From: Methanobacteriota archaeon
Lineage (GTDB): Archaea > Thermoplasmatota > Thermoplasmata > Methanomassiliicoccales > UBA472
Length of the DNA: 43,329 bases
Assembly (NCBI GenBank): GCA_029560215.1
Contig: JAKPZB010000091.1
Location: forward strand, 1-43,329
Direction of reading: 5' to 3'
Shown: in pieces, positions 1 through 43,329 of the stretch
Numbering within the stretch: position 1 is the stretch's first letter
How the letters are laid out: every line of letters starts with the position of its first letter
Translations under genes and position numbers: made by a program
The notes under the pieces: model-generated
The model's input: only the letters and a program-made list of their open reading frames with translations
Told to the model about the DNA's origin: nothing
The model's database searches: none

Positions 1-14
1 GCCCGAGGTGTCCC

Positions 15-212
15 TTGGGAAAGAAAGAGAAGATGGCCTCGGTGCTCCATCTGGTGGGAGGAAAGCCGGAGAACGTGGAGAAGATCGTGGACGAGATCGA
101 CATGTTCTTCGATACGTTGAACGCCGAGCTGGAGGACTGGAAGGTTTCCATGGAGGAGTTCCCGGACGGCACGCGCATCTATGCCCGCTTCCAGGTGCTG
201 GTCAGGAAGTAG
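15..212 (+). CDS. small conserved hypothetical protein (possible start ATG 33, or upstream of the window)
   Basis: Open frame ending TAG at 210-212. C-terminal half (NAELEDWKVSMEEFPDGTRIYARF) resembles the 1723-1908 protein. No in-frame stop upstream, so the 5' end may lie outside the window. Confidence 0.6.
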   Translation: MGKKEKMASVLHLVGGKPENVEKIVDEIDMFFDTLNAELEDWKVSMEEFPDGTRIYARFQVLVRK

Positions 213-914
213 GTGCCCAAAATGCCCGAGGATGAGGAGGCTCCCCGCGAAAGGGTGCTGATGTGCGCGGCGGACTGGAAGGACCCCGAATGCCGCACGG
301 TCATCAGCGAGTTCCATAAGGAAGGCATCGACTCTGAGATACTGGACGTGGACCAGGACCTGCAGGGCTTCGAGAAGAAATGGGGCGACCAGGGTCCGGC
401 CAAGTTCCACAGCGAGTACCACAAGGAGGGAGCCCCGTACCTGGAGAAGGACGGCCTCAACGATTACCTCCCCTCCGGACCCGTGGAGCGCACCGGCCGT
501 TCGCCCAAGGACGCGGTCCTGGACCGAAAGCTTGACGCGGGCACGGTGGAGGTCATCACCTACGCCCTGTTCCGGGCCATCTTCGGTTACGGGGTGAACA
601 TACCCATCAAACGCCCGGGGGTGGTGGACATGGACGTCACCATCAAGGGCAAGGACATCAACATCAACACCAACGACTTCTACCTCAACGTCCCGGACCT
701 CATCGTCTGGAGGGTGGTGTACTCGCATCAGGGGACGCCGATCATGGAGTTCGGCCGGGGGGTGGACAAGGGCTTCAAGGTCCACCGTTGGCAGGCGCTC
801 AAATTGTTCCTGGCCCTGCGTTCCAGGTCCAAGAAGGCCACCAAGGCCCGCATGGCCGCGCGAAGGGCGGCCATGGAGGAGGCCGCCCGGGAGAAGGAGG
901 CCAGGGCGCGATGA
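213..914 (+). CDS. conserved hypothetical protein with basic Ala/Arg/Lys/Glu-rich C-terminal tail
   Basis: 233-aa ORF immediately downstream of the 15-212 stop. Its stop overlaps the next ATG (ATGA at 911-914), indicating translational coupling. Exact start uncertain. Confidence 0.75.
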   Translation: MPKMPEDEEAPRERVLMCAADWKDPECRTVISEFHKEGIDSEILDVDQDLQGFEKKWGDQGPAKFHSEYHKEGAPYLEKDGLNDYLPSGPVERTGRSPKDAVLDRKLDAGTVEVITYALFRAIFGYGVNIPIKRPGVVDMDVTIKGKDININTNDFYLNVPDLIVWRVVYSHQGTPIMEFGRGVDKGFKVHRWQALKLFLALRSRSKKATKARMAARRAAMEEAAREKEARAR

Positions 915-1726
915 CCCCGGTCCGCGACGACCAGATGGAGCATTTCCGGGACGTTCTCCGTTCCATCCACCTCATAATGGTCGAATCGTTCAAGTTGCGG
1001 CAGGTGAAGGTCACCCCGCTCGGTTCGGAGGGCTCCCGCCTTTCCATACCGATCAGGATCGACGGGGTGGACCGGACCGGCTCCCCGGTCCGTTATTTCG
1101 GCAAGATACTCGGCGGCAGCGACATCATGACCGAGAAGACCATCCAGTTCTTCAAGAACGTCTACCTGCAGATGGAGGGCCGTCCACCCCTGTTCAACTT
1201 CGACCGTTCGGCCAAGGAACTGGCGCTTCACCAGTATGAGACCATGGGCCAGGTGCACCGCCTGGGCATCCCCACCGCCAAGCCCCTGGGCACCTTCGCC
1301 TTGCCGGGAGGGATGTGGCTCTTCGTCGCCGAGTTCCTGGAGGCGGCGTCCTCCTCCACCAACAAGGTGAGCGAGGCGCAGCTGGACAAGGCTTTCGAGC
1401 ACCTTCGCCTGATGCACAGGAACGGCATATTCCACGGGGACATCAAGCCGGAGAACTTCCTGTTCGCCGACAAGGTTTACATCATGGACGTGGGCAACTT
1501 CCTGAGGGACGCTCCGGAAAAGGAGAAGCTGTCATACGATCTGGCATGCGCGCTGGCATCCTTCCTCGATCTGGCAACCCCGGAGAAACTGGTCAGGCTG
1601 GCTAAGGGCTACTACGGGGTTAGAGACATGAAGAGGGCGGCGGGCTATCTCGAACTGATCGGTCGCCGGCCGGATTTCCGGATGTCCGCTGAAAATATGA
1701 AAAGGTTGAAGGAGCTGATGTCCTAG
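911..1726 (+). CDS. atypical protein kinase-fold protein
   Basis: Motifs YFGKIL (candidate ATP-binding Lys), HGDIKPENFLF (catalytic loop HxDxxxxN) and IMDVGNF (DFG-like). Start at ATG 911, not the 788 start of the ORF track. Confidence 0.75.
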   Translation: MTPVRDDQMEHFRDVLRSIHLIMVESFKLRQVKVTPLGSEGSRLSIPIRIDGVDRTGSPVRYFGKILGGSDIMTEKTIQFFKNVYLQMEGRPPLFNFDRSAKELALHQYETMGQVHRLGIPTAKPLGTFALPGGMWLFVAEFLEAASSSTNKVSEAQLDKAFEHLRLMHRNGIFHGDIKPENFLFADKVYIMDVGNFLRDAPEKEKLSYDLACALASFLDLATPEKLVRLAKGYYGVRDMKRAAGYLELIGRRPDFRMSAENMKRLKELMS

Positions 1727-1908
1727 GAGGGCTCCTTCTTCTTGAGCAGGGCCTTGGCCGCGAACTCCACGCGTATGCCTTCCTTGGTCTCCTCGACCGA
1801 GAACTTCCATTGCTCGATGTTGGCGTTGTAGTCCTTGAACAGCTTCTTCAGTTCCTGGCCTTTCTCGTTGAGCACTACGGTAACGTCCTTCTCGGGCATG
1901 TGGGGCAC
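1723..1908 (-). CDS. small conserved hypothetical protein, paralog of 15-212
   Basis: 61-aa ORF; NANIEQWKFSVEETKEGIRVEFAAKALLKKK aligns without gaps to the 15-212 product. Confidence 0.65.
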   Translation of the reverse strand: MPHMPEKDVTVVLNEKGQELKKLFKDYNANIEQWKFSVEETKEGIRVEFAAKALLKKKEPS

Positions 1909-1954
1909 ACCTGTGGACGGAACTATGGCGGCCCGGGATAGATTAAGGTTTGGC

Positions 1955-3607
1955 TCAGACGTCCGGCCACAGTTCGGCGGCCATCTCCCGGAGCTTGACC
2001 TTCATGATCTTACCGCTAGCGGTCATGGGGTAATCGTCCACGAAGTGCACGTGCTTGGGGATCTTGTAGAAGGCGATCTGTCCGCGGCAGTGGTCCACGA
2101 TGTCCTCGACCGTCAGGTTCGCCCCCGGCCTCAGCTTGACGAAGGCCGCGGGAAGCTCGCCGTACTTGGCCGACGGCAGACCGACCACCTGGACGTCCGC
2201 CACGCCTTCTATGTGGTGTATGAAGTCCTCCACCTCCTTGGGGTAGATGTTCTCCCCGCCGCGGATGATCATGTCCTTGAGGCGCCCGGTGACCGCGTAG
2301 TAACCGTCCTCGTCCTCCATTCCGATGTCCCCGGAGTGCAGCCAGCCGTCCTTGTCGATGGCCTTGGCGGTCTCCGCGGGCATCTTGTAGTAGCCTTTCA
2401 TCACGTTGTGGCCGCGGCAGCACAGCTCGCCGTGCTTTCCCGGCCCAAGATGCTCTCCGGTTTCGGGATCTATGATCGCCACCTCGATGCCCGGGAACGC
2501 CTTTCCCACGGTGGAACATTTCTTGGCCAGGCTCTTTTCGTCGTAACGCGTCTGGGTCATGGCCGGGCTCGACTCGGTGAGGCCGAAGACGATGGTCACT
2601 TCGCGCATGTTCATGCGTTCCACGCACTCCTCCATGGTCTTCACCGGGCAGGGTGAGCCGGCCATTATGCCGGTGCGCAGGGTGGAGAAGTCGAACTTGT
2701 CGAACAGCCTGTGCTCCAGGATGCTGATGAACATGGTCGGTACGCCGTACAGGGCGGTGCAGCGCTCCCTCTCCACGGACATCATGACGTTCACCGGGTC
2801 GTACTTCTCCAGTATGACCATGGTGGAGGCGTGGTTGAGACAGGCCATGACCGCCAGCACGCAGCCGAAGCAGTGGAAGAGCGGAACCGGTATGCATACC
2901 CGGTCGGCGGGGGTGAAGTTCTCGTTCACCCCCACCCAGTAGCCGTTGTTGGTGATGTTGAAATGGGTGAGCATGACCCCTTTGGGGAAGCCGGTGGTCC
3001 CCGAGGTGTACTGCATGTTGACGACGTCGTGGGTGGATAGTTCGCCTTGCCTCTGGAGGTACTCCTCATCGCTCACCGCCACGCTCATGGCCAGGAGCTC
3101 GTTCCAGGAGTACATGCCCCGGTGCTTCTCCGGGCCCAGGAAGAGCACGCGCTTGAGGTGCGGGTAGTTGTTCGAACGAAGCTGCCCCCGGGGCTGCTCC
3201 TTGAGCTCGGGTATCAGCTCATATAGCGTTTTCACGTAGTCAGTGTCCCGGTAACCGTCGATCGCGAAGATGTTCTCGCAGTCCGATTGCTTTAGCAGGT
3301 AGTCGATCTCCGCGTTGCGGTAGTTGATGTTGATCGTCAGCAGTATGGCCCCGATCTTCGCGGTGGCGAACTGCAGGGTCACCCAGTGAGGGACGTTCGT
3401 CGCCCAAACCGCCACCTTTTCCCCCTTCTTGAGGCCCAGGGCCATGAGACCCTTGGCCGCCTTATCGACCGTATCCCGGAACTCCCTCCAGGTCTGCCGG
3501 TAGTCCCGGTCGGCGTAGACCACCGCGTCGTTGTCCGGAACCCTATCCACGGCCTCGTCCAGCAGCTGGCCGATGGTGGCCTCCCGGGTGATGTTCTCCC
3601 TCGGCAT
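1955..3607 (-). CDS. AMP-dependent acyl-CoA synthetase/ligase
   Basis: 550 aa with the P-loop-like motif YTSGTTGFPKGVMLTH, VFGLTESSP, GWLHSGDIGMEDEDGYYAVTGRLKDMIIRGGENIYPKEVE and C-terminal MTASGKIMKVKLRE. Confidence 0.93.
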   Translation of the reverse strand: MPRENITREATIGQLLDEAVDRVPDNDAVVYADRDYRQTWREFRDTVDKAAKGLMALGLKKGEKVAVWATNVPHWVTLQFATAKIGAILLTININYRNAEIDYLLKQSDCENIFAIDGYRDTDYVKTLYELIPELKEQPRGQLRSNNYPHLKRVLFLGPEKHRGMYSWNELLAMSVAVSDEEYLQRQGELSTHDVVNMQYTSGTTGFPKGVMLTHFNITNNGYWVGVNENFTPADRVCIPVPLFHCFGCVLAVMACLNHASTMVILEKYDPVNVMMSVERERCTALYGVPTMFISILEHRLFDKFDFSTLRTGIMAGSPCPVKTMEECVERMNMREVTIVFGLTESSPAMTQTRYDEKSLAKKCSTVGKAFPGIEVAIIDPETGEHLGPGKHGELCCRGHNVMKGYYKMPAETAKAIDKDGWLHSGDIGMEDEDGYYAVTGRLKDMIIRGGENIYPKEVEDFIHHIEGVADVQVVGLPSAKYGELPAAFVKLRPGANLTVEDIVDHCRGQIAFYKIPKHVHFVDDYPMTASGKIMKVKLREMAAELWPDV

Positions 3608-3616
3608 CGGCTCACC

Positions 3617-4180
3617 TCAGATGGGGGTATAGATCACGGCGAAAATCTCCGCCGCCTCCCCGTTCGCCGCGCCCAGGTGGTGAGGCACCACGGAATTGTA
3701 GTGCATGGAGTCGCCCTCTTGCAGGTAGAACCTCTCCTTCCCGTACACCAATTCCACCTCGCCCTTGACCACGATGACGAACTCCTCGCCTTCGTGGGAG
3801 GAGGTGCAGGTGTCGTCGCAAGGCTGCACCACTATGTACAGCGGCTCCATGTGACGGTCGGTCTTGCCCTTGGCCAGGGGATAGTAGTGGTACTTGCCGA
3901 CCGCCCCCTCCTTGTGGGCGGCGGTCTCCTCGGTCCGGTCCTTGTAACGGGTGATGACCGGGTCCGGGCGGACCTGGTCGTCCATGAAGGTGCCCAGTCT
4001 CTGCCCCAGCGCCCTGGAGAGCTTGACCAGCACGCCCAGGGGCGGATAGACCTCCCCCGCCTCGGCCTTACGCACCAAACTGGCCTCCACGCCGGCGTTC
4101 TTGGCCAGGTCCTCCACGCTCATGTTCAATCTCTCGCGATAGGCGCTTATCCGCGTACCAAGTTTGTCAGGAGTGGTCAA
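3617..4180 (-). CDS. XRE-family HTH plus cupin-domain transcriptional regulator
   Basis: N-terminal HTH (LGTRISAYRERLNMSVEDLAKNAGVEASLVRKAEAGE) and C-terminal cupin barrel (EGEEFVIVVKGEVELVYGKERFYLQEGDSMHYNSVVPHHLG). Probable TTG start at 4180. Confidence 0.9.
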   Translation of the reverse strand: MTTPDKLGTRISAYRERLNMSVEDLAKNAGVEASLVRKAEAGEVYPPLGVLVKLSRALGQRLGTFMDDQVRPDPVITRYKDRTEETAAHKEGAVGKYHYYPLAKGKTDRHMEPLYIVVQPCDDTCTSSHEGEEFVIVVKGEVELVYGKERFYLQEGDSMHYNSVVPHHLGAANGEAAEIFAVIYTPI

Positions 4181-4268
4181 TCGGTCATCCTCCGGTCAGC
4201 CAGGCATCAGGCCCAGGTCCGTAATGTCCTAACCTAAACCGCTGGACGTTTAAGAAACTTACTTAATG

Positions 4269-4282
4269 TGGTCATTTGACCA
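4269..4282. promoter_or_regulatory. 14-nt perfect palindrome, putative operator upstream of the XRE-cupin regulator
   Basis: TGGTCA-TT-TGACCA, about 90 bp upstream of the 4180 start. Confidence 0.5.
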
Positions 4283-4287
4283 ACGTA

Positions 4288-4321
4288 ATAAGAAAAAATG
4301 AGCAGAGTGCTTGAGCACTCT
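4288..4321 (-). terminator. hairpin plus T-run downstream of the 2-oxoacid oxidoreductase operon
   Basis: On the minus strand, just after the TGA stop: AGAGTGCT-CA-AGCACTCT (8-bp perfect stem) then GCTCATTTTTTCTTATT. Confidence 0.6.
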
Positions 4322-5718
4322 CATAAATTGTTCTTCGCCCAATCGAAAGCCGCCTGGAACACCTTCCGGTTCCTCTCCACCAGGGCCGGCTTGGCCGCGA
4401 AGCTGGCGTCGAGCGCCGCGAGCACCTTCTCCAAGGGAAGGCCGTGCAGATCCAGGGCCGTCAGCGCGACGAGCAGCGCGGTATTGGCCGCCTTGGGCGT
4501 TCCCGCCTCCGCCGCGATCCGGGCGGCGGGGAAGGCCATCACCCTCACCCCTTCCCGGGCCTTCGGCTCCGGCAGGGAGGCCTCGTGGATCACGACGCCT
4601 CCGGCGGGCACGGTCGCGGCGAACTTCTCCGCCGCCTGCTGGCTCATGGCCACCAGGACGTCCGGCGAGTCGACCGCGGGCGATCCCACCTCCTTTCCGC
4701 TGACCACCACCGAGCAGGAGGCGTAACCGCCCCTCTGTTCCGGCCCGTAGCTGGGGAGCCAGGATACGAAGCGGCCGGATGCTCCGGCGGCCTCCGCCAC
4801 CACCAATCCCAGCGATAGCACGCCCTGGCCTCCAAAACCGGAGAACTTGAACCGGCGCTCCTTGAAACCCGGATCGACCTTGGCCGCGGGGCCTTCGTGC
4901 CCCTTGCCCAACAGCTCCTCGATGGTCGATCGGGGGACGGGGTTCGCCACCGGCGCCGGCTCGGCGGAGCGGTCCCGGAAGTTGCCCAACGGGAACACCT
5001 TCTCCATCTGATCGTTGACGAACCGGGCGGAGGCGACAGGGTCCATGCGCCAGTTGGTCGGGCAGGGGGAGAGGAACTCCACGAAGGCGTACCCTTTGCC
5101 GTCCCTTTGGATCTCCAGGGCCTTGCGCATCGCCTTCTTGGCCTGCATGATGCGCTTGGTGTCGGAAACGGAAACCCGCTCGATGAACATCGGGGCGTCC
5201 AATTGGTTCAGCATCTCGCACACCTTCAGCGGATAACCTTCCTTGACCGGATCGCGGCCGAAGGGCGTGGTGGTGGTTCTCTGGCCGAGCATGGTGGTCG
5301 GGGCCATCTGCCCGCCGGTCATGGCGTATATGGAATTGTTCACGAAGAAGCAGGCGAAATGCTCACCGCGGTTCGCCGCCTGGAAGGCGTTGTTGAAACC
5401 GATCGCTCCCAGATCGCCATCTCCCTGATAGGATATGACCACCTTTCCCGGTAGGGCGCGCGAAACGCCGGTGGCCACCGCGGACGCCCGTCCGTGCGGC
5501 CCGGCCACGTTCCCGCAGTCGAAGTAGTGGAAGCAGAAGGCCGCGCATCCCACCGGCGAAACGAAGACGGTGCGGTCCTGGATGCCCAGCTCGGCCATGG
5601 CCTCCCCGATGAGCTTGTGGATGATCCCGTGGCCGCAGCCGGGGCAGTAATGCGTGGCCTTCGTACCGGGTTCCTTCCGGTCGAAGGTCTCGTAGAATCC
5701 CTTGGCCTTCCGGATCAT
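4321..5718 (-). CDS. 2-oxoacid:ferredoxin oxidoreductase (2-ketoisovalerate-type), fused TPP-binding (beta) and gamma subunits
   Basis: N-terminal TPP-domain motifs ([56 protein letters not shown]). C-terminal gamma-subunit motifs ([43 protein letters not shown]). Confidence 0.9.
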
Positions 5719-6770
5719 GCCCTCGCCTCCAGCATCTCGCGGGCTCGAAGCACCACGTCCTCCACCGTCATCATGTTCCCGCCCATTCGGTTGATGAGTT
5801 CGACATCGCAGTCGATCTTGCGGTCCAGATGCAATAGCACATCGTCCCGGTACTGCCCGTTGCTTAGCTCCACCGCCAGCAGCTTCCCGGCCTTGGCCGC
5901 CTTGTTGAGCGCCTTCGCCGGGAACGGGAACAGGGTGAGCGGATGGAACAGTCCGGCCTTCACGTTTTGGGACCTCAGCTCGTCCACGGCGGAGCGGGCT
6001 ATCCGGGAGCAGGTCCCGTATCCGGTCAGCACGATCTCCGCGTCGCCGGTCTTATAAGATTCGGAGAGGGCGTCGGCCTCCATCGAGGCGTACTTTTCCT
6101 GCAGCATCCAGTTATGCCGCTCCTGCAGCTCGTTGTCCAGGTATATCGACGACACCAGGTTCCCGCGGGTGTCGGCGTCCCCATGCACCGCCCAGGAGGA
6201 GGTTTCCGGACGGGGCGATTCCATTTTCGGAAGTTGCAGGAACTCCATCATCTGGCCGAGAACGGCGTCCGCCAGTACCACGACCGGATTGCGGTACTTG
6301 AAGGCCATCTCGAAGGCCTTGATGGTCAGGTCGCACATCTCCTGGACGGAGGCGGGGGCCAGCACGATGTTGTGGAAGTTGCCGTGACCGCCGCCCTTCA
6401 CCGCCTGATTGTAATCGCCCTGCTCCGGGCCGATATTGCCCAGGCCGGGTCCCACCCGCTGAACGTTGACGATGACCGCCGGGAGCTGCGCCCCGGCCAG
6501 GTAGGACAGGCCTTCCTGCATGAGCGATATCCCGGGTCCGGAGGAGGCGGTCATGGCCAGCTTACCGGCCGAGGCCGCCCCGAAGATCATGTTGATGGTG
6601 CCGGTCTCACACTCCGCCTGGAGGTGCTCCCTTCCCAGCTGCGGGAAGTACTCCGCCACGGCGTGCGCGATATCGCTCGCCGGTGTGATCGGATAGCCGA
6701 AATAGGTGTCGCATCCCGCGTAGACGGCGCCGATGGCCACCGCCTCGTTGCCCTTGACGAACTTCCTCAT
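5715..6770 (-). CDS. 2-oxoacid:ferredoxin oxidoreductase alpha subunit
   Basis: [79 protein letters not shown]; 4-bp overlap with the downstream beta-gamma gene. Confidence 0.92.
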
Positions 6771-7003
6771 TGCCCATCCCTCCCATCGTCCACCTGTACC
6801 GCATAAGGTTCTGGGCAGTTATAGAAGCAGGCGGCGCAGCCGATACATCCCTCACCAACGTATTCGACGGCATTGTAGCCGCGGCGGTTGACGCGGCCGG
6901 AGAGGCGCAATACCTTCTTGGGGCAGGCGGCCACGCAGCGGCCGCAACCCTTGCACTCGTTCTCGTCGATGATGGGGCGGGAGATCCTCTTCTCGGTGCT
7001 CAT
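6767..7003 (-). CDS. 4Fe-4S ferredoxin-type delta subunit of 2-oxoacid:ferredoxin oxidoreductase
   Basis: Two clusters: [12 protein letters not shown] and [12 protein letters not shown]; overlaps the alpha subunit start by 4 bp. Confidence 0.9.
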
Positions 7004-7067
7004 CGCCTATCTGGATAGAGGGTCGGTACTTAAAGTTACTTCAACCTGCTTCGTCGGTGCGCCTGGC

Positions 7068-7877
7068 TCAGGTGCTACCGTATTTCCGCACGTGTTCCCA
7101 GGCCTCATAGAGGTCCGGGTCCTTGTCCGGTCCGTCGTACAGTCCCATGTCCTTTCGCTGGAACAACTTGCGGTCCTCGCCCACCGGACAGACCTTGATG
7201 CATATGCCGCAGGGGGAGCGATACCTCTTCTTCAGTTCGATGCTCCGCTTGGAACACTTGACCTTGTCTATGGACGCCCGCGGATAATCGATATCGCCGA
7301 TGGCTTGCACCGGGCAGGCCTTGATGCAGCGGTGGCAGCGAACGCACAGCGACCTTTCCATGGGCTTTCCGGGCGGAATGTCGGCCGTGGTGAAGACGGA
7401 TACGAAGCGCACCCTGGGCCCAAACTCCTTGGTGAGCAGCATGTTGTTCAGGCCGAAGGTCCCCAGCCCTGCCAGGTAAGCGGCGTGGCGGTGGGAGAAG
7501 AATGCATAGGGATTATCGACCAGCACCTCCACCGATCCGTAGCCGTCCCTGGGGACGTACACCGAGGCGTGGCCCAGGCTGTTCAGCAGCTCCGAGAGCT
7601 GATAGGCCCTCTCATCCAGCTGGGTGTTGAGGTTCGTGTACAGCTCCTTGTACCAGATAGAGGGGGAGGTCTCCAGGATCGGAAGCGTGACTGGAAGCCC
7701 CAGGACCACCACGGTGCGGCATCCCGGGAATATCGCCTTGGGGCTGAACTCCTGGGGTGGGAAAGGTCCGAACGGCGGGTCGTCCCAACTGTCGGCGGAG
7801 GCGAAACCGACCATCTCGACCCCCCATTCTCGGCAGCGGTCCATTATCTTCCGGCGCAGGTCGGCGCTCATGCCCAA
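7068..7877 (-). CDS. 4Fe-4S double-cluster protein, QueG-like reductase family
   Basis: LCVRCHRCIKACPVQAI and CGICIKVCPVGEDR motifs, with upstream LAGLGTFGLNNMLLTKEFGPRVRFVSVFT typical of the QueG-like fold. Substrate unknown. Confidence 0.75.
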   Translation of the reverse strand: MGMSADLRRKIMDRCREWGVEMVGFASADSWDDPPFGPFPPQEFSPKAIFPGCRTVVVLGLPVTLPILETSPSIWYKELYTNLNTQLDERAYQLSELLNSLGHASVYVPRDGYGSVEVLVDNPYAFFSHRHAAYLAGLGTFGLNNMLLTKEFGPRVRFVSVFTTADIPPGKPMERSLCVRCHRCIKACPVQAIGDIDYPRASIDKVKCSKRSIELKKRYRSPCGICIKVCPVGEDRKLFQRKDMGLYDGPDKDPDLYEAWEHVRKYGST

Positions 7878-7916
7878 TGGAACGCCGTGGAAAATAGAAA
7901 TAGATGCCCCTTCGCC

Positions 7917-8909
7917 TCAGCTCAAACGCTCGGCCACCCGCTCCGCGAACTCCATGGTACCAAGCGTACCGCCGAGGTCCCGGGTCCGGTCCCCCTCGGT
8001 CAAGGTCTGCACCAGGGCGGACTGCAGCCGGCTGGCGGCGTCCATCTTCTTCAGGAACTCCAGCATCAGGCAGGCCGACAGTATCGTGGCCGAGGGGTTG
8101 GCGATCCCCCTGCCGGCGATGTCCGGGGCGCTGCCGTGAACCGGTTCGAAAAGTCCGAAGTGATCGCTCAGGTTGGCGGAAGGGGCCATCCCCAATCCTC
8201 CGGTCAGGGCGGCCGCCTCGTCCGAGAGGATGTCGCCGTAAAGGTTCAAGGTCACTATGCACTGGAACTGCTTGGGCTTGGAGATCATCGCCGCGGCCAC
8301 CGCGTCCACGATCATATCGTCGGCCTCCATCCCGCTGCCGCTCATCACCTCGTAGAACACCTTTCGGAACAGGCCGTCCGATTTCCTCAGGACGTTGGCC
8401 TTGTGCACGCAGGTGATCTTGTTGAAGCCCATGACCCTGGAGACCTTGATGGCCTTCTCCACGATCCGGCGGCAGCCCTTCTCGCTGACCACCCGTTCGA
8501 GGACGACCGCGCCCTCCTCCTCCCGCTCGCGGCCGGTGTACATCCCCTCGGTGTTCTCCCGGACGATCACCGCGTTCAGGTCTACCACCTTGAACTCCGG
8601 GAGTATGGGGAAGCAGGGGCGGATGTTGGCGTAGAGGTCGAAATGCTTGCGCAGCTGCAGCAGCGGCGATCGGTAGCAGGGGTCCGGCGTGACCGGCGAA
8701 GTGATGGCCCCGAACAGCACGGCCTTGGAGGATTCCAGGGTCCGGAGGGTCTGCGCCGGGAGGTACTCGCCCGTCCTCTCGAAGCAGTTCAGCCCCATGT
8801 GCGCCTTCACGAACTCCAGGTCCAGGTCCATCTGTTCCAGGATGTGCATGGTGGCGCCCACCACCTCGGGGCCGATCCCGTCCCCGCCCATCACCGCCAC
8901 TCTGGTCAT
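7917..8909 (-). CDS. isocitrate/isopropylmalate dehydrogenase family protein
   Basis: MGGDGIGPEVV, VRENTEGMYTGRE, THKANVL-like CVHKANVLRKSDGLF, NLYGDILSDEAAALTGGLGMAPSANL, FEPVHGSAPDIAGRGIANPSATILS. Confidence 0.93.
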   Translation of the reverse strand: MTRVAVMGGDGIGPEVVGATMHILEQMDLDLEFVKAHMGLNCFERTGEYLPAQTLRTLESSKAVLFGAITSPVTPDPCYRSPLLQLRKHFDLYANIRPCFPILPEFKVVDLNAVIVRENTEGMYTGREREEEGAVVLERVVSEKGCRRIVEKAIKVSRVMGFNKITCVHKANVLRKSDGLFRKVFYEVMSGSGMEADDMIVDAVAAAMISKPKQFQCIVTLNLYGDILSDEAAALTGGLGMAPSANLSDHFGLFEPVHGSAPDIAGRGIANPSATILSACLMLEFLKKMDAASRLQSALVQTLTEGDRTRDLGGTLGTMEFAERVAERLS

Positions 8910-9838
8910 TTCATCCGCTCGATTATGGAAGCCACCAATATGGGAAGGGTGATGGTGGCGTCGCCCTCCACGTTCACCTGCCAGGCGTCCTCACGCACCT
9001 TGCCCCAGGATATGGCCTCGCGAACCTGTGCTCCGCTGAGCGATCCGTCGTACTCCACCGCGGTGGTCATGTACACCGCGTAATCCAATCCGCCCCGGAA
9101 CTGGTTCCACCAGATCACGTGGTGCTTCGAGATGCCTCCGCCCACGATGAGGGCGCCGCTCGCCTCGGCCCGGAAGACCAGGCCGGAAAGCTCCTGCTCG
9201 TCCCCGAAAAGGTCGATCTTCAGGTCGCGGTGGGTCTGCCAGTACATCCAGAGCTGGCTTCCGAAGGACCCGTCGGTTATTCCCGGAACGAATATCGGGA
9301 TTCCGTTCCGGTGGGCCCAGTATAGCAAGGAATCCTCGTTGTCCAGGCGGGCGCCCACCTGGTCGATGATCTCCCGGGTGGAGATGGCGGTCCTTCCGGC
9401 CAATATCTCCTCGAACATCGGGATAAGCTTCTCCTCCAGCACCAGCCCGTAGCTCTCGTCCGGGACCAGAACGTTGCCCAGACGGTTCACTCCCTCCTCG
9501 CGCAGCTCAGCATCGTCCATGGCGAAGTCGCCGTGATAGTAATCCTTCCAGGAGCGGGCGAGGTCGTGGTCCAGGGTGCCGCAGGTGGTTATCACCACGT
9601 CCACCAGCTTCCGCCTGACCAGTTCGACGATGACCCCCCTGGTCCCAGTGGCCATGATGCAGGCCGGGAAGGACAGGAAGGTGAGGCACTTCTCATCCTT
9701 CACCATCTTCTCCACGATGTCTATGGCGTCCGCCAGCTTCTTGGCGGTAAAACCGCCGGAATCGGACATGGCCCGGACCAATTGATCGACGGTCATGCCC
9801 TCGGCGACCTTGATGTCGCGTACCGCTCTTTCTTCCAT
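8906..9838 (-). CDS. deoxyhypusine synthase
   Basis: TCGTLDHDLARSWKDYYHGDF, NGIPIFVPGITDGSFGSQLW, ALIVGGGISKHHVIWWNQFRGGLDYAVYMTTAVEYDGSLSGA. Likely start ATG at 9838 (MEERAVRDIKV). Confidence 0.93.
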   Translation of the reverse strand: MEERAVRDIKVAEGMTVDQLVRAMSDSGGFTAKKLADAIDIVEKMVKDEKCLTFLSFPACIMATGTRGVIVELVRRKLVDVVITTCGTLDHDLARSWKDYYHGDFAMDDAELREEGVNRLGNVLVPDESYGLVLEEKLIPMFEEILAGRTAISTREIIDQVGARLDNEDSLLYWAHRNGIPIFVPGITDGSFGSQLWMYWQTHRDLKIDLFGDEQELSGLVFRAEASGALIVGGGISKHHVIWWNQFRGGLDYAVYMTTAVEYDGSLSGAQVREAISWGKVREDAWQVNVEGDATITLPILVASIIERMK

Positions 9839-9943
9839 GATGATCGTCCCTCCTATCCCCCGCGCCTTAAAATATATTGCCACCGAAACGGCGGTTCGGG
9901 CCTTGGCAATCCCTTATTTATGAACTAAAGCTTTATCCTGGCA

Positions 9944-11119
9944 ATGGACACCAAGCGCCTGGCGGTGCTCAGCGGCGGTTATATCGGGCCGCTCTCGAGC
10001 AACGCCGTCCTGGCCATGATACCGGTGCTCAAGACGGAGTTCGGGGCGAGCGCGGAGGAGATACTGGTATCCATCACCTTCTTCATGCTCCCCTTCGCCC
10101 TCTTCAACCTGTTCTCCGGGACGGTGTCCGACGTCTACGGCCGGCGCAAGATGTTGACAATCGGTTTCCTCGTTTACGCCCTCGGCTGCATATTCTGCGT
10201 CCTCAGCTCCGATCTCATGTCCTTCTACCTCTCCCGTTCAGTGCAGGGAGTGGGATACGCTTTCGTGAACCCGGTGCTCCTGGCCCTGCTGGGTGACCTG
10301 ACCCCTCCCCAAGAACGGGGCAAGGTCATGGGATACTTCGGCGCGTTCACCACCGCCGGGATCGCCACCGGACCGATGATCGCCGGTTTCCTCACTCCCT
10401 ACGACTGGAGATGGATGTTCGTGCTGGTGGCCGTTCTGGCCGTCCTCGTCAGCATATGGATAAGGACCGCCTGCCCGGTCTCCCGGCCAAACCCGGACGC
10501 CTTGAGGAGTCTGAAGAGCAACGTGTTGACCGCGGTCTCCAACAAGGCGGTCATAACCCTTTGCGCGCTCGGTTTCCTGGCATTCATTTGCTACATGGGC
10601 GCCCTGGGCTTCCTGTCCGATCACCTCTCGATACCGCCGCTGTCCATGGACGAGGAGGCGGTCGGACTCCTGGTGGGCATGAGCGGGGTGGCCGGCATGT
10701 TCGCCGCCCCCTTGGGCGGCCGCCTGGTGGACGCCAGAGGAAGGACCTTCACCGCCACCATCGGCTTCGCGGTGGTCGACATGGCCTTCCTGGCATTGTA
10801 CTTCTCCACGAACTGGGTCCATTTCGCCGGATCCTTGCTGGTGTTCGGAACCGGCACGGCCTTCATCTGGGCCTCGCTTCTCACCATTACCGTGGAGGTC
10901 ATTCCGAGGCTGAAGGGCACGGTCTCTTCGGTATTCAACAGCTCCCGCTTCTTCGGTTACTCCCTGGCCCCTTTGGTCTTCGCGCCCATCTATTCGCAGG
11001 GCGGCTTCGGCATGCTGTTGCTGGTGGGCATCGCCATAACCTTCATCGCGTTGCCGGTGATCCTCATCTTGAAAGCTCAGCTAGAAGCGTCCCAGTCCGA
11101 CAGGACCCTGGCCAGCTGA
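9944..11119 (+). CDS. major facilitator superfamily transporter
   Basis: 12-TM hydrophobic pattern; MFS loop motif GTVSDVYGRRKMLTIGF; LGDLTPPQERGKVMGYFGAF. Confidence 0.9.
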   Translation: MDTKRLAVLSGGYIGPLSSNAVLAMIPVLKTEFGASAEEILVSITFFMLPFALFNLFSGTVSDVYGRRKMLTIGFLVYALGCIFCVLSSDLMSFYLSRSVQGVGYAFVNPVLLALLGDLTPPQERGKVMGYFGAFTTAGIATGPMIAGFLTPYDWRWMFVLVAVLAVLVSIWIRTACPVSRPNPDALRSLKSNVLTAVSNKAVITLCALGFLAFICYMGALGFLSDHLSIPPLSMDEEAVGLLVGMSGVAGMFAAPLGGRLVDARGRTFTATIGFAVVDMAFLALYFSTNWVHFAGSLLVFGTGTAFIWASLLTITVEVIPRLKGTVSSVFNSSRFFGYSLAPLVFAPIYSQGGFGMLLLVGIAITFIALPVILILKAQLEASQSDRTLAS

Positions 11120-11655
11120 GCGCGGGTATCCTCCACCGAGCCACAGTTGTTCAGCACCTTCCAGCCGTGGGTGGACAGGTCCAGGACCTTCCCGCGCACC
11201 TTCTCCAGGGACGCCAGGTTCTCGAACATCTCCCGCTCGTGCTCCCTTTCCTCGATCCGGCGCAGGGCGCATTCCGGGGTCACGTCCACCAGCAGCAATT
11301 TGTCAGGGATCGGAAGTATCTTGCAGAAGAACTCGTAACCTGTCTGGTACAACGACGAAGGCAGGTAGGCGGTGGCCATCACGTATCGAACGAAGATGAC
11401 CTTGTCGCGGTCCTTCCAGCCGCGCAAGAGCCGCAAGGAGTTCAGGACGTCAAGGATGAAGAACACCGTGGCCACCGTGCGCATCAGCTTGCCCTCGGAG
11501 GTCAGCGACCGCCGGCTTAGACGCCCGCAGAAGGAATCGGAAGGGTGAGCCCTCACCAACACCTTCTCCCCCCGGGACCGGTAGTGTTCGGCTATCCATT
11601 CGGCCACGGTGCTCTTTCCCGAGCCGTCAATGCCGTCCACCACTATCATTTCCAT
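11077..11655 (-). CDS. thymidylate kinase-like P-loop kinase
   Basis: MEMIVVDGIDGSGKSTVAEWIAEHY Walker A; LLVDVTPECALRRIEEREHEREMFENLASLEKVRGKV lid-like segment. 3' end overlaps the MFS gene convergently. Confidence 0.8.
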   Translation of the reverse strand: MEMIVVDGIDGSGKSTVAEWIAEHYRSRGEKVLVRAHPSDSFCGRLSRRSLTSEGKLMRTVATVFFILDVLNSLRLLRGWKDRDKVIFVRYVMATAYLPSSLYQTGYEFFCKILPIPDKLLLVDVTPECALRRIEEREHEREMFENLASLEKVRGKVLDLSTHGWKVLNNCGSVEDTRAQLARVLSDWDASS

Positions 11656-11664
11656 CGAAATACC

Positions 11665-12393
11665 TCAGATCCCCGCCAGGAACATTATCAGCGCCGTGGA
11701 CAGGGGTATGACCAGATTATCATATTCGCCCGGGGTGTAAAGCTCCACCACCGCCACGTAGGCGCTCAGCCCGACCGCGGTGAGGGCGCTCACCGCCAAC
11801 GGTATCGATCGGGTGCCGTAAAGCCCCTCGGCGAAAAGGAAGTTGTAATAGTTGATAATAAGGAATATCGCCAGGGCCGCGAAGATGAACACCGCGACGG
11901 TCCCTTCCAGGGTCTTGTTGCCGTGTATCTTGCGCCGGCCGAAGGTCTTGCCCACCAGGCCGCCCATGCCGTCTCCGTAGGCCATGCACACGATGCCGAC
12001 GGAGGCGATGACCAGATCGTTGAAGGCGAAGAACGCCAGCAGGGTCCAGGAGATGGCGTAGTAGACCAATCCCAACTTGTGCCCGTCGTAGGAAGCGGTG
12101 GACAGTATCGATCCCTTGAGCTCGCCGACCAGCTTGCTGTCTCCCTCTTCACGTCTCCCTCCGTACCGGGAGAAGATGAGCAGCAAGGGTATGAACGGCG
12201 CGGCGGCCAGGAGGGACATGACATAATTGGTGTCGAACACCCACCAGAACAATGCGATGTTGCCGATCATCACGTGGATGAACTTCCGGTGAAAGGAGTG
12301 ATCTCGAAGGAAGCGGGACTTGGCGGTGATCACCACCATGACGCCCACGTATGCGTAGACCAATATCAGTCCGAGAGCGTCGCCGCCTGTCAA
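11665..12393 (-). CDS. membrane CTP-dependent polyprenol/dolichol/phytol kinase family protein
   Basis: Multi-TM protein with GDGMGGLVGKTFGRRKIHGNKTLEGTVAVF signature of the SEC59/DGK1/VTE5-type family. Confidence 0.75.
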   Translation of the reverse strand: MTGGDALGLILVYAYVGVMVVITAKSRFLRDHSFHRKFIHVMIGNIALFWWVFDTNYVMSLLAAAPFIPLLLIFSRYGGRREEGDSKLVGELKGSILSTASYDGHKLGLVYYAISWTLLAFFAFNDLVIASVGIVCMAYGDGMGGLVGKTFGRRKIHGNKTLEGTVAVFIFAALAIFLIINYYNFLFAEGLYGTRSIPLAVSALTAVGLSAYVAVVELYTPGEYDNLVIPLSTALIMFLAGI

Positions 12394-12490
12394 AGCAATC
12401 CTTACCCAATGACCTTGGGAATATTTAATATTAGGAGGGCTCCAGCACTTGTTTCGTTCTGATTATCGAAATCGATTGGAGGAACGAACT

Positions 12491-12500
12491 GTTATATACG
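12491..12500 (+). promoter_or_regulatory. TATA-box-like element for the 12529 operon
   Basis: gttatatacg about 30 bp upstream of ATG 12529. Confidence 0.5.
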
Positions 12501-12528
12501 CTACTTTTTCAATGGCATCCGGGCGCAG

Positions 12529-13176
12529 ATGAACTCCAGGGGCCTCATTCAGTGCGATAATCTTCGCAGCCAGCTAGGCGATGTCCCAGCACCGGGGCTC
12601 TATGTTCTGAACGTCAACTCCACGCATTTCGTGGTGGCGGAGCTGGTGCTGCTAAAAGCCCTCCTAGGCCATGGGAACCCCGGGCTGTTCGTATCCGTCG
12701 ATCGCCCGCACCAGTACATCGTTCATCTGCTGAAGATGCATGGGATCGCCCACGAAGGGCTGCGTTTCATCGACACCGTGTCCCGGTTCTCCCCCGGCGA
12801 GGCGAACCGCCGGGAGGGCATCGGTCTGATCAAAAATTCCAGCCACATCGACGAGCTGCCCGTGGCGCTCAGGGATTGTTCGTCCGTCCCAGGGGGCATC
12901 GACGTCTCCCAGCTGAGGTTCGCGATCATCGACAACGTTTCCATTTTGCTGATGTACAACAGCCATCGGGCCGTGGAGGGCTTCCTCCGGGATTTTACGC
13001 AGCTTCTCACCAGGAACGCGGCGGTGGTCTTGGTCATCAACCGGGAGAGGTATTCGGACCTGTACGCCACTGTCCTCTCGTTGGGGGCTGTGGAACTTGG
13101 TCTGGAATCCGAACAAGAGGGGGCGAACGGCGCCGTCCAATTCACAGAAGGCTTAAACTCAAGGAGGGGAAATTGA
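12529..13176 (+). CDS. RecA/KaiC-fold-like hypothetical protein lacking a Walker A motif
   Basis: 216-aa-scale ORF with GLYVLNVNSTHFVVAELVLLKALL, GLFVSVDRPHQYIVHLLKMHGI and LRFAIIDNVSILLMYN pattern; directly precedes a KaiC-like gene. Confidence 0.65.
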   Translation: MNSRGLIQCDNLRSQLGDVPAPGLYVLNVNSTHFVVAELVLLKALLGHGNPGLFVSVDRPHQYIVHLLKMHGIAHEGLRFIDTVSRFSPGEANRREGIGLIKNSSHIDELPVALRDCSSVPGGIDVSQLRFAIIDNVSILLMYNSHRAVEGFLRDFTQLLTRNAAVVLVINRERYSDLYATVLSLGAVELGLESEQEGANGAVQFTEGLNSRRGN

Positions 13177-13178
13177 TC

Positions 13179-13880
13179 ATGGAGAAGGATAAGGTGCAAG
13201 GCGTGGAAATGGAAAGGATTCCTTCAGGCATACCTGGTCTGGATGAACTTATCGAAGGCGGATTTCCGTTTCCCTCGGTGATATTGGTATCAGGACCCAC
13301 AGGCACCGGGAAGACCACTTTCTGCCTGCGTTTCCTCTGCAAAGGCGCGGAACGGGGAGAGCGGGGGCTGTTCTTCACCACCCTGAGCGAATCAGTTCAT
13401 TGGATGCTTCGCTTCTCCTCTCAGCTCAGTTTCATGCACCCGGAGTACATCGACCAGGACATTGTGTATGTGGATTTGGGCGAACTGATAAGGTCCGGGG
13501 ACCACGACAAGATATTGGAGGCCATCGAGCGCAACATCGCGGAGGTCATGCCGCAGCGCATCGTCATCGACCCCATCACGGTGGTGGGGGACATGCTCAA
13601 GGAGGATTACCGCAGCTTCCTGTTCGACCTCGGCAACCGCCTCAAGCATTGGAACGCCACCACCCTGGTCACCGGGGAGGTCCATCCCGGCGAGCTGTAC
13701 CCTCCGGAGATAGCCTACACGGTGGATGGCATAGTCCTGCTGGTGGTGGATGATGAGCATGGAGACCGGCGCAAGTACCTGGAGGTGTTAAAGATGCGGG
13801 GGACCGCTCACAGCTCCGGAAGGCACTCCATAGACATCTCCCGCAAGGATGGATTGGTGGTCCTCAAGGCCAGGTTCTGA
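13179..13880 (+). CDS. KaiC/RadA-like RecA-superfamily ATPase
   Basis: ERIPSGIPGLDELIEGGFPFPSVILVSGPTGTGKTTFCLRFLCKGAERGERGLFFTTLSE; Walker B-like QRIVIDPITVV. Start ATG 13179, 2 bp after the preceding stop. Confidence 0.9.
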   Translation: MEKDKVQGVEMERIPSGIPGLDELIEGGFPFPSVILVSGPTGTGKTTFCLRFLCKGAERGERGLFFTTLSESVHWMLRFSSQLSFMHPEYIDQDIVYVDLGELIRSGDHDKILEAIERNIAEVMPQRIVIDPITVVGDMLKEDYRSFLFDLGNRLKHWNATTLVTGEVHPGELYPPEIAYTVDGIVLLVVDDEHGDRRKYLEVLKMRGTAHSSGRHSIDISRKDGLVVLKARF

Positions 13881-14027
13881 TATTCTTTAGGTTTCCTAGG
13901 ATAGATCATAGGATCCGGCCTTCTAGCGACGCTTTTCCAATGCCAGACTGCGTTTTTCGTGGTCAATATTAGCTAAATAATTAATATAGGTAGCCGTATC
14001 TAGGCTGGAATTTAAAAGAGGTTTTCT

Positions 14028-16172
14028 ATGTTAGACGATCCTCTGTATCTGACGATACCGATTGCAGGGCTGATAGGGTTGGCCTTCGCCGGATATCTCA
14101 CCTGGTGGATTCTCAGGAAGGACACTGGTACCCCTGAGATGAAGTCCATCAGTGATGCCATCCGCGAGGGAGCCATGGCCTACTTGGCCCGACAGTACAA
14201 GACGATCGCCATCTTCAGCATCATCCTCGGGGTCCTGATCGCCATCGGGATCAACTGGTTGACCGGAGTGGCCTTCCTGTTGGGAGCGTTCTTCTCTGCT
14301 CTCTCGGGATATATCGGAATGTATGTGTCCGTGAGCTCGAACATTAGGACTGCCAGTGCTGCCAGGCGCACACTGAACGAGGCTCTTTTGACGTCTTTCC
14401 GCGGCGGCGCCGTTTCCGGCATCGCCGTGGTCGCCTTGAGCCTGTTGGGCGTGGCCAGCATCTTCTACGTTTACCAGGGATGGCTGGTCCCCGGCGCCGG
14501 TACCGACGAAGGCTTCCGCCAGGCCCTGTTCCTGGGCGTCGGCTACGCCTTCGGTGCCTCCTTCGCTGCGCTGTTCGCCCAGCTGGGTGGCGGTATCTAC
14601 ACCAAGGCCGCCGATGTGGGCGCTGACCTGGTGGGCAAGGTCGAGGCCGGTATTCCGGAAGACGACCCGCGCAACCCCGCCGTCATAGCCGACCTGGTCG
14701 GCGACAATGTGGGAGACTGCGCCGGACGTGGCGCTGACCTGTTCGAATCCACCGCCGCCGAGAACATCGGCGCGATGATCCTTGGTCTGGCCATATATGC
14801 ATATTCCGTATCCATCGGCCACCCGAACACCGGTTGGTTCATGTTCCCACTGGTCGTCCGCGGATTCGGTCTGCTGGCCGGTCTGGTCGGAATCATGACC
14901 GTCAGGCTGCGGAACGAGGAAGAGAACCCCATGAAGGCTTTGAACCGCGGATATTACATAACCTGTGTTCTGGCCGCCCTTTTGTTCTACTTCGCCGTGG
15001 ACCAGTTGCTGGAAGGGGAGATCATCTTCTTCTACTGCGGTCTGATCGGTATCGTTCTGAGCATAGTCATCGTCTACATCACCCAGTACTACACCGCCGG
15101 TGAGTACCGCCCGGTCAGGGAGATCGCCAAGGCCTCCGAGACCGGACCGGCCACCAACATCATCACCGGTATCTCCATAGGCATGGAGACCACCGCCGCC
15201 TCCGTCGTGGCCATCGCCGCCGCTCTGATCGGTTCGTACGTCCTGGGAACCACCGCAGCCCCCAACGGAGACTACGAGTTCATCTACGGTCTCTATGGCA
15301 CCGCCGCGGCCACCATGGGTATGCTGGCCACCTGCGCATTCGTATTGGCTGAGGACACCTTCGGACCCATCACCGACAACGCCGGTGGTATCGTGGAGAT
15401 GTCTGGACAGCCCGAGGAGGTTCGCGTCAGGACCGACCGTCTGGACGCCATCGGCAACACCACCAAGGCCCTGACCAAGGGATACGCGATGGGCGCAGCC
15501 GCACTGGCCGCCTACCTGCTGTTCGGCGCCTTCTTCGAGAAGGTGGCTGAGATAAGGGGAGTCGACCTGATAACCTTCTACGAAGGCTTCACCGTCGACC
15601 TGATGCAGCCTGCGGTGTTCGTCGCCGCCATGATCGGCGCCATGCTCGTCTACCTGTTCGCCTCCCTGGCCATACGCGCCGTGGGCAAGGCCGCTGGAGA
15701 CATGATCTCCGAGGTCCGCAGGCAGTTCCGGGAGAAACCGGGCATCCTCGCCGGTACCGAGAAGCCGGACTACGCCACCTGCGTGGACATCAGCACCAAG
15801 GGCGCCCTGAAGGCCATGATCCTGCCGGGCATACTGCCCGTCGTGGTGCCGGTGATCATCGGTGTCGGCTACAGGTTCGCCTTCCCGGAGAACAACGACA
15901 TCGCCGTCATGGGAGTCGGTGCGTTCCTAATGGTCGCCACCATCTCCGGTGTGCTCATGGCCCTCTTCCTGAACAACGGGGGAGGAGCCTGGGACAACGC
16001 CAAGAAGTACATCGAGTCCAGGGGCCTTAAGGGCACCCCGCAGCACGCCGCCGGCGTGGTGGGAGACACCGTCGGAGATCCGTTCAAGGACACCGCCGGT
16101 CCCTCGCTCCACGTGCTGGTGAAGCTGCTGTCGACCATCACCCTGGTCTTCGCCGTGCTCTTCGTGGTCTGA
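14028..16172 (+). CDS. hppA: membrane-bound ion-translocating pyrophosphatase
   Basis: 714 aa; AADVGADLVGKVEAGIPEDDPRNPAVIADLVGDNVGDCAGRGADLFES, DNAGGIVEMSG, DAIGNTTKALTKGYAMGAAALAAY, AGVVGDTVGDPFKDTAGPSLHVLVKL. Confidence 0.96.
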   Translation: MLDDPLYLTIPIAGLIGLAFAGYLTWWILRKDTGTPEMKSISDAIREGAMAYLARQYKTIAIFSIILGVLIAIGINWLTGVAFLLGAFFSALSGYIGMYVSVSSNIRTASAARRTLNEALLTSFRGGAVSGIAVVALSLLGVASIFYVYQGWLVPGAGTDEGFRQALFLGVGYAFGASFAALFAQLGGGIYTKAADVGADLVGKVEAGIPEDDPRNPAVIADLVGDNVGDCAGRGADLFESTAAENIGAMILGLAIYAYSVSIGHPNTGWFMFPLVVRGFGLLAGLVGIMTVRLRNEEENPMKALNRGYYITCVLAALLFYFAVDQLLEGEIIFFYCGLIGIVLSIVIVYITQYYTAGEYRPVREIAKASETGPATNIITGISIGMETTAASVVAIAAALIGSYVLGTTAAPNGDYEFIYGLYGTAAATMGMLATCAFVLAEDTFGPITDNAGGIVEMSGQPEEVRVRTDRLDAIGNTTKALTKGYAMGAAALAAYLLFGAFFEKVAEIRGVDLITFYEGFTVDLMQPAVFVAAMIGAMLVYLFASLAIRAVGKAAGDMISEVRRQFREKPGILAGTEKPDYATCVDISTKGALKAMILPGILPVVVPVIIGVGYRFAFPENNDIAVMGVGAFLMVATISGVLMALFLNNGGGAWDNAKKYIESRGLKGTPQHAAGVVGDTVGDPFKDTAGPSLHVLVKLLSTITLVFAVLFVV

Positions 16173-16242
16173 GCGAAAACCCCTTTCCATCCCTTTTTCT
16201 TTTTATCCAGCATCCCGAACGCTTATATGCTCGATGCTCAAT

Positions 16243-16252
16243 CTTTATATAA
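16243..16252 (+). promoter_or_regulatory. TATA box for the rpo/ribosomal protein operon
   Basis: ctttatataa about 40 bp upstream of ATG 16290, following a T-rich tract (ccctttttctttttatcc) after hppA. Confidence 0.55.
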
Positions 16253-16289
16253 CAGATTTATCATGCCAAGGTAGTTAAGAGGATTCCTC

Positions 16290-16856
16290 ATGTACATGTT
16301 GACCCAAAGGGAAAAGGTAGTCCGCATCCCACCCAGCAGACTGGGCGATGACGTGGACGAGGTGGTCAATGAGCTGGCCCGCGAGTCCTACGAAGGCAGG
16401 ATCGAAGGGGACGACTCGCTCACCGTCATGATCAAGAACATCGAGCCCGTCGGCGAAGGCCGCATCGTGCACGGCGACGGCGCCGTCTACCAGACCGTCC
16501 GGTTCGATTCCCTGGTCTTCAAACCCATGGTCAACGAGGTCGTGGAGGGCCACGTCTGCGAGGTGCTCAAGTTCGGCGCCTTCGTCCGCTTTGGACCGTT
16601 GGACGGACTTCTGCACATCAGCCAGGTCATGGACGACCGCATGGACGCGGATGAGCAGAACCAGAGGCTCATCGGCAAGGACACCAAGCGCGAGGTCAGG
16701 ATAGGCGACCTGGTCCGCACCAGGATAGTCACCCTCTCCTTCAACGAGCGCAACCCCCGCGAGAGCAAGATCGGTCTGACCATGAGGCAGCCCGGCCTGG
16801 GCAAGAAGGAGTGGTTGGCCGAGGACCGCGCCAAGAAAGGGGGACAGGAGAAATGA
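16290..16856 (+). CDS. rpoE1: DNA-directed RNA polymerase subunit E' (Rpo7)
   Basis: MYMLTQREKVVRIPPSRLG, EGRIVHGDGAVYQTVRFDSLVFKPMVNEVVEGHVCEVLKFGAFVRFGPLDGLLHISQVMDD (S1-like domain). Confidence 0.95.
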   Translation: MYMLTQREKVVRIPPSRLGDDVDEVVNELARESYEGRIEGDDSLTVMIKNIEPVGEGRIVHGDGAVYQTVRFDSLVFKPMVNEVVEGHVCEVLKFGAFVRFGPLDGLLHISQVMDDRMDADEQNQRLIGKDTKREVRIGDLVRTRIVTLSFNERNPRESKIGLTMRQPGLGKKEWLAEDRAKKGGQEK

Positions 16857-17038
16857 AGGTAGCCAAGGCCTGCAAGGTTTGCTTCGCCATCACCGAGGAG
16901 GACAAATGCCCGCTATGCGGCGGAGAGACCTCCAAGGACTGGCAGGGCTACGTGGTCATCATCGACCACACCAAGTCCGAGATAGCAAAGAGGATGAACA
17001 TTGACAAGAACGGTAAGTTCGCCCTCAAAGTGCGCTGA
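16853..17038 (+). CDS. spt4: transcription elongation factor Spt4 / RNA polymerase subunit E''
   Basis: MKVAKACKVCFAITEEDKCPLCGGETSKDWQGYVVIIDHTKSEIAKRMNI; 4-bp overlap with rpoE'. Confidence 0.95.
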   Translation: MKVAKACKVCFAITEEDKCPLCGGETSKDWQGYVVIIDHTKSEIAKRMNIDKNGKFALKVR

Positions 17039-17561
17039 TCTGGAGGTTCCCCCGAAAGGGTGGAGCATGCCGGACAGCATGAGGAACGAACTGGGAATGC
17101 CATTCGGAAGCCTGTTCAAGGGCGAGGACGTCCTGAACGCGCTATCTGAATGCGACAGGGTAATAGCGGTGGGGGACGTGGTCTCCAGCACCCTTATAAA
17201 CAAGGGTGTCATCCCCCACCTGACCGTTTACGACCGGCGCAACGAGAGGAAGGAGATGGAGACGGGAGAACATCCCGCCGACCTTCTGCCGCTGCCGGAG
17301 ACGAAAGTGGAGAACCCTCCCGGATCGATAACCCCCGGACTGATCAGGGCCATGAAGGATGGCCTGGAGTCCCCGGGCAAGACCAAGGTCCGGGTGATAG
17401 GAGAGGAGGACCTGGCCGCGCTGGTGTGCGCCGCCATAGCCCCGGCGGGGTCCTGCCTCGTGTACGGTCTCCCGGGAAAGGGAGTGGTGTTGGTGCGCAC
17501 CGACGCCAAGGTCAACCAGGCGGCGCAGAGACTGATACGCTCAATGGAGGTATTGAAGTGA
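17001..17561 (+). CDS. GTP-dependent dephospho-CoA kinase (DUF359 family); start uncertain (TTG 17001 or ATG 17067)
   Basis: MRNELGMPFGSLFKGEDVLNALSECDRVIAVGDVVSSTLINKGVIPHLTVYDRRNERKEM...GEEDLAALVCAAIAPAGSCLVYGLPGKGVVLVRTD. Confidence 0.88.
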   Translation: MTRTVSSPSKCADLEVPPKGWSMPDSMRNELGMPFGSLFKGEDVLNALSECDRVIAVGDVVSSTLINKGVIPHLTVYDRRNERKEMETGEHPADLLPLPETKVENPPGSITPGLIRAMKDGLESPGKTKVRVIGEEDLAALVCAAIAPAGSCLVYGLPGKGVVLVRTDAKVNQAAQRLIRSMEVLK

Positions 17562-17863
17562 AGATCGAGATCGAGAGCAAGAAGCCCAACGCCCTGATGG
17601 ACCGCACCGAGGTCACCTTCAAGGCAGACCACCGCGGAGAGGGTTCCCCCAAGAGGGCCGAAGTGAAGGCGAAGCTGGCGGAGGCCCTGGCGGTCAGCAA
17701 GGACAAGGTTGTCATCGACCACATGGAGACCGAGTTCGGAATGGGCGTCAGCGCCGGGTACGCCAAGGTGTACGGCAGCGAGACGTCGGCCAAGAAGTAC
17801 GAGAAGAACTACTTGCAGGCCAGGAACGGCCTCGCTGAGAAGAAAGCGGTCAAGAAGAAGTGA
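17558..17863 (+). CDS. rps24e: 30S ribosomal protein S24e
   Basis: GTG start overlapping previous stop; KIEIESKKPNALMDRTEVTFKADHRGEGSPKRAEVKAKLAEALAVSKDKVVIDHMETEFGMGVSAGYAKVYGS. Confidence 0.95.
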   Translation: MKIEIESKKPNALMDRTEVTFKADHRGEGSPKRAEVKAKLAEALAVSKDKVVIDHMETEFGMGVSAGYAKVYGSETSAKKYEKNYLQARNGLAEKKAVKKK

Positions 17864-17873
17864 GGTGTGATCC

Positions 17874-18065
17874 ATGGCTGCCAAGAAGAAAGAGGTCAAG
17901 AAGGAAGCCCCCTCGGCGAAGAAGGACTACTACCAGGCGAAGGGGGAAAAGCTGGAACGGTTGAAGAAGAGCTGCCCCAAGTGCGGACCCGGCGTGTTCA
18001 TGGCCGAGCACAAGGACCGGACGTCCTGCGGCAAGTGCGGATACACCGAGTTCAAGAAGAAGTGA
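17874..18065 (+). CDS. rps27ae: 30S ribosomal protein S27ae
   Basis: [47 protein letters not shown] zinc-finger ribosomal protein. Confidence 0.95.
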
Positions 18066-18128
18066 GCGAGTCTCGATCTTCCCTTCCCGAAAGGGCGGGC
18101 AAATAGGTCATGGTATCCCGATGACCGC

Positions 18129-18202
18129 GGGCCTGTAGTGTAGCTTGGATATCACTGAAGCCTCCGGAGCTTCGAACTGGGGTTCGAATCCCCACAGGCC
18201 CG
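18129..18202 (+). tRNA. tRNA-Arg(CCG)
   Basis: Manual cloverleaf: acceptor GGGCCTG/CAGGCCC, anticodon stem GAAGC/GCTTC with loop CTCCGGA (anticodon CCG), T arm TGGGG-TTCGAAT-CCCCA, discriminator G. No intron; CCA not encoded. Confidence 0.93.
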
Positions 18203-18255
18203 CCTTAACTCTTCAATCCAACACCTTCTTATCTATCGATTCTGTTCTCCTGGAC

Positions 18256-19422
18256 ATGCAGCTCACCCCGGAAGAGCAGGCCATGCTGGCCGGCAAGGAA
18301 GGCAAGGCCAAGCGCAAGGCCATGGAGCTATTGGTGGCCTTGGGGGCCATATACGGCGCCGACCGCCTCGTACCCATCACCTCCGCCCACCTCTCCGGAG
18401 TGTCCTACAAGACCATAGGCGAGGGCGGGATCGATTTCCTGGAGGAGATGGCCGCCGACGGAAAGGTGGTCGTGCCCACCACCCTAAACCCCATGGGGAT
18501 GGACGGGGAGCGGTGGAAGGAGATGGGCGTGGACCAGCATTTCGCCGACCGGCAACTGCTCATCATATCGCTCTACGAAAAGATGGGCGTGGAGGTCAAC
18601 TGCACCTGCACCCCCTATCTGCTCACCAACCGGCCGAAGGTGGGGGACCACATCGCCTGGGCGGAATCTTCGGCGCTTTCCTTCGCCAATTCCGTGCTGG
18701 GCGCCCGCACCAACCGGGAAGGTGGCCCGGGAGCCCTGGCCGCGGCCATCACCGGGCGCACCCCCAACTACGGGCTGCATCTGGACCAGAACCGCAGGGC
18801 CACCCACGTGGTGGAGGTGGAAAAGGGGATAACCAAGGACGAGTGGTCCCTGGTCGGGCACGCCGTGGGAAGGAAACTGGGGGCCTGCATACCCTTCTTC
18901 CGCGGGCTCGGCAACGACGTGAACTGCCTCAAATCCCTGGCCGCGGCCATGGCCGCCGCTGGTTCGGTGGCCATGTTCATGGTGGAGAACGCCACCCCGG
19001 AGCAGCCTGATTCGCTCGAGGGGCTGCCGGTGGTCAAGATCACCCGCCAGGACATCGAGGACACCGTCAAGCGGCTGAGAACCGGGACCAAGCCGGACCT
19101 CATCGCCATAGGCTGCCCCCATCTCTCGGAGAGGGAGATGAAGGAGCTGGCCGGTTTCCTCGACGGCAAGAGGAAGAAAGGCGATGTGGAGGTCTGGTTC
19201 TGCACCTCCAAGGGCGTGTGGCTGCGCTGCCCCAAGGAGCGGGCGGTGCTGGAGCGCTTCGGCAAGGTGCTCTGCGACACCTGCATGGTGGTGGCGCCTA
19301 TCGAGGGGAAGCACAAGGTCACCGCCAGCGATTCCGCCAAGGCCTGCGCCTACCTTCCCGGGCTGTGCTCGCAGAAGGTGTATTGCGGTTCCCGGCGCGA
19401 ACTCATGGAGCTGATGCTGTGA
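18256..19422 (+). CDS. aconitase X catalytic (large) subunit, phosphomevalonate dehydratase large subunit-like
   Basis: MQLTPEEQAMLAGKEGKAKRKAMELLVALGAIYGADRLVPITSAHLSGVSYKTIGEGGIDFLEEM; CTCTPYLLTNRPKVGDHIAWAESSALSFANSVLGARTNREGGPGALAAAITGRTPNYGLH. Start after the tRNA, not 18145. Confidence 0.9.
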   Translation: MQLTPEEQAMLAGKEGKAKRKAMELLVALGAIYGADRLVPITSAHLSGVSYKTIGEGGIDFLEEMAADGKVVVPTTLNPMGMDGERWKEMGVDQHFADRQLLIISLYEKMGVEVNCTCTPYLLTNRPKVGDHIAWAESSALSFANSVLGARTNREGGPGALAAAITGRTPNYGLHLDQNRRATHVVEVEKGITKDEWSLVGHAVGRKLGACIPFFRGLGNDVNCLKSLAAAMAAAGSVAMFMVENATPEQPDSLEGLPVVKITRQDIEDTVKRLRTGTKPDLIAIGCPHLSEREMKELAGFLDGKRKKGDVEVWFCTSKGVWLRCPKERAVLERFGKVLCDTCMVVAPIEGKHKVTASDSAKACAYLPGLCSQKVYCGSRRELMELML

Positions 19423-20192
19423 AGCTGAAAGGGCGGGAGATATTCAAGGGAAAGGCGATCGGACGGCTGCTGTTATTGGACGAACCGTTCAGCTTCCTGG
19501 GCGGGGTCGACCCGAAGACCGGGCTGCTGACGGTGGCCTCCGGGCGGGAAGGGGAGAACGTGGAGAACCGTATCCTGGTCTTCCCGTACGGCAAAGGCTC
19601 CACGGTCGGTTCGTACACCATCATGGACCTGAAGAAGAACGGACACCTGCCCGCGGCCATCGTCAACGCCCAGGCGGAGACGATAGTGGCCACCGGGGCG
19701 GTCATGGCCGGAGTGCCGATGATCGACTCCATCGACCTCTCCCTGCTCCGGGACGGCGACCGGGCAGTGGTGATCGGCGACGGATTGGACATGATGGACC
19801 TGGTGGAGAAGAGAGTGGTCACCTGCGTGCTGCGCCGTAAAGGGAAGATGCTGATACTGAAGCGCAGCCAGAAGGTCGGGACCAACAGAGGCAAGTGGGC
19901 CGCGGTGAGCGGCTACATCGAGCGCGGCGAGAGGCCGGAGGAGACCGCCCTGAAGGAGGTGGCCGAGGAGACCGGGATAACCACCGCCCGGCTTGAAGGC
20001 CGGGGAGAGACGCTGCGCATCCGGGACGGAACCTACGTTTGGAGCATCTATCCCTTCCTGTTCGAGGTGGGCGACGAGGAGGTCAAGCTGGACTGGGAGC
20101 ACACCGAGTGCGCCTGGGTGGAGGTCTCGGAGCTACAGGGCTACGACACCGTCCCCGGCTTCCTCAAGGTGCTGGGATCACTGGGACTATAG
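19419..20192 (+). CDS. aconitase X small (swivel) subunit fused to a C-terminal Nudix hydrolase domain
   Basis: GTG start overlaps the large subunit stop (GTGA). DUF126 motif FPYGKGSTVGSYTIMDLKKNGHLPAAIVNAQAETIVATGAVMAGVPMID at about 19419-19809. Nudix box GYIERGERPEETALKEVAEETGI at about 19909-19978. Confidence 0.9.
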   Translation: MKLKGREIFKGKAIGRLLLLDEPFSFLGGVDPKTGLLTVASGREGENVENRILVFPYGKGSTVGSYTIMDLKKNGHLPAAIVNAQAETIVATGAVMAGVPMIDSIDLSLLRDGDRAVVIGDGLDMMDLVEKRVVTCVLRRKGKMLILKRSQKVGTNRGKWAAVSGYIERGERPEETALKEVAEETGITTARLEGRGETLRIRDGTYVWSIYPFLFEVGDEEVKLDWEHTECAWVEVSELQGYDTVPGFLKVLGSLGL

Positions 20193-23100
20193 CGTCCCGT
20201 CCACTTCCTTCTCCAGCAGGTTCAGCTCGTTGGCGTCCAGGGTGGAAGGGTTCAGCACCATCATCATGATGGAGTTGTTTATGGCCACCTGGTCCCTCAG
20301 CGACTGGACGAAGCGCAGCACGGTGAGGAAGTTGTTGTTGGTTATCAGGTACTCCAACCCATCCAGCAGCACCACGCCCTGCCCCTGGGTCAGGAACTGC
20401 TCGAGCGAGTAGTTCAGCTTCTCCAGGTCCTTGGGGCGCAGGCTGTCCTCCTTGCCCACGTTGCTCAGCCAAACGATCGGGGTCTCGCCCAGTTCGTACT
20501 TGCCGCGGATCTTCACCGGGTAGTTGCGGGTGATGCAGAATCCCCGCTTGCCCTTCTTCAACTGTTCCATGAACAGCTCGTACGAGCGGTCGGAACGGTC
20601 GTCCTTGATCAGGTAGCTGTATCCATCCTGCAGTCCCTGGACCTTGGGCGCTTCCGTTTCCTCCTCTACGACCTCCACCCGCAGCGAGGCGCCGCAGGAA
20701 GGGCAGTTCAGGTCCTTGGCGGATACCTCCCGCCCACACTTGGCGCAGGGGGTGCAGCGCTGGAAGCCTCCGTCGGCGATATACCTCAGTATCTCGTCGA
20801 TGGTCTTGCTCCCCAGCCCGGGGACGCTCTTCAGCTCTTCCCGGTCGGCCGCCTGCAGCCGGTCCAATGAATCGTATCCAGCATCGTATAGCATCTCTGC
20901 CTTGAGCTCGTTCATGCGCGGAATGCGCAAGAGGTAAGGCGCCATCTCCGCCTTGTCCATGGTCTTGCCGGTGCCCTCCGGGACGGCCTTGCAGACCTCG
21001 ACGGCGCGGTCGGAGTGGTGCAGCGCCCGGCGCACGTCGGCCTTGGGCAGCTTGGTCATCTCCTCGATCTTGTCCTCGCCCAACTGCTTCAGGTCGGCCT
21101 CGGTGCGAACCCCGGCGTCCACCAGGGCCTCGGCGGCCTTGGCGGTTATCCCGGGTATCTTGGCCAGCTCCTTGATGGAATCCTTCAGGTTCATGGAGGT
21201 GATGCCCATCTCCACTTTCTCCCCCTCGATCTCCCACTTGCCGACCTGGTCGCCGTGGACCTCCATCACCAGTTCCAGGGATTTGGAGCGCACCTCGGAC
21301 ATGATGTGCTGCTTCCACATCTTGATGTATTCCGCCAACTTCGCGTCGGCGCGGACCTCAACCTTGATGAACTCCTCGACGTCCAGCTTCATCTCCTTGC
21401 GGGTCTGCTGGATCCGGCGTATGATCTCCCGGGAGAACCCTTCCGCCTCGATCTCACGGGTGACCTCGAAGTCCAGGTAGAGCTCGCCGCCGCTGAATGT
21501 GGCGGCGTAGACGTCCTTGGGAAGGGAAACGGTGAAGGATACCATGTTCGGCTCGATCTTCACCAGCTGCCCCTCGATCCCCAGGGAATACTCGCCCCGC
21601 TGCATGCTCTCCTTGATCAGTCCGGCCGGCCGGCTCTGCAGCAGCACCGCGATCTTGGAGGCCCATTGCCGATACACCTTCCCGATGGCCATGGGGTTCG
21701 GCACGACGTTGAGAACGGTCTCCGACCACTCCTCGCCGGTGCCCACGTACTCGACCTCCTTGACATTGGCCTGGGACTTGAGAATGTCCTCCAGGGCGCG
21801 CAATGCGATAAGGGTGTCGTTGCTGTCGACCTTGATCACCACCCTTTTCATCGGCCAGCGCAGCTTGACGTTCTTCAGCTGTCTCTCCCGGGTGACCGTC
21901 TCCACGATCTCCTGGACCATGGACATGGCCTTCTCCAGGCGTTCGTCGACCTTGGTCAGGTCGCTGTTGGGCCAGTCCATCATGTGCACCGTCGGCTTGG
22001 AGCCGTCCATGTGCCGGTAGACCTCCTCGGCCAGATGCGGACATATCGGCGCCAGCAGCAGCGTGGTCTCCATTATCGCGTCGTATAGCGTGCGATAGGC
22101 GGCCAGCTTCCCGGCGTCACCCTCCTCGCTCCACATGCGGTCCCTGATCAATCGAACGTACCATCTCGACAGATCGTCCAGTATGTACTCTTCCAAGGCC
22201 CTTCCGGCCTTGTGCAGCTCCAGGGCGTTCACCTGGCGGGTGAACTCGTTCTTGAGCTTCTCGGTGCGGGAGATGAGCCAGATGTCCTCCTGTTTGAGAT
22301 GCGCGCGCACCGCCTCCTTGGTGATGCGCTGCGGCTCGAAGCGGTCGATGGCCATGTAGGTGGTGGCGAAGTTGACCACGTTCCAGAAGACGTTCAAGGT
22401 CTTGCGGGCGTTCTTCACCCCCTCCATCTGGAAGGGGATGTCCTCCCAAGGGGCGGAGGTCTTCAGCAGGTAGAAGCGAAGGGCGTCGGCCCCGTGCTCC
22501 TTGATGACCTTGCCCGGCTCGACCACGTTGCCCTTGCTCTTGGACATGGGCTGGCCTTGGCCGTCCAGCATCCATCCGTGCATCAGCACCGATTCGTATG
22601 GAGCGCGTCCGAAGGCGATCACGCCCGCGGCGAGCTGCGAATAGAACCATCCCCTGGTCTGATCGTGAGCTTCGACGATGAACTTGGCCGGCCAGAGCCG
22701 CTCGAAAGCGTCCCGCCTCTTGGGGAATCCCAGCTGCGCCCACGAGGCCACGGCCGAATCGAACCAAACGTCCAGAACGTCCGGCACCCGGCTCATCTTG
22801 CCCCCGCACTTGGGGCAGACCAGCTTGACGGAGTCTATCCAGGGGCGGTGAAGCTCCATGTCCTCCACGTAGCCTTCGGCTCCCTTGAGCTCGTCGGTCA
22901 TGCCCACCACCCGTATCTCTCCGCAGGAACAGGTCCAGACCGGGATGGGTATGCCCCAGTACCTCTGCCGGGAGATGCACCAGTCGCGGGCGTTCATGGC
23001 CCAGTCGTATTCGCGGGAGGACCCGGCCCAGTCCGGGGTCCAGCGGACCTTCTCGATCTCCTCCAGCATCTGGTTCTTGACCTGGGTGACCCGCAGGAAC

Positions 23101-24347
23101 CACTGGTCGGTGGTTCGGAATAGAACGGGAGATTTACAACGCCAGCAGTGGCCGAAACGGTGTTCGATGGTGCCGCTGAAGAACAAGCGGTCGTTGGCCT
23201 CCAGGTCCTTGAGCAGCTCCGGATTGGCCTTCTTTATGTGCATGCCGACGTACTTGCTTCCCACCAGCGGGGTGTACACCCCGGCCTCGTCGACCGGGCA
23301 GAAGGGCTCGAGCCCGAACTCCTTGCCCAGCTCGAAGTCCTCCGGGCCGTGGCCGGGGGCGATGTGCACCAGTCCGGTGTTGGAGGCCTCCACGTTCTTG
23401 GAGGGAAGGACCTTGTGCAGCCATTTTCCAGTGGCCTGCGCCTGATAGGGGACCATGTCGATGAAGGGGGTTATGTACTCCACTCCGACCAGGTCGTCGC
23501 CCTGGATGGTCTGGAGCACCTCATACTTCTCCCAGCCTCCCAGGTCCTTGATCTCCTCCTCCAGCCCCTTCATGATGATGACCGTGTCGGTGACCCCGAT
23601 GCGCCGGTAGCGCACCTTGACGTATTCGAAATCGGGGTGAGCGGCCACCGCCAGGTTGGCCGGCAACGTCCAGGGAGTGGTGGTCCAGATCAAGAGCGAG
23701 ACCTTGGGGTCGTCCTTCAGTCGGAACTTGACGTAGATCGAAGGGTCCTTCTCGTCCCAATAGTCGATCTCCGCCTCGGCCAGGGCGGTCTCGCAGCGCG
23801 GGCAGCCCGGAAGCACCCGGCTGGCCTTGATCAGAAGTCCTTTGTCGTAAGCGCGCTTGAGCGTCCACCAGGCCGCTTCTATGTAGCCCGGGGCGATGGT
23901 GAGGTACGGTCTATCCCAATCGAACCACACGCCCAGCTCTTTGAAGTCGGCGTTCATCTGCTTCTGGAAGTCCAGGGCGAAGTTCTTGCACGTACCGACG
24001 AAGCGGTCGATGCCGTACTCCTCGATCTCCTTCTTGTTCTTCACGCCTATGGACTTCTCCACCTTGACCTCGATGGGTAGCCCATGCATGTCGTAGCCAG
24101 GAGTATCGCTCACGTTGAACTTCTGCATGCGCTTGAACCGGACGATCATGTCCTTGATGGTCTTGTTCATCGCTGTGCCAAGGTGGATGTATCCAGTGGT
24201 GTAGGGAGGACCGTCCACGAAATAGAAGTCCGGGCCGGAGGCCCTGAGTTCCTTGGTCTTCTTGTACGCGTCGGTCTCCGCCCAAAGGGCCTGCACCGAC
24301 CTTTCCAGCGCGCTAGGGTTATAACTGCCTTGGACCTGCTTTATCAT
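20187..24347 (-). CDS. ileS: isoleucyl-tRNA synthetase with C-terminal HhH, zinc-ribbon and DUF835 extension
   Basis: 1386-aa continuous ORF: class I synthetase with YTTGYIHLGTAMNK (HIGH-like), MSKSKGNVVEPG (KMSKS), C-terminal IleRS end EIEGEKVEMGI, then about 330 additional aa. Confidence 0.95.
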   Translation of the reverse strand: MIKQVQGSYNPSALERSVQALWAETDAYKKTKELRASGPDFYFVDGPPYTTGYIHLGTAMNKTIKDMIVRFKRMQKFNVSDTPGYDMHGLPIEVKVEKSIGVKNKKEIEEYGIDRFVGTCKNFALDFQKQMNADFKELGVWFDWDRPYLTIAPGYIEAAWWTLKRAYDKGLLIKASRVLPGCPRCETALAEAEIDYWDEKDPSIYVKFRLKDDPKVSLLIWTTTPWTLPANLAVAAHPDFEYVKVRYRRIGVTDTVIIMKGLEEEIKDLGGWEKYEVLQTIQGDDLVGVEYITPFIDMVPYQAQATGKWLHKVLPSKNVEASNTGLVHIAPGHGPEDFELGKEFGLEPFCPVDEAGVYTPLVGSKYVGMHIKKANPELLKDLEANDRLFFSGTIEHRFGHCWRCKSPVLFRTTDQWFLRVTQVKNQMLEEIEKVRWTPDWAGSSREYDWAMNARDWCISRQRYWGIPIPVWTCSCGEIRVVGMTDELKGAEGYVEDMELHRPWIDSVKLVCPKCGGKMSRVPDVLDVWFDSAVASWAQLGFPKRRDAFERLWPAKFIVEAHDQTRGWFYSQLAAGVIAFGRAPYESVLMHGWMLDGQGQPMSKSKGNVVEPGKVIKEHGADALRFYLLKTSAPWEDIPFQMEGVKNARKTLNVFWNVVNFATTYMAIDRFEPQRITKEAVRAHLKQEDIWLISRTEKLKNEFTRQVNALELHKAGRALEEYILDDLSRWYVRLIRDRMWSEEGDAGKLAAYRTLYDAIMETTLLLAPICPHLAEEVYRHMDGSKPTVHMMDWPNSDLTKVDERLEKAMSMVQEIVETVTRERQLKNVKLRWPMKRVVIKVDSNDTLIALRALEDILKSQANVKEVEYVGTGEEWSETVLNVVPNPMAIGKVYRQWASKIAVLLQSRPAGLIKESMQRGEYSLGIEGQLVKIEPNMVSFTVSLPKDVYAATFSGGELYLDFEVTREIEAEGFSREIIRRIQQTRKEMKLDVEEFIKVEVRADAKLAEYIKMWKQHIMSEVRSKSLELVMEVHGDQVGKWEIEGEKVEMGITSMNLKDSIKELAKIPGITAKAAEALVDAGVRTEADLKQLGEDKIEEMTKLPKADVRRALHHSDRAVEVCKAVPEGTGKTMDKAEMAPYLLRIPRMNELKAEMLYDAGYDSLDRLQAADREELKSVPGLGSKTIDEILRYIADGGFQRCTPCAKCGREVSAKDLNCPSCGASLRVEVVEEETEAPKVQGLQDGYSYLIKDDRSDRSYELFMEQLKKGKRGFCITRNYPVKIRGKYELGETPIVWLSNVGKEDSLRPKDLEKLNYSLEQFLTQGQGVVLLDGLEYLITNNNFLTVLRFVQSLRDQVAINNSIMMMVLNPSTLDANELNLLEKEVDGTL

Positions 24348-24430
24348 CGCCGTCCCTTTACGCCCCTATTGGCCAACTTCCTTTTAAACCCGTTGGTCCT
24401 GGCTACGCGTCATCGCATCCTCCGGACGGC

Positions 24431-25441
24431 TCAGAACATGTCGAGGCGCATTTGGTCCTTCTTGCCGGAGGAGAACTTGTCCAAGGCCCCGTTCACCCTT
24501 TTCTCGGAGAACCCGTACTCTCCGCAGAGCATATCCAGCACCTTCTGGCGGTTCGGCGGGCTCCAGACCAGGCGATAATCGTCGGTGCGTTCATAGTCCA
24601 GGAATATCGAGCGCACCCGCTCCATCTCCTGGTCCTCCAGGCCCAGCGAGCGCAATGCCCCGGTCAGCGTCCCGTGCTGCTTGATCAGCTTGAGCGCTTT
24701 CCTCGGCCCGATGCCCATCACCCCCGGGTGAAAGTCCGTTCCGACCAGGATGCAGAGGTCCACCAGCTGCTTCCCGTTGAGCCCCAGGGCCGCCAGGGTC
24801 TCCTCGCGGTCGATGATCTGCATGCGCACCTCGCGGTACTCGTCCCTTCCTGGCATCTTGCGCCTTCCTGAAAGGGTGAGGTTGCGCACCAGCCGCGGGG
24901 CGCCGAAAAGAAGCGAATCGAAGTCCTGGGAGGCCGAGGCCCAGACATCCCCTTTGGCGCACATGTAGGCGGCCTGCGCCTCGCCTTCCTCGGGGGCTTG
25001 CACCACCGGAATGCCCAGGTGGGTCAAGAGGATGCGCGAGGATTCCACGATCTCATTGGTGATACGCGAGGACTGGGTGGCCTTGGAGTAGGCCTTCCGT
25101 ACATCGCCCTCGGCCTTGGCCTGCTCCCATTCCTTCTTGGCCGTCTCCCTCCTTTCCCGGCGCTCCCGGATGGTGGCGTCCTTCTTCTCCGGGGGGATGC
25201 CGTCGAAGACGTAGGCGGGCCGCAGCCCCATCTCCATCAGGTTGGCGTTGCGGTTGAGCAGACCCTCGAGGTGCGAGGTGATCCTACCCCGGGGGTCCAT
25301 GAGCGGGGTCCCGTCCGGCTGCCTGATCACCGATAGGAACTGATAGATGGCGTTGTAGGCGTCGATGGCCACGGTCCTTCCCATGAGGTCCCGCGGCTCC
25401 AGGTCCTTGGCCGCGACGAGGTCGGATAGGTTTACGCCCAT
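24431..25441 (-). CDS. fen: flap endonuclease 1
   Basis: MGVNLSDLVAAKDLEPRDLMGRTVAIDAYNAIYQFLS, YVFDGIPPEKK, VVQAPEEGEAQAAYMCAKGDVWASASQDFDSLLFGAPRLVRNL, C-terminal PCNA-interaction-like KKDQMRLDMF. Confidence 0.96.
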   Translation of the reverse strand: MGVNLSDLVAAKDLEPRDLMGRTVAIDAYNAIYQFLSVIRQPDGTPLMDPRGRITSHLEGLLNRNANLMEMGLRPAYVFDGIPPEKKDATIRERRERRETAKKEWEQAKAEGDVRKAYSKATQSSRITNEIVESSRILLTHLGIPVVQAPEEGEAQAAYMCAKGDVWASASQDFDSLLFGAPRLVRNLTLSGRRKMPGRDEYREVRMQIIDREETLAALGLNGKQLVDLCILVGTDFHPGVMGIGPRKALKLIKQHGTLTGALRSLGLEDQEMERVRSIFLDYERTDDYRLVWSPPNRQKVLDMLCGEYGFSEKRVNGALDKFSSGKKDQMRLDMF

Positions 25442-25505
25442 ATCGATCGAGGAGGTTATCCCTCTCGGCCATAAAGTTATTGTCCAAGTCACGAATGATT
25501 TCATC

Positions 25506-25715
25506 ATGCGCGACGAGCACGGCGAACCCGGAAGGAGGCCGGTGACGGAAGGCCAGACCTACGAGGTGAAGATCACCGACATCGGCGAAAGGGGTGACGG
25601 GATCGGAAAGATAGACGGTCTGGTGATAATCGTCCCCGATGCCACGCCGGGGGAGACGGTGAAGGTGCGCATCTCCCGGGTGGAGAGAAAGGTGGCGTTC
25701 GGCCGGAAGGTCTGA
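25506..25715 (+). CDS. TRAM-domain small RNA-binding protein
   Basis: GQTYEVKITDIGERGDGIGKIDGLVIIVPDATPGETVKVRISRVERKVAFGRKV; ATG at 25506, divergent from fen. Confidence 0.9.
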   Translation: MRDEHGEPGRRPVTEGQTYEVKITDIGERGDGIGKIDGLVIIVPDATPGETVKVRISRVERKVAFGRKV

Positions 25716-25889
25716 TCAGTCTTCGGCCTTGGGAATATAGAGCATGGTGAGCCCTACGCCCAGCCAGATGACGGCGAGCATGATCACCCAGATGCTAGGC
25801 GTGATCAACAGAGCGGCCAATAGGAACAACAGCGGGGCGATGACAGTGAGGAAGATCACCATCTGCCTTCCAGACATCTTCATGTACAT
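25716..25889 (-). CDS. small (57 aa) predicted two-TM membrane protein
   Basis: Hand translation MYMKMSGRQMVIFLTVIAPLLFLLAALLITPSIWVIMLAVIWLGVGLTMLYIPKAED. Below the ORF track size cutoff. Confidence 0.6.
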   Translation of the reverse strand: MYMKMSGRQMVIFLTVIAPLLFLLAALLITPSIWVIMLAVIWLGVGLTMLYIPKAED

Positions 25890-25932
25890 CGCTCCCCGGA
25901 TAGCCGCCCTTTCGATATGAACTTTCCTGCGC

Positions 25933-26343
25933 TCAGTCCAGTTCCTTCTTCTTGTTCACGAACTTGATCCCCGCCCAGTCCTCGTCCAGGGAGGAGATCT
26001 TGACCTCGGCCATGCCGTGTCCGGTGCCCACCTCGCGGACGGTGACCCCGACGAGATCGGAATCGATCTTCGAGGAGGTCCTGGGGTAGGATATCCAGAT
26101 GATGCCTTCCCTCTTCAGGGCACGCATGAGCTTGGGGAATTCCTTGCGCAGTTCGTCCTCGGAGGTGGTGAAGAGCTGAATGAAATCCAGGTCGGTATCC
26201 CCGCTGCCGGCCTCGATCACGTTCTTGGGGAGGCGTCCCAAGGCCATATCGTACTTGGAAGGTGCGTTTATGATGCGTATCCTCTGACCTTCCTTAATTC
26301 CCAGCTTGGCCACCAGTGATTTCTTGGAACCTATTCTCGCCAT
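25933..26343 (-). CDS. DUF3052-like conserved protein
   Basis: KLGIKEGQRIRIINAPSKYDMALGRLPKNVIEAGSGDTDLDFIQLFTTSEDELRKEFPKLMRALKREGIIWISYPRTSSKIDSDL. Confidence 0.75.
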   Translation of the reverse strand: MARIGSKKSLVAKLGIKEGQRIRIINAPSKYDMALGRLPKNVIEAGSGDTDLDFIQLFTTSEDELRKEFPKLMRALKREGIIWISYPRTSSKIDSDLVGVTVREVGTGHGMAEVKISSLDEDWAGIKFVNKKKELD

Positions 26344-26447
26344 GATCGGACCATTCCCGCGATTTGTAAAACCCTATCGTTTAAATACGACAAGGTTCGC
26401 CCTAGATTTCGGTTCACCGTTATTATACTTGCTATTGAAAATCGCTT

Positions 26448-27095
26448 TCAATACTTGTGCCAAAGGTCGATCTCGGCCGCCATGTCCTTGGCCTTGAACA
26501 AGGCCGATCCGGCGGCCAGCACGGTGGCGCCGTTCTCCACGCACAGCTTTCCGGTCTCCCGGTTGACGCCGCCATCGATGACGATCTCGAAATCCAGCTT
26601 GTTGTCGTCCCTGATCCGGCGGGACCGCGATATCTTCGGCAGAACGTCCGACCGGAAGGATTGGCCGCCGAAGCCGGGCTGAACGGTCATGATCAACAGC
26701 AGATCGATGTCCCCAAAATAGGGTTCCACCTTGGCCAGCTCGGTTCCGGGATTGAGGGATATCCCGGCCTTCATCCCCAGTCGCTGGATGTGGGCGAGAA
26801 CGCCCTTGACGTCATGGGTGGCCTCCACATGCACCGTGAGATAATCGGCCCCGCACTCCGCGAAGCGCTCCACATACCTCTCAGGCATCTCGATCATCAG
26901 GTGCACGTCAAAAGGTATCTTGGCGTGCGGCCGCAAAGCCTTGATCACCTCCGGACCGATGGTCAGGTTGGGAACGAACACCCCGTCCATGACATCCACG
27001 TGTATCCAGTCGGCCTTGGCCGCCTCGACCCGGCGAACCTCGTCGCCCAGCCGGGCGAAATCGGCGGAAAGTATCGATGGGGCTACCTTGACCAT
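26448..27095 (-). CDS. rpe: ribulose-phosphate 3-epimerase
   Basis: VKVAPSILSADFARLGDEV, DWIHVDVMDGVFVPNLTIGPEVI, PFDVHLMIEMPERYVE, LLIMTVQPGFGGQSF, EIVIDGGVNRETG. Confidence 0.95.
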   Translation of the reverse strand: MVKVAPSILSADFARLGDEVRRVEAAKADWIHVDVMDGVFVPNLTIGPEVIKALRPHAKIPFDVHLMIEMPERYVERFAECGADYLTVHVEATHDVKGVLAHIQRLGMKAGISLNPGTELAKVEPYFGDIDLLLIMTVQPGFGGQSFRSDVLPKISRSRRIRDDNKLDFEIVIDGGVNRETGKLCVENGATVLAAGSALFKAKDMAAEIDLWHKY

Positions 27096-27162
27096 GATGG
27101 GACCTCGGAACGGTCTGGAGATGGTCCCCAGGCTAAAAATACTTTGGATTCCCGCCTTTCGG

Positions 27163-27579
27163 TCAAGGGACCAGCAGCAGTGGGACCTTGATGTTCTGGG
27201 ATACCTGGCCTGAGACGCCTCCCAGGGAGATGGCCGGCGAGCTTCCCGATCCCTTGCGGCCCATGATCACCAGATGATGTTTCCCGGACATCTTCAGGAT
27301 GGCCTCCGCCGGATTCCCGGTCAGCACGCTCAGGCAATGTTCCACACCCGATTCCTTTAGCAGCGAGGCGGCGGCGCGGGACTTGGCCTTGGCGATGGCC
27401 TCCACGTCGCAGACCGGGGCGGTCTTCTCCATGAAGTAGTCGCAGTCCATGGGCGTCACCACCACCAGCAAGGTCACGCAACCGTCTACCGACACCAGGA
27501 GGTCGCGGGCGAACTCCACCGCCCTGAGGGAGTTCTCCGAGCCGTCAACGCAGACCAGGACCTTGCGCCTGTCGTTCAT
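27163..27579 (-). CDS. universal stress protein (UspA) family
   Basis: KVLVCVDGSENSLRAVEFARDLL ... LVIMGRKGSGSSPAISLGGVSGQVSQNIKVPLLLVP. Confidence 0.9.
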   Translation of the reverse strand: MNDRRKVLVCVDGSENSLRAVEFARDLLVSVDGCVTLLVVVTPMDCDYFMEKTAPVCDVEAIAKAKSRAAASLLKESGVEHCLSVLTGNPAEAILKMSGKHHLVIMGRKGSGSSPAISLGGVSGQVSQNIKVPLLLVP

Positions 27580-27661
27580 GATAATCGATTCCTCGCTCGG
27601 GCAATAAGCATATCCCCCGGGGGGACAATCCTATTATATCCATAAGGGAGGTTCCAGGTCC

Positions 27662-27877
27662 ATGGCGGAAGCTCGTCACGCTACCAAGGCCAGCAGGGCC
27701 TGCGATGTCAAGGGATGCGGTTCCGAGGCCGAGCGCTCCATATCCGGGGATGCGGCCAGCGAAGCCAAGCTCAAGGTCGATGAAGGCCTGAAGCGGGTGC
27801 ACCTGTGCAAGGACCACTATCGGGAGTACAAGAAGGGCTCCCGGAAGGAGCGGGAGCTGGAATCCCTCGGAAGGTGA
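27662..27877 (+). CDS. small putative zinc-binding protein
   Basis: CDVKGCGSEAERS...HLCKDHYREYKKGSRKERELESLGR with Cx4C and HxCxxH. Confidence 0.65.
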   Translation: MAEARHATKASRACDVKGCGSEAERSISGDAASEAKLKVDEGLKRVHLCKDHYREYKKGSRKERELESLGR

Positions 27878-27917
27878 TTCAGCAAAGAATAATATCCTTT
27901 AAGGATTCCCCCGGGTC

Positions 27918-29024
27918 ATGAAGGCAGGCTATATCCAGTTGCTCTCCAGCGCCGGTCTGTCCGGCGCCGCTCTGCTCATCCCCAACATGCTGAGGGACGA
28001 GCTGGGCGCCAACACCATGGAGATCGGCCTGATCACCGCCTCCTTCAATCTCGCCCTTTTCTTATCGTCCTACATCTTCGGAAGGGCCTCCGACGTGCAC
28101 GGACGGAAGCTGTATCTTCAGGGCGGTCTCGCCCTCACGACCATATCCCTCTTCCTGCTGGTGTTCGCCAACAGCAAGGAGACCATCGCCGTGGTCCGCA
28201 TCATGATCGGGCTGTGCGCCGGTATCTATCCATCGGCTCTGCTGACCTATGTTTACGAGACTGAAGGGAAGATAGGCAAGTTCACCGCCTACGGCAGCCT
28301 CGGTTTCGGCATCGGAACGTTCATCGCCGGGTTGCTTACGATCTATTATGAGATATTCCTCGTCAGCGGGTTGATGCTGCTGGTGGCCTACGTCATCTCC
28401 ACCCGCATGATGTTCACCAGTGAGAAGGTGCATCAGGTCCCGCTGTTCCCGGCGGCGATGATCCGGCACAATTATCCGGTGTACCTGTCGATCATGTTCA
28501 GGCACACCGGCGCCAACATGATATGGGTGGTCTACCCGCTGTTCCTGGCCGACCTGGGGGCGACACCTCTCTTCATCGGCTTCGTCTACGGCATCAACGC
28601 CATCGGCCAATACATCTTCATGCGCTTCATCGACCGTTTCAAGACCTATCACCTGGTGATGGCCGGTTTCGTCTTCTCCATCATCACCTTCCCATCATAC
28701 ACCCTGGCCACCCGCCCCGAGGAGATCATCCCCATGCAAGTGTCCCTCGCCGCCGCCTGGTCCTGCCTTTACGTCGGCTCGATCAAATACCTCATGGAGA
28801 GGAACGAGGAGAAGGGGACCTCGTCCGGACTGCTGCAGTCCTTCCTGAGCATCTCGGCCATCATCGGCGCCCTGGTCGGCGGGATAACCGTCTACGCCCT
28901 CGGTTATCACGGCTCGATGTTAATCGCCACCGCTCTGGCCATCATCGGTTTCCTCATCTTCATCGTGGGCAACAGCTTCATGAACCGTAAGGAGAAAGGC
29001 GTTATAGCCCCCAAGGGGGTTTAG
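27918..29024 (+). CDS. major facilitator superfamily transporter
   Basis: Multi-TM; FGRASDVHGRKLYLQGGLALTT MFS loop motif. Confidence 0.9.
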   Translation: MKAGYIQLLSSAGLSGAALLIPNMLRDELGANTMEIGLITASFNLALFLSSYIFGRASDVHGRKLYLQGGLALTTISLFLLVFANSKETIAVVRIMIGLCAGIYPSALLTYVYETEGKIGKFTAYGSLGFGIGTFIAGLLTIYYEIFLVSGLMLLVAYVISTRMMFTSEKVHQVPLFPAAMIRHNYPVYLSIMFRHTGANMIWVVYPLFLADLGATPLFIGFVYGINAIGQYIFMRFIDRFKTYHLVMAGFVFSIITFPSYTLATRPEEIIPMQVSLAAAWSCLYVGSIKYLMERNEEKGTSSGLLQSFLSISAIIGALVGGITVYALGYHGSMLIATALAIIGFLIFIVGNSFMNRKEKGVIAPKGV

Positions 29025-29030
29025 GTAGCC

Positions 29031-29939
29031 ATGGACCTGACATTCCTGGGCACCGGCGGGAGCGTTCCCACCACCAAGCGCAACACGGTGTCCATAGCCT
29101 TGCGGTTGGGCCCGGAGGTTCTGATGTTCGATTGCGGGGAGGGCACCCAGAGGCAACTGATGGCCTCCTCGGTGTCCTTCATGAAGATCACCAGGATCTT
29201 CATCACCCATCACCACGGAGATCACTTCCTGGGGTTGCCGGGGCTCATCCAATCCATGAACTTCTACGGTCGGGAAGCCCCCCTTGACATCTACGGGCCG
29301 GACGGCACTCGGGAGATGGTAAAAACCGTTCTGGGATTGGGGATATTCGACCGGATGTATGAGGTCAAGGGGCATGACCTGGCTCCGGGCGACGTAGTCG
29401 TCGGTGAAGGTTACAAGGTCGTCGCCATCAAGGTCGAGCACACCATCCCCGCGCTCGGTTACGTGTTCCAGGAGGACGACCGTCCCGGGCGCTTCGATCC
29501 CGAGCGGGCCAAGGCTCTGGGGGTCAAGGAAGGTCCCAGCTTCTCCCGCCTGGTGGAAGGCCACCCGGTCAAGGTGGGCGGGTCCACGGTCACTCCGGAC
29601 ATGGTCATGGGGCCGGCCCGCAAGGGCCTCCGTCTGGTCTACAGCGGGGACACCGCCCCCTGTTCCGAGCTGGAAGCGGCTTGCAAAGGCGCCGATGTGC
29701 TGGTCCATGAGGCCACCGTCGCCTCCGACCTGGAGGCCAAGGCCAGGGAGTTCGGGCACAGCACGGCCAAGGACGCGGCGTTGCTGGCGAGGGAGTCGCG
29801 GGCGGGCGTTCTGTACCTGGTCCACATCAGCGGTCGTTACGATGGGGCCGAGGTCCTTATCGAGGAGGCCCGCGGAATATTCGAGAACACGTGCGTACCG
29901 AACGACCTGGAATCATTCGTTCTCCGCGTCGACCGTTAA
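29031..29939 (+). CDS. rnz: ribonuclease Z
   Basis: MDLTFLGTGGSVPTTKRNTVSIALRLGPEVLMFDCGEGTQRQLM, FITHHHGDHFLGLPGLIQSM, LVYSGDTAPC, FGHSTAKDAALLAR. Confidence 0.95.
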   Translation: MDLTFLGTGGSVPTTKRNTVSIALRLGPEVLMFDCGEGTQRQLMASSVSFMKITRIFITHHHGDHFLGLPGLIQSMNFYGREAPLDIYGPDGTREMVKTVLGLGIFDRMYEVKGHDLAPGDVVVGEGYKVVAIKVEHTIPALGYVFQEDDRPGRFDPERAKALGVKEGPSFSRLVEGHPVKVGGSTVTPDMVMGPARKGLRLVYSGDTAPCSELEAACKGADVLVHEATVASDLEAKAREFGHSTAKDAALLARESRAGVLYLVHISGRYDGAEVLIEEARGIFENTCVPNDLESFVLRVDR

Positions 29940-29957
29940 TTCTTTTAGGAATATTTA

Positions 29958-30521
29958 TCACAGCATCTTGAGCAGGTCGGCCGATGTTATTATGCCGATC
30001 ATGTCGCCGTTGCGTCCGACCATCACCGCGTGGGAGCTGCTGAGAAGGGCGGTCACCGCCTCCACTGGAGTGTCCTCGTTCACTATCGGAAAAGCGTCCT
30101 CCATGATATCGCTCACCTTGAGCTCCACGATGGTCTCCATGCGTTCCCCGTCCCTTAGGCGAGCGAGTATCTGGTTCTCGCTGACGCTCCCCACGTGCTG
30201 CCGTCCGAGGAACACCGGCATCTGTGATATGCCAGCGGACCGCATGAGCTCGGTGGCCGCCTTCACCAGCTCGTTGGACTGCACCCCGACGATCTGCCTG
30301 GTGGCCAGGTCCCCGGCCTTGCTGGCCTTGGAATGGCGGCGGGATTCCTCCTGCAGGGCGGTGAATATTCTGGTCACCGCCTCATAGCTGCCCTTTATGC
30401 TCCCCCTCTCCAGCTTGGCGATGGTGGACTGACTTACGCCGCAGAGCCTGGCCAGCTCCTGCTGCGTGATATCAAGTGACTTGCGCAGCCGTTTGATCTC
30501 GCTCTCCGAAGGGAACTTCAT
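29958..30521 (-). CDS. HTH (XRE) plus tandem CBS-domain transcriptional regulator
   Basis: KRLRKSLDITQQELARLCGVSQSTIAKLERGSIKGSYEAVTRI HTH; CBS motifs VKAATELMRSAGISQMPVF and VEAVTALLSSSHAVMVGRNGDMIGIITSADLL. Confidence 0.92.
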   Translation of the reverse strand: MKFPSESEIKRLRKSLDITQQELARLCGVSQSTIAKLERGSIKGSYEAVTRIFTALQEESRRHSKASKAGDLATRQIVGVQSNELVKAATELMRSAGISQMPVFLGRQHVGSVSENQILARLRDGERMETIVELKVSDIMEDAFPIVNEDTPVEAVTALLSSSHAVMVGRNGDMIGIITSADLLKML

Positions 30522-30567
30522 GCTTTACGGTAATGATTATTCGTATATGAATATTTGAGTCAATCAC

Positions 30568-30578
30568 CCTTATATCAA
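30568..30578 (+). promoter_or_regulatory. TATA-like element for the AdoMet synthetase gene
   Basis: ccttatatcaa about 75 bp upstream of ATG 30647. Confidence 0.5.
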
Positions 30579-30646
30579 ACCAGGAATTTCCAAGGAACCA
30601 TCCAGGTTCCCTCGCGGGTCCCTGCTTACAACAAGGTGAACGATCC

Positions 30647-31945
30647 ATGGCTAAGGTAAGCGCGAAGTCGAAGGCCGCCGCCAAGACGGTTGGCCGCAAG
30701 GTTTCCCCCAGGAAGGCATCCAAGAACATCGTGGTCGAGAGCATGAAGGCCGTCCCCCTCGCCCAGCAGAACGTTGAACTGGTGGAGAGAAAAGGCATCG
30801 GCCATCCGGACAGCATCTCCGACGGCATAGCGGAGGCCGTCTCGTTGGCATTGTGCAAGATGTACCTGGAGAGGTTCGGGGAGATATTGCACCACAACAC
30901 CGACCAGAACGAGGTGGTGGGCGGACAGAGCACCCCGAGGTTCGGCGGTGGAGAGGTCCTCGAGCCCATTCACATCATGCTCTCCGGACGCGCCATCACC
31001 CAGGTCAACGGCGAGCGCCTGCCCTACAGCACCACCGCCATCAACGCCACGAAGGAATATCTCAAGCGCTTCCCCAACCTCGATGTCAACCGCCACATCA
31101 CCGTGGACTGCCGCATCGGGAAGGGTTCCTTCGACCTGATCAAGAACTTCGAGGCCCTCAAGGACCAGTGCAAGATGGACGGGCGTGGCAACCACTGCCT
31201 GCTGGCCAACGACACCTCCTTCGGCTGCTCCTTCGCCCCCTACTCGGACACCGAGCTGGTGTGCCTGGAGACCGAGAAGTACGTGAACGGCGCGATGAAG
31301 AAGAAGCTCAAGGAGACCGGAGAGGACGTCAAGGTCATGTGCTCCCGCAAGGACAAGAAGATCAACATGACCATCGCCTGCGCCATGGTCGACCGCTACA
31401 TCCCGGACGCCGATCACTACAAGAGCGTCGTCGAGGAGATGAAGGAGAGGGTGCTGGACAACGCCACCAAGTTCACCGATTACGACGTGGCCTTGGACAT
31501 CAACCACGCCGACAATTCGGCTATCGGCAACTTCTACCTGACCGTCACCGGCCTCAGCGCCGAGAACGGGGACGACGGCTCCGTCGGCCGCGGGAACCGC
31601 ATGAACGGTCTGATCACCCCGTACCGCACCATGTCCATGGAGGCCTCGGCCGGCAAGAACCCCATCACCCACGTGGGCAAGATGTACAACATCCTGGCCA
31701 ACTGGATCGCCAACGACATCGTCAAGAAGAGCAACGGCAACATCGTGGAGGCCGACGTGCGCATCCTCTCTCAGATCGGCCGCCCCATCAGCGACCCGGA
31801 GACCTGCAGCGTGCAGCTGTTCCTGGCCCCTGGCGCCGACGCGGCCAAGTGGCAGAAGGAGGCCTACGCCATATCCGACGAATGGTTGGAGAACATCGGC
31901 AAGGTCACGGAGAAAGTTGTAAAAGGACAGGTCACGGTATTCTGA
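30647..31945 (+). CDS. mat: archaeal S-adenosylmethionine synthetase with basic N-terminal extension
   Basis: [114 protein letters not shown]. Confidence 0.95.
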
Positions 31946-31948
31946 GGC

Positions 31949-32533
31949 ATGAAGCTCGTCGACCTGCCCCGCTACGGTCCGGTGCACCGCTTCGGCAATC
32001 ACCACGTGTACCGCACGCTGATGGTGCTCTCGGACCAGAAACGCAAAGGGCGTAAGCAGATAGCGGACGCGGTGGGCATCGGCGAAGGCAGCATGCGCAC
32101 GATAATCGAATACCTCCGTGGACTGGACATGATCGATATACGTCAAACCGGCGTTAAGATCACCCGCCACGGAAACGCCTTCCTATCCGACCTTCCCATC
32201 AAGATGGCCGACATAGGCCACGGCTCCATCGCCCTGGGCAAGGAATGCGTCGCGGTGCACATGAGCAACAACGGCGACAAGATCAAGATGGGCGTGGAGC
32301 AGCGCGACTCGGCCATCATGGCCGGGGCGGAGGGGGCTACCACCCTGGTGGTCCGTGATGGCAAGCTCACCGTGCCGCCCGATTATGTCATAGACGAGCG
32401 TGACCCGACCCTGGCCAAACTTCTTCATGAGAAGTTCAACCTGCGCGAGGGGGACGCCATCATAATCGGCACCGCCTCCACGGTGTCCAAGGCCGAGGAC
32501 GGAGCTCTGGCCGCCGCTTTCGACCTACTCTAG
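31949..32533 (+). CDS. HTH-domain protein, DUF4443-like
   Basis: [60 protein letters not shown] winged HTH plus C-terminal domain; 3 bp after mat. Confidence 0.8.
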
Positions 32534-34525
32534 GAGCCGTTCGATCTCATTCCGGTCGTCGGTCTCCGGCAGGCAGGCGCCTTTTACGCATAGCCGGTAT
32601 CCATGGGGAAGCAAGGGCTGCCCTTCAAGATGCTCGGCCCTGATGGTCAGCAGGTGAGGGTTATATCCAGCGAACCAGGGGTCGGAATTTCCGAAGACCT
32701 CCAAGGTCCTCGAGGACTTCTTCATCAGCGCCCCGCACATGAACATGGCATAGGCGGACGGCGTTAAACGTAGCTCCCGCATGAAGTGCTTCTCCACACC
32801 TTCCAGGGCCTCCGCCGTCCGGGGGTCGCCGAAAAGGGCGGACAGCTGTGCGAGGACATAGTACGCGACCGAGTTACCGGAGGGGGATGCCCCGTCGTAA
32901 AGGTCCTTGGTCCTGATCAGCAGGCCCGGGTCCTCCCGCGACAGGTAGAACCCTCCGTCCTCACGATCGAGGAACAGCGCCATCATCTCCTCTATCAGGT
33001 CCAAGCATCTTTCCAGGTGCCTTCTCTCCAAGGTGGCGAAGTACATCTCCAGATGGGCCCAGGCCAGGCAGGCGTGGTCGTCCAATAGTGCGGGCACCCC
33101 GATCTCCCCATCTCGATATGAATGATAGAGGGCACCTTCCTTGAACAGGTTCCGGTCCAGGAAGTCCATGGCTTTGATGGCCAGGGGGAGAGCCTCTTCG
33201 CAATCGAGCTGGCGATGCGCCTTGCACAGGGCCGCCACCATCAGTCCGTTCCAATCAGTGAGGACCTTGTCGTCCAAGGCCGGTCGTGGTCTCTTCTGCC
33301 GATGAACGTTCAGTTCCTTCCGGATACGTTCGTCCCAGGCGTACATCTCCCCGGGGTCCGTTCCCTTCAGGGAGGCGAACTCCCGGATGGTCCTGGTACG
33401 ATGGAGCACATTGAGGCCAGACCTGGTACGGGTGGCCTCGTCACGGAAATTTCCCGAGTCCCAGACGTCGTACAGCTCCTTGAATCTCTGCAGGTCCTCC
33501 GGGGAGAGCAGGGTGGAAAGCTCCTCATACCTCCAGACATAGAAGGCTCCCTCCTTTCCCTCGGAATCCGCGTCCTCGGAGGAACGGAACCCGCCTTCCG
33601 GGGAGGCGAGGTCCCGTTCGACGTAGCGGACCAGCTCGATCCCCGCCTGGCGGTACTCCCGATCGCCGGTGACCGCGTAGGCCTCCGCCAAGGCCATCAG
33701 CATCATGGCCTGGTCGTAGAGCATCTTCTCGAAGTGCGGCAGGTGCCAGCGGTGGTCTGTGGAATACCGGTGGAATCCTCCGCCCAGATGGTCCCTTATC
33801 CCGCCTCGGGCGATATTATCCATGGTCTTGATGGCCATTTCCAGGGCCTTTACGTCCTTCCTCTCTCGGTAAAATCGCAGAAGGAACAGAAGCTTGTGCG
33901 GGGAGGGGAACTTCCGTTCCGCGTCGAACCCGCCGTATCGAGGCTCGAAGTCCTCGCCCAGGTGCTGAAACGTCAGGTCGATCAGCTCAAGGACGTCCCC
34001 CTCGGCGGGGTCCCGCTCGAAGGAGTCCAGGATCTCCAGGACCTTGACCGCGACATCCTGGATCTCTTCCCTCCTCTCCTGCCAGGTGCGATGCGCCGCC
34101 GGCAGCAGGTCGATCATCCCCGGCATTCCCTGGCGGGACCGTTTCGGCAGGTAGGTCCCGGCCCAGAAGGGGACCCGCTCCGGGGTCATCAATATGGTCA
34201 GGGGCCATCCTCCGCTCCCGGTCATCATCTGGCAGACCTTCATGTACAAGCTGTCCACCTCCGGCCGCTCCTCCCGGTCCACCTTGATGCTGACGAACCA
34301 GTCGTTCATCATCTTGGCCACCTCGACGTCCTCGAAGCTCTCCCGTTCCATGACGTGGCACCAGTGGCAGGACGAATAGCCGATGGAAAGGATGATCGGT
34401 CGGTCGAGCTCCTTCGCCCTCTCGAACGCCTCCGCTCCCCAGGGATACCAATCCACCGGATTGCGGGAGTGCTGCAGCAGGTAGGGGCTACGCTCCTTGG
34501 CGAGGCGGTTCTCAGGTCCGGCCAT
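32525..34525 (-). CDS. thioredoxin-domain protein, DUF255/YyaL (spermatogenesis-associated protein 20-like)
   Basis: [70 protein letters not shown]. Confidence 0.95.
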
Positions 34526-34602
34526 GAATGGTGCTAACGAAGCTGCTCGGTAATCTACCTATTCCTTCGGTGTAAAATATCGGGTCATAGTGATAGTATT
34601 AT

Positions 34603-35871
34603 ATGACGGTCGTCCAATCACCTTGCCAGTATTTCCGGTCTTTGGGATGGGATGCGCCGGTGAACATTCGCAATTGGTTGGGTGGAGGGAGGGATAGCGC
34701 TAGCGTCAGCGAACGCCAGTCCCTCCGTTACGCCACCTTTTTCATACTCCTTCTCGGCGTGGTGTCGCTTTTCGCCGACATGTCCTACGAGGGCGCGAAG
34801 AGCATCAGCGGGTCATACCTGAAGACCCTGGGCGCCACCGCGGCCACCGTAGCCCTGGTCTCCGGCTTCGGGGAGTTCATCGGTTACGGCTGGAGAGTGG
34901 TCTCCGGCCATATCACCGACCGCACCGGCCGCTACTGGACCATCGTGGTCATCGGCTACGCCATGAATTTGCTGGCCATTCCGCTGCTGGCCTTCACCGG
35001 GGACTGGTACACGGTGGCCATACTGATCGTCATGGAGCGCATGGGCAAGGCGATCAGGGCACCGGCCCGCGACGCCATGCTCTCCCACGCCGCCATCAAG
35101 ACCGGCCGGGGATGGGCCTTCGGGGTGCAGGAGGCCCTGTCCTCCGTGGGAGCCATGATCGGGCCGGTGGCCATCTTCCTGGTGTTCTGGGCCGGCGGTG
35201 ACTATTCCATGGCCTTCCTGCTCATGGGGATCCCGGCGCTGCTGTCCCTGGGCGTTCTTTATTACACGTACACGAAGTACCCCAAGCCGCAGCTGATGGA
35301 ACCGCCCAAGCCGCAGGAGAAGGCGATGCTTCCCCGCCGCTTCTGGCTGTACGCGCTGGCCGCCGCGTTCATGGCCGCAGGTTACATCGATTATCCCCTA
35401 GTGGCCTATCACATACAGAATCACGAGCTAGGCAACGAGATGGTGATCCCTCTGCTCTATGCCCTGGCCATGGGGGCGGACGCCATATCGGCGATGGTTC
35501 TGGGCAAGCTGTTCGACCAGGGCGGGCCGAAGGTGCTTCTGGTGGTCATTATCCCGGCCGCCTTCTTCCCGGTGCTGGCCTTCTCCGATTCGATGGTCCT
35601 CATCGCCGCCGGAATGGGCCTGTTCGGGCTGGGCATGGGCGCCCAGGAATCGATAATGCGGGCGGTCGTCGCCGACCTGGCGCCGGTGGGAAGAAGAGCC
35701 ACCGCCTACGGCTATTACAACACCGTGTTCGGCATATTCTGGTTCGTGGGGTCCCTGGGTTTGGGCATGCTCTACGACCTGTCGATACCGACGATGATCG
35801 CCATATCCGTGGGAGTGCAGCTGATCTCCGTTCCCCTGTTCCTGATGTTCCTGCGCGACAGAACAGGGTAA
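34603..35871 (+). CDS. major facilitator superfamily transporter (start uncertain)
   Basis: 12-TM pattern: FADMSYEGAKSISGSYLKTLGATAATVALVSGFGEFIGYGWRVVSGHITDRTGRYWT. Confidence 0.9.
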   Translation: MTVVQSPCQYFRSLGWDAPVNIRNWLGGGRDSASVSERQSLRYATFFILLLGVVSLFADMSYEGAKSISGSYLKTLGATAATVALVSGFGEFIGYGWRVVSGHITDRTGRYWTIVVIGYAMNLLAIPLLAFTGDWYTVAILIVMERMGKAIRAPARDAMLSHAAIKTGRGWAFGVQEALSSVGAMIGPVAIFLVFWAGGDYSMAFLLMGIPALLSLGVLYYTYTKYPKPQLMEPPKPQEKAMLPRRFWLYALAAAFMAAGYIDYPLVAYHIQNHELGNEMVIPLLYALAMGADAISAMVLGKLFDQGGPKVLLVVIIPAAFFPVLAFSDSMVLIAAGMGLFGLGMGAQESIMRAVVADLAPVGRRATAYGYYNTVFGIFWFVGSLGLGMLYDLSIPTMIAISVGVQLISVPLFLMFLRDRTG

Positions 35872-35883
35872 TAAAAGGTTTGG

Positions 35884-35923
35884 AAGGGGTTTGGGCGGCC
35901 TTTCGAGGCCTTGAACCCCTTTT
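35884..35923. terminator. long hairpin with TTCG tetraloop between convergent genes
   Basis: Outer stem AAGGGGTT (35884-35891)/AACCCCTT (35914-35921); inner stem GGCCT-TTCG-AGGCC; lies just past the MFS stop. Confidence 0.6.
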
Positions 35924-36058
35924 GGCGTTTCTCCTCCTATTCGTCCCGCGAAAGATGAGGATCACCGCGAGACGATATTATTATAAAAGTAGCATTTAAT
36001 AAATTTACCTAGGCAAAAATGTGAAAGGAGTTTAGAAAAGGGGTTTGGATGGACGCTT

Positions 36059-37669
36059 TCACCATTTTTCCAACATGGGCATCATGACCCGCTCGGCCAG
36101 GTTCTCCAGGGTCTCCACGCCGGTGACCTTCTGGGCGTATGGCGTCAAGGAGGCGATGTCGCTGCGTTGGATGTTCTCCAGGGTGAACTTCCTGCTTCCG
36201 GCCATCAGCTGCTTGAGCCCTTCGCCGAGACGGTCCACGAAGTAGGTGTACTCGCCGACCGCGCCGTAGGGGATGTCCGTTCCCAGTTTCTTCTTGTAGC
36301 GGTGCTCCAGCTCCTGTGCGGCGATGAAGAAGGTCTTCGGGTCGCTGCCGTAGGCGGCGGTGAAGCTGCTGGGCAAGGAATTGGTCTCCGCCAGCTTCAC
36401 GAAGTTGGCGCTCTTCATGGCCGTCAGCAGCGGGGCCCGGGCCATGGCGATGGCCTTCACCAGCGGCCCGTCGCCGAGGTTGCTCATGGCCATCGACTTG
36501 TAGATCTGCGTCTCGTTGACGAAACCGCCGGCCATGACCAGGTCGGGGATGAACTTGCCCTTCCTCATCATGACCTGGGCGCACATCATCATCTGCGCCT
36601 GGAGGTGCACGGTGGGGGTGCTCATCTCGTTCATCATGGGCACCGGGGACATGCCAGTCCCGCCGCCCGCGCCGTCGAAGGTCAGCATGTCGATCTTGGC
36701 CTCCGAGGCCGCCTTCATGGTGAAGGCCACCACCTCCGGCCGATAGGCGCCGGTCTTGAGGAACACGTACTTGGCGCCTCGCGACCTAAGGTCCTCGACA
36801 TCCTCGATGAAGGACCGGTGGTCCGGGAAGCCCACCCGGGAGTGCCTCTCGAAGCTCTTGAAGGCTCCGGCCTTGAAGGCATCCTGCACATCCTTGTCCT
36901 CGGGGTCCGGGAGCACCAGGTATCCGCGCTTCTTCAGCTCCAAGGCCCGCTCCAGGGTGGTCAGGCGGACCTCGCCTCCGATGGCCTTGGCGCCCTGTCC
37001 CCACTTCCTCTCGATGATATCCACCTCCAGCTTGCTGAGCGCGTACTCGTCGACGCCTCCGCGCTGGTCCTCGACATTGGTCTGCACGGCGATGCCGCCG
37101 TATTTGCCGTCGTAGAGCTCCTTGTAGGACCTGACCCTGAAGGCCAGGTCGGGCGAGCTGGTGACCTTGCCCCTGGTGTAGACGGACTCGTGGTCCATGC
37201 CGCATACGTTCTCGCCCACGGTCTGGACGACCCCGCTCATGGCCGCGCCCTTGGCCATGGCCTCCCAGTGGCGCTTGGCGACGGCGGTCGAGCCCAGGCC
37301 GGCGATGATCAGGGGCACCTTCAGCTTGATCGGTCTCTTGGAACGGGTGGCCACCGCGGTGGTGATGTCCACGTTCTCAAAGAAGGCCTTGTCCGGGGTC
37401 GCCTCGATGCCATGGGCCCCGATCAGCTCGGCCATGATCTGGAAGTGCGACCAGTCCAGGTGGAACTCCTTGTTGGAGGCGGCGGTGCTCTTGCCAAAGT
37501 ATTCCGGCAGGGGGTATAGCACTTCGCGTCCCCGGAAGGCGGACTTCCCGACCTCGCAGAGAACGTTGCAGTCCTCCACGCAGATGGGGCACATTCCGTT
37601 CACAGGGCTGATATCTGGCACACGGGTCTTGGTTCCGGTGGTCGATCTGCTGTTCTCTATGGTGTTCAA
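36059..37669 (-). CDS. FMN-binding glutamate synthase-like protein (archaeal GltB central-domain family)
   Basis: CPICVEDCNVLCEVG cysteines; KVPLIIAGLGSTAVAKRHWEAMAKGAAMSG; LTFDGAGGGTGMSPVPMMNEMSTPTVHLQAQ; PDLVMAGGFVNETQIYKSMAMG-like. Probable TTG start. Confidence 0.88.
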   Translation of the reverse strand: MNTIENSRSTTGTKTRVPDISPVNGMCPICVEDCNVLCEVGKSAFRGREVLYPLPEYFGKSTAASNKEFHLDWSHFQIMAELIGAHGIEATPDKAFFENVDITTAVATRSKRPIKLKVPLIIAGLGSTAVAKRHWEAMAKGAAMSGVVQTVGENVCGMDHESVYTRGKVTSSPDLAFRVRSYKELYDGKYGGIAVQTNVEDQRGGVDEYALSKLEVDIIERKWGQGAKAIGGEVRLTTLERALELKKRGYLVLPDPEDKDVQDAFKAGAFKSFERHSRVGFPDHRSFIEDVEDLRSRGAKYVFLKTGAYRPEVVAFTMKAASEAKIDMLTFDGAGGGTGMSPVPMMNEMSTPTVHLQAQMMMCAQVMMRKGKFIPDLVMAGGFVNETQIYKSMAMSNLGDGPLVKAIAMARAPLLTAMKSANFVKLAETNSLPSSFTAAYGSDPKTFFIAAQELEHRYKKKLGTDIPYGAVGEYTYFVDRLGEGLKQLMAGSRKFTLENIQRSDIASLTPYAQKVTGVETLENLAERVMMPMLEKW

Positions 37670-37745
37670 GGTGGTCTCACTTCCTTTACTAACGCTTGAG
37701 ACGATGGCATATGATGTCTGTATATGAATCTTATCGGAGAAAAAA

Positions 37746-37833
37746 TAGACATATATCTAACAATTATAAAAGGATTGTATCTAAATATCTAAATATTTAA
37801 TCTTAACAACCTGTAATTCTAGACATTTGTCTA
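37746..37833. promoter_or_regulatory. two related palindromic operator-like elements in an AT-rich intergenic region
   Basis: TAGACATATATCTA (37746-37759) and TAGACA-TT-TGTCTA (37820-37833). Confidence 0.45.
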
Positions 37834-37922
37834 TGAAGCATATTCGAAACCTCCTTATGTAGTAAAGTAATCCCCCGGTGTAGGTGCGGTAATTGGCTCC
37901 GAGTCTGCTTTGGGTAAGTACC

Positions 37923-38093
37923 ATGTGGGGAGCGTCGGTAGGAATCATAATCGCGGATATAGTCTACTTCTTCACCGATTCTCTGGCCTCGTTCCTGCTC
38001 TTCATCCCTTTTGCCATCATTGGCTATCTCTTGGCTAGAAGGTTCCTGCGTAAATGGGGTTCGGTCGAAGGATACATAAAAGGCGGCAAATAG
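37923..38093 (+). CDS. small predicted membrane protein (two TM)
   Basis: MWGASVGIIIADIVYFFTDSLASFLLFIPFAIIGYLLARRFLRKWGSVEGYIKGGK; ORF may extend to 37893. Confidence 0.55.
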   Translation: MWGASVGIIIADIVYFFTDSLASFLLFIPFAIIGYLLARRFLRKWGSVEGYIKGGK

Positions 38094-38146
38094 GCCAACA
38101 TTTTTAATCACAACCTACAATATACACGGCAGGAGAAGGGATTCCT

Positions 38147-38680
38147 TTGCCAGACATAAGGGATAGGGTGGAGGACGACCGCGGATTGTTGAAGAAGATC
38201 CAATTGGTCGTTCCGGGATTCCGTGGTTATAGGATCAGGGAGGACCTAAGGGACTCCGATCGCATGCTCAGGGCCGAGCTGGCCAAGAGGCTGGCCTTGC
38301 AGAGGTCCCAACTGGAGGATGCGCGAAGAGCCCTGGTCAGGGAGAATCCCATGTCCAAGGCCCTGGAGGAGATGGGCGGGGTGGTCAGCTCCATGAAGAG
38401 AGTGGAGGGCGAGATGCTGCACGCCGAGGTCGGCTACTCCGGGATCTCCGCCGACGTGAAGATGAAGGACGGCGAGCTCAACCGGCTCTACGAGTACGAC
38501 TATTCGATGATCGAGAGCCTGAACTTCATCGATGACGCGCTCATCAAGGTTCCGGAGATGGTCCGGTCCAGCAATGACGCCGGACTGCGGGACGCGGTGG
38601 AGACGGTGAGGACCAGGGTCGACGGGTTGGAGAGCCGCTTCAAACGCCGCAAGGCGGCCATAACTGGAACGGGGCTGTGA
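38147..38680 (+). CDS. predicted coiled-coil protein of the SPFH/zinc-ribbon cluster (TTG start)
   Basis: 177 aa, highly charged helical sequence: LLKKIQLVVPGFRGYRIREDLRDSDRMLRAELAKRLALQRSQLEDARRALV. Confidence 0.8.
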   Translation: MPDIRDRVEDDRGLLKKIQLVVPGFRGYRIREDLRDSDRMLRAELAKRLALQRSQLEDARRALVRENPMSKALEEMGGVVSSMKRVEGEMLHAEVGYSGISADVKMKDGELNRLYEYDYSMIESLNFIDDALIKVPEMVRSSNDAGLRDAVETVRTRVDGLESRFKRRKAAITGTGL

Positions 38681-38684
38681 TCAT

Positions 38685-39815
38685 ATGAGCTTGATCGGTG
38701 CTGAGACGTTCAACTGGGAGGACGGGAACAAGCGGAACAACATCATGTACCGCATGCCCCGCAACATAAAGTTCAACGACAACATCGTGGTCCGCGAGGA
38801 CGAGATCGCCGTGTTCTATCGGGACGGGAAGGCCTTCGCCTACCTGGACCGTCCGGACCGTTACGCCCTCACCTCCTTGAACGCGCCTATAATCGGCAAG
38901 GTCATCGAGGCCTTATCTGGCGCCAGGCAGCAGGCCGAGATCGTTTACCTGCAGAAGAGGGCCTTCGACGGGAAATACGGAAGCAAGCAGCCCTACCAGT
39001 TCCGCGACGCCGAGTTCGGGATGGTCAATCTGCGGGTGTTCGGCGAGTTCCGTTACAAGGTAGGCGCTCCGGAGAACTTCGTCAACCAGTTCGTGGGAAC
39101 CTTCAACTTCACCACCTCCGCCGAGGTCGAGGACCGCATAAAGGAGCAGATGGTGGTGCTCATCTACAACGCCATCGGCGAGCTCAAGAACAAGGGCATG
39201 GGAGTGGCCGACCTGGCCAGCCAGCTCATGAACATCGAGCAGGTCGTTCTGGCGAAGGCCAAAGATCACTTCGAGCTCTACGGCGTGCTGATCGACAAGG
39301 TCTCGGGAATGTACATCTCCCTGCCCGACGAGGTGCAGAAGGCGGTGGACATGAGGGCCTCCATGCAGATCCTGAACACCAACTATGCCACCTACCAGGC
39401 CGGACAGGCCATGCGCGAGGCGGCCTCCAACCCCTCGGGCGGGGCCGCGGCGGCTGGTGTCGGGGTCGGCGCTGGTTTCGGCGCGGGATACATGATGGTC
39501 GATGCTATGAGACAGGGCGGGACCGCTCCGCCGGCTGGTGGCGCTCCCGCTCCCGCGGCGGCGGCCGTTCCAACGGTCGCCTGCCCCAAGTGCGGCACTC
39601 CCAACCCCGCGGACGGCAAGTTCTGCCGCAACTGCGGGAACAAGATGCAGAACAACACCGTGAAATGCGGAAAATGCGGCAACGAGGTGCCGTCAGACTC
39701 CAAGTTCTGTCCGGAATGCGGCAACCAGCTCAAAGGCAGCAAGAACTGCCCCAAGTGCGGAAAGGAGTCGCCGACCAACGCCAAGTTCTGTCCGGAGTGT
39801 GGTACTAGCTTCTAA
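38685..39815 (+). CDS. SPFH-domain (YdjI/virion-core-like) protein with Gly/Ala linker and three C-terminal zinc ribbons
   Basis: GAETFNWEDGNKRNNIMYRMPRNIKFNDNIVVREDEIAVFYRDGKAFAYLDRPDRYALTSLNAPIIG; C-terminal CPKCGTPNPADGKFCRNCG, CGKCGNEVPSDSKFCPECG, CPKCGKESPTNAKFCPECG. Confidence 0.9.
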   Translation: MSLIGAETFNWEDGNKRNNIMYRMPRNIKFNDNIVVREDEIAVFYRDGKAFAYLDRPDRYALTSLNAPIIGKVIEALSGARQQAEIVYLQKRAFDGKYGSKQPYQFRDAEFGMVNLRVFGEFRYKVGAPENFVNQFVGTFNFTTSAEVEDRIKEQMVVLIYNAIGELKNKGMGVADLASQLMNIEQVVLAKAKDHFELYGVLIDKVSGMYISLPDEVQKAVDMRASMQILNTNYATYQAGQAMREAASNPSGGAAAAGVGVGAGFGAGYMMVDAMRQGGTAPPAGGAPAPAAAAVPTVACPKCGTPNPADGKFCRNCGNKMQNNTVKCGKCGNEVPSDSKFCPECGNQLKGSKNCPKCGKESPTNAKFCPECGTSF

Positions 39816-39824
39816 GGTGATCCG

Positions 39825-40568
39825 ATGGCCAGTATGAAGTGCACCAAATGCGGGGCTCCGGTGGAGTTCGATACCGGCGACAAGTTCGTCAAGTGCTCCT
39901 ACTGCTCCTCGCAGATCTTCATCGACCGGTCCGGGGCCGGCTTCTATTATGCGTTACCGTTCTCCGTCCAGGAGAACGATGCGGTGGGCATCTTCCGCCG
40001 CTGGGCGGGCGGTTCCACCAGGGCCAAGGACCTGGACAAGCTGGCCCAGATATCCTCGCTTAAGAAACAGTACTTCCCGGTCTACATGTTCAAGCGGGAC
40101 GTGAACGGGATGGAGCAGGTTTACGTGGAACCGGCCGCGTCCACCACCCTGCCTGGGCTGCACAGCCTCAAGGTCCCGGGAGGCGACCTCAAGGTGTTCG
40201 ACGATAAGTTCAGCACCAACGGGGCGGAGATGATCAAGATCGACATCGAGATGGCCCCCTATCTGAGCAACCTACCCGGCGCGCCCAAGGAGCAGGCGCT
40301 GGTGTACTTCCCCATTTGGAAGCTGGATTACGTCTTCGAGCAGAAGAACTACGTGGTGGTCATCAGCGCCTCTTCGGGAGAGGTGTTCTCCGCGGAGTTC
40401 CCGCCGCGCAGCTCGGCGGCGTACATCGCGGTGGCCGGAATAGGCTTCCTGGCCTTCCTGGCCGAAGGAATATTGGCATTGTTCTCGCCGCTATTGGCGG
40501 TGGGGTTGATCGCTGTCACCATCGCGGGCGTGTTCGTCGCGTCCAACTTCGTCGCCAGGAGGATGTGA
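39825..40568 (+). CDS. zinc-ribbon membrane protein, paralog 1
   Basis: N-terminal CTKCGAPVEFDTGDKFVKCSYCSS; QYFPVYMFKRDV and VYFPIWKLDYVFEQKNYVVVISASSGEVFSAEFPP modules; two C-terminal TM segments. Confidence 0.85.
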   Translation: MASMKCTKCGAPVEFDTGDKFVKCSYCSSQIFIDRSGAGFYYALPFSVQENDAVGIFRRWAGGSTRAKDLDKLAQISSLKKQYFPVYMFKRDVNGMEQVYVEPAASTTLPGLHSLKVPGGDLKVFDDKFSTNGAEMIKIDIEMAPYLSNLPGAPKEQALVYFPIWKLDYVFEQKNYVVVISASSGEVFSAEFPPRSSAAYIAVAGIGFLAFLAEGILALFSPLLAVGLIAVTIAGVFVASNFVARRM

Positions 40569-41575
40569 GCGTGTCCATCAGCGTAGGTTTGAACTGTCCG
40601 GCCTGCGGAGGCGCCATCCAGATCAGCGAGGGGGAGAACGTCCTTAACTGCAATTACTGCGGTTCGCTGCTGTGGGCGGAAGGGGACGCCGGGGTGATGA
40701 CCGTGGCCTTCCGCAATGCTCAAGGCCGGGATAGCGTCCTCCGGGCCACCGAGGAATGGTGGCGCAAGGGTTTCAAGGCGAGGGACCTCAGGACCAAAGG
40801 GAAGCTCCTGGAATGCTATCCGATATACCTGCCTTTCTGGAGCACCACCACTCGGGTGGCGGGTTGGATATGCGGTTATGAGGAGAGGCATCACACCGAC
40901 CGCAACGGGAACACTCGTACGGAACGAATACCCAAGGAGGAGATGGTCCTCCACGATTACCGATACACCAACATCGCCTGCGACCCTGGCGATCTGGGCG
41001 TAAAGTTTCTCAGGAACGTGAGCGGCGAGGCTTCGTTCGCCGACTTCGAGAGCATTCCCACCTTCGAGAGCACCACCAGCAAGGACGATATGGTGGAGAT
41101 GTCCAAGCAGAACGCCCTGAGCGACGCGAGGAGCGACGCCAACGTTCCGCACATAACCTTCGAGAAGGTGACGGCGATACCGAAGCAGATAAGTCAGATA
41201 TTCTACCCGGTCTGGGTCGTCCGCTACTCCTACGGGGAGAGGATGTACATGGCCACCGTGGACGGGGTGACCGGGAAGGTGCTGTCCGGGCGGGCTCCGG
41301 GCGACGCGCTCTACCAGAGCTTGGCCATGACCGGGGGCACCTCCGTGAGCGGACTTATCGCCGCCGGCTCCATAGCCTTCGGGATCGGCTCGGGCGAGGG
41401 GACCATAGCCATAATCGGCCTGGTGGTGGGGGCGGCGGTCCTGGGCTTCACCTACCGCTTCTTCCGACACGGCTCGGAGATAATCGAGGGCGATTTCGAC
41501 GATAAACGCTCCTCCGACCTGGGCAAGGAGCTGCGCAAAGGATTGAAATTCAATGTGGGAGGGTTCCGGATATGA
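40565..41575 (+). CDS. zinc-ribbon membrane protein, paralog 2 (GTG start at 40565 or 40571)
   Basis: CPACGGAIQISEGENVLNCNYCGS; ECYPIYLPFWSTTT and IFYPVWVVRYSYGERMYMATVDGVTGKVLSGRAP modules; C-terminal TM segments; overlaps previous stop. Confidence 0.85.
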   Translation: MSVSISVGLNCPACGGAIQISEGENVLNCNYCGSLLWAEGDAGVMTVAFRNAQGRDSVLRATEEWWRKGFKARDLRTKGKLLECYPIYLPFWSTTTRVAGWICGYEERHHTDRNGNTRTERIPKEEMVLHDYRYTNIACDPGDLGVKFLRNVSGEASFADFESIPTFESTTSKDDMVEMSKQNALSDARSDANVPHITFEKVTAIPKQISQIFYPVWVVRYSYGERMYMATVDGVTGKVLSGRAPGDALYQSLAMTGGTSVSGLIAAGSIAFGIGSGEGTIAIIGLVVGAAVLGFTYRFFRHGSEIIEGDFDDKRSSDLGKELRKGLKFNVGGFRI

Positions 41576-42159
41576 AGGTAATCCAGATCAAGTGCCCCCG
41601 CTGCCAACAGCCCATCTACTCCAAGGTCAAGGACCGGGCGTTCTACTGCAATCATTGCCGCACCATGCACATCCGCAACGGAGGGCAGGAGGTCATCGAC
41701 TTCGATATCGGCGAGTTCAACGTCAACGCTCCGGCCGACCGCCTGTACATGCCTTTCTGGAGGCTGTTCTCCGCGTTCTCCATCAACCAGTCCAAGGTGG
41801 CCGGGGGCACCATCCACAAGCTGGGCCGGATGATCAAGGGCGAGGCCAACGGCGGCAACCTGTTCATCTACGTTCCCGCCTGGGAGACCGAGGTCAACGA
41901 GTTCAAGCACTGGTCCGTCGGTCTCACCGAAAATCAGCCGATGTACTCGCTGCGCTCGGACTTCAACAACGTGGAGAGGTGGCCTACCACGATGTCCAAG
42001 GAGGAGGCCATGCAACTGGCCGATTTCGTCATCGTAACCATGGAGGCGGAGCGTCCTGGCGTCCTTCAATACCTCGATTACGGGTTGCAGGTTCACGACG
42101 CCCGTTTGGTGTATCTGCCGTTCGTCCGCGGACCGTCGGGCCTGGCTCCCGGCTTCTGA
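41572..42159 (+). CDS. zinc-ribbon protein, paralog 3 (no evident TM)
   Basis: CPRCQQPIYSKVKDRAFYCNHCRTMHIR; LYMPFWRLFSAF and LVYLPFVRG modules; 4-bp overlap with paralog 2. Confidence 0.85.
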   Translation: MKVIQIKCPRCQQPIYSKVKDRAFYCNHCRTMHIRNGGQEVIDFDIGEFNVNAPADRLYMPFWRLFSAFSINQSKVAGGTIHKLGRMIKGEANGGNLFIYVPAWETEVNEFKHWSVGLTENQPMYSLRSDFNNVERWPTTMSKEEAMQLADFVIVTMEAERPGVLQYLDYGLQVHDARLVYLPFVRGPSGLAPGF

Positions 42160-42300
42160 GCATAGAATCATTTGGGGCGGGGGACGGAAGGGGGGAGGAG
42201 AGAGCAATTCTGGATTGCCAAAACCATTCCAGGTTTATTCCTCCGGCTCAACAACCTTTAACTAATCTCTTATTAATCAGCCAAAAAGTCAGGTGCACAG

Positions 42301-43329
42301 ATGTCCACAAGGTCCAGCGAGATAGAGGCGAAGTGGCAGGAGCGTTGGTACGCCGCGCGCATCAACGAGGTCGAGAACGACGGCCGGCCCAAGTTCATGT
42401 TGATCTTCGCCTACCCTGGCGTGACCGGATATCTGCACGTCGGGCACATGCGCGGCTTCACCTACGTGGACGCCATCGCCCGCTTCAAGCGTTTGGAAGG
42501 TTACAACGTCATGTTCCCGGTGGGAGCCCACGCCACCGGCAACGGCGCGATAAGCCTGGCCGCCCGCATCGCCCGGCGGGACCAGAAGACCATCGACTAC
42601 CTTTGCGGCAACACCTGCCCGGTGGACATGCTCGACTCGCTGAAGGACCCCGTGAAGGTCGTGGAGTTCTTCAACGAGGTGTACGTGAATCAGTACTGGA
42701 AGCGCTTCGGTTTCATGTGCGACTGGCGGCGCTTCACCTCCACGGTGAGGCCGGACTACCAGATGTTCATCCAGTGGCAGTTCCGCAAGCTGATGGAGAA
42801 GGGGCTGCTCATCCAGAAGCCCTACTTCGCCCCCGCCTGCGTCACTCACGGCCCGGTGGCCATCGACGCCTCGGAAACGGACATACAGTGCGGCGGTACG
42901 GCCGAAACGGTGGAATACACCCTGTTGAAGTTCAAGTGCGGGGACATGTACCTGGTGGCCGCCACCCTGCGGCCGGAGACGGTGTTCGGACAGACCAACT
43001 TCTGGGTGAACCCGAACGTCGATTACCTCAAGATCAAGGTCCGGAACGAGATCTGGGTGGTCAGCGAGGACGCCTATCTCAAGCTCACCTACCAGATGGA
43101 CGGCGTGGAGAAGGTCGGGTCGGTGAAAGGTTCCGAGCTGATCGGGCTCAAGTGCCTGGCGCCCATGGTCCACCGGGAGATACCGACCCTGCCGGCGGAC
43201 TTCGTCGATCCCAATGTGGGGACCGGGCTGGTAACCTCCGTGCCTTCCGACTCGCCGGATGACTGGATATCCCTGAGGGCGGTGCAGCGGACGACGCCCT
43301 GCTCGACCGTTTCGGCCTGGACAAGGCGG
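42301..43329 (+). CDS. leuS: leucyl-tRNA synthetase, N-terminal part (runs off window; likely frameshift near 43288)
   Basis: Hand translation from ATG 42301: MSTRSSEIEAKWQERWYAARINEVENDGRPKFMLIFAYPGVTGYLHVGHMRGFTYVDAIARFKRLEGYNVMFPVGAHATGN...ATLRPETVFGQTNFWVNP...VTSVPSDSPDDWISLRAVQ. Confidence 0.9.
   Translation, partial: MSTRSSEIEAKWQERWYAARINEVENDGRPKFMLIFAYPGVTGYLHVGHMRGFTYVDAIARFKRLEGYNVMFPVGAHATGNGAISLAARIARRDQKTIDYLCGNTCPVDMLDSLKDPVKVVEFFNEVYVNQYWKRFGFMCDWRRFTSTVRPDYQMFIQWQFRKLMEKGLLIQKPYFAPACVTHGPVAIDASETDIQCGGTAETVEYTLLKFKCGDMYLVAATLRPETVFGQTNFWVNPNVDYLKIKVRNEIWVVSEDAYLKLTYQMDGVEKVGSVKGSELIGLKCLAPMVHREIPTLPADFVDPNVGTGLVTSVPSDSPDDWISLRAVQRTTPCSTVSAWTRR

Follow-up and report, generated by a model that had tools for sequence, protein, structure and literature searches.

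A small subunit of a phosphomevalonate dehydratase fused to a Nudix domain in Methanomassiliicoccales, and the reciprocal decay of its two halves

We found that one gene of an archaeon in the order Methanomassiliicoccales encodes both the small (swivel) subunit of a phosphomevalonate dehydratase of the aconitase X (AcnX) type and a Nudix domain. The fusion is real and old. It is spread well beyond this genome, the catalytic residues of both halves are conserved, and in various relatives one half or the other has decayed. We infer that both halves are catalytically active. The window, i.e., the whole stretch of DNA analysed, is 43,329 nucleotides long, and its relevant features are as follows.

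18129-18204: tRNA-Arg
18256-19422, plus strand: AcnX large subunit (AcnX-L), phosphomevalonate dehydratase type IIb (PF04412, E 7e-148; T. kodakarensis AcnX-L, 7cnr_A, E 5.2e-98)
19419-19422, plus strand: GTGA shared by the end of the large-subunit gene (its stop) and the beginning of the fusion gene (its start), read directly from the sequence
19419-20192, plus strand: fusion gene (AcnX swivel and Nudix), a stop-free frame of 257 amino acids
19419-19799, plus strand: swivel (small-subunit) domain, residues 1-127 (PF01989, E 5.6e-28; superposition on 7cnr_D)
19590-19613, plus strand: GKGSTVGS motif, residues 58-65, with Ser61, Thr62 and Val63 (by alignment; substrate contacts according to PMC8184944)
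19800-20189, plus strand: Nudix domain, residues 128-257 (PF00293, E 1.1e-15; Z 18.8 to 3n77 and 18.6 to 3grn)
19911-19979, plus strand: Nudix box GYIERGERPEETALKEVAEETGI, residues 165-187, with the metal-type Glu168, Glu180, Glu183 and Glu184 (from the sequence and its conservation)
20187-24347, minus strand: ileS with a C-terminal DUF835 (Pfam), convergent with the fusion gene and a landmark for the locus in related genomes

Two further observations concern other genes. The C-terminal extension of the window's IleRS contains helix-hairpin-helix motifs and DUF835 (PF05763, E 1.9e-34); the IleRS of family f13 (locus L161) also ends in DUF835 and has no helix-hairpin-helix match. At 11668-12393 (minus strand), the window encodes a membrane protein with an HRKFIH motif and no Pfam match, which by eye resembles dolichol/phytol kinase-type proteins.

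The preliminary description of this DNA had a DUF126 swivel domain running directly into a Nudix domain. The frame indeed holds both, each complete and each with its own Pfam match (AcnX_swivel_put over residues 24-102, NUDIX over residues 133-239). Residues 1-127 also match T. kodakarensis TK1248 (7cnr_B) with an E-value of 1.4e-34. Both folds are present in an AlphaFold2 model built with 69 orthologues (mean pLDDT 95.0, pTM 0.83), of which residues 2-127 superpose on 7cnr_D with a Z of 24.3 and an rmsd of 1.0 Å over 126 residues. The final swivel strand (122-125) and the first Nudix strand (129-140) adjoin in the model and therefore leave no space for a flexible linker; the two domains are joined without one. 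Separate translation of the two domains, which had been named as a finding that would refute the proposal, or a frame or assembly artefact, is very improbable. In the window, residues 125 and 126 are both encoded by ATG codons, as separate translation might use. However, no start codon at the swivel/Nudix junction is conserved among relatives, so separate translation of the halves is without support, and both domains lie in the same continuous frame in 58 of the 61 genomes of the order that were searched. Given these 58 relatives and the fact that AlphaFold2 yields both folds, the swivel and Nudix domains are not neighbours by chance.

The predicted dehydratase looks complete, as the active-site residues of both subunits are conserved. 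The gene for the large subunit lies immediately upstream and overlaps the fusion gene by the GTGA that the preliminary description reported. Its three cysteine contexts (TCTPY, GCPH and DTCMVV) and its AESSA motif align with the T. kodakarensis enzyme (TkAcnX), and the Glu129-Ser130 pair and the Lys361/Tyr365 region are kept. The small half keeps Leu27, Ser61, Thr62 and Val63, equivalent to Leu27, Ser62, Thr63 and Val64 of TkAcnX. According to PMC8184944, the substrate contacts of TkAcnX include Ser62, Thr63 and Val64 of the small subunit, and the subunits rotate by about 26 degrees upon substrate binding. Where TkAcnX has Asn53, the window's large subunit has Thr. Since the f18 large subunit likewise has Thr here, we take this to be a natural variant of one phosphate contact among several, and one that would not define the family.

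Known type IIb enzymes, namely PMDh of Aeropyrum pernix and TkAcnX (7CNR/7CNS), are likewise encoded by tandem genes for a large and a small subunit. The Fe-S cysteine contexts and the residues listed above are shared with TkAcnX, from which the window's enzyme differs by its C-terminal Nudix domain and the Thr. A fusion already known in the AcnX family also differs from ours: it joins the swivel and large domains to each other, without Nudix. The earlier assignment to an AcnX-type phosphomevalonate dehydratase thus stands and can be made more specific: the fusion partner is a type IIb small subunit, its Nudix domain has intact catalytic residues, and the combination is kept well beyond the window genome. 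The attached proposal, that the Nudix domain is a candidate for a missing or regulatory function in isoprenoid synthesis, fared less well and is taken up below.

Full-length matches to the fusion occur in about 20 family codes among 300 genomes of the class, and its close named relatives are from Methanomassiliicoccales MAGs. In other lineages of the phylum, swivel and Nudix are separate genes, with the Nudix protein mostly 40-53% identical to the window's domain. The genomes G353 and G358 have the large subunit, the swivel, a coiled-coil ORF and the Nudix clustered as separate genes, an arrangement from which the fusion could arise. A profile built from the Nudix orthologues (A1) sets them well apart: in 80 genomes, whole matches within the orthogroup have E-values of at most 1e-24 and all else is at 2e-15 or worse. 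The lone exception is in G326, where one match is interrupted and its second fragment does not follow this rule. Orthologues are absent from f18, part of f11 and f22 genomes, and swivel-only genomes without the Nudix orthologue are found in f11 and f18. The Nudix tree is built on few columns and leaves many of its forks open. An AU test did not reject one fused clade (p-values of 0.30 and 0.53), which does not show a single origin. A literature search, with subscription journals largely outside its reach, found no description of a swivel-Nudix fusion. Many of the comparison genomes are MAGs, roughly 55-100% complete, in which single absences can be gaps; our argument therefore leans on gene order and on absences that are repeated across genomes.

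The genes next to free-standing Nudix orthologues have no single theme across G342, f46, f35 and G387. In G342 the neighbour is ileS, and by eye we read the others as PurQ-like (f46), PIN-domain ATPase-like (f35) and AsnRS-like (G387). At this locus of G342 (L169, 6495-10125), ileS and the free-standing orthologue are arranged head to head, and the genome has no AcnX-L match. Separately, the fusion gene of G254 (L167, 4664-5451) is broken by a frame change in its Nudix half, reflecting either a sequencing error or an early pseudogene.

The Nudix half is probably an active hydrolase, because each of its four glutamates is found in 99-100 of 101 orthologues. It fits the consensus box GX5EX7REUXEEXGU save for one conservative change, the K in place of R that was pointed out previously. 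This change is normal for the family, in which K is the commonest residue at the position (50/101) and R the second (40/101). As to the type of Nudix protein, none of the curated NCBIfam cut-offs for named equivalogs (MutT, NudI, NudB-type and AdpP/YffH) was reached, all scores being far below; for NudI, the score was 31.6 bits against a cut-off of 95. Among solved structures, NudI (3n77) is the best match by fold, with 3grn, plant NUDX1 (Z 18.0) and type I IDI (1hzt, Z 16.3) scoring lower. Less than 1 Z unit separates the nucleotide hydrolases from plant NUDX1, and we therefore rejected the structure search as a guide to the substrate. The plant enzyme, a geranyl diphosphate hydrolase (6ypb/6ypf), shares the Nudix fold, at 19% identity over the structural alignment.

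By sequence profile, the best solved structure is the MutT-related M. mazei protein Q8PYE2_METMA (3grn; E 2.9e-14), with the nucleoside triphosphatase NudI next (E 1.5e-13). According to its description, the M. mazei protein has moderate activity on Ap3A, Ap4A and Ap5A and none on 8-oxo-dGTP, and its authors doubted that the former is physiological and thought the true substrate still unfound. Unlike the window's Nudix domain, this protein is free-standing and does not have the VSGYIE signature, and its dinucleoside-polyphosphate activity may not carry over. In family f2 (loci L112-L129), N-x-E-N takes the place of the DWEH motif and the Nudix box is intact, which hints at a different Nudix specificity there.

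We looked for AcnX-L in 109 genomes. It is absent from G067 and G078 of family f13, which are 95-97% complete. The locus is otherwise as in the window (rpoE, DUF359, the fusion gene, convergent ileS and fen1); indeed, ileS adjoins most fused loci as well as these. In the f13 fusion gene, Leu27 and the GSTVG motif are gone, and the Nudix half keeps Glu168, Glu180, Glu183 and Glu184 together with Asp225-Trp226-Glu227. A decayed swivel and an intact Nudix are also found in the f14 genomes G068, G089, G125, G183 and G218, again without AcnX-L. (G089 was read directly and in the alignment of 101 Nudix orthologues, and is not a row of the active-site residue alignment.) Families f29, f10 and f20 have an intact, unfused large subunit and swivel elsewhere, in addition to a decayed-swivel-Nudix gene. 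G074, whose genus code is shared with G084, has a lone Nudix gene in which no swivel can be recognised.

According to hhalign, the decayed N-termini remain homologous to the swivel (probability 98, E 2.2e-13). In a Pfam scan, NUDIX passed in 9 of 9 decayed-swivel genes, and PF01989 in the f20 gene only (E 8.7e-12). A structure search with a decayed-swivel model returned a top 50 made up entirely of matches to the Nudix half, and the swivel ancestry of its N-terminus rests on hhalign and gene order. Decay in the reverse direction, with a dead Nudix and an intact swivel, is seen in G116, where PF01989 was matched and NUDIX was not, and on contig C4 of G097. A second copy in G097, on contig C21, keeps the opposite half intact. 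Because either half decays while the other is kept, the fusion most likely represents a dehydratase carrying an autonomous hydrolase, with independent and functionally separable activities.

Genomes that have lost the dehydratase follow a different mevalonate route, to judge from the TIGR01240-type decarboxylase. Among 47 genomes, this enzyme occurs in 27 of the 29 without AcnX-L versus 2 of the 18 with it; the five f22 matches are weak. Both AcnX-L and such a decarboxylase are present in the genomes of G009:C18 and G062:C123. In the 80-genome panel, 37 genomes have both AcnX and the Nudix orthologue, 9 the Nudix only, 14 AcnX only and 20 neither. Shared ancestry and the way in which the panel was chosen inflate the resulting association (odds ratio 5.9, Fisher p 4e-4). 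The substrate and product of the dehydratase are monophosphates, not diphosphates of the kind that Nudix enzymes use.

These data bear on what the Nudix half might do for the pathway. It might cut IPP and DMAPP, or longer prenyl diphosphates, to monophosphates, either as a flux-tuning cycle with isopentenyl phosphate kinase or as a supply of dimethylallyl phosphate to UbiX, for the prenylated FMN that the next enzyme uses as its cofactor. We regard this role as doubtful, yet worth keeping in mind. It would explain the physical fusion to a pathway enzyme and is consistent with plant NUDX1 being among the nearest folds. The dehydratase-less genomes carry type 2 IDI (IDI-2) and thus presumably make IPP. 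UbiX uses dimethylallyl monophosphate (PMC7662398), and unfused dehydratase genes are directly beside UbiX in G074 and G329. However, the nearly universal UbiX is present in genomes that lack the Nudix and missing from G067 and G078 of f13, which retain the Nudix half, and we rejected cofactor supply as a general role on this distribution. Moreover, the Nudix gene of G084 lies outside the dehydratase cluster, and the Nudix-free genomes of f18, f11 and f22 manage without this domain.

It is unlikely that the Nudix domain instead senses a ligand or regulates the dehydratase structurally, being moved as the swivel rotates to close. The missing linker, the rotation reported for the T. kodakarensis subunits and the long persistence of the fusion would suit such a device, but the catalytic glutamates are kept in fused and swivel-decayed proteins alike, and dehydratases free of Nudix exist in the same class. 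A type-I-like IPP isomerase filling a missing pathway step can practically be dismissed. Type I IDI does share the Nudix fold, but 72 of 80 genomes, that of the window among them, have type 2 IDI, and the protein has a hydrolase-type Nudix box. The missing or regulatory activity proposed in the preliminary description is therefore not borne out: IDI-2 is present, genomes without the dehydratase keep the Nudix catalytic residues, and genomes with it have lost the Nudix.

The explanation that we favour, by a slight balance of the evidence, is that the one gene gives one bifunctional polypeptide whose tethered activities would be functionally separable. Its N-terminal half would be a normal swivel subunit, paired with the large subunit encoded upstream. 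The C-terminal half would act autonomously as a Nudix pyrophosphohydrolase of the Mg2+ type, its kin being a free-standing protein of Thermoplasmatota that came to be attached to the swivel gene. For this half, nucleotide-directed housekeeping, e.g., on dinucleoside polyphosphates or NTPs, seems somewhat likelier than a prenyl-diphosphate role or a regulatory one, because its nearest characterised relative is 3grn and because the Nudix is retained after the pathway swap; we draw this weakly. Several findings count against the favoured explanation. The fusion persists in about 20 families, longer than might be expected of a neutral join, and there is the association of AcnX with Nudix, inflated as it is. 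Plant NUDX1 is as close as the nucleotide-directed structures to within 1 Z unit, and the 3grn authors considered the real substrate of their protein still to be found.

There is a small chance that the tethered Nudix cuts a prenyl diphosphate, opposed by isopentenyl phosphate kinase, and so sets isoprenoid flux in these archaea. If so, one polypeptide would both make and drain pathway intermediates. Regardless, the fusion is class-wide and joins a central enzyme of membrane-lipid synthesis to a predicted Nudix hydrolase, and its relatives provide rare natural experiments: the large subunit deleted at the same locus, the swivel decaying in place, and two copies in one genome keeping different halves. 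These relatives make it testable whether gene fusion implies a shared pathway, and they urge caution in assigning function from fusion alone.

Follow-up and report, generated by a model that had tools for sequence, protein, structure and literature searches.

The locus raises the question of whether an isoleucyl-tRNA synthetase (IleRS) that continues in frame into a DUF835 module is genuinely a single protein, and what such a module does on a universal enzyme. The window (the whole stretch analysed, 43,329 nucleotides of contig JAKPZB010000091.1) belongs to a metagenome-assembled genome (MAG) of the Methanomassiliicoccales (1.37 Mb, 160 contigs, 83% complete). The minus-strand frame of 1386 aa reads through without interruption, and the Pfam/NCBIfam scan confirmed the content proposed by the initial annotation, namely a complete IleRS, two helix-hairpin-helix (HhH) regions, a zinc ribbon and DUF835 (TIGR00392 ileS, residues 6-845, 942.1 bits against a cut-off of 621.4; Anticodon_1, residues 688-837; DUF5915, a C-terminal junction domain, residues 853-1050; PF05763, 118.8 bits against a gathering cut-off of 33.1). 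DUF835 and the zinc ribbon lie within a few codons of the positions first assigned to them (Table 1), and all four zinc-ribbon cysteines are kept in 26 of 27 aligned extensions. The IleRS end point needed a small correction: the IleRS-type core stops at about residue 1050 (...VEMGIT). A separate ~35-kDa protein made from an internal start (ATG/GTG near 21205-21215), suggested as an alternative product, was rejected, since the in-frame Met there is Ile, Val or Leu in most relatives and the start is therefore not conserved.

Table 1 Features of the window, with the basis of each assignment (positions count from the first letter of the window).
Feature	Positions	Strand	Basis
KaiC-family ATPase, intact Walker A GPTGTGKT	13176..13880	+	PF06745, 147.6 bits
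Aconitase X (AcnX): large subunit, and small subunit joined to NUDIX; downstream of ileS, convergent	18250..20192	+	Context
ileS-DUF835 fusion gene, 1386 aa, single ORF	20187..24347	-	Full-length orthologues in relatives
DUF835, residues 1251-1381, KaiC/RecA fold without Walker A	20205..20597	-	Pfam, 118.8 bits; AF2
Zinc ribbon CxxC..CxxC, CTPCAKCGREVSAKDLNCPSCG, ~residues 1198-1222	20691..20756	-	Weak Pfam match; Cys conservation
Second helix-hairpin-helix, HHH_5, residues 1138-1188	20784..20936	-	Pfam, 61 bits; structural model
First helix-hairpin-helix-like region, residues 1059-1097	21057..21173	-	Weak Pfam matches; helices in structural model
IleRS core: catalytic, CP1 editing, anticodon-binding, DUF5915; residues 1-1050	21198..24347	-	TIGR00392, 942 bits; Pfam
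KMSKS signature QPMSKSKGN, residues 599-607	22527..22553	-	Kept in window copy, destroyed in degenerate relatives
HIGH-region signature PPYTTGYIHLGTA, residues 47-59	24171..24209	-	Same form in the single-copy IleRS, lacking the tail, of family f2
FEN1/XPG nuclease, conserved as the gene upstream of ileS	24431..25507	-	Context; synteny

Because the MAG is fragmented, the fusion was checked by comparison with other genomes. The full-length frame is present at 84-94% identity in seven other genomes of the genus (in an eighth, G007, it is divided between two contigs) and as single frames at ~58-72% identity in other families of the order. The HhH-zinc ribbon-DUF835 extension could be aligned across 27 sequences, and a profile built from them was searched against 300 genomes of the class. 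The search returned many further IleRS-sized frames, and among the representatives of these that were aligned, IleRS and DUF835 were verified as a single frame in a total of 67 genomes, which belong to 24 families. These sequences show the fusion across most families of the class, answering the proposal that the same architecture be sought in related genomes. In genomes sampled from the phylum's other classes, DUF835 matches reached at most 170 bits, none lay in an IleRS and none had an IleRS-like score or frame size, and the IleRS of the other classes sampled are frames of 934-1091 aa without DUF835; within the sample, the fusion is therefore a feature of one class.

The reading as an artefact, in which a missed stop or frameshift joins ileS to an independent DUF835 gene, draws on the source being a single MAG in 160 contigs, and is refuted by the comparative data. 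The identical single frame occurs in dozens of independent genomes, one of them a single contig, and synteny and boundary are conserved among relatives. Both a missed stop or frameshift and relatives encoding two separate proteins were looked for and not found, and we give an artefact a negligible probability. IleRS was the sole synthetase seen carrying DUF835 among the genomes examined; a multi-synthetase scaffold, with DUF835 fused to several synthetases, was considered and discarded, the other large DUF835 frames not being synthetases. The open-access literature searched (Thermoplasmata IleRS, C-terminal extensions, KaiC, pseudoenzymes) held no description of an IleRS-DUF835 architecture, and DUF835 was met there solely in the context of two-component systems and response regulators (PMC5847659); as far as found in it, this is an undescribed domain architecture for a universal enzyme.

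The constant element of the tail, in all these alignments, is DUF835 and not the HhH regions or the zinc ribbon. Compared pairwise within the order, DUF835 sequences are on average 76% identical, those of the catalytic region 74%, HhH regions 43-57% and zinc ribbons 39%; within the genus, dN/dS is 0.084 for DUF835, 0.060 for the catalytic region, 0.21 for HhH and 0.24 for the zinc ribbon, all rough values with dS about 1, near or at saturation. Judged by these substitution patterns, DUF835 is shown to be about as constrained within the genus as the catalytic domain, under strong purifying selection. In family f13, DUF835 stands almost directly after the IleRS core and the HhH/zinc ribbon part is absent; in family f16, the linker is lengthened by TPR repeats, giving proteins of up to 2929 aa (G098, L085:501-9287, minus strand, a degenerate IleRS with HhH, TPR arrays, zinc ribbons and DUF835). 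The weak conservation of HhH and zinc ribbon, and their absence in one family, speak against the earlier idea that tRNA or DNA tethering by HhH is the core function.

The AlphaFold check first suggested for this protein gave a confident KaiC-like fold for DUF835 (AF2, pLDDT 95, pTM 0.90), whose nearest solved folds are ArlH/FlaH (TM 0.72), the RecA-family ATPase PH0284 (TM 0.72-0.77) and KaiC. No Walker A motif (GxxxxGK[ST]) was present within the last 160 residues of the sequences scanned, and DUF835 is shown to be a KaiC/RecA fold without a P-loop. Fold and missing Walker A agree with the published description of DUF835 as an inactivated KaiC-like domain (iKaiC) in archaeal response regulators (PMC5847659). 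In quick FastTree estimates most IleRS-attached DUF835 domains form one clade with modest support, which also includes stand-alone DUF835 proteins, probably derived from the tail; the tails of f2-g23, f10 and f13 are placed outside it and may represent either long branches or re-fusion.

Part of the window's order lacks the tail: genus g12, some of g18, and all of family f2 apart from genus g23. The stop follows directly after the core in these relatives (~residue 1052), the order FEN1, ileS, AcnX small-NUDIX, AcnX large is unchanged in several tail-less lineages, and the AcnX genes hold the same place in tail-bearing and most tail-less relatives. In G053 (L259:3691-3987) a decayed DUF835 relic, with stops and frame changes, lies between tail-less ileS and AcnX, indicating that the tail was ancestral there and was lost rather than split off. 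The tail as a separate, split-off gene was rejected on this fossil, on the clean stop and on the tail-less genomes, in which no DUF835 of IleRS type was seen elsewhere. Since many genomes of the order live without it, the tail is dispensable for charging.

Loss of the tail was accompanied by loss of KaiC and DUF835 genes. KaiC-family matches in the order number 4-9 in 13/13 tail-bearing genomes and 0-1 in 13/14 tail-less ones (at least two KaiC in 13/13 against 1/14; Fisher 7e-7); the lone exception, G053, keeps five. DUF835 genes fall from a typical 8-11 (about 9) to 0-5. The co-loss is confounded by phylogeny: with family f2 counted as one event, it amounts to about three independent losses, and the statistics overstate independence. 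A point against strict dependence of the tail on KaiC comes from genus g23 of f2, where a divergent tail is kept despite 0-1 KaiC.

Both catalytic signatures are retained in the window protein, as HLGT (HIGH) and PMSKS (KMSKS). Neither form marks an inactive enzyme, a reading rejected because the same or similar forms recur in single-copy relatives, and only one IleRS was found in the window's genome at its completeness of 83%. The window gene is predicted to be the cell's working IleRS, charging tRNA-Ile, as one part of the overall explanation given below, which we hold with about even confidence.

The class has two types of IleRS: type A, that of the window, and type B, ~35% identical to A, of ~1000-1070 aa and with classical HIGH and KMSKS. 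Where type A is the only IleRS of a family, its signatures are retained. Type B is present in f11, f16, f21, f26, f29 and f32, where the A copy is degenerate and still ends in DUF835. KMSKS was lost in 16/16 complete degenerate copies (Lys603 0/16, Arg565 0/16, Gly606 0/16), as re-checked in the raw sequence; HIGH has disappeared from f11, f26 and f32, survives in part in f16 and f21, and retains its textbook form in f29. The ORFs are nevertheless unbroken (1310-2929 aa), and ~1050 residues can still be recognised as IleRS: structural Cys and Trp persist, as do portions of DUF5915 and of the anticodon domain (51-75% of its invariants). The invariants kept amount to 0.95/0.90 for DUF835 against 0.78-0.83/0.37-0.38 for the catalytic region, the lowest values (0.37-0.38) being those of the f11/f32 copies; dN/dS is 0.01-0.07 for DUF835 and, where dS was measurable, for the core, dS being saturated. 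A class I synthetase that lacks the KMSKS lysine as well as further active-site residues is not easily seen as active, and the degenerate copies are predicted to be inactive. An altered HIGH alone is compatible with synthetase activity (PMC10485003).

A second IleRS accompanies the degenerate copy in 17/17 genomes, against 5/50 genomes with a motif-intact A copy (four from f8, where the second enzyme is type B, and one from f23; Fisher 8e-12, phylogeny ignored). In the tree the degenerate copies fall into a single clade (0.988), and the type B enzymes that accompany them are subdivided in a similar way. A single ancient event is suggested by this, subject to the caveat that the degenerate clade has long branches. 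The tail is older than the catalytic loss. As far as found in the open-access literature searched, these IleRS-derived pseudo-synthetases form a group not described before; the only IleRS duplicates listed in a review of synthetase duplication are the mupirocin-resistant IleRS2 and SbzA (PMC9437257). Another divergent second IleRS (L219, G083:C27:100823-103279, 982 aa) branches basally to type B; the fused IleRS of its family has retained the motifs.

The degenerate copies, the co-loss with KaiC and DUF835 genes and the G053 fossil point to a second function, and a regulatory job is the most likely one for the fused protein. The architecture is read directly from the genomes; the mechanism is one that we infer. 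In this model a working IleRS carries a permanently attached, inactivated KaiC-type domain, with HhH and zinc ribbon as the flexible linker, and DUF835 would dock it onto KaiC-family ATPases and/or other DUF835 proteins. The synthetase body would serve as enzyme and sensor, reporting isoleucine or the charging state of tRNA-Ile to a KaiC hub, or, in the alternative direction, the KaiC hub would tune synthetase activity; the description of archaeal KaiC as a signalling hub goes back to a 2017 paper, as quoted in PMC5847659. Where charging passed to a second IleRS, the original fusion protein could have shed its catalytic activity and persisted, by analogy with GCN2, as a dedicated tRNA- or amino-acid-binding signalling protein. 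That the tail plugs IleRS into the archaeal KaiC signalling network in this way is a proposal that we find evenly balanced between right and wrong. Its widest form, a class-wide, stringency-like archaeal system in which IleRS reports to KaiC ATPases and one clade became a charging-dead, GCN2-like tRNA sensor, is tentative and somewhat unlikely. The coupling of regulation to isoleucine charging, already envisaged in the initial annotation, is thus favoured by the degenerate copies and the KaiC co-loss, and is not proven by them.

Appended synthetase domains often serve tRNA binding or complex assembly, and the main rival is accordingly a structural or tRNA-binding role, in which DUF835 and HhH aid oligomerisation, tRNA binding or a multi-synthetase or ribosome-associated complex, with no signalling. 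This precedent, the oligomerisation of KaiC/RecA folds and a linker of HhH and zinc ribbon that could touch nucleic acid all fit such a role. It is nevertheless the less likely reading, an unlikely one in our estimate, because HhH and zinc ribbon are weakly conserved (and missing in f13) and because the presence of the tail follows that of KaiC and of further DUF835 genes; DUF835 moreover outlives catalytic loss, and no synthetase other than IleRS carries it in the genomes examined. Less probable again is that only the tail moonlights, DUF835 regulating KaiC ATPases, for instance as an abundant subunit that is always present, with the synthetase a mere carrier or expression anchor: the DUF835 invariants are the best kept, degenerate copies included, and catalytic conservation is low in f11/f32, but a mere carrier should get trimmed, stand-alone DUF835 genes exist, and the degenerate copies retain the ~1050-residue IleRS body, with low dN/dS where measurable.

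It is very improbable that the degenerate copies acquired new catalysis on the IleRS scaffold (isoleucyl transfer, adenylate chemistry), the tail of active copies being a relic. The IleRS paralogue SbzA does transfer Ile in altemicidin synthesis (PMC9437257), and in f11 the degenerate copy is directly followed by a ketopantoate reductase gene in the same orientation; against this, the KMSKS Lys, R565 and G606 are lost in 16/16, and the tail is equally conserved in single-copy enzymes predicted to be fully active. The joining of a synthetase to a KaiC-like domain, with natural variants in which the charging motifs are lost and DUF835 is kept, offers a direct handle on starvation sensing in archaea without GCN2 and on the role of archaeal KaiC/DUF835 proteins, and the active, degenerate and tail-less IleRS forms can be compared in the same assays.

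Several known systems resemble parts of this one. The REC-DUF835/iKaiC proteins (PMC5847659) share DUF835 with the window protein; the input module here is a complete housekeeping synthetase and not a receiver, PAS or V4R domain, and the IleRS-attached domains mostly fall in their own clade, as described above. In GCN2 a HisRS-like domain senses uncharged tRNA (PMC4335047); there a synthetase-derived domain without charging is combined with a signalling module, a layout like that of the degenerate copies of the six type B families. The differences are that IleRS takes the place of HisRS, that the window copy keeps its catalytic signatures and that tRNA sensing is putative here. A kinase effector like that of GCN2 did not appear in the domain scans, and the catalytically inactive synthetase domain of GCN2 has its counterpart only in relatives from six families, where the motifs are lost, not in the window copy. 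HisZ, LeuRS-I and other synthetase-like proteins are duplicates that no longer charge tRNA and have acquired regulatory or other functions, charging being left to a second copy, and no IleRS joined to a KaiC-like domain is listed among them (PMC9437257). NF040702 (ileS_w_GNAT) and the eukaryotic IleRS C-terminal extensions are likewise IleRS with an extra C-terminal or fused module; the window protein is no match to NF040702 (445 bits against a cut-off of 1999) and its appended module is unrelated. The combination of HhH and a RecA-like domain resembles RadA/Rad51, and ArlH (FlaH) is, with KaiC, nearest to DUF835 taken alone; unlike RadA and ArlH, DUF835 has no Walker A and only ~140 residues.

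The window's genome has five KaiC matches, among them the ATPase of the window (Table 1), a possible partner of the tail. DUF835 occurs in the same genome on REC, V4R and other proteins, and stand-alone DUF835 genes exist. With the iKaiC of response regulators (PMC5847659), these partners bear out the first assignment of DUF835 as a signalling-type domain, and since both REC-DUF835 and V4R-DUF835 are present, DUF835 seems to be a shared docking or output unit to which interchangeable sensors are attached, and IleRS would be one of these.

Other genes around these loci were also recorded. Directly 5' of the window's KaiC ATPase stands an ORF that looks KaiC-like and has no Pfam match (pair at 12529-13880, plus strand); the pair is ~6 kb from ileS, and KaiC lies near ileS in some relatives too. 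The gene at 19419-20192 (plus strand), adjoining that of the AcnX large subunit, encodes the small, swivel subunit of AcnX joined to a NUDIX hydrolase domain, an arrangement conserved in relatives. In family f11 a ketopantoate reductase (PanE/ApbA) gene lies 3' of the degenerate IleRS-DUF835 gene, on the same strand, in 5/5 loci (L234:11058-15894, L235, L241, L242, L243), with a gap of ~5-30 bp in most of them, which suggests an operon and a tie to branched-chain/pantothenate metabolism.

Large DUF835 proteins of other kinds were found as well: frames of ~1620-1750 aa with no other Pfam domain in the scanned part (L093-L096, families f8 and f24), and uncharacterised proteins of 755-1036 aa ending in DUF835 (L097, L099, L101 and L103 in f13; L105-L108 in f11). 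Some of the f13 members have a PEGA-like domain; those of f11 have zinc ribbons and fall inside the IleRS-tail clade of the DUF835 tree. The family f29 genomes G137 and G143, with 31 and 37 DUF835 matches, show an unusual expansion of the domain.
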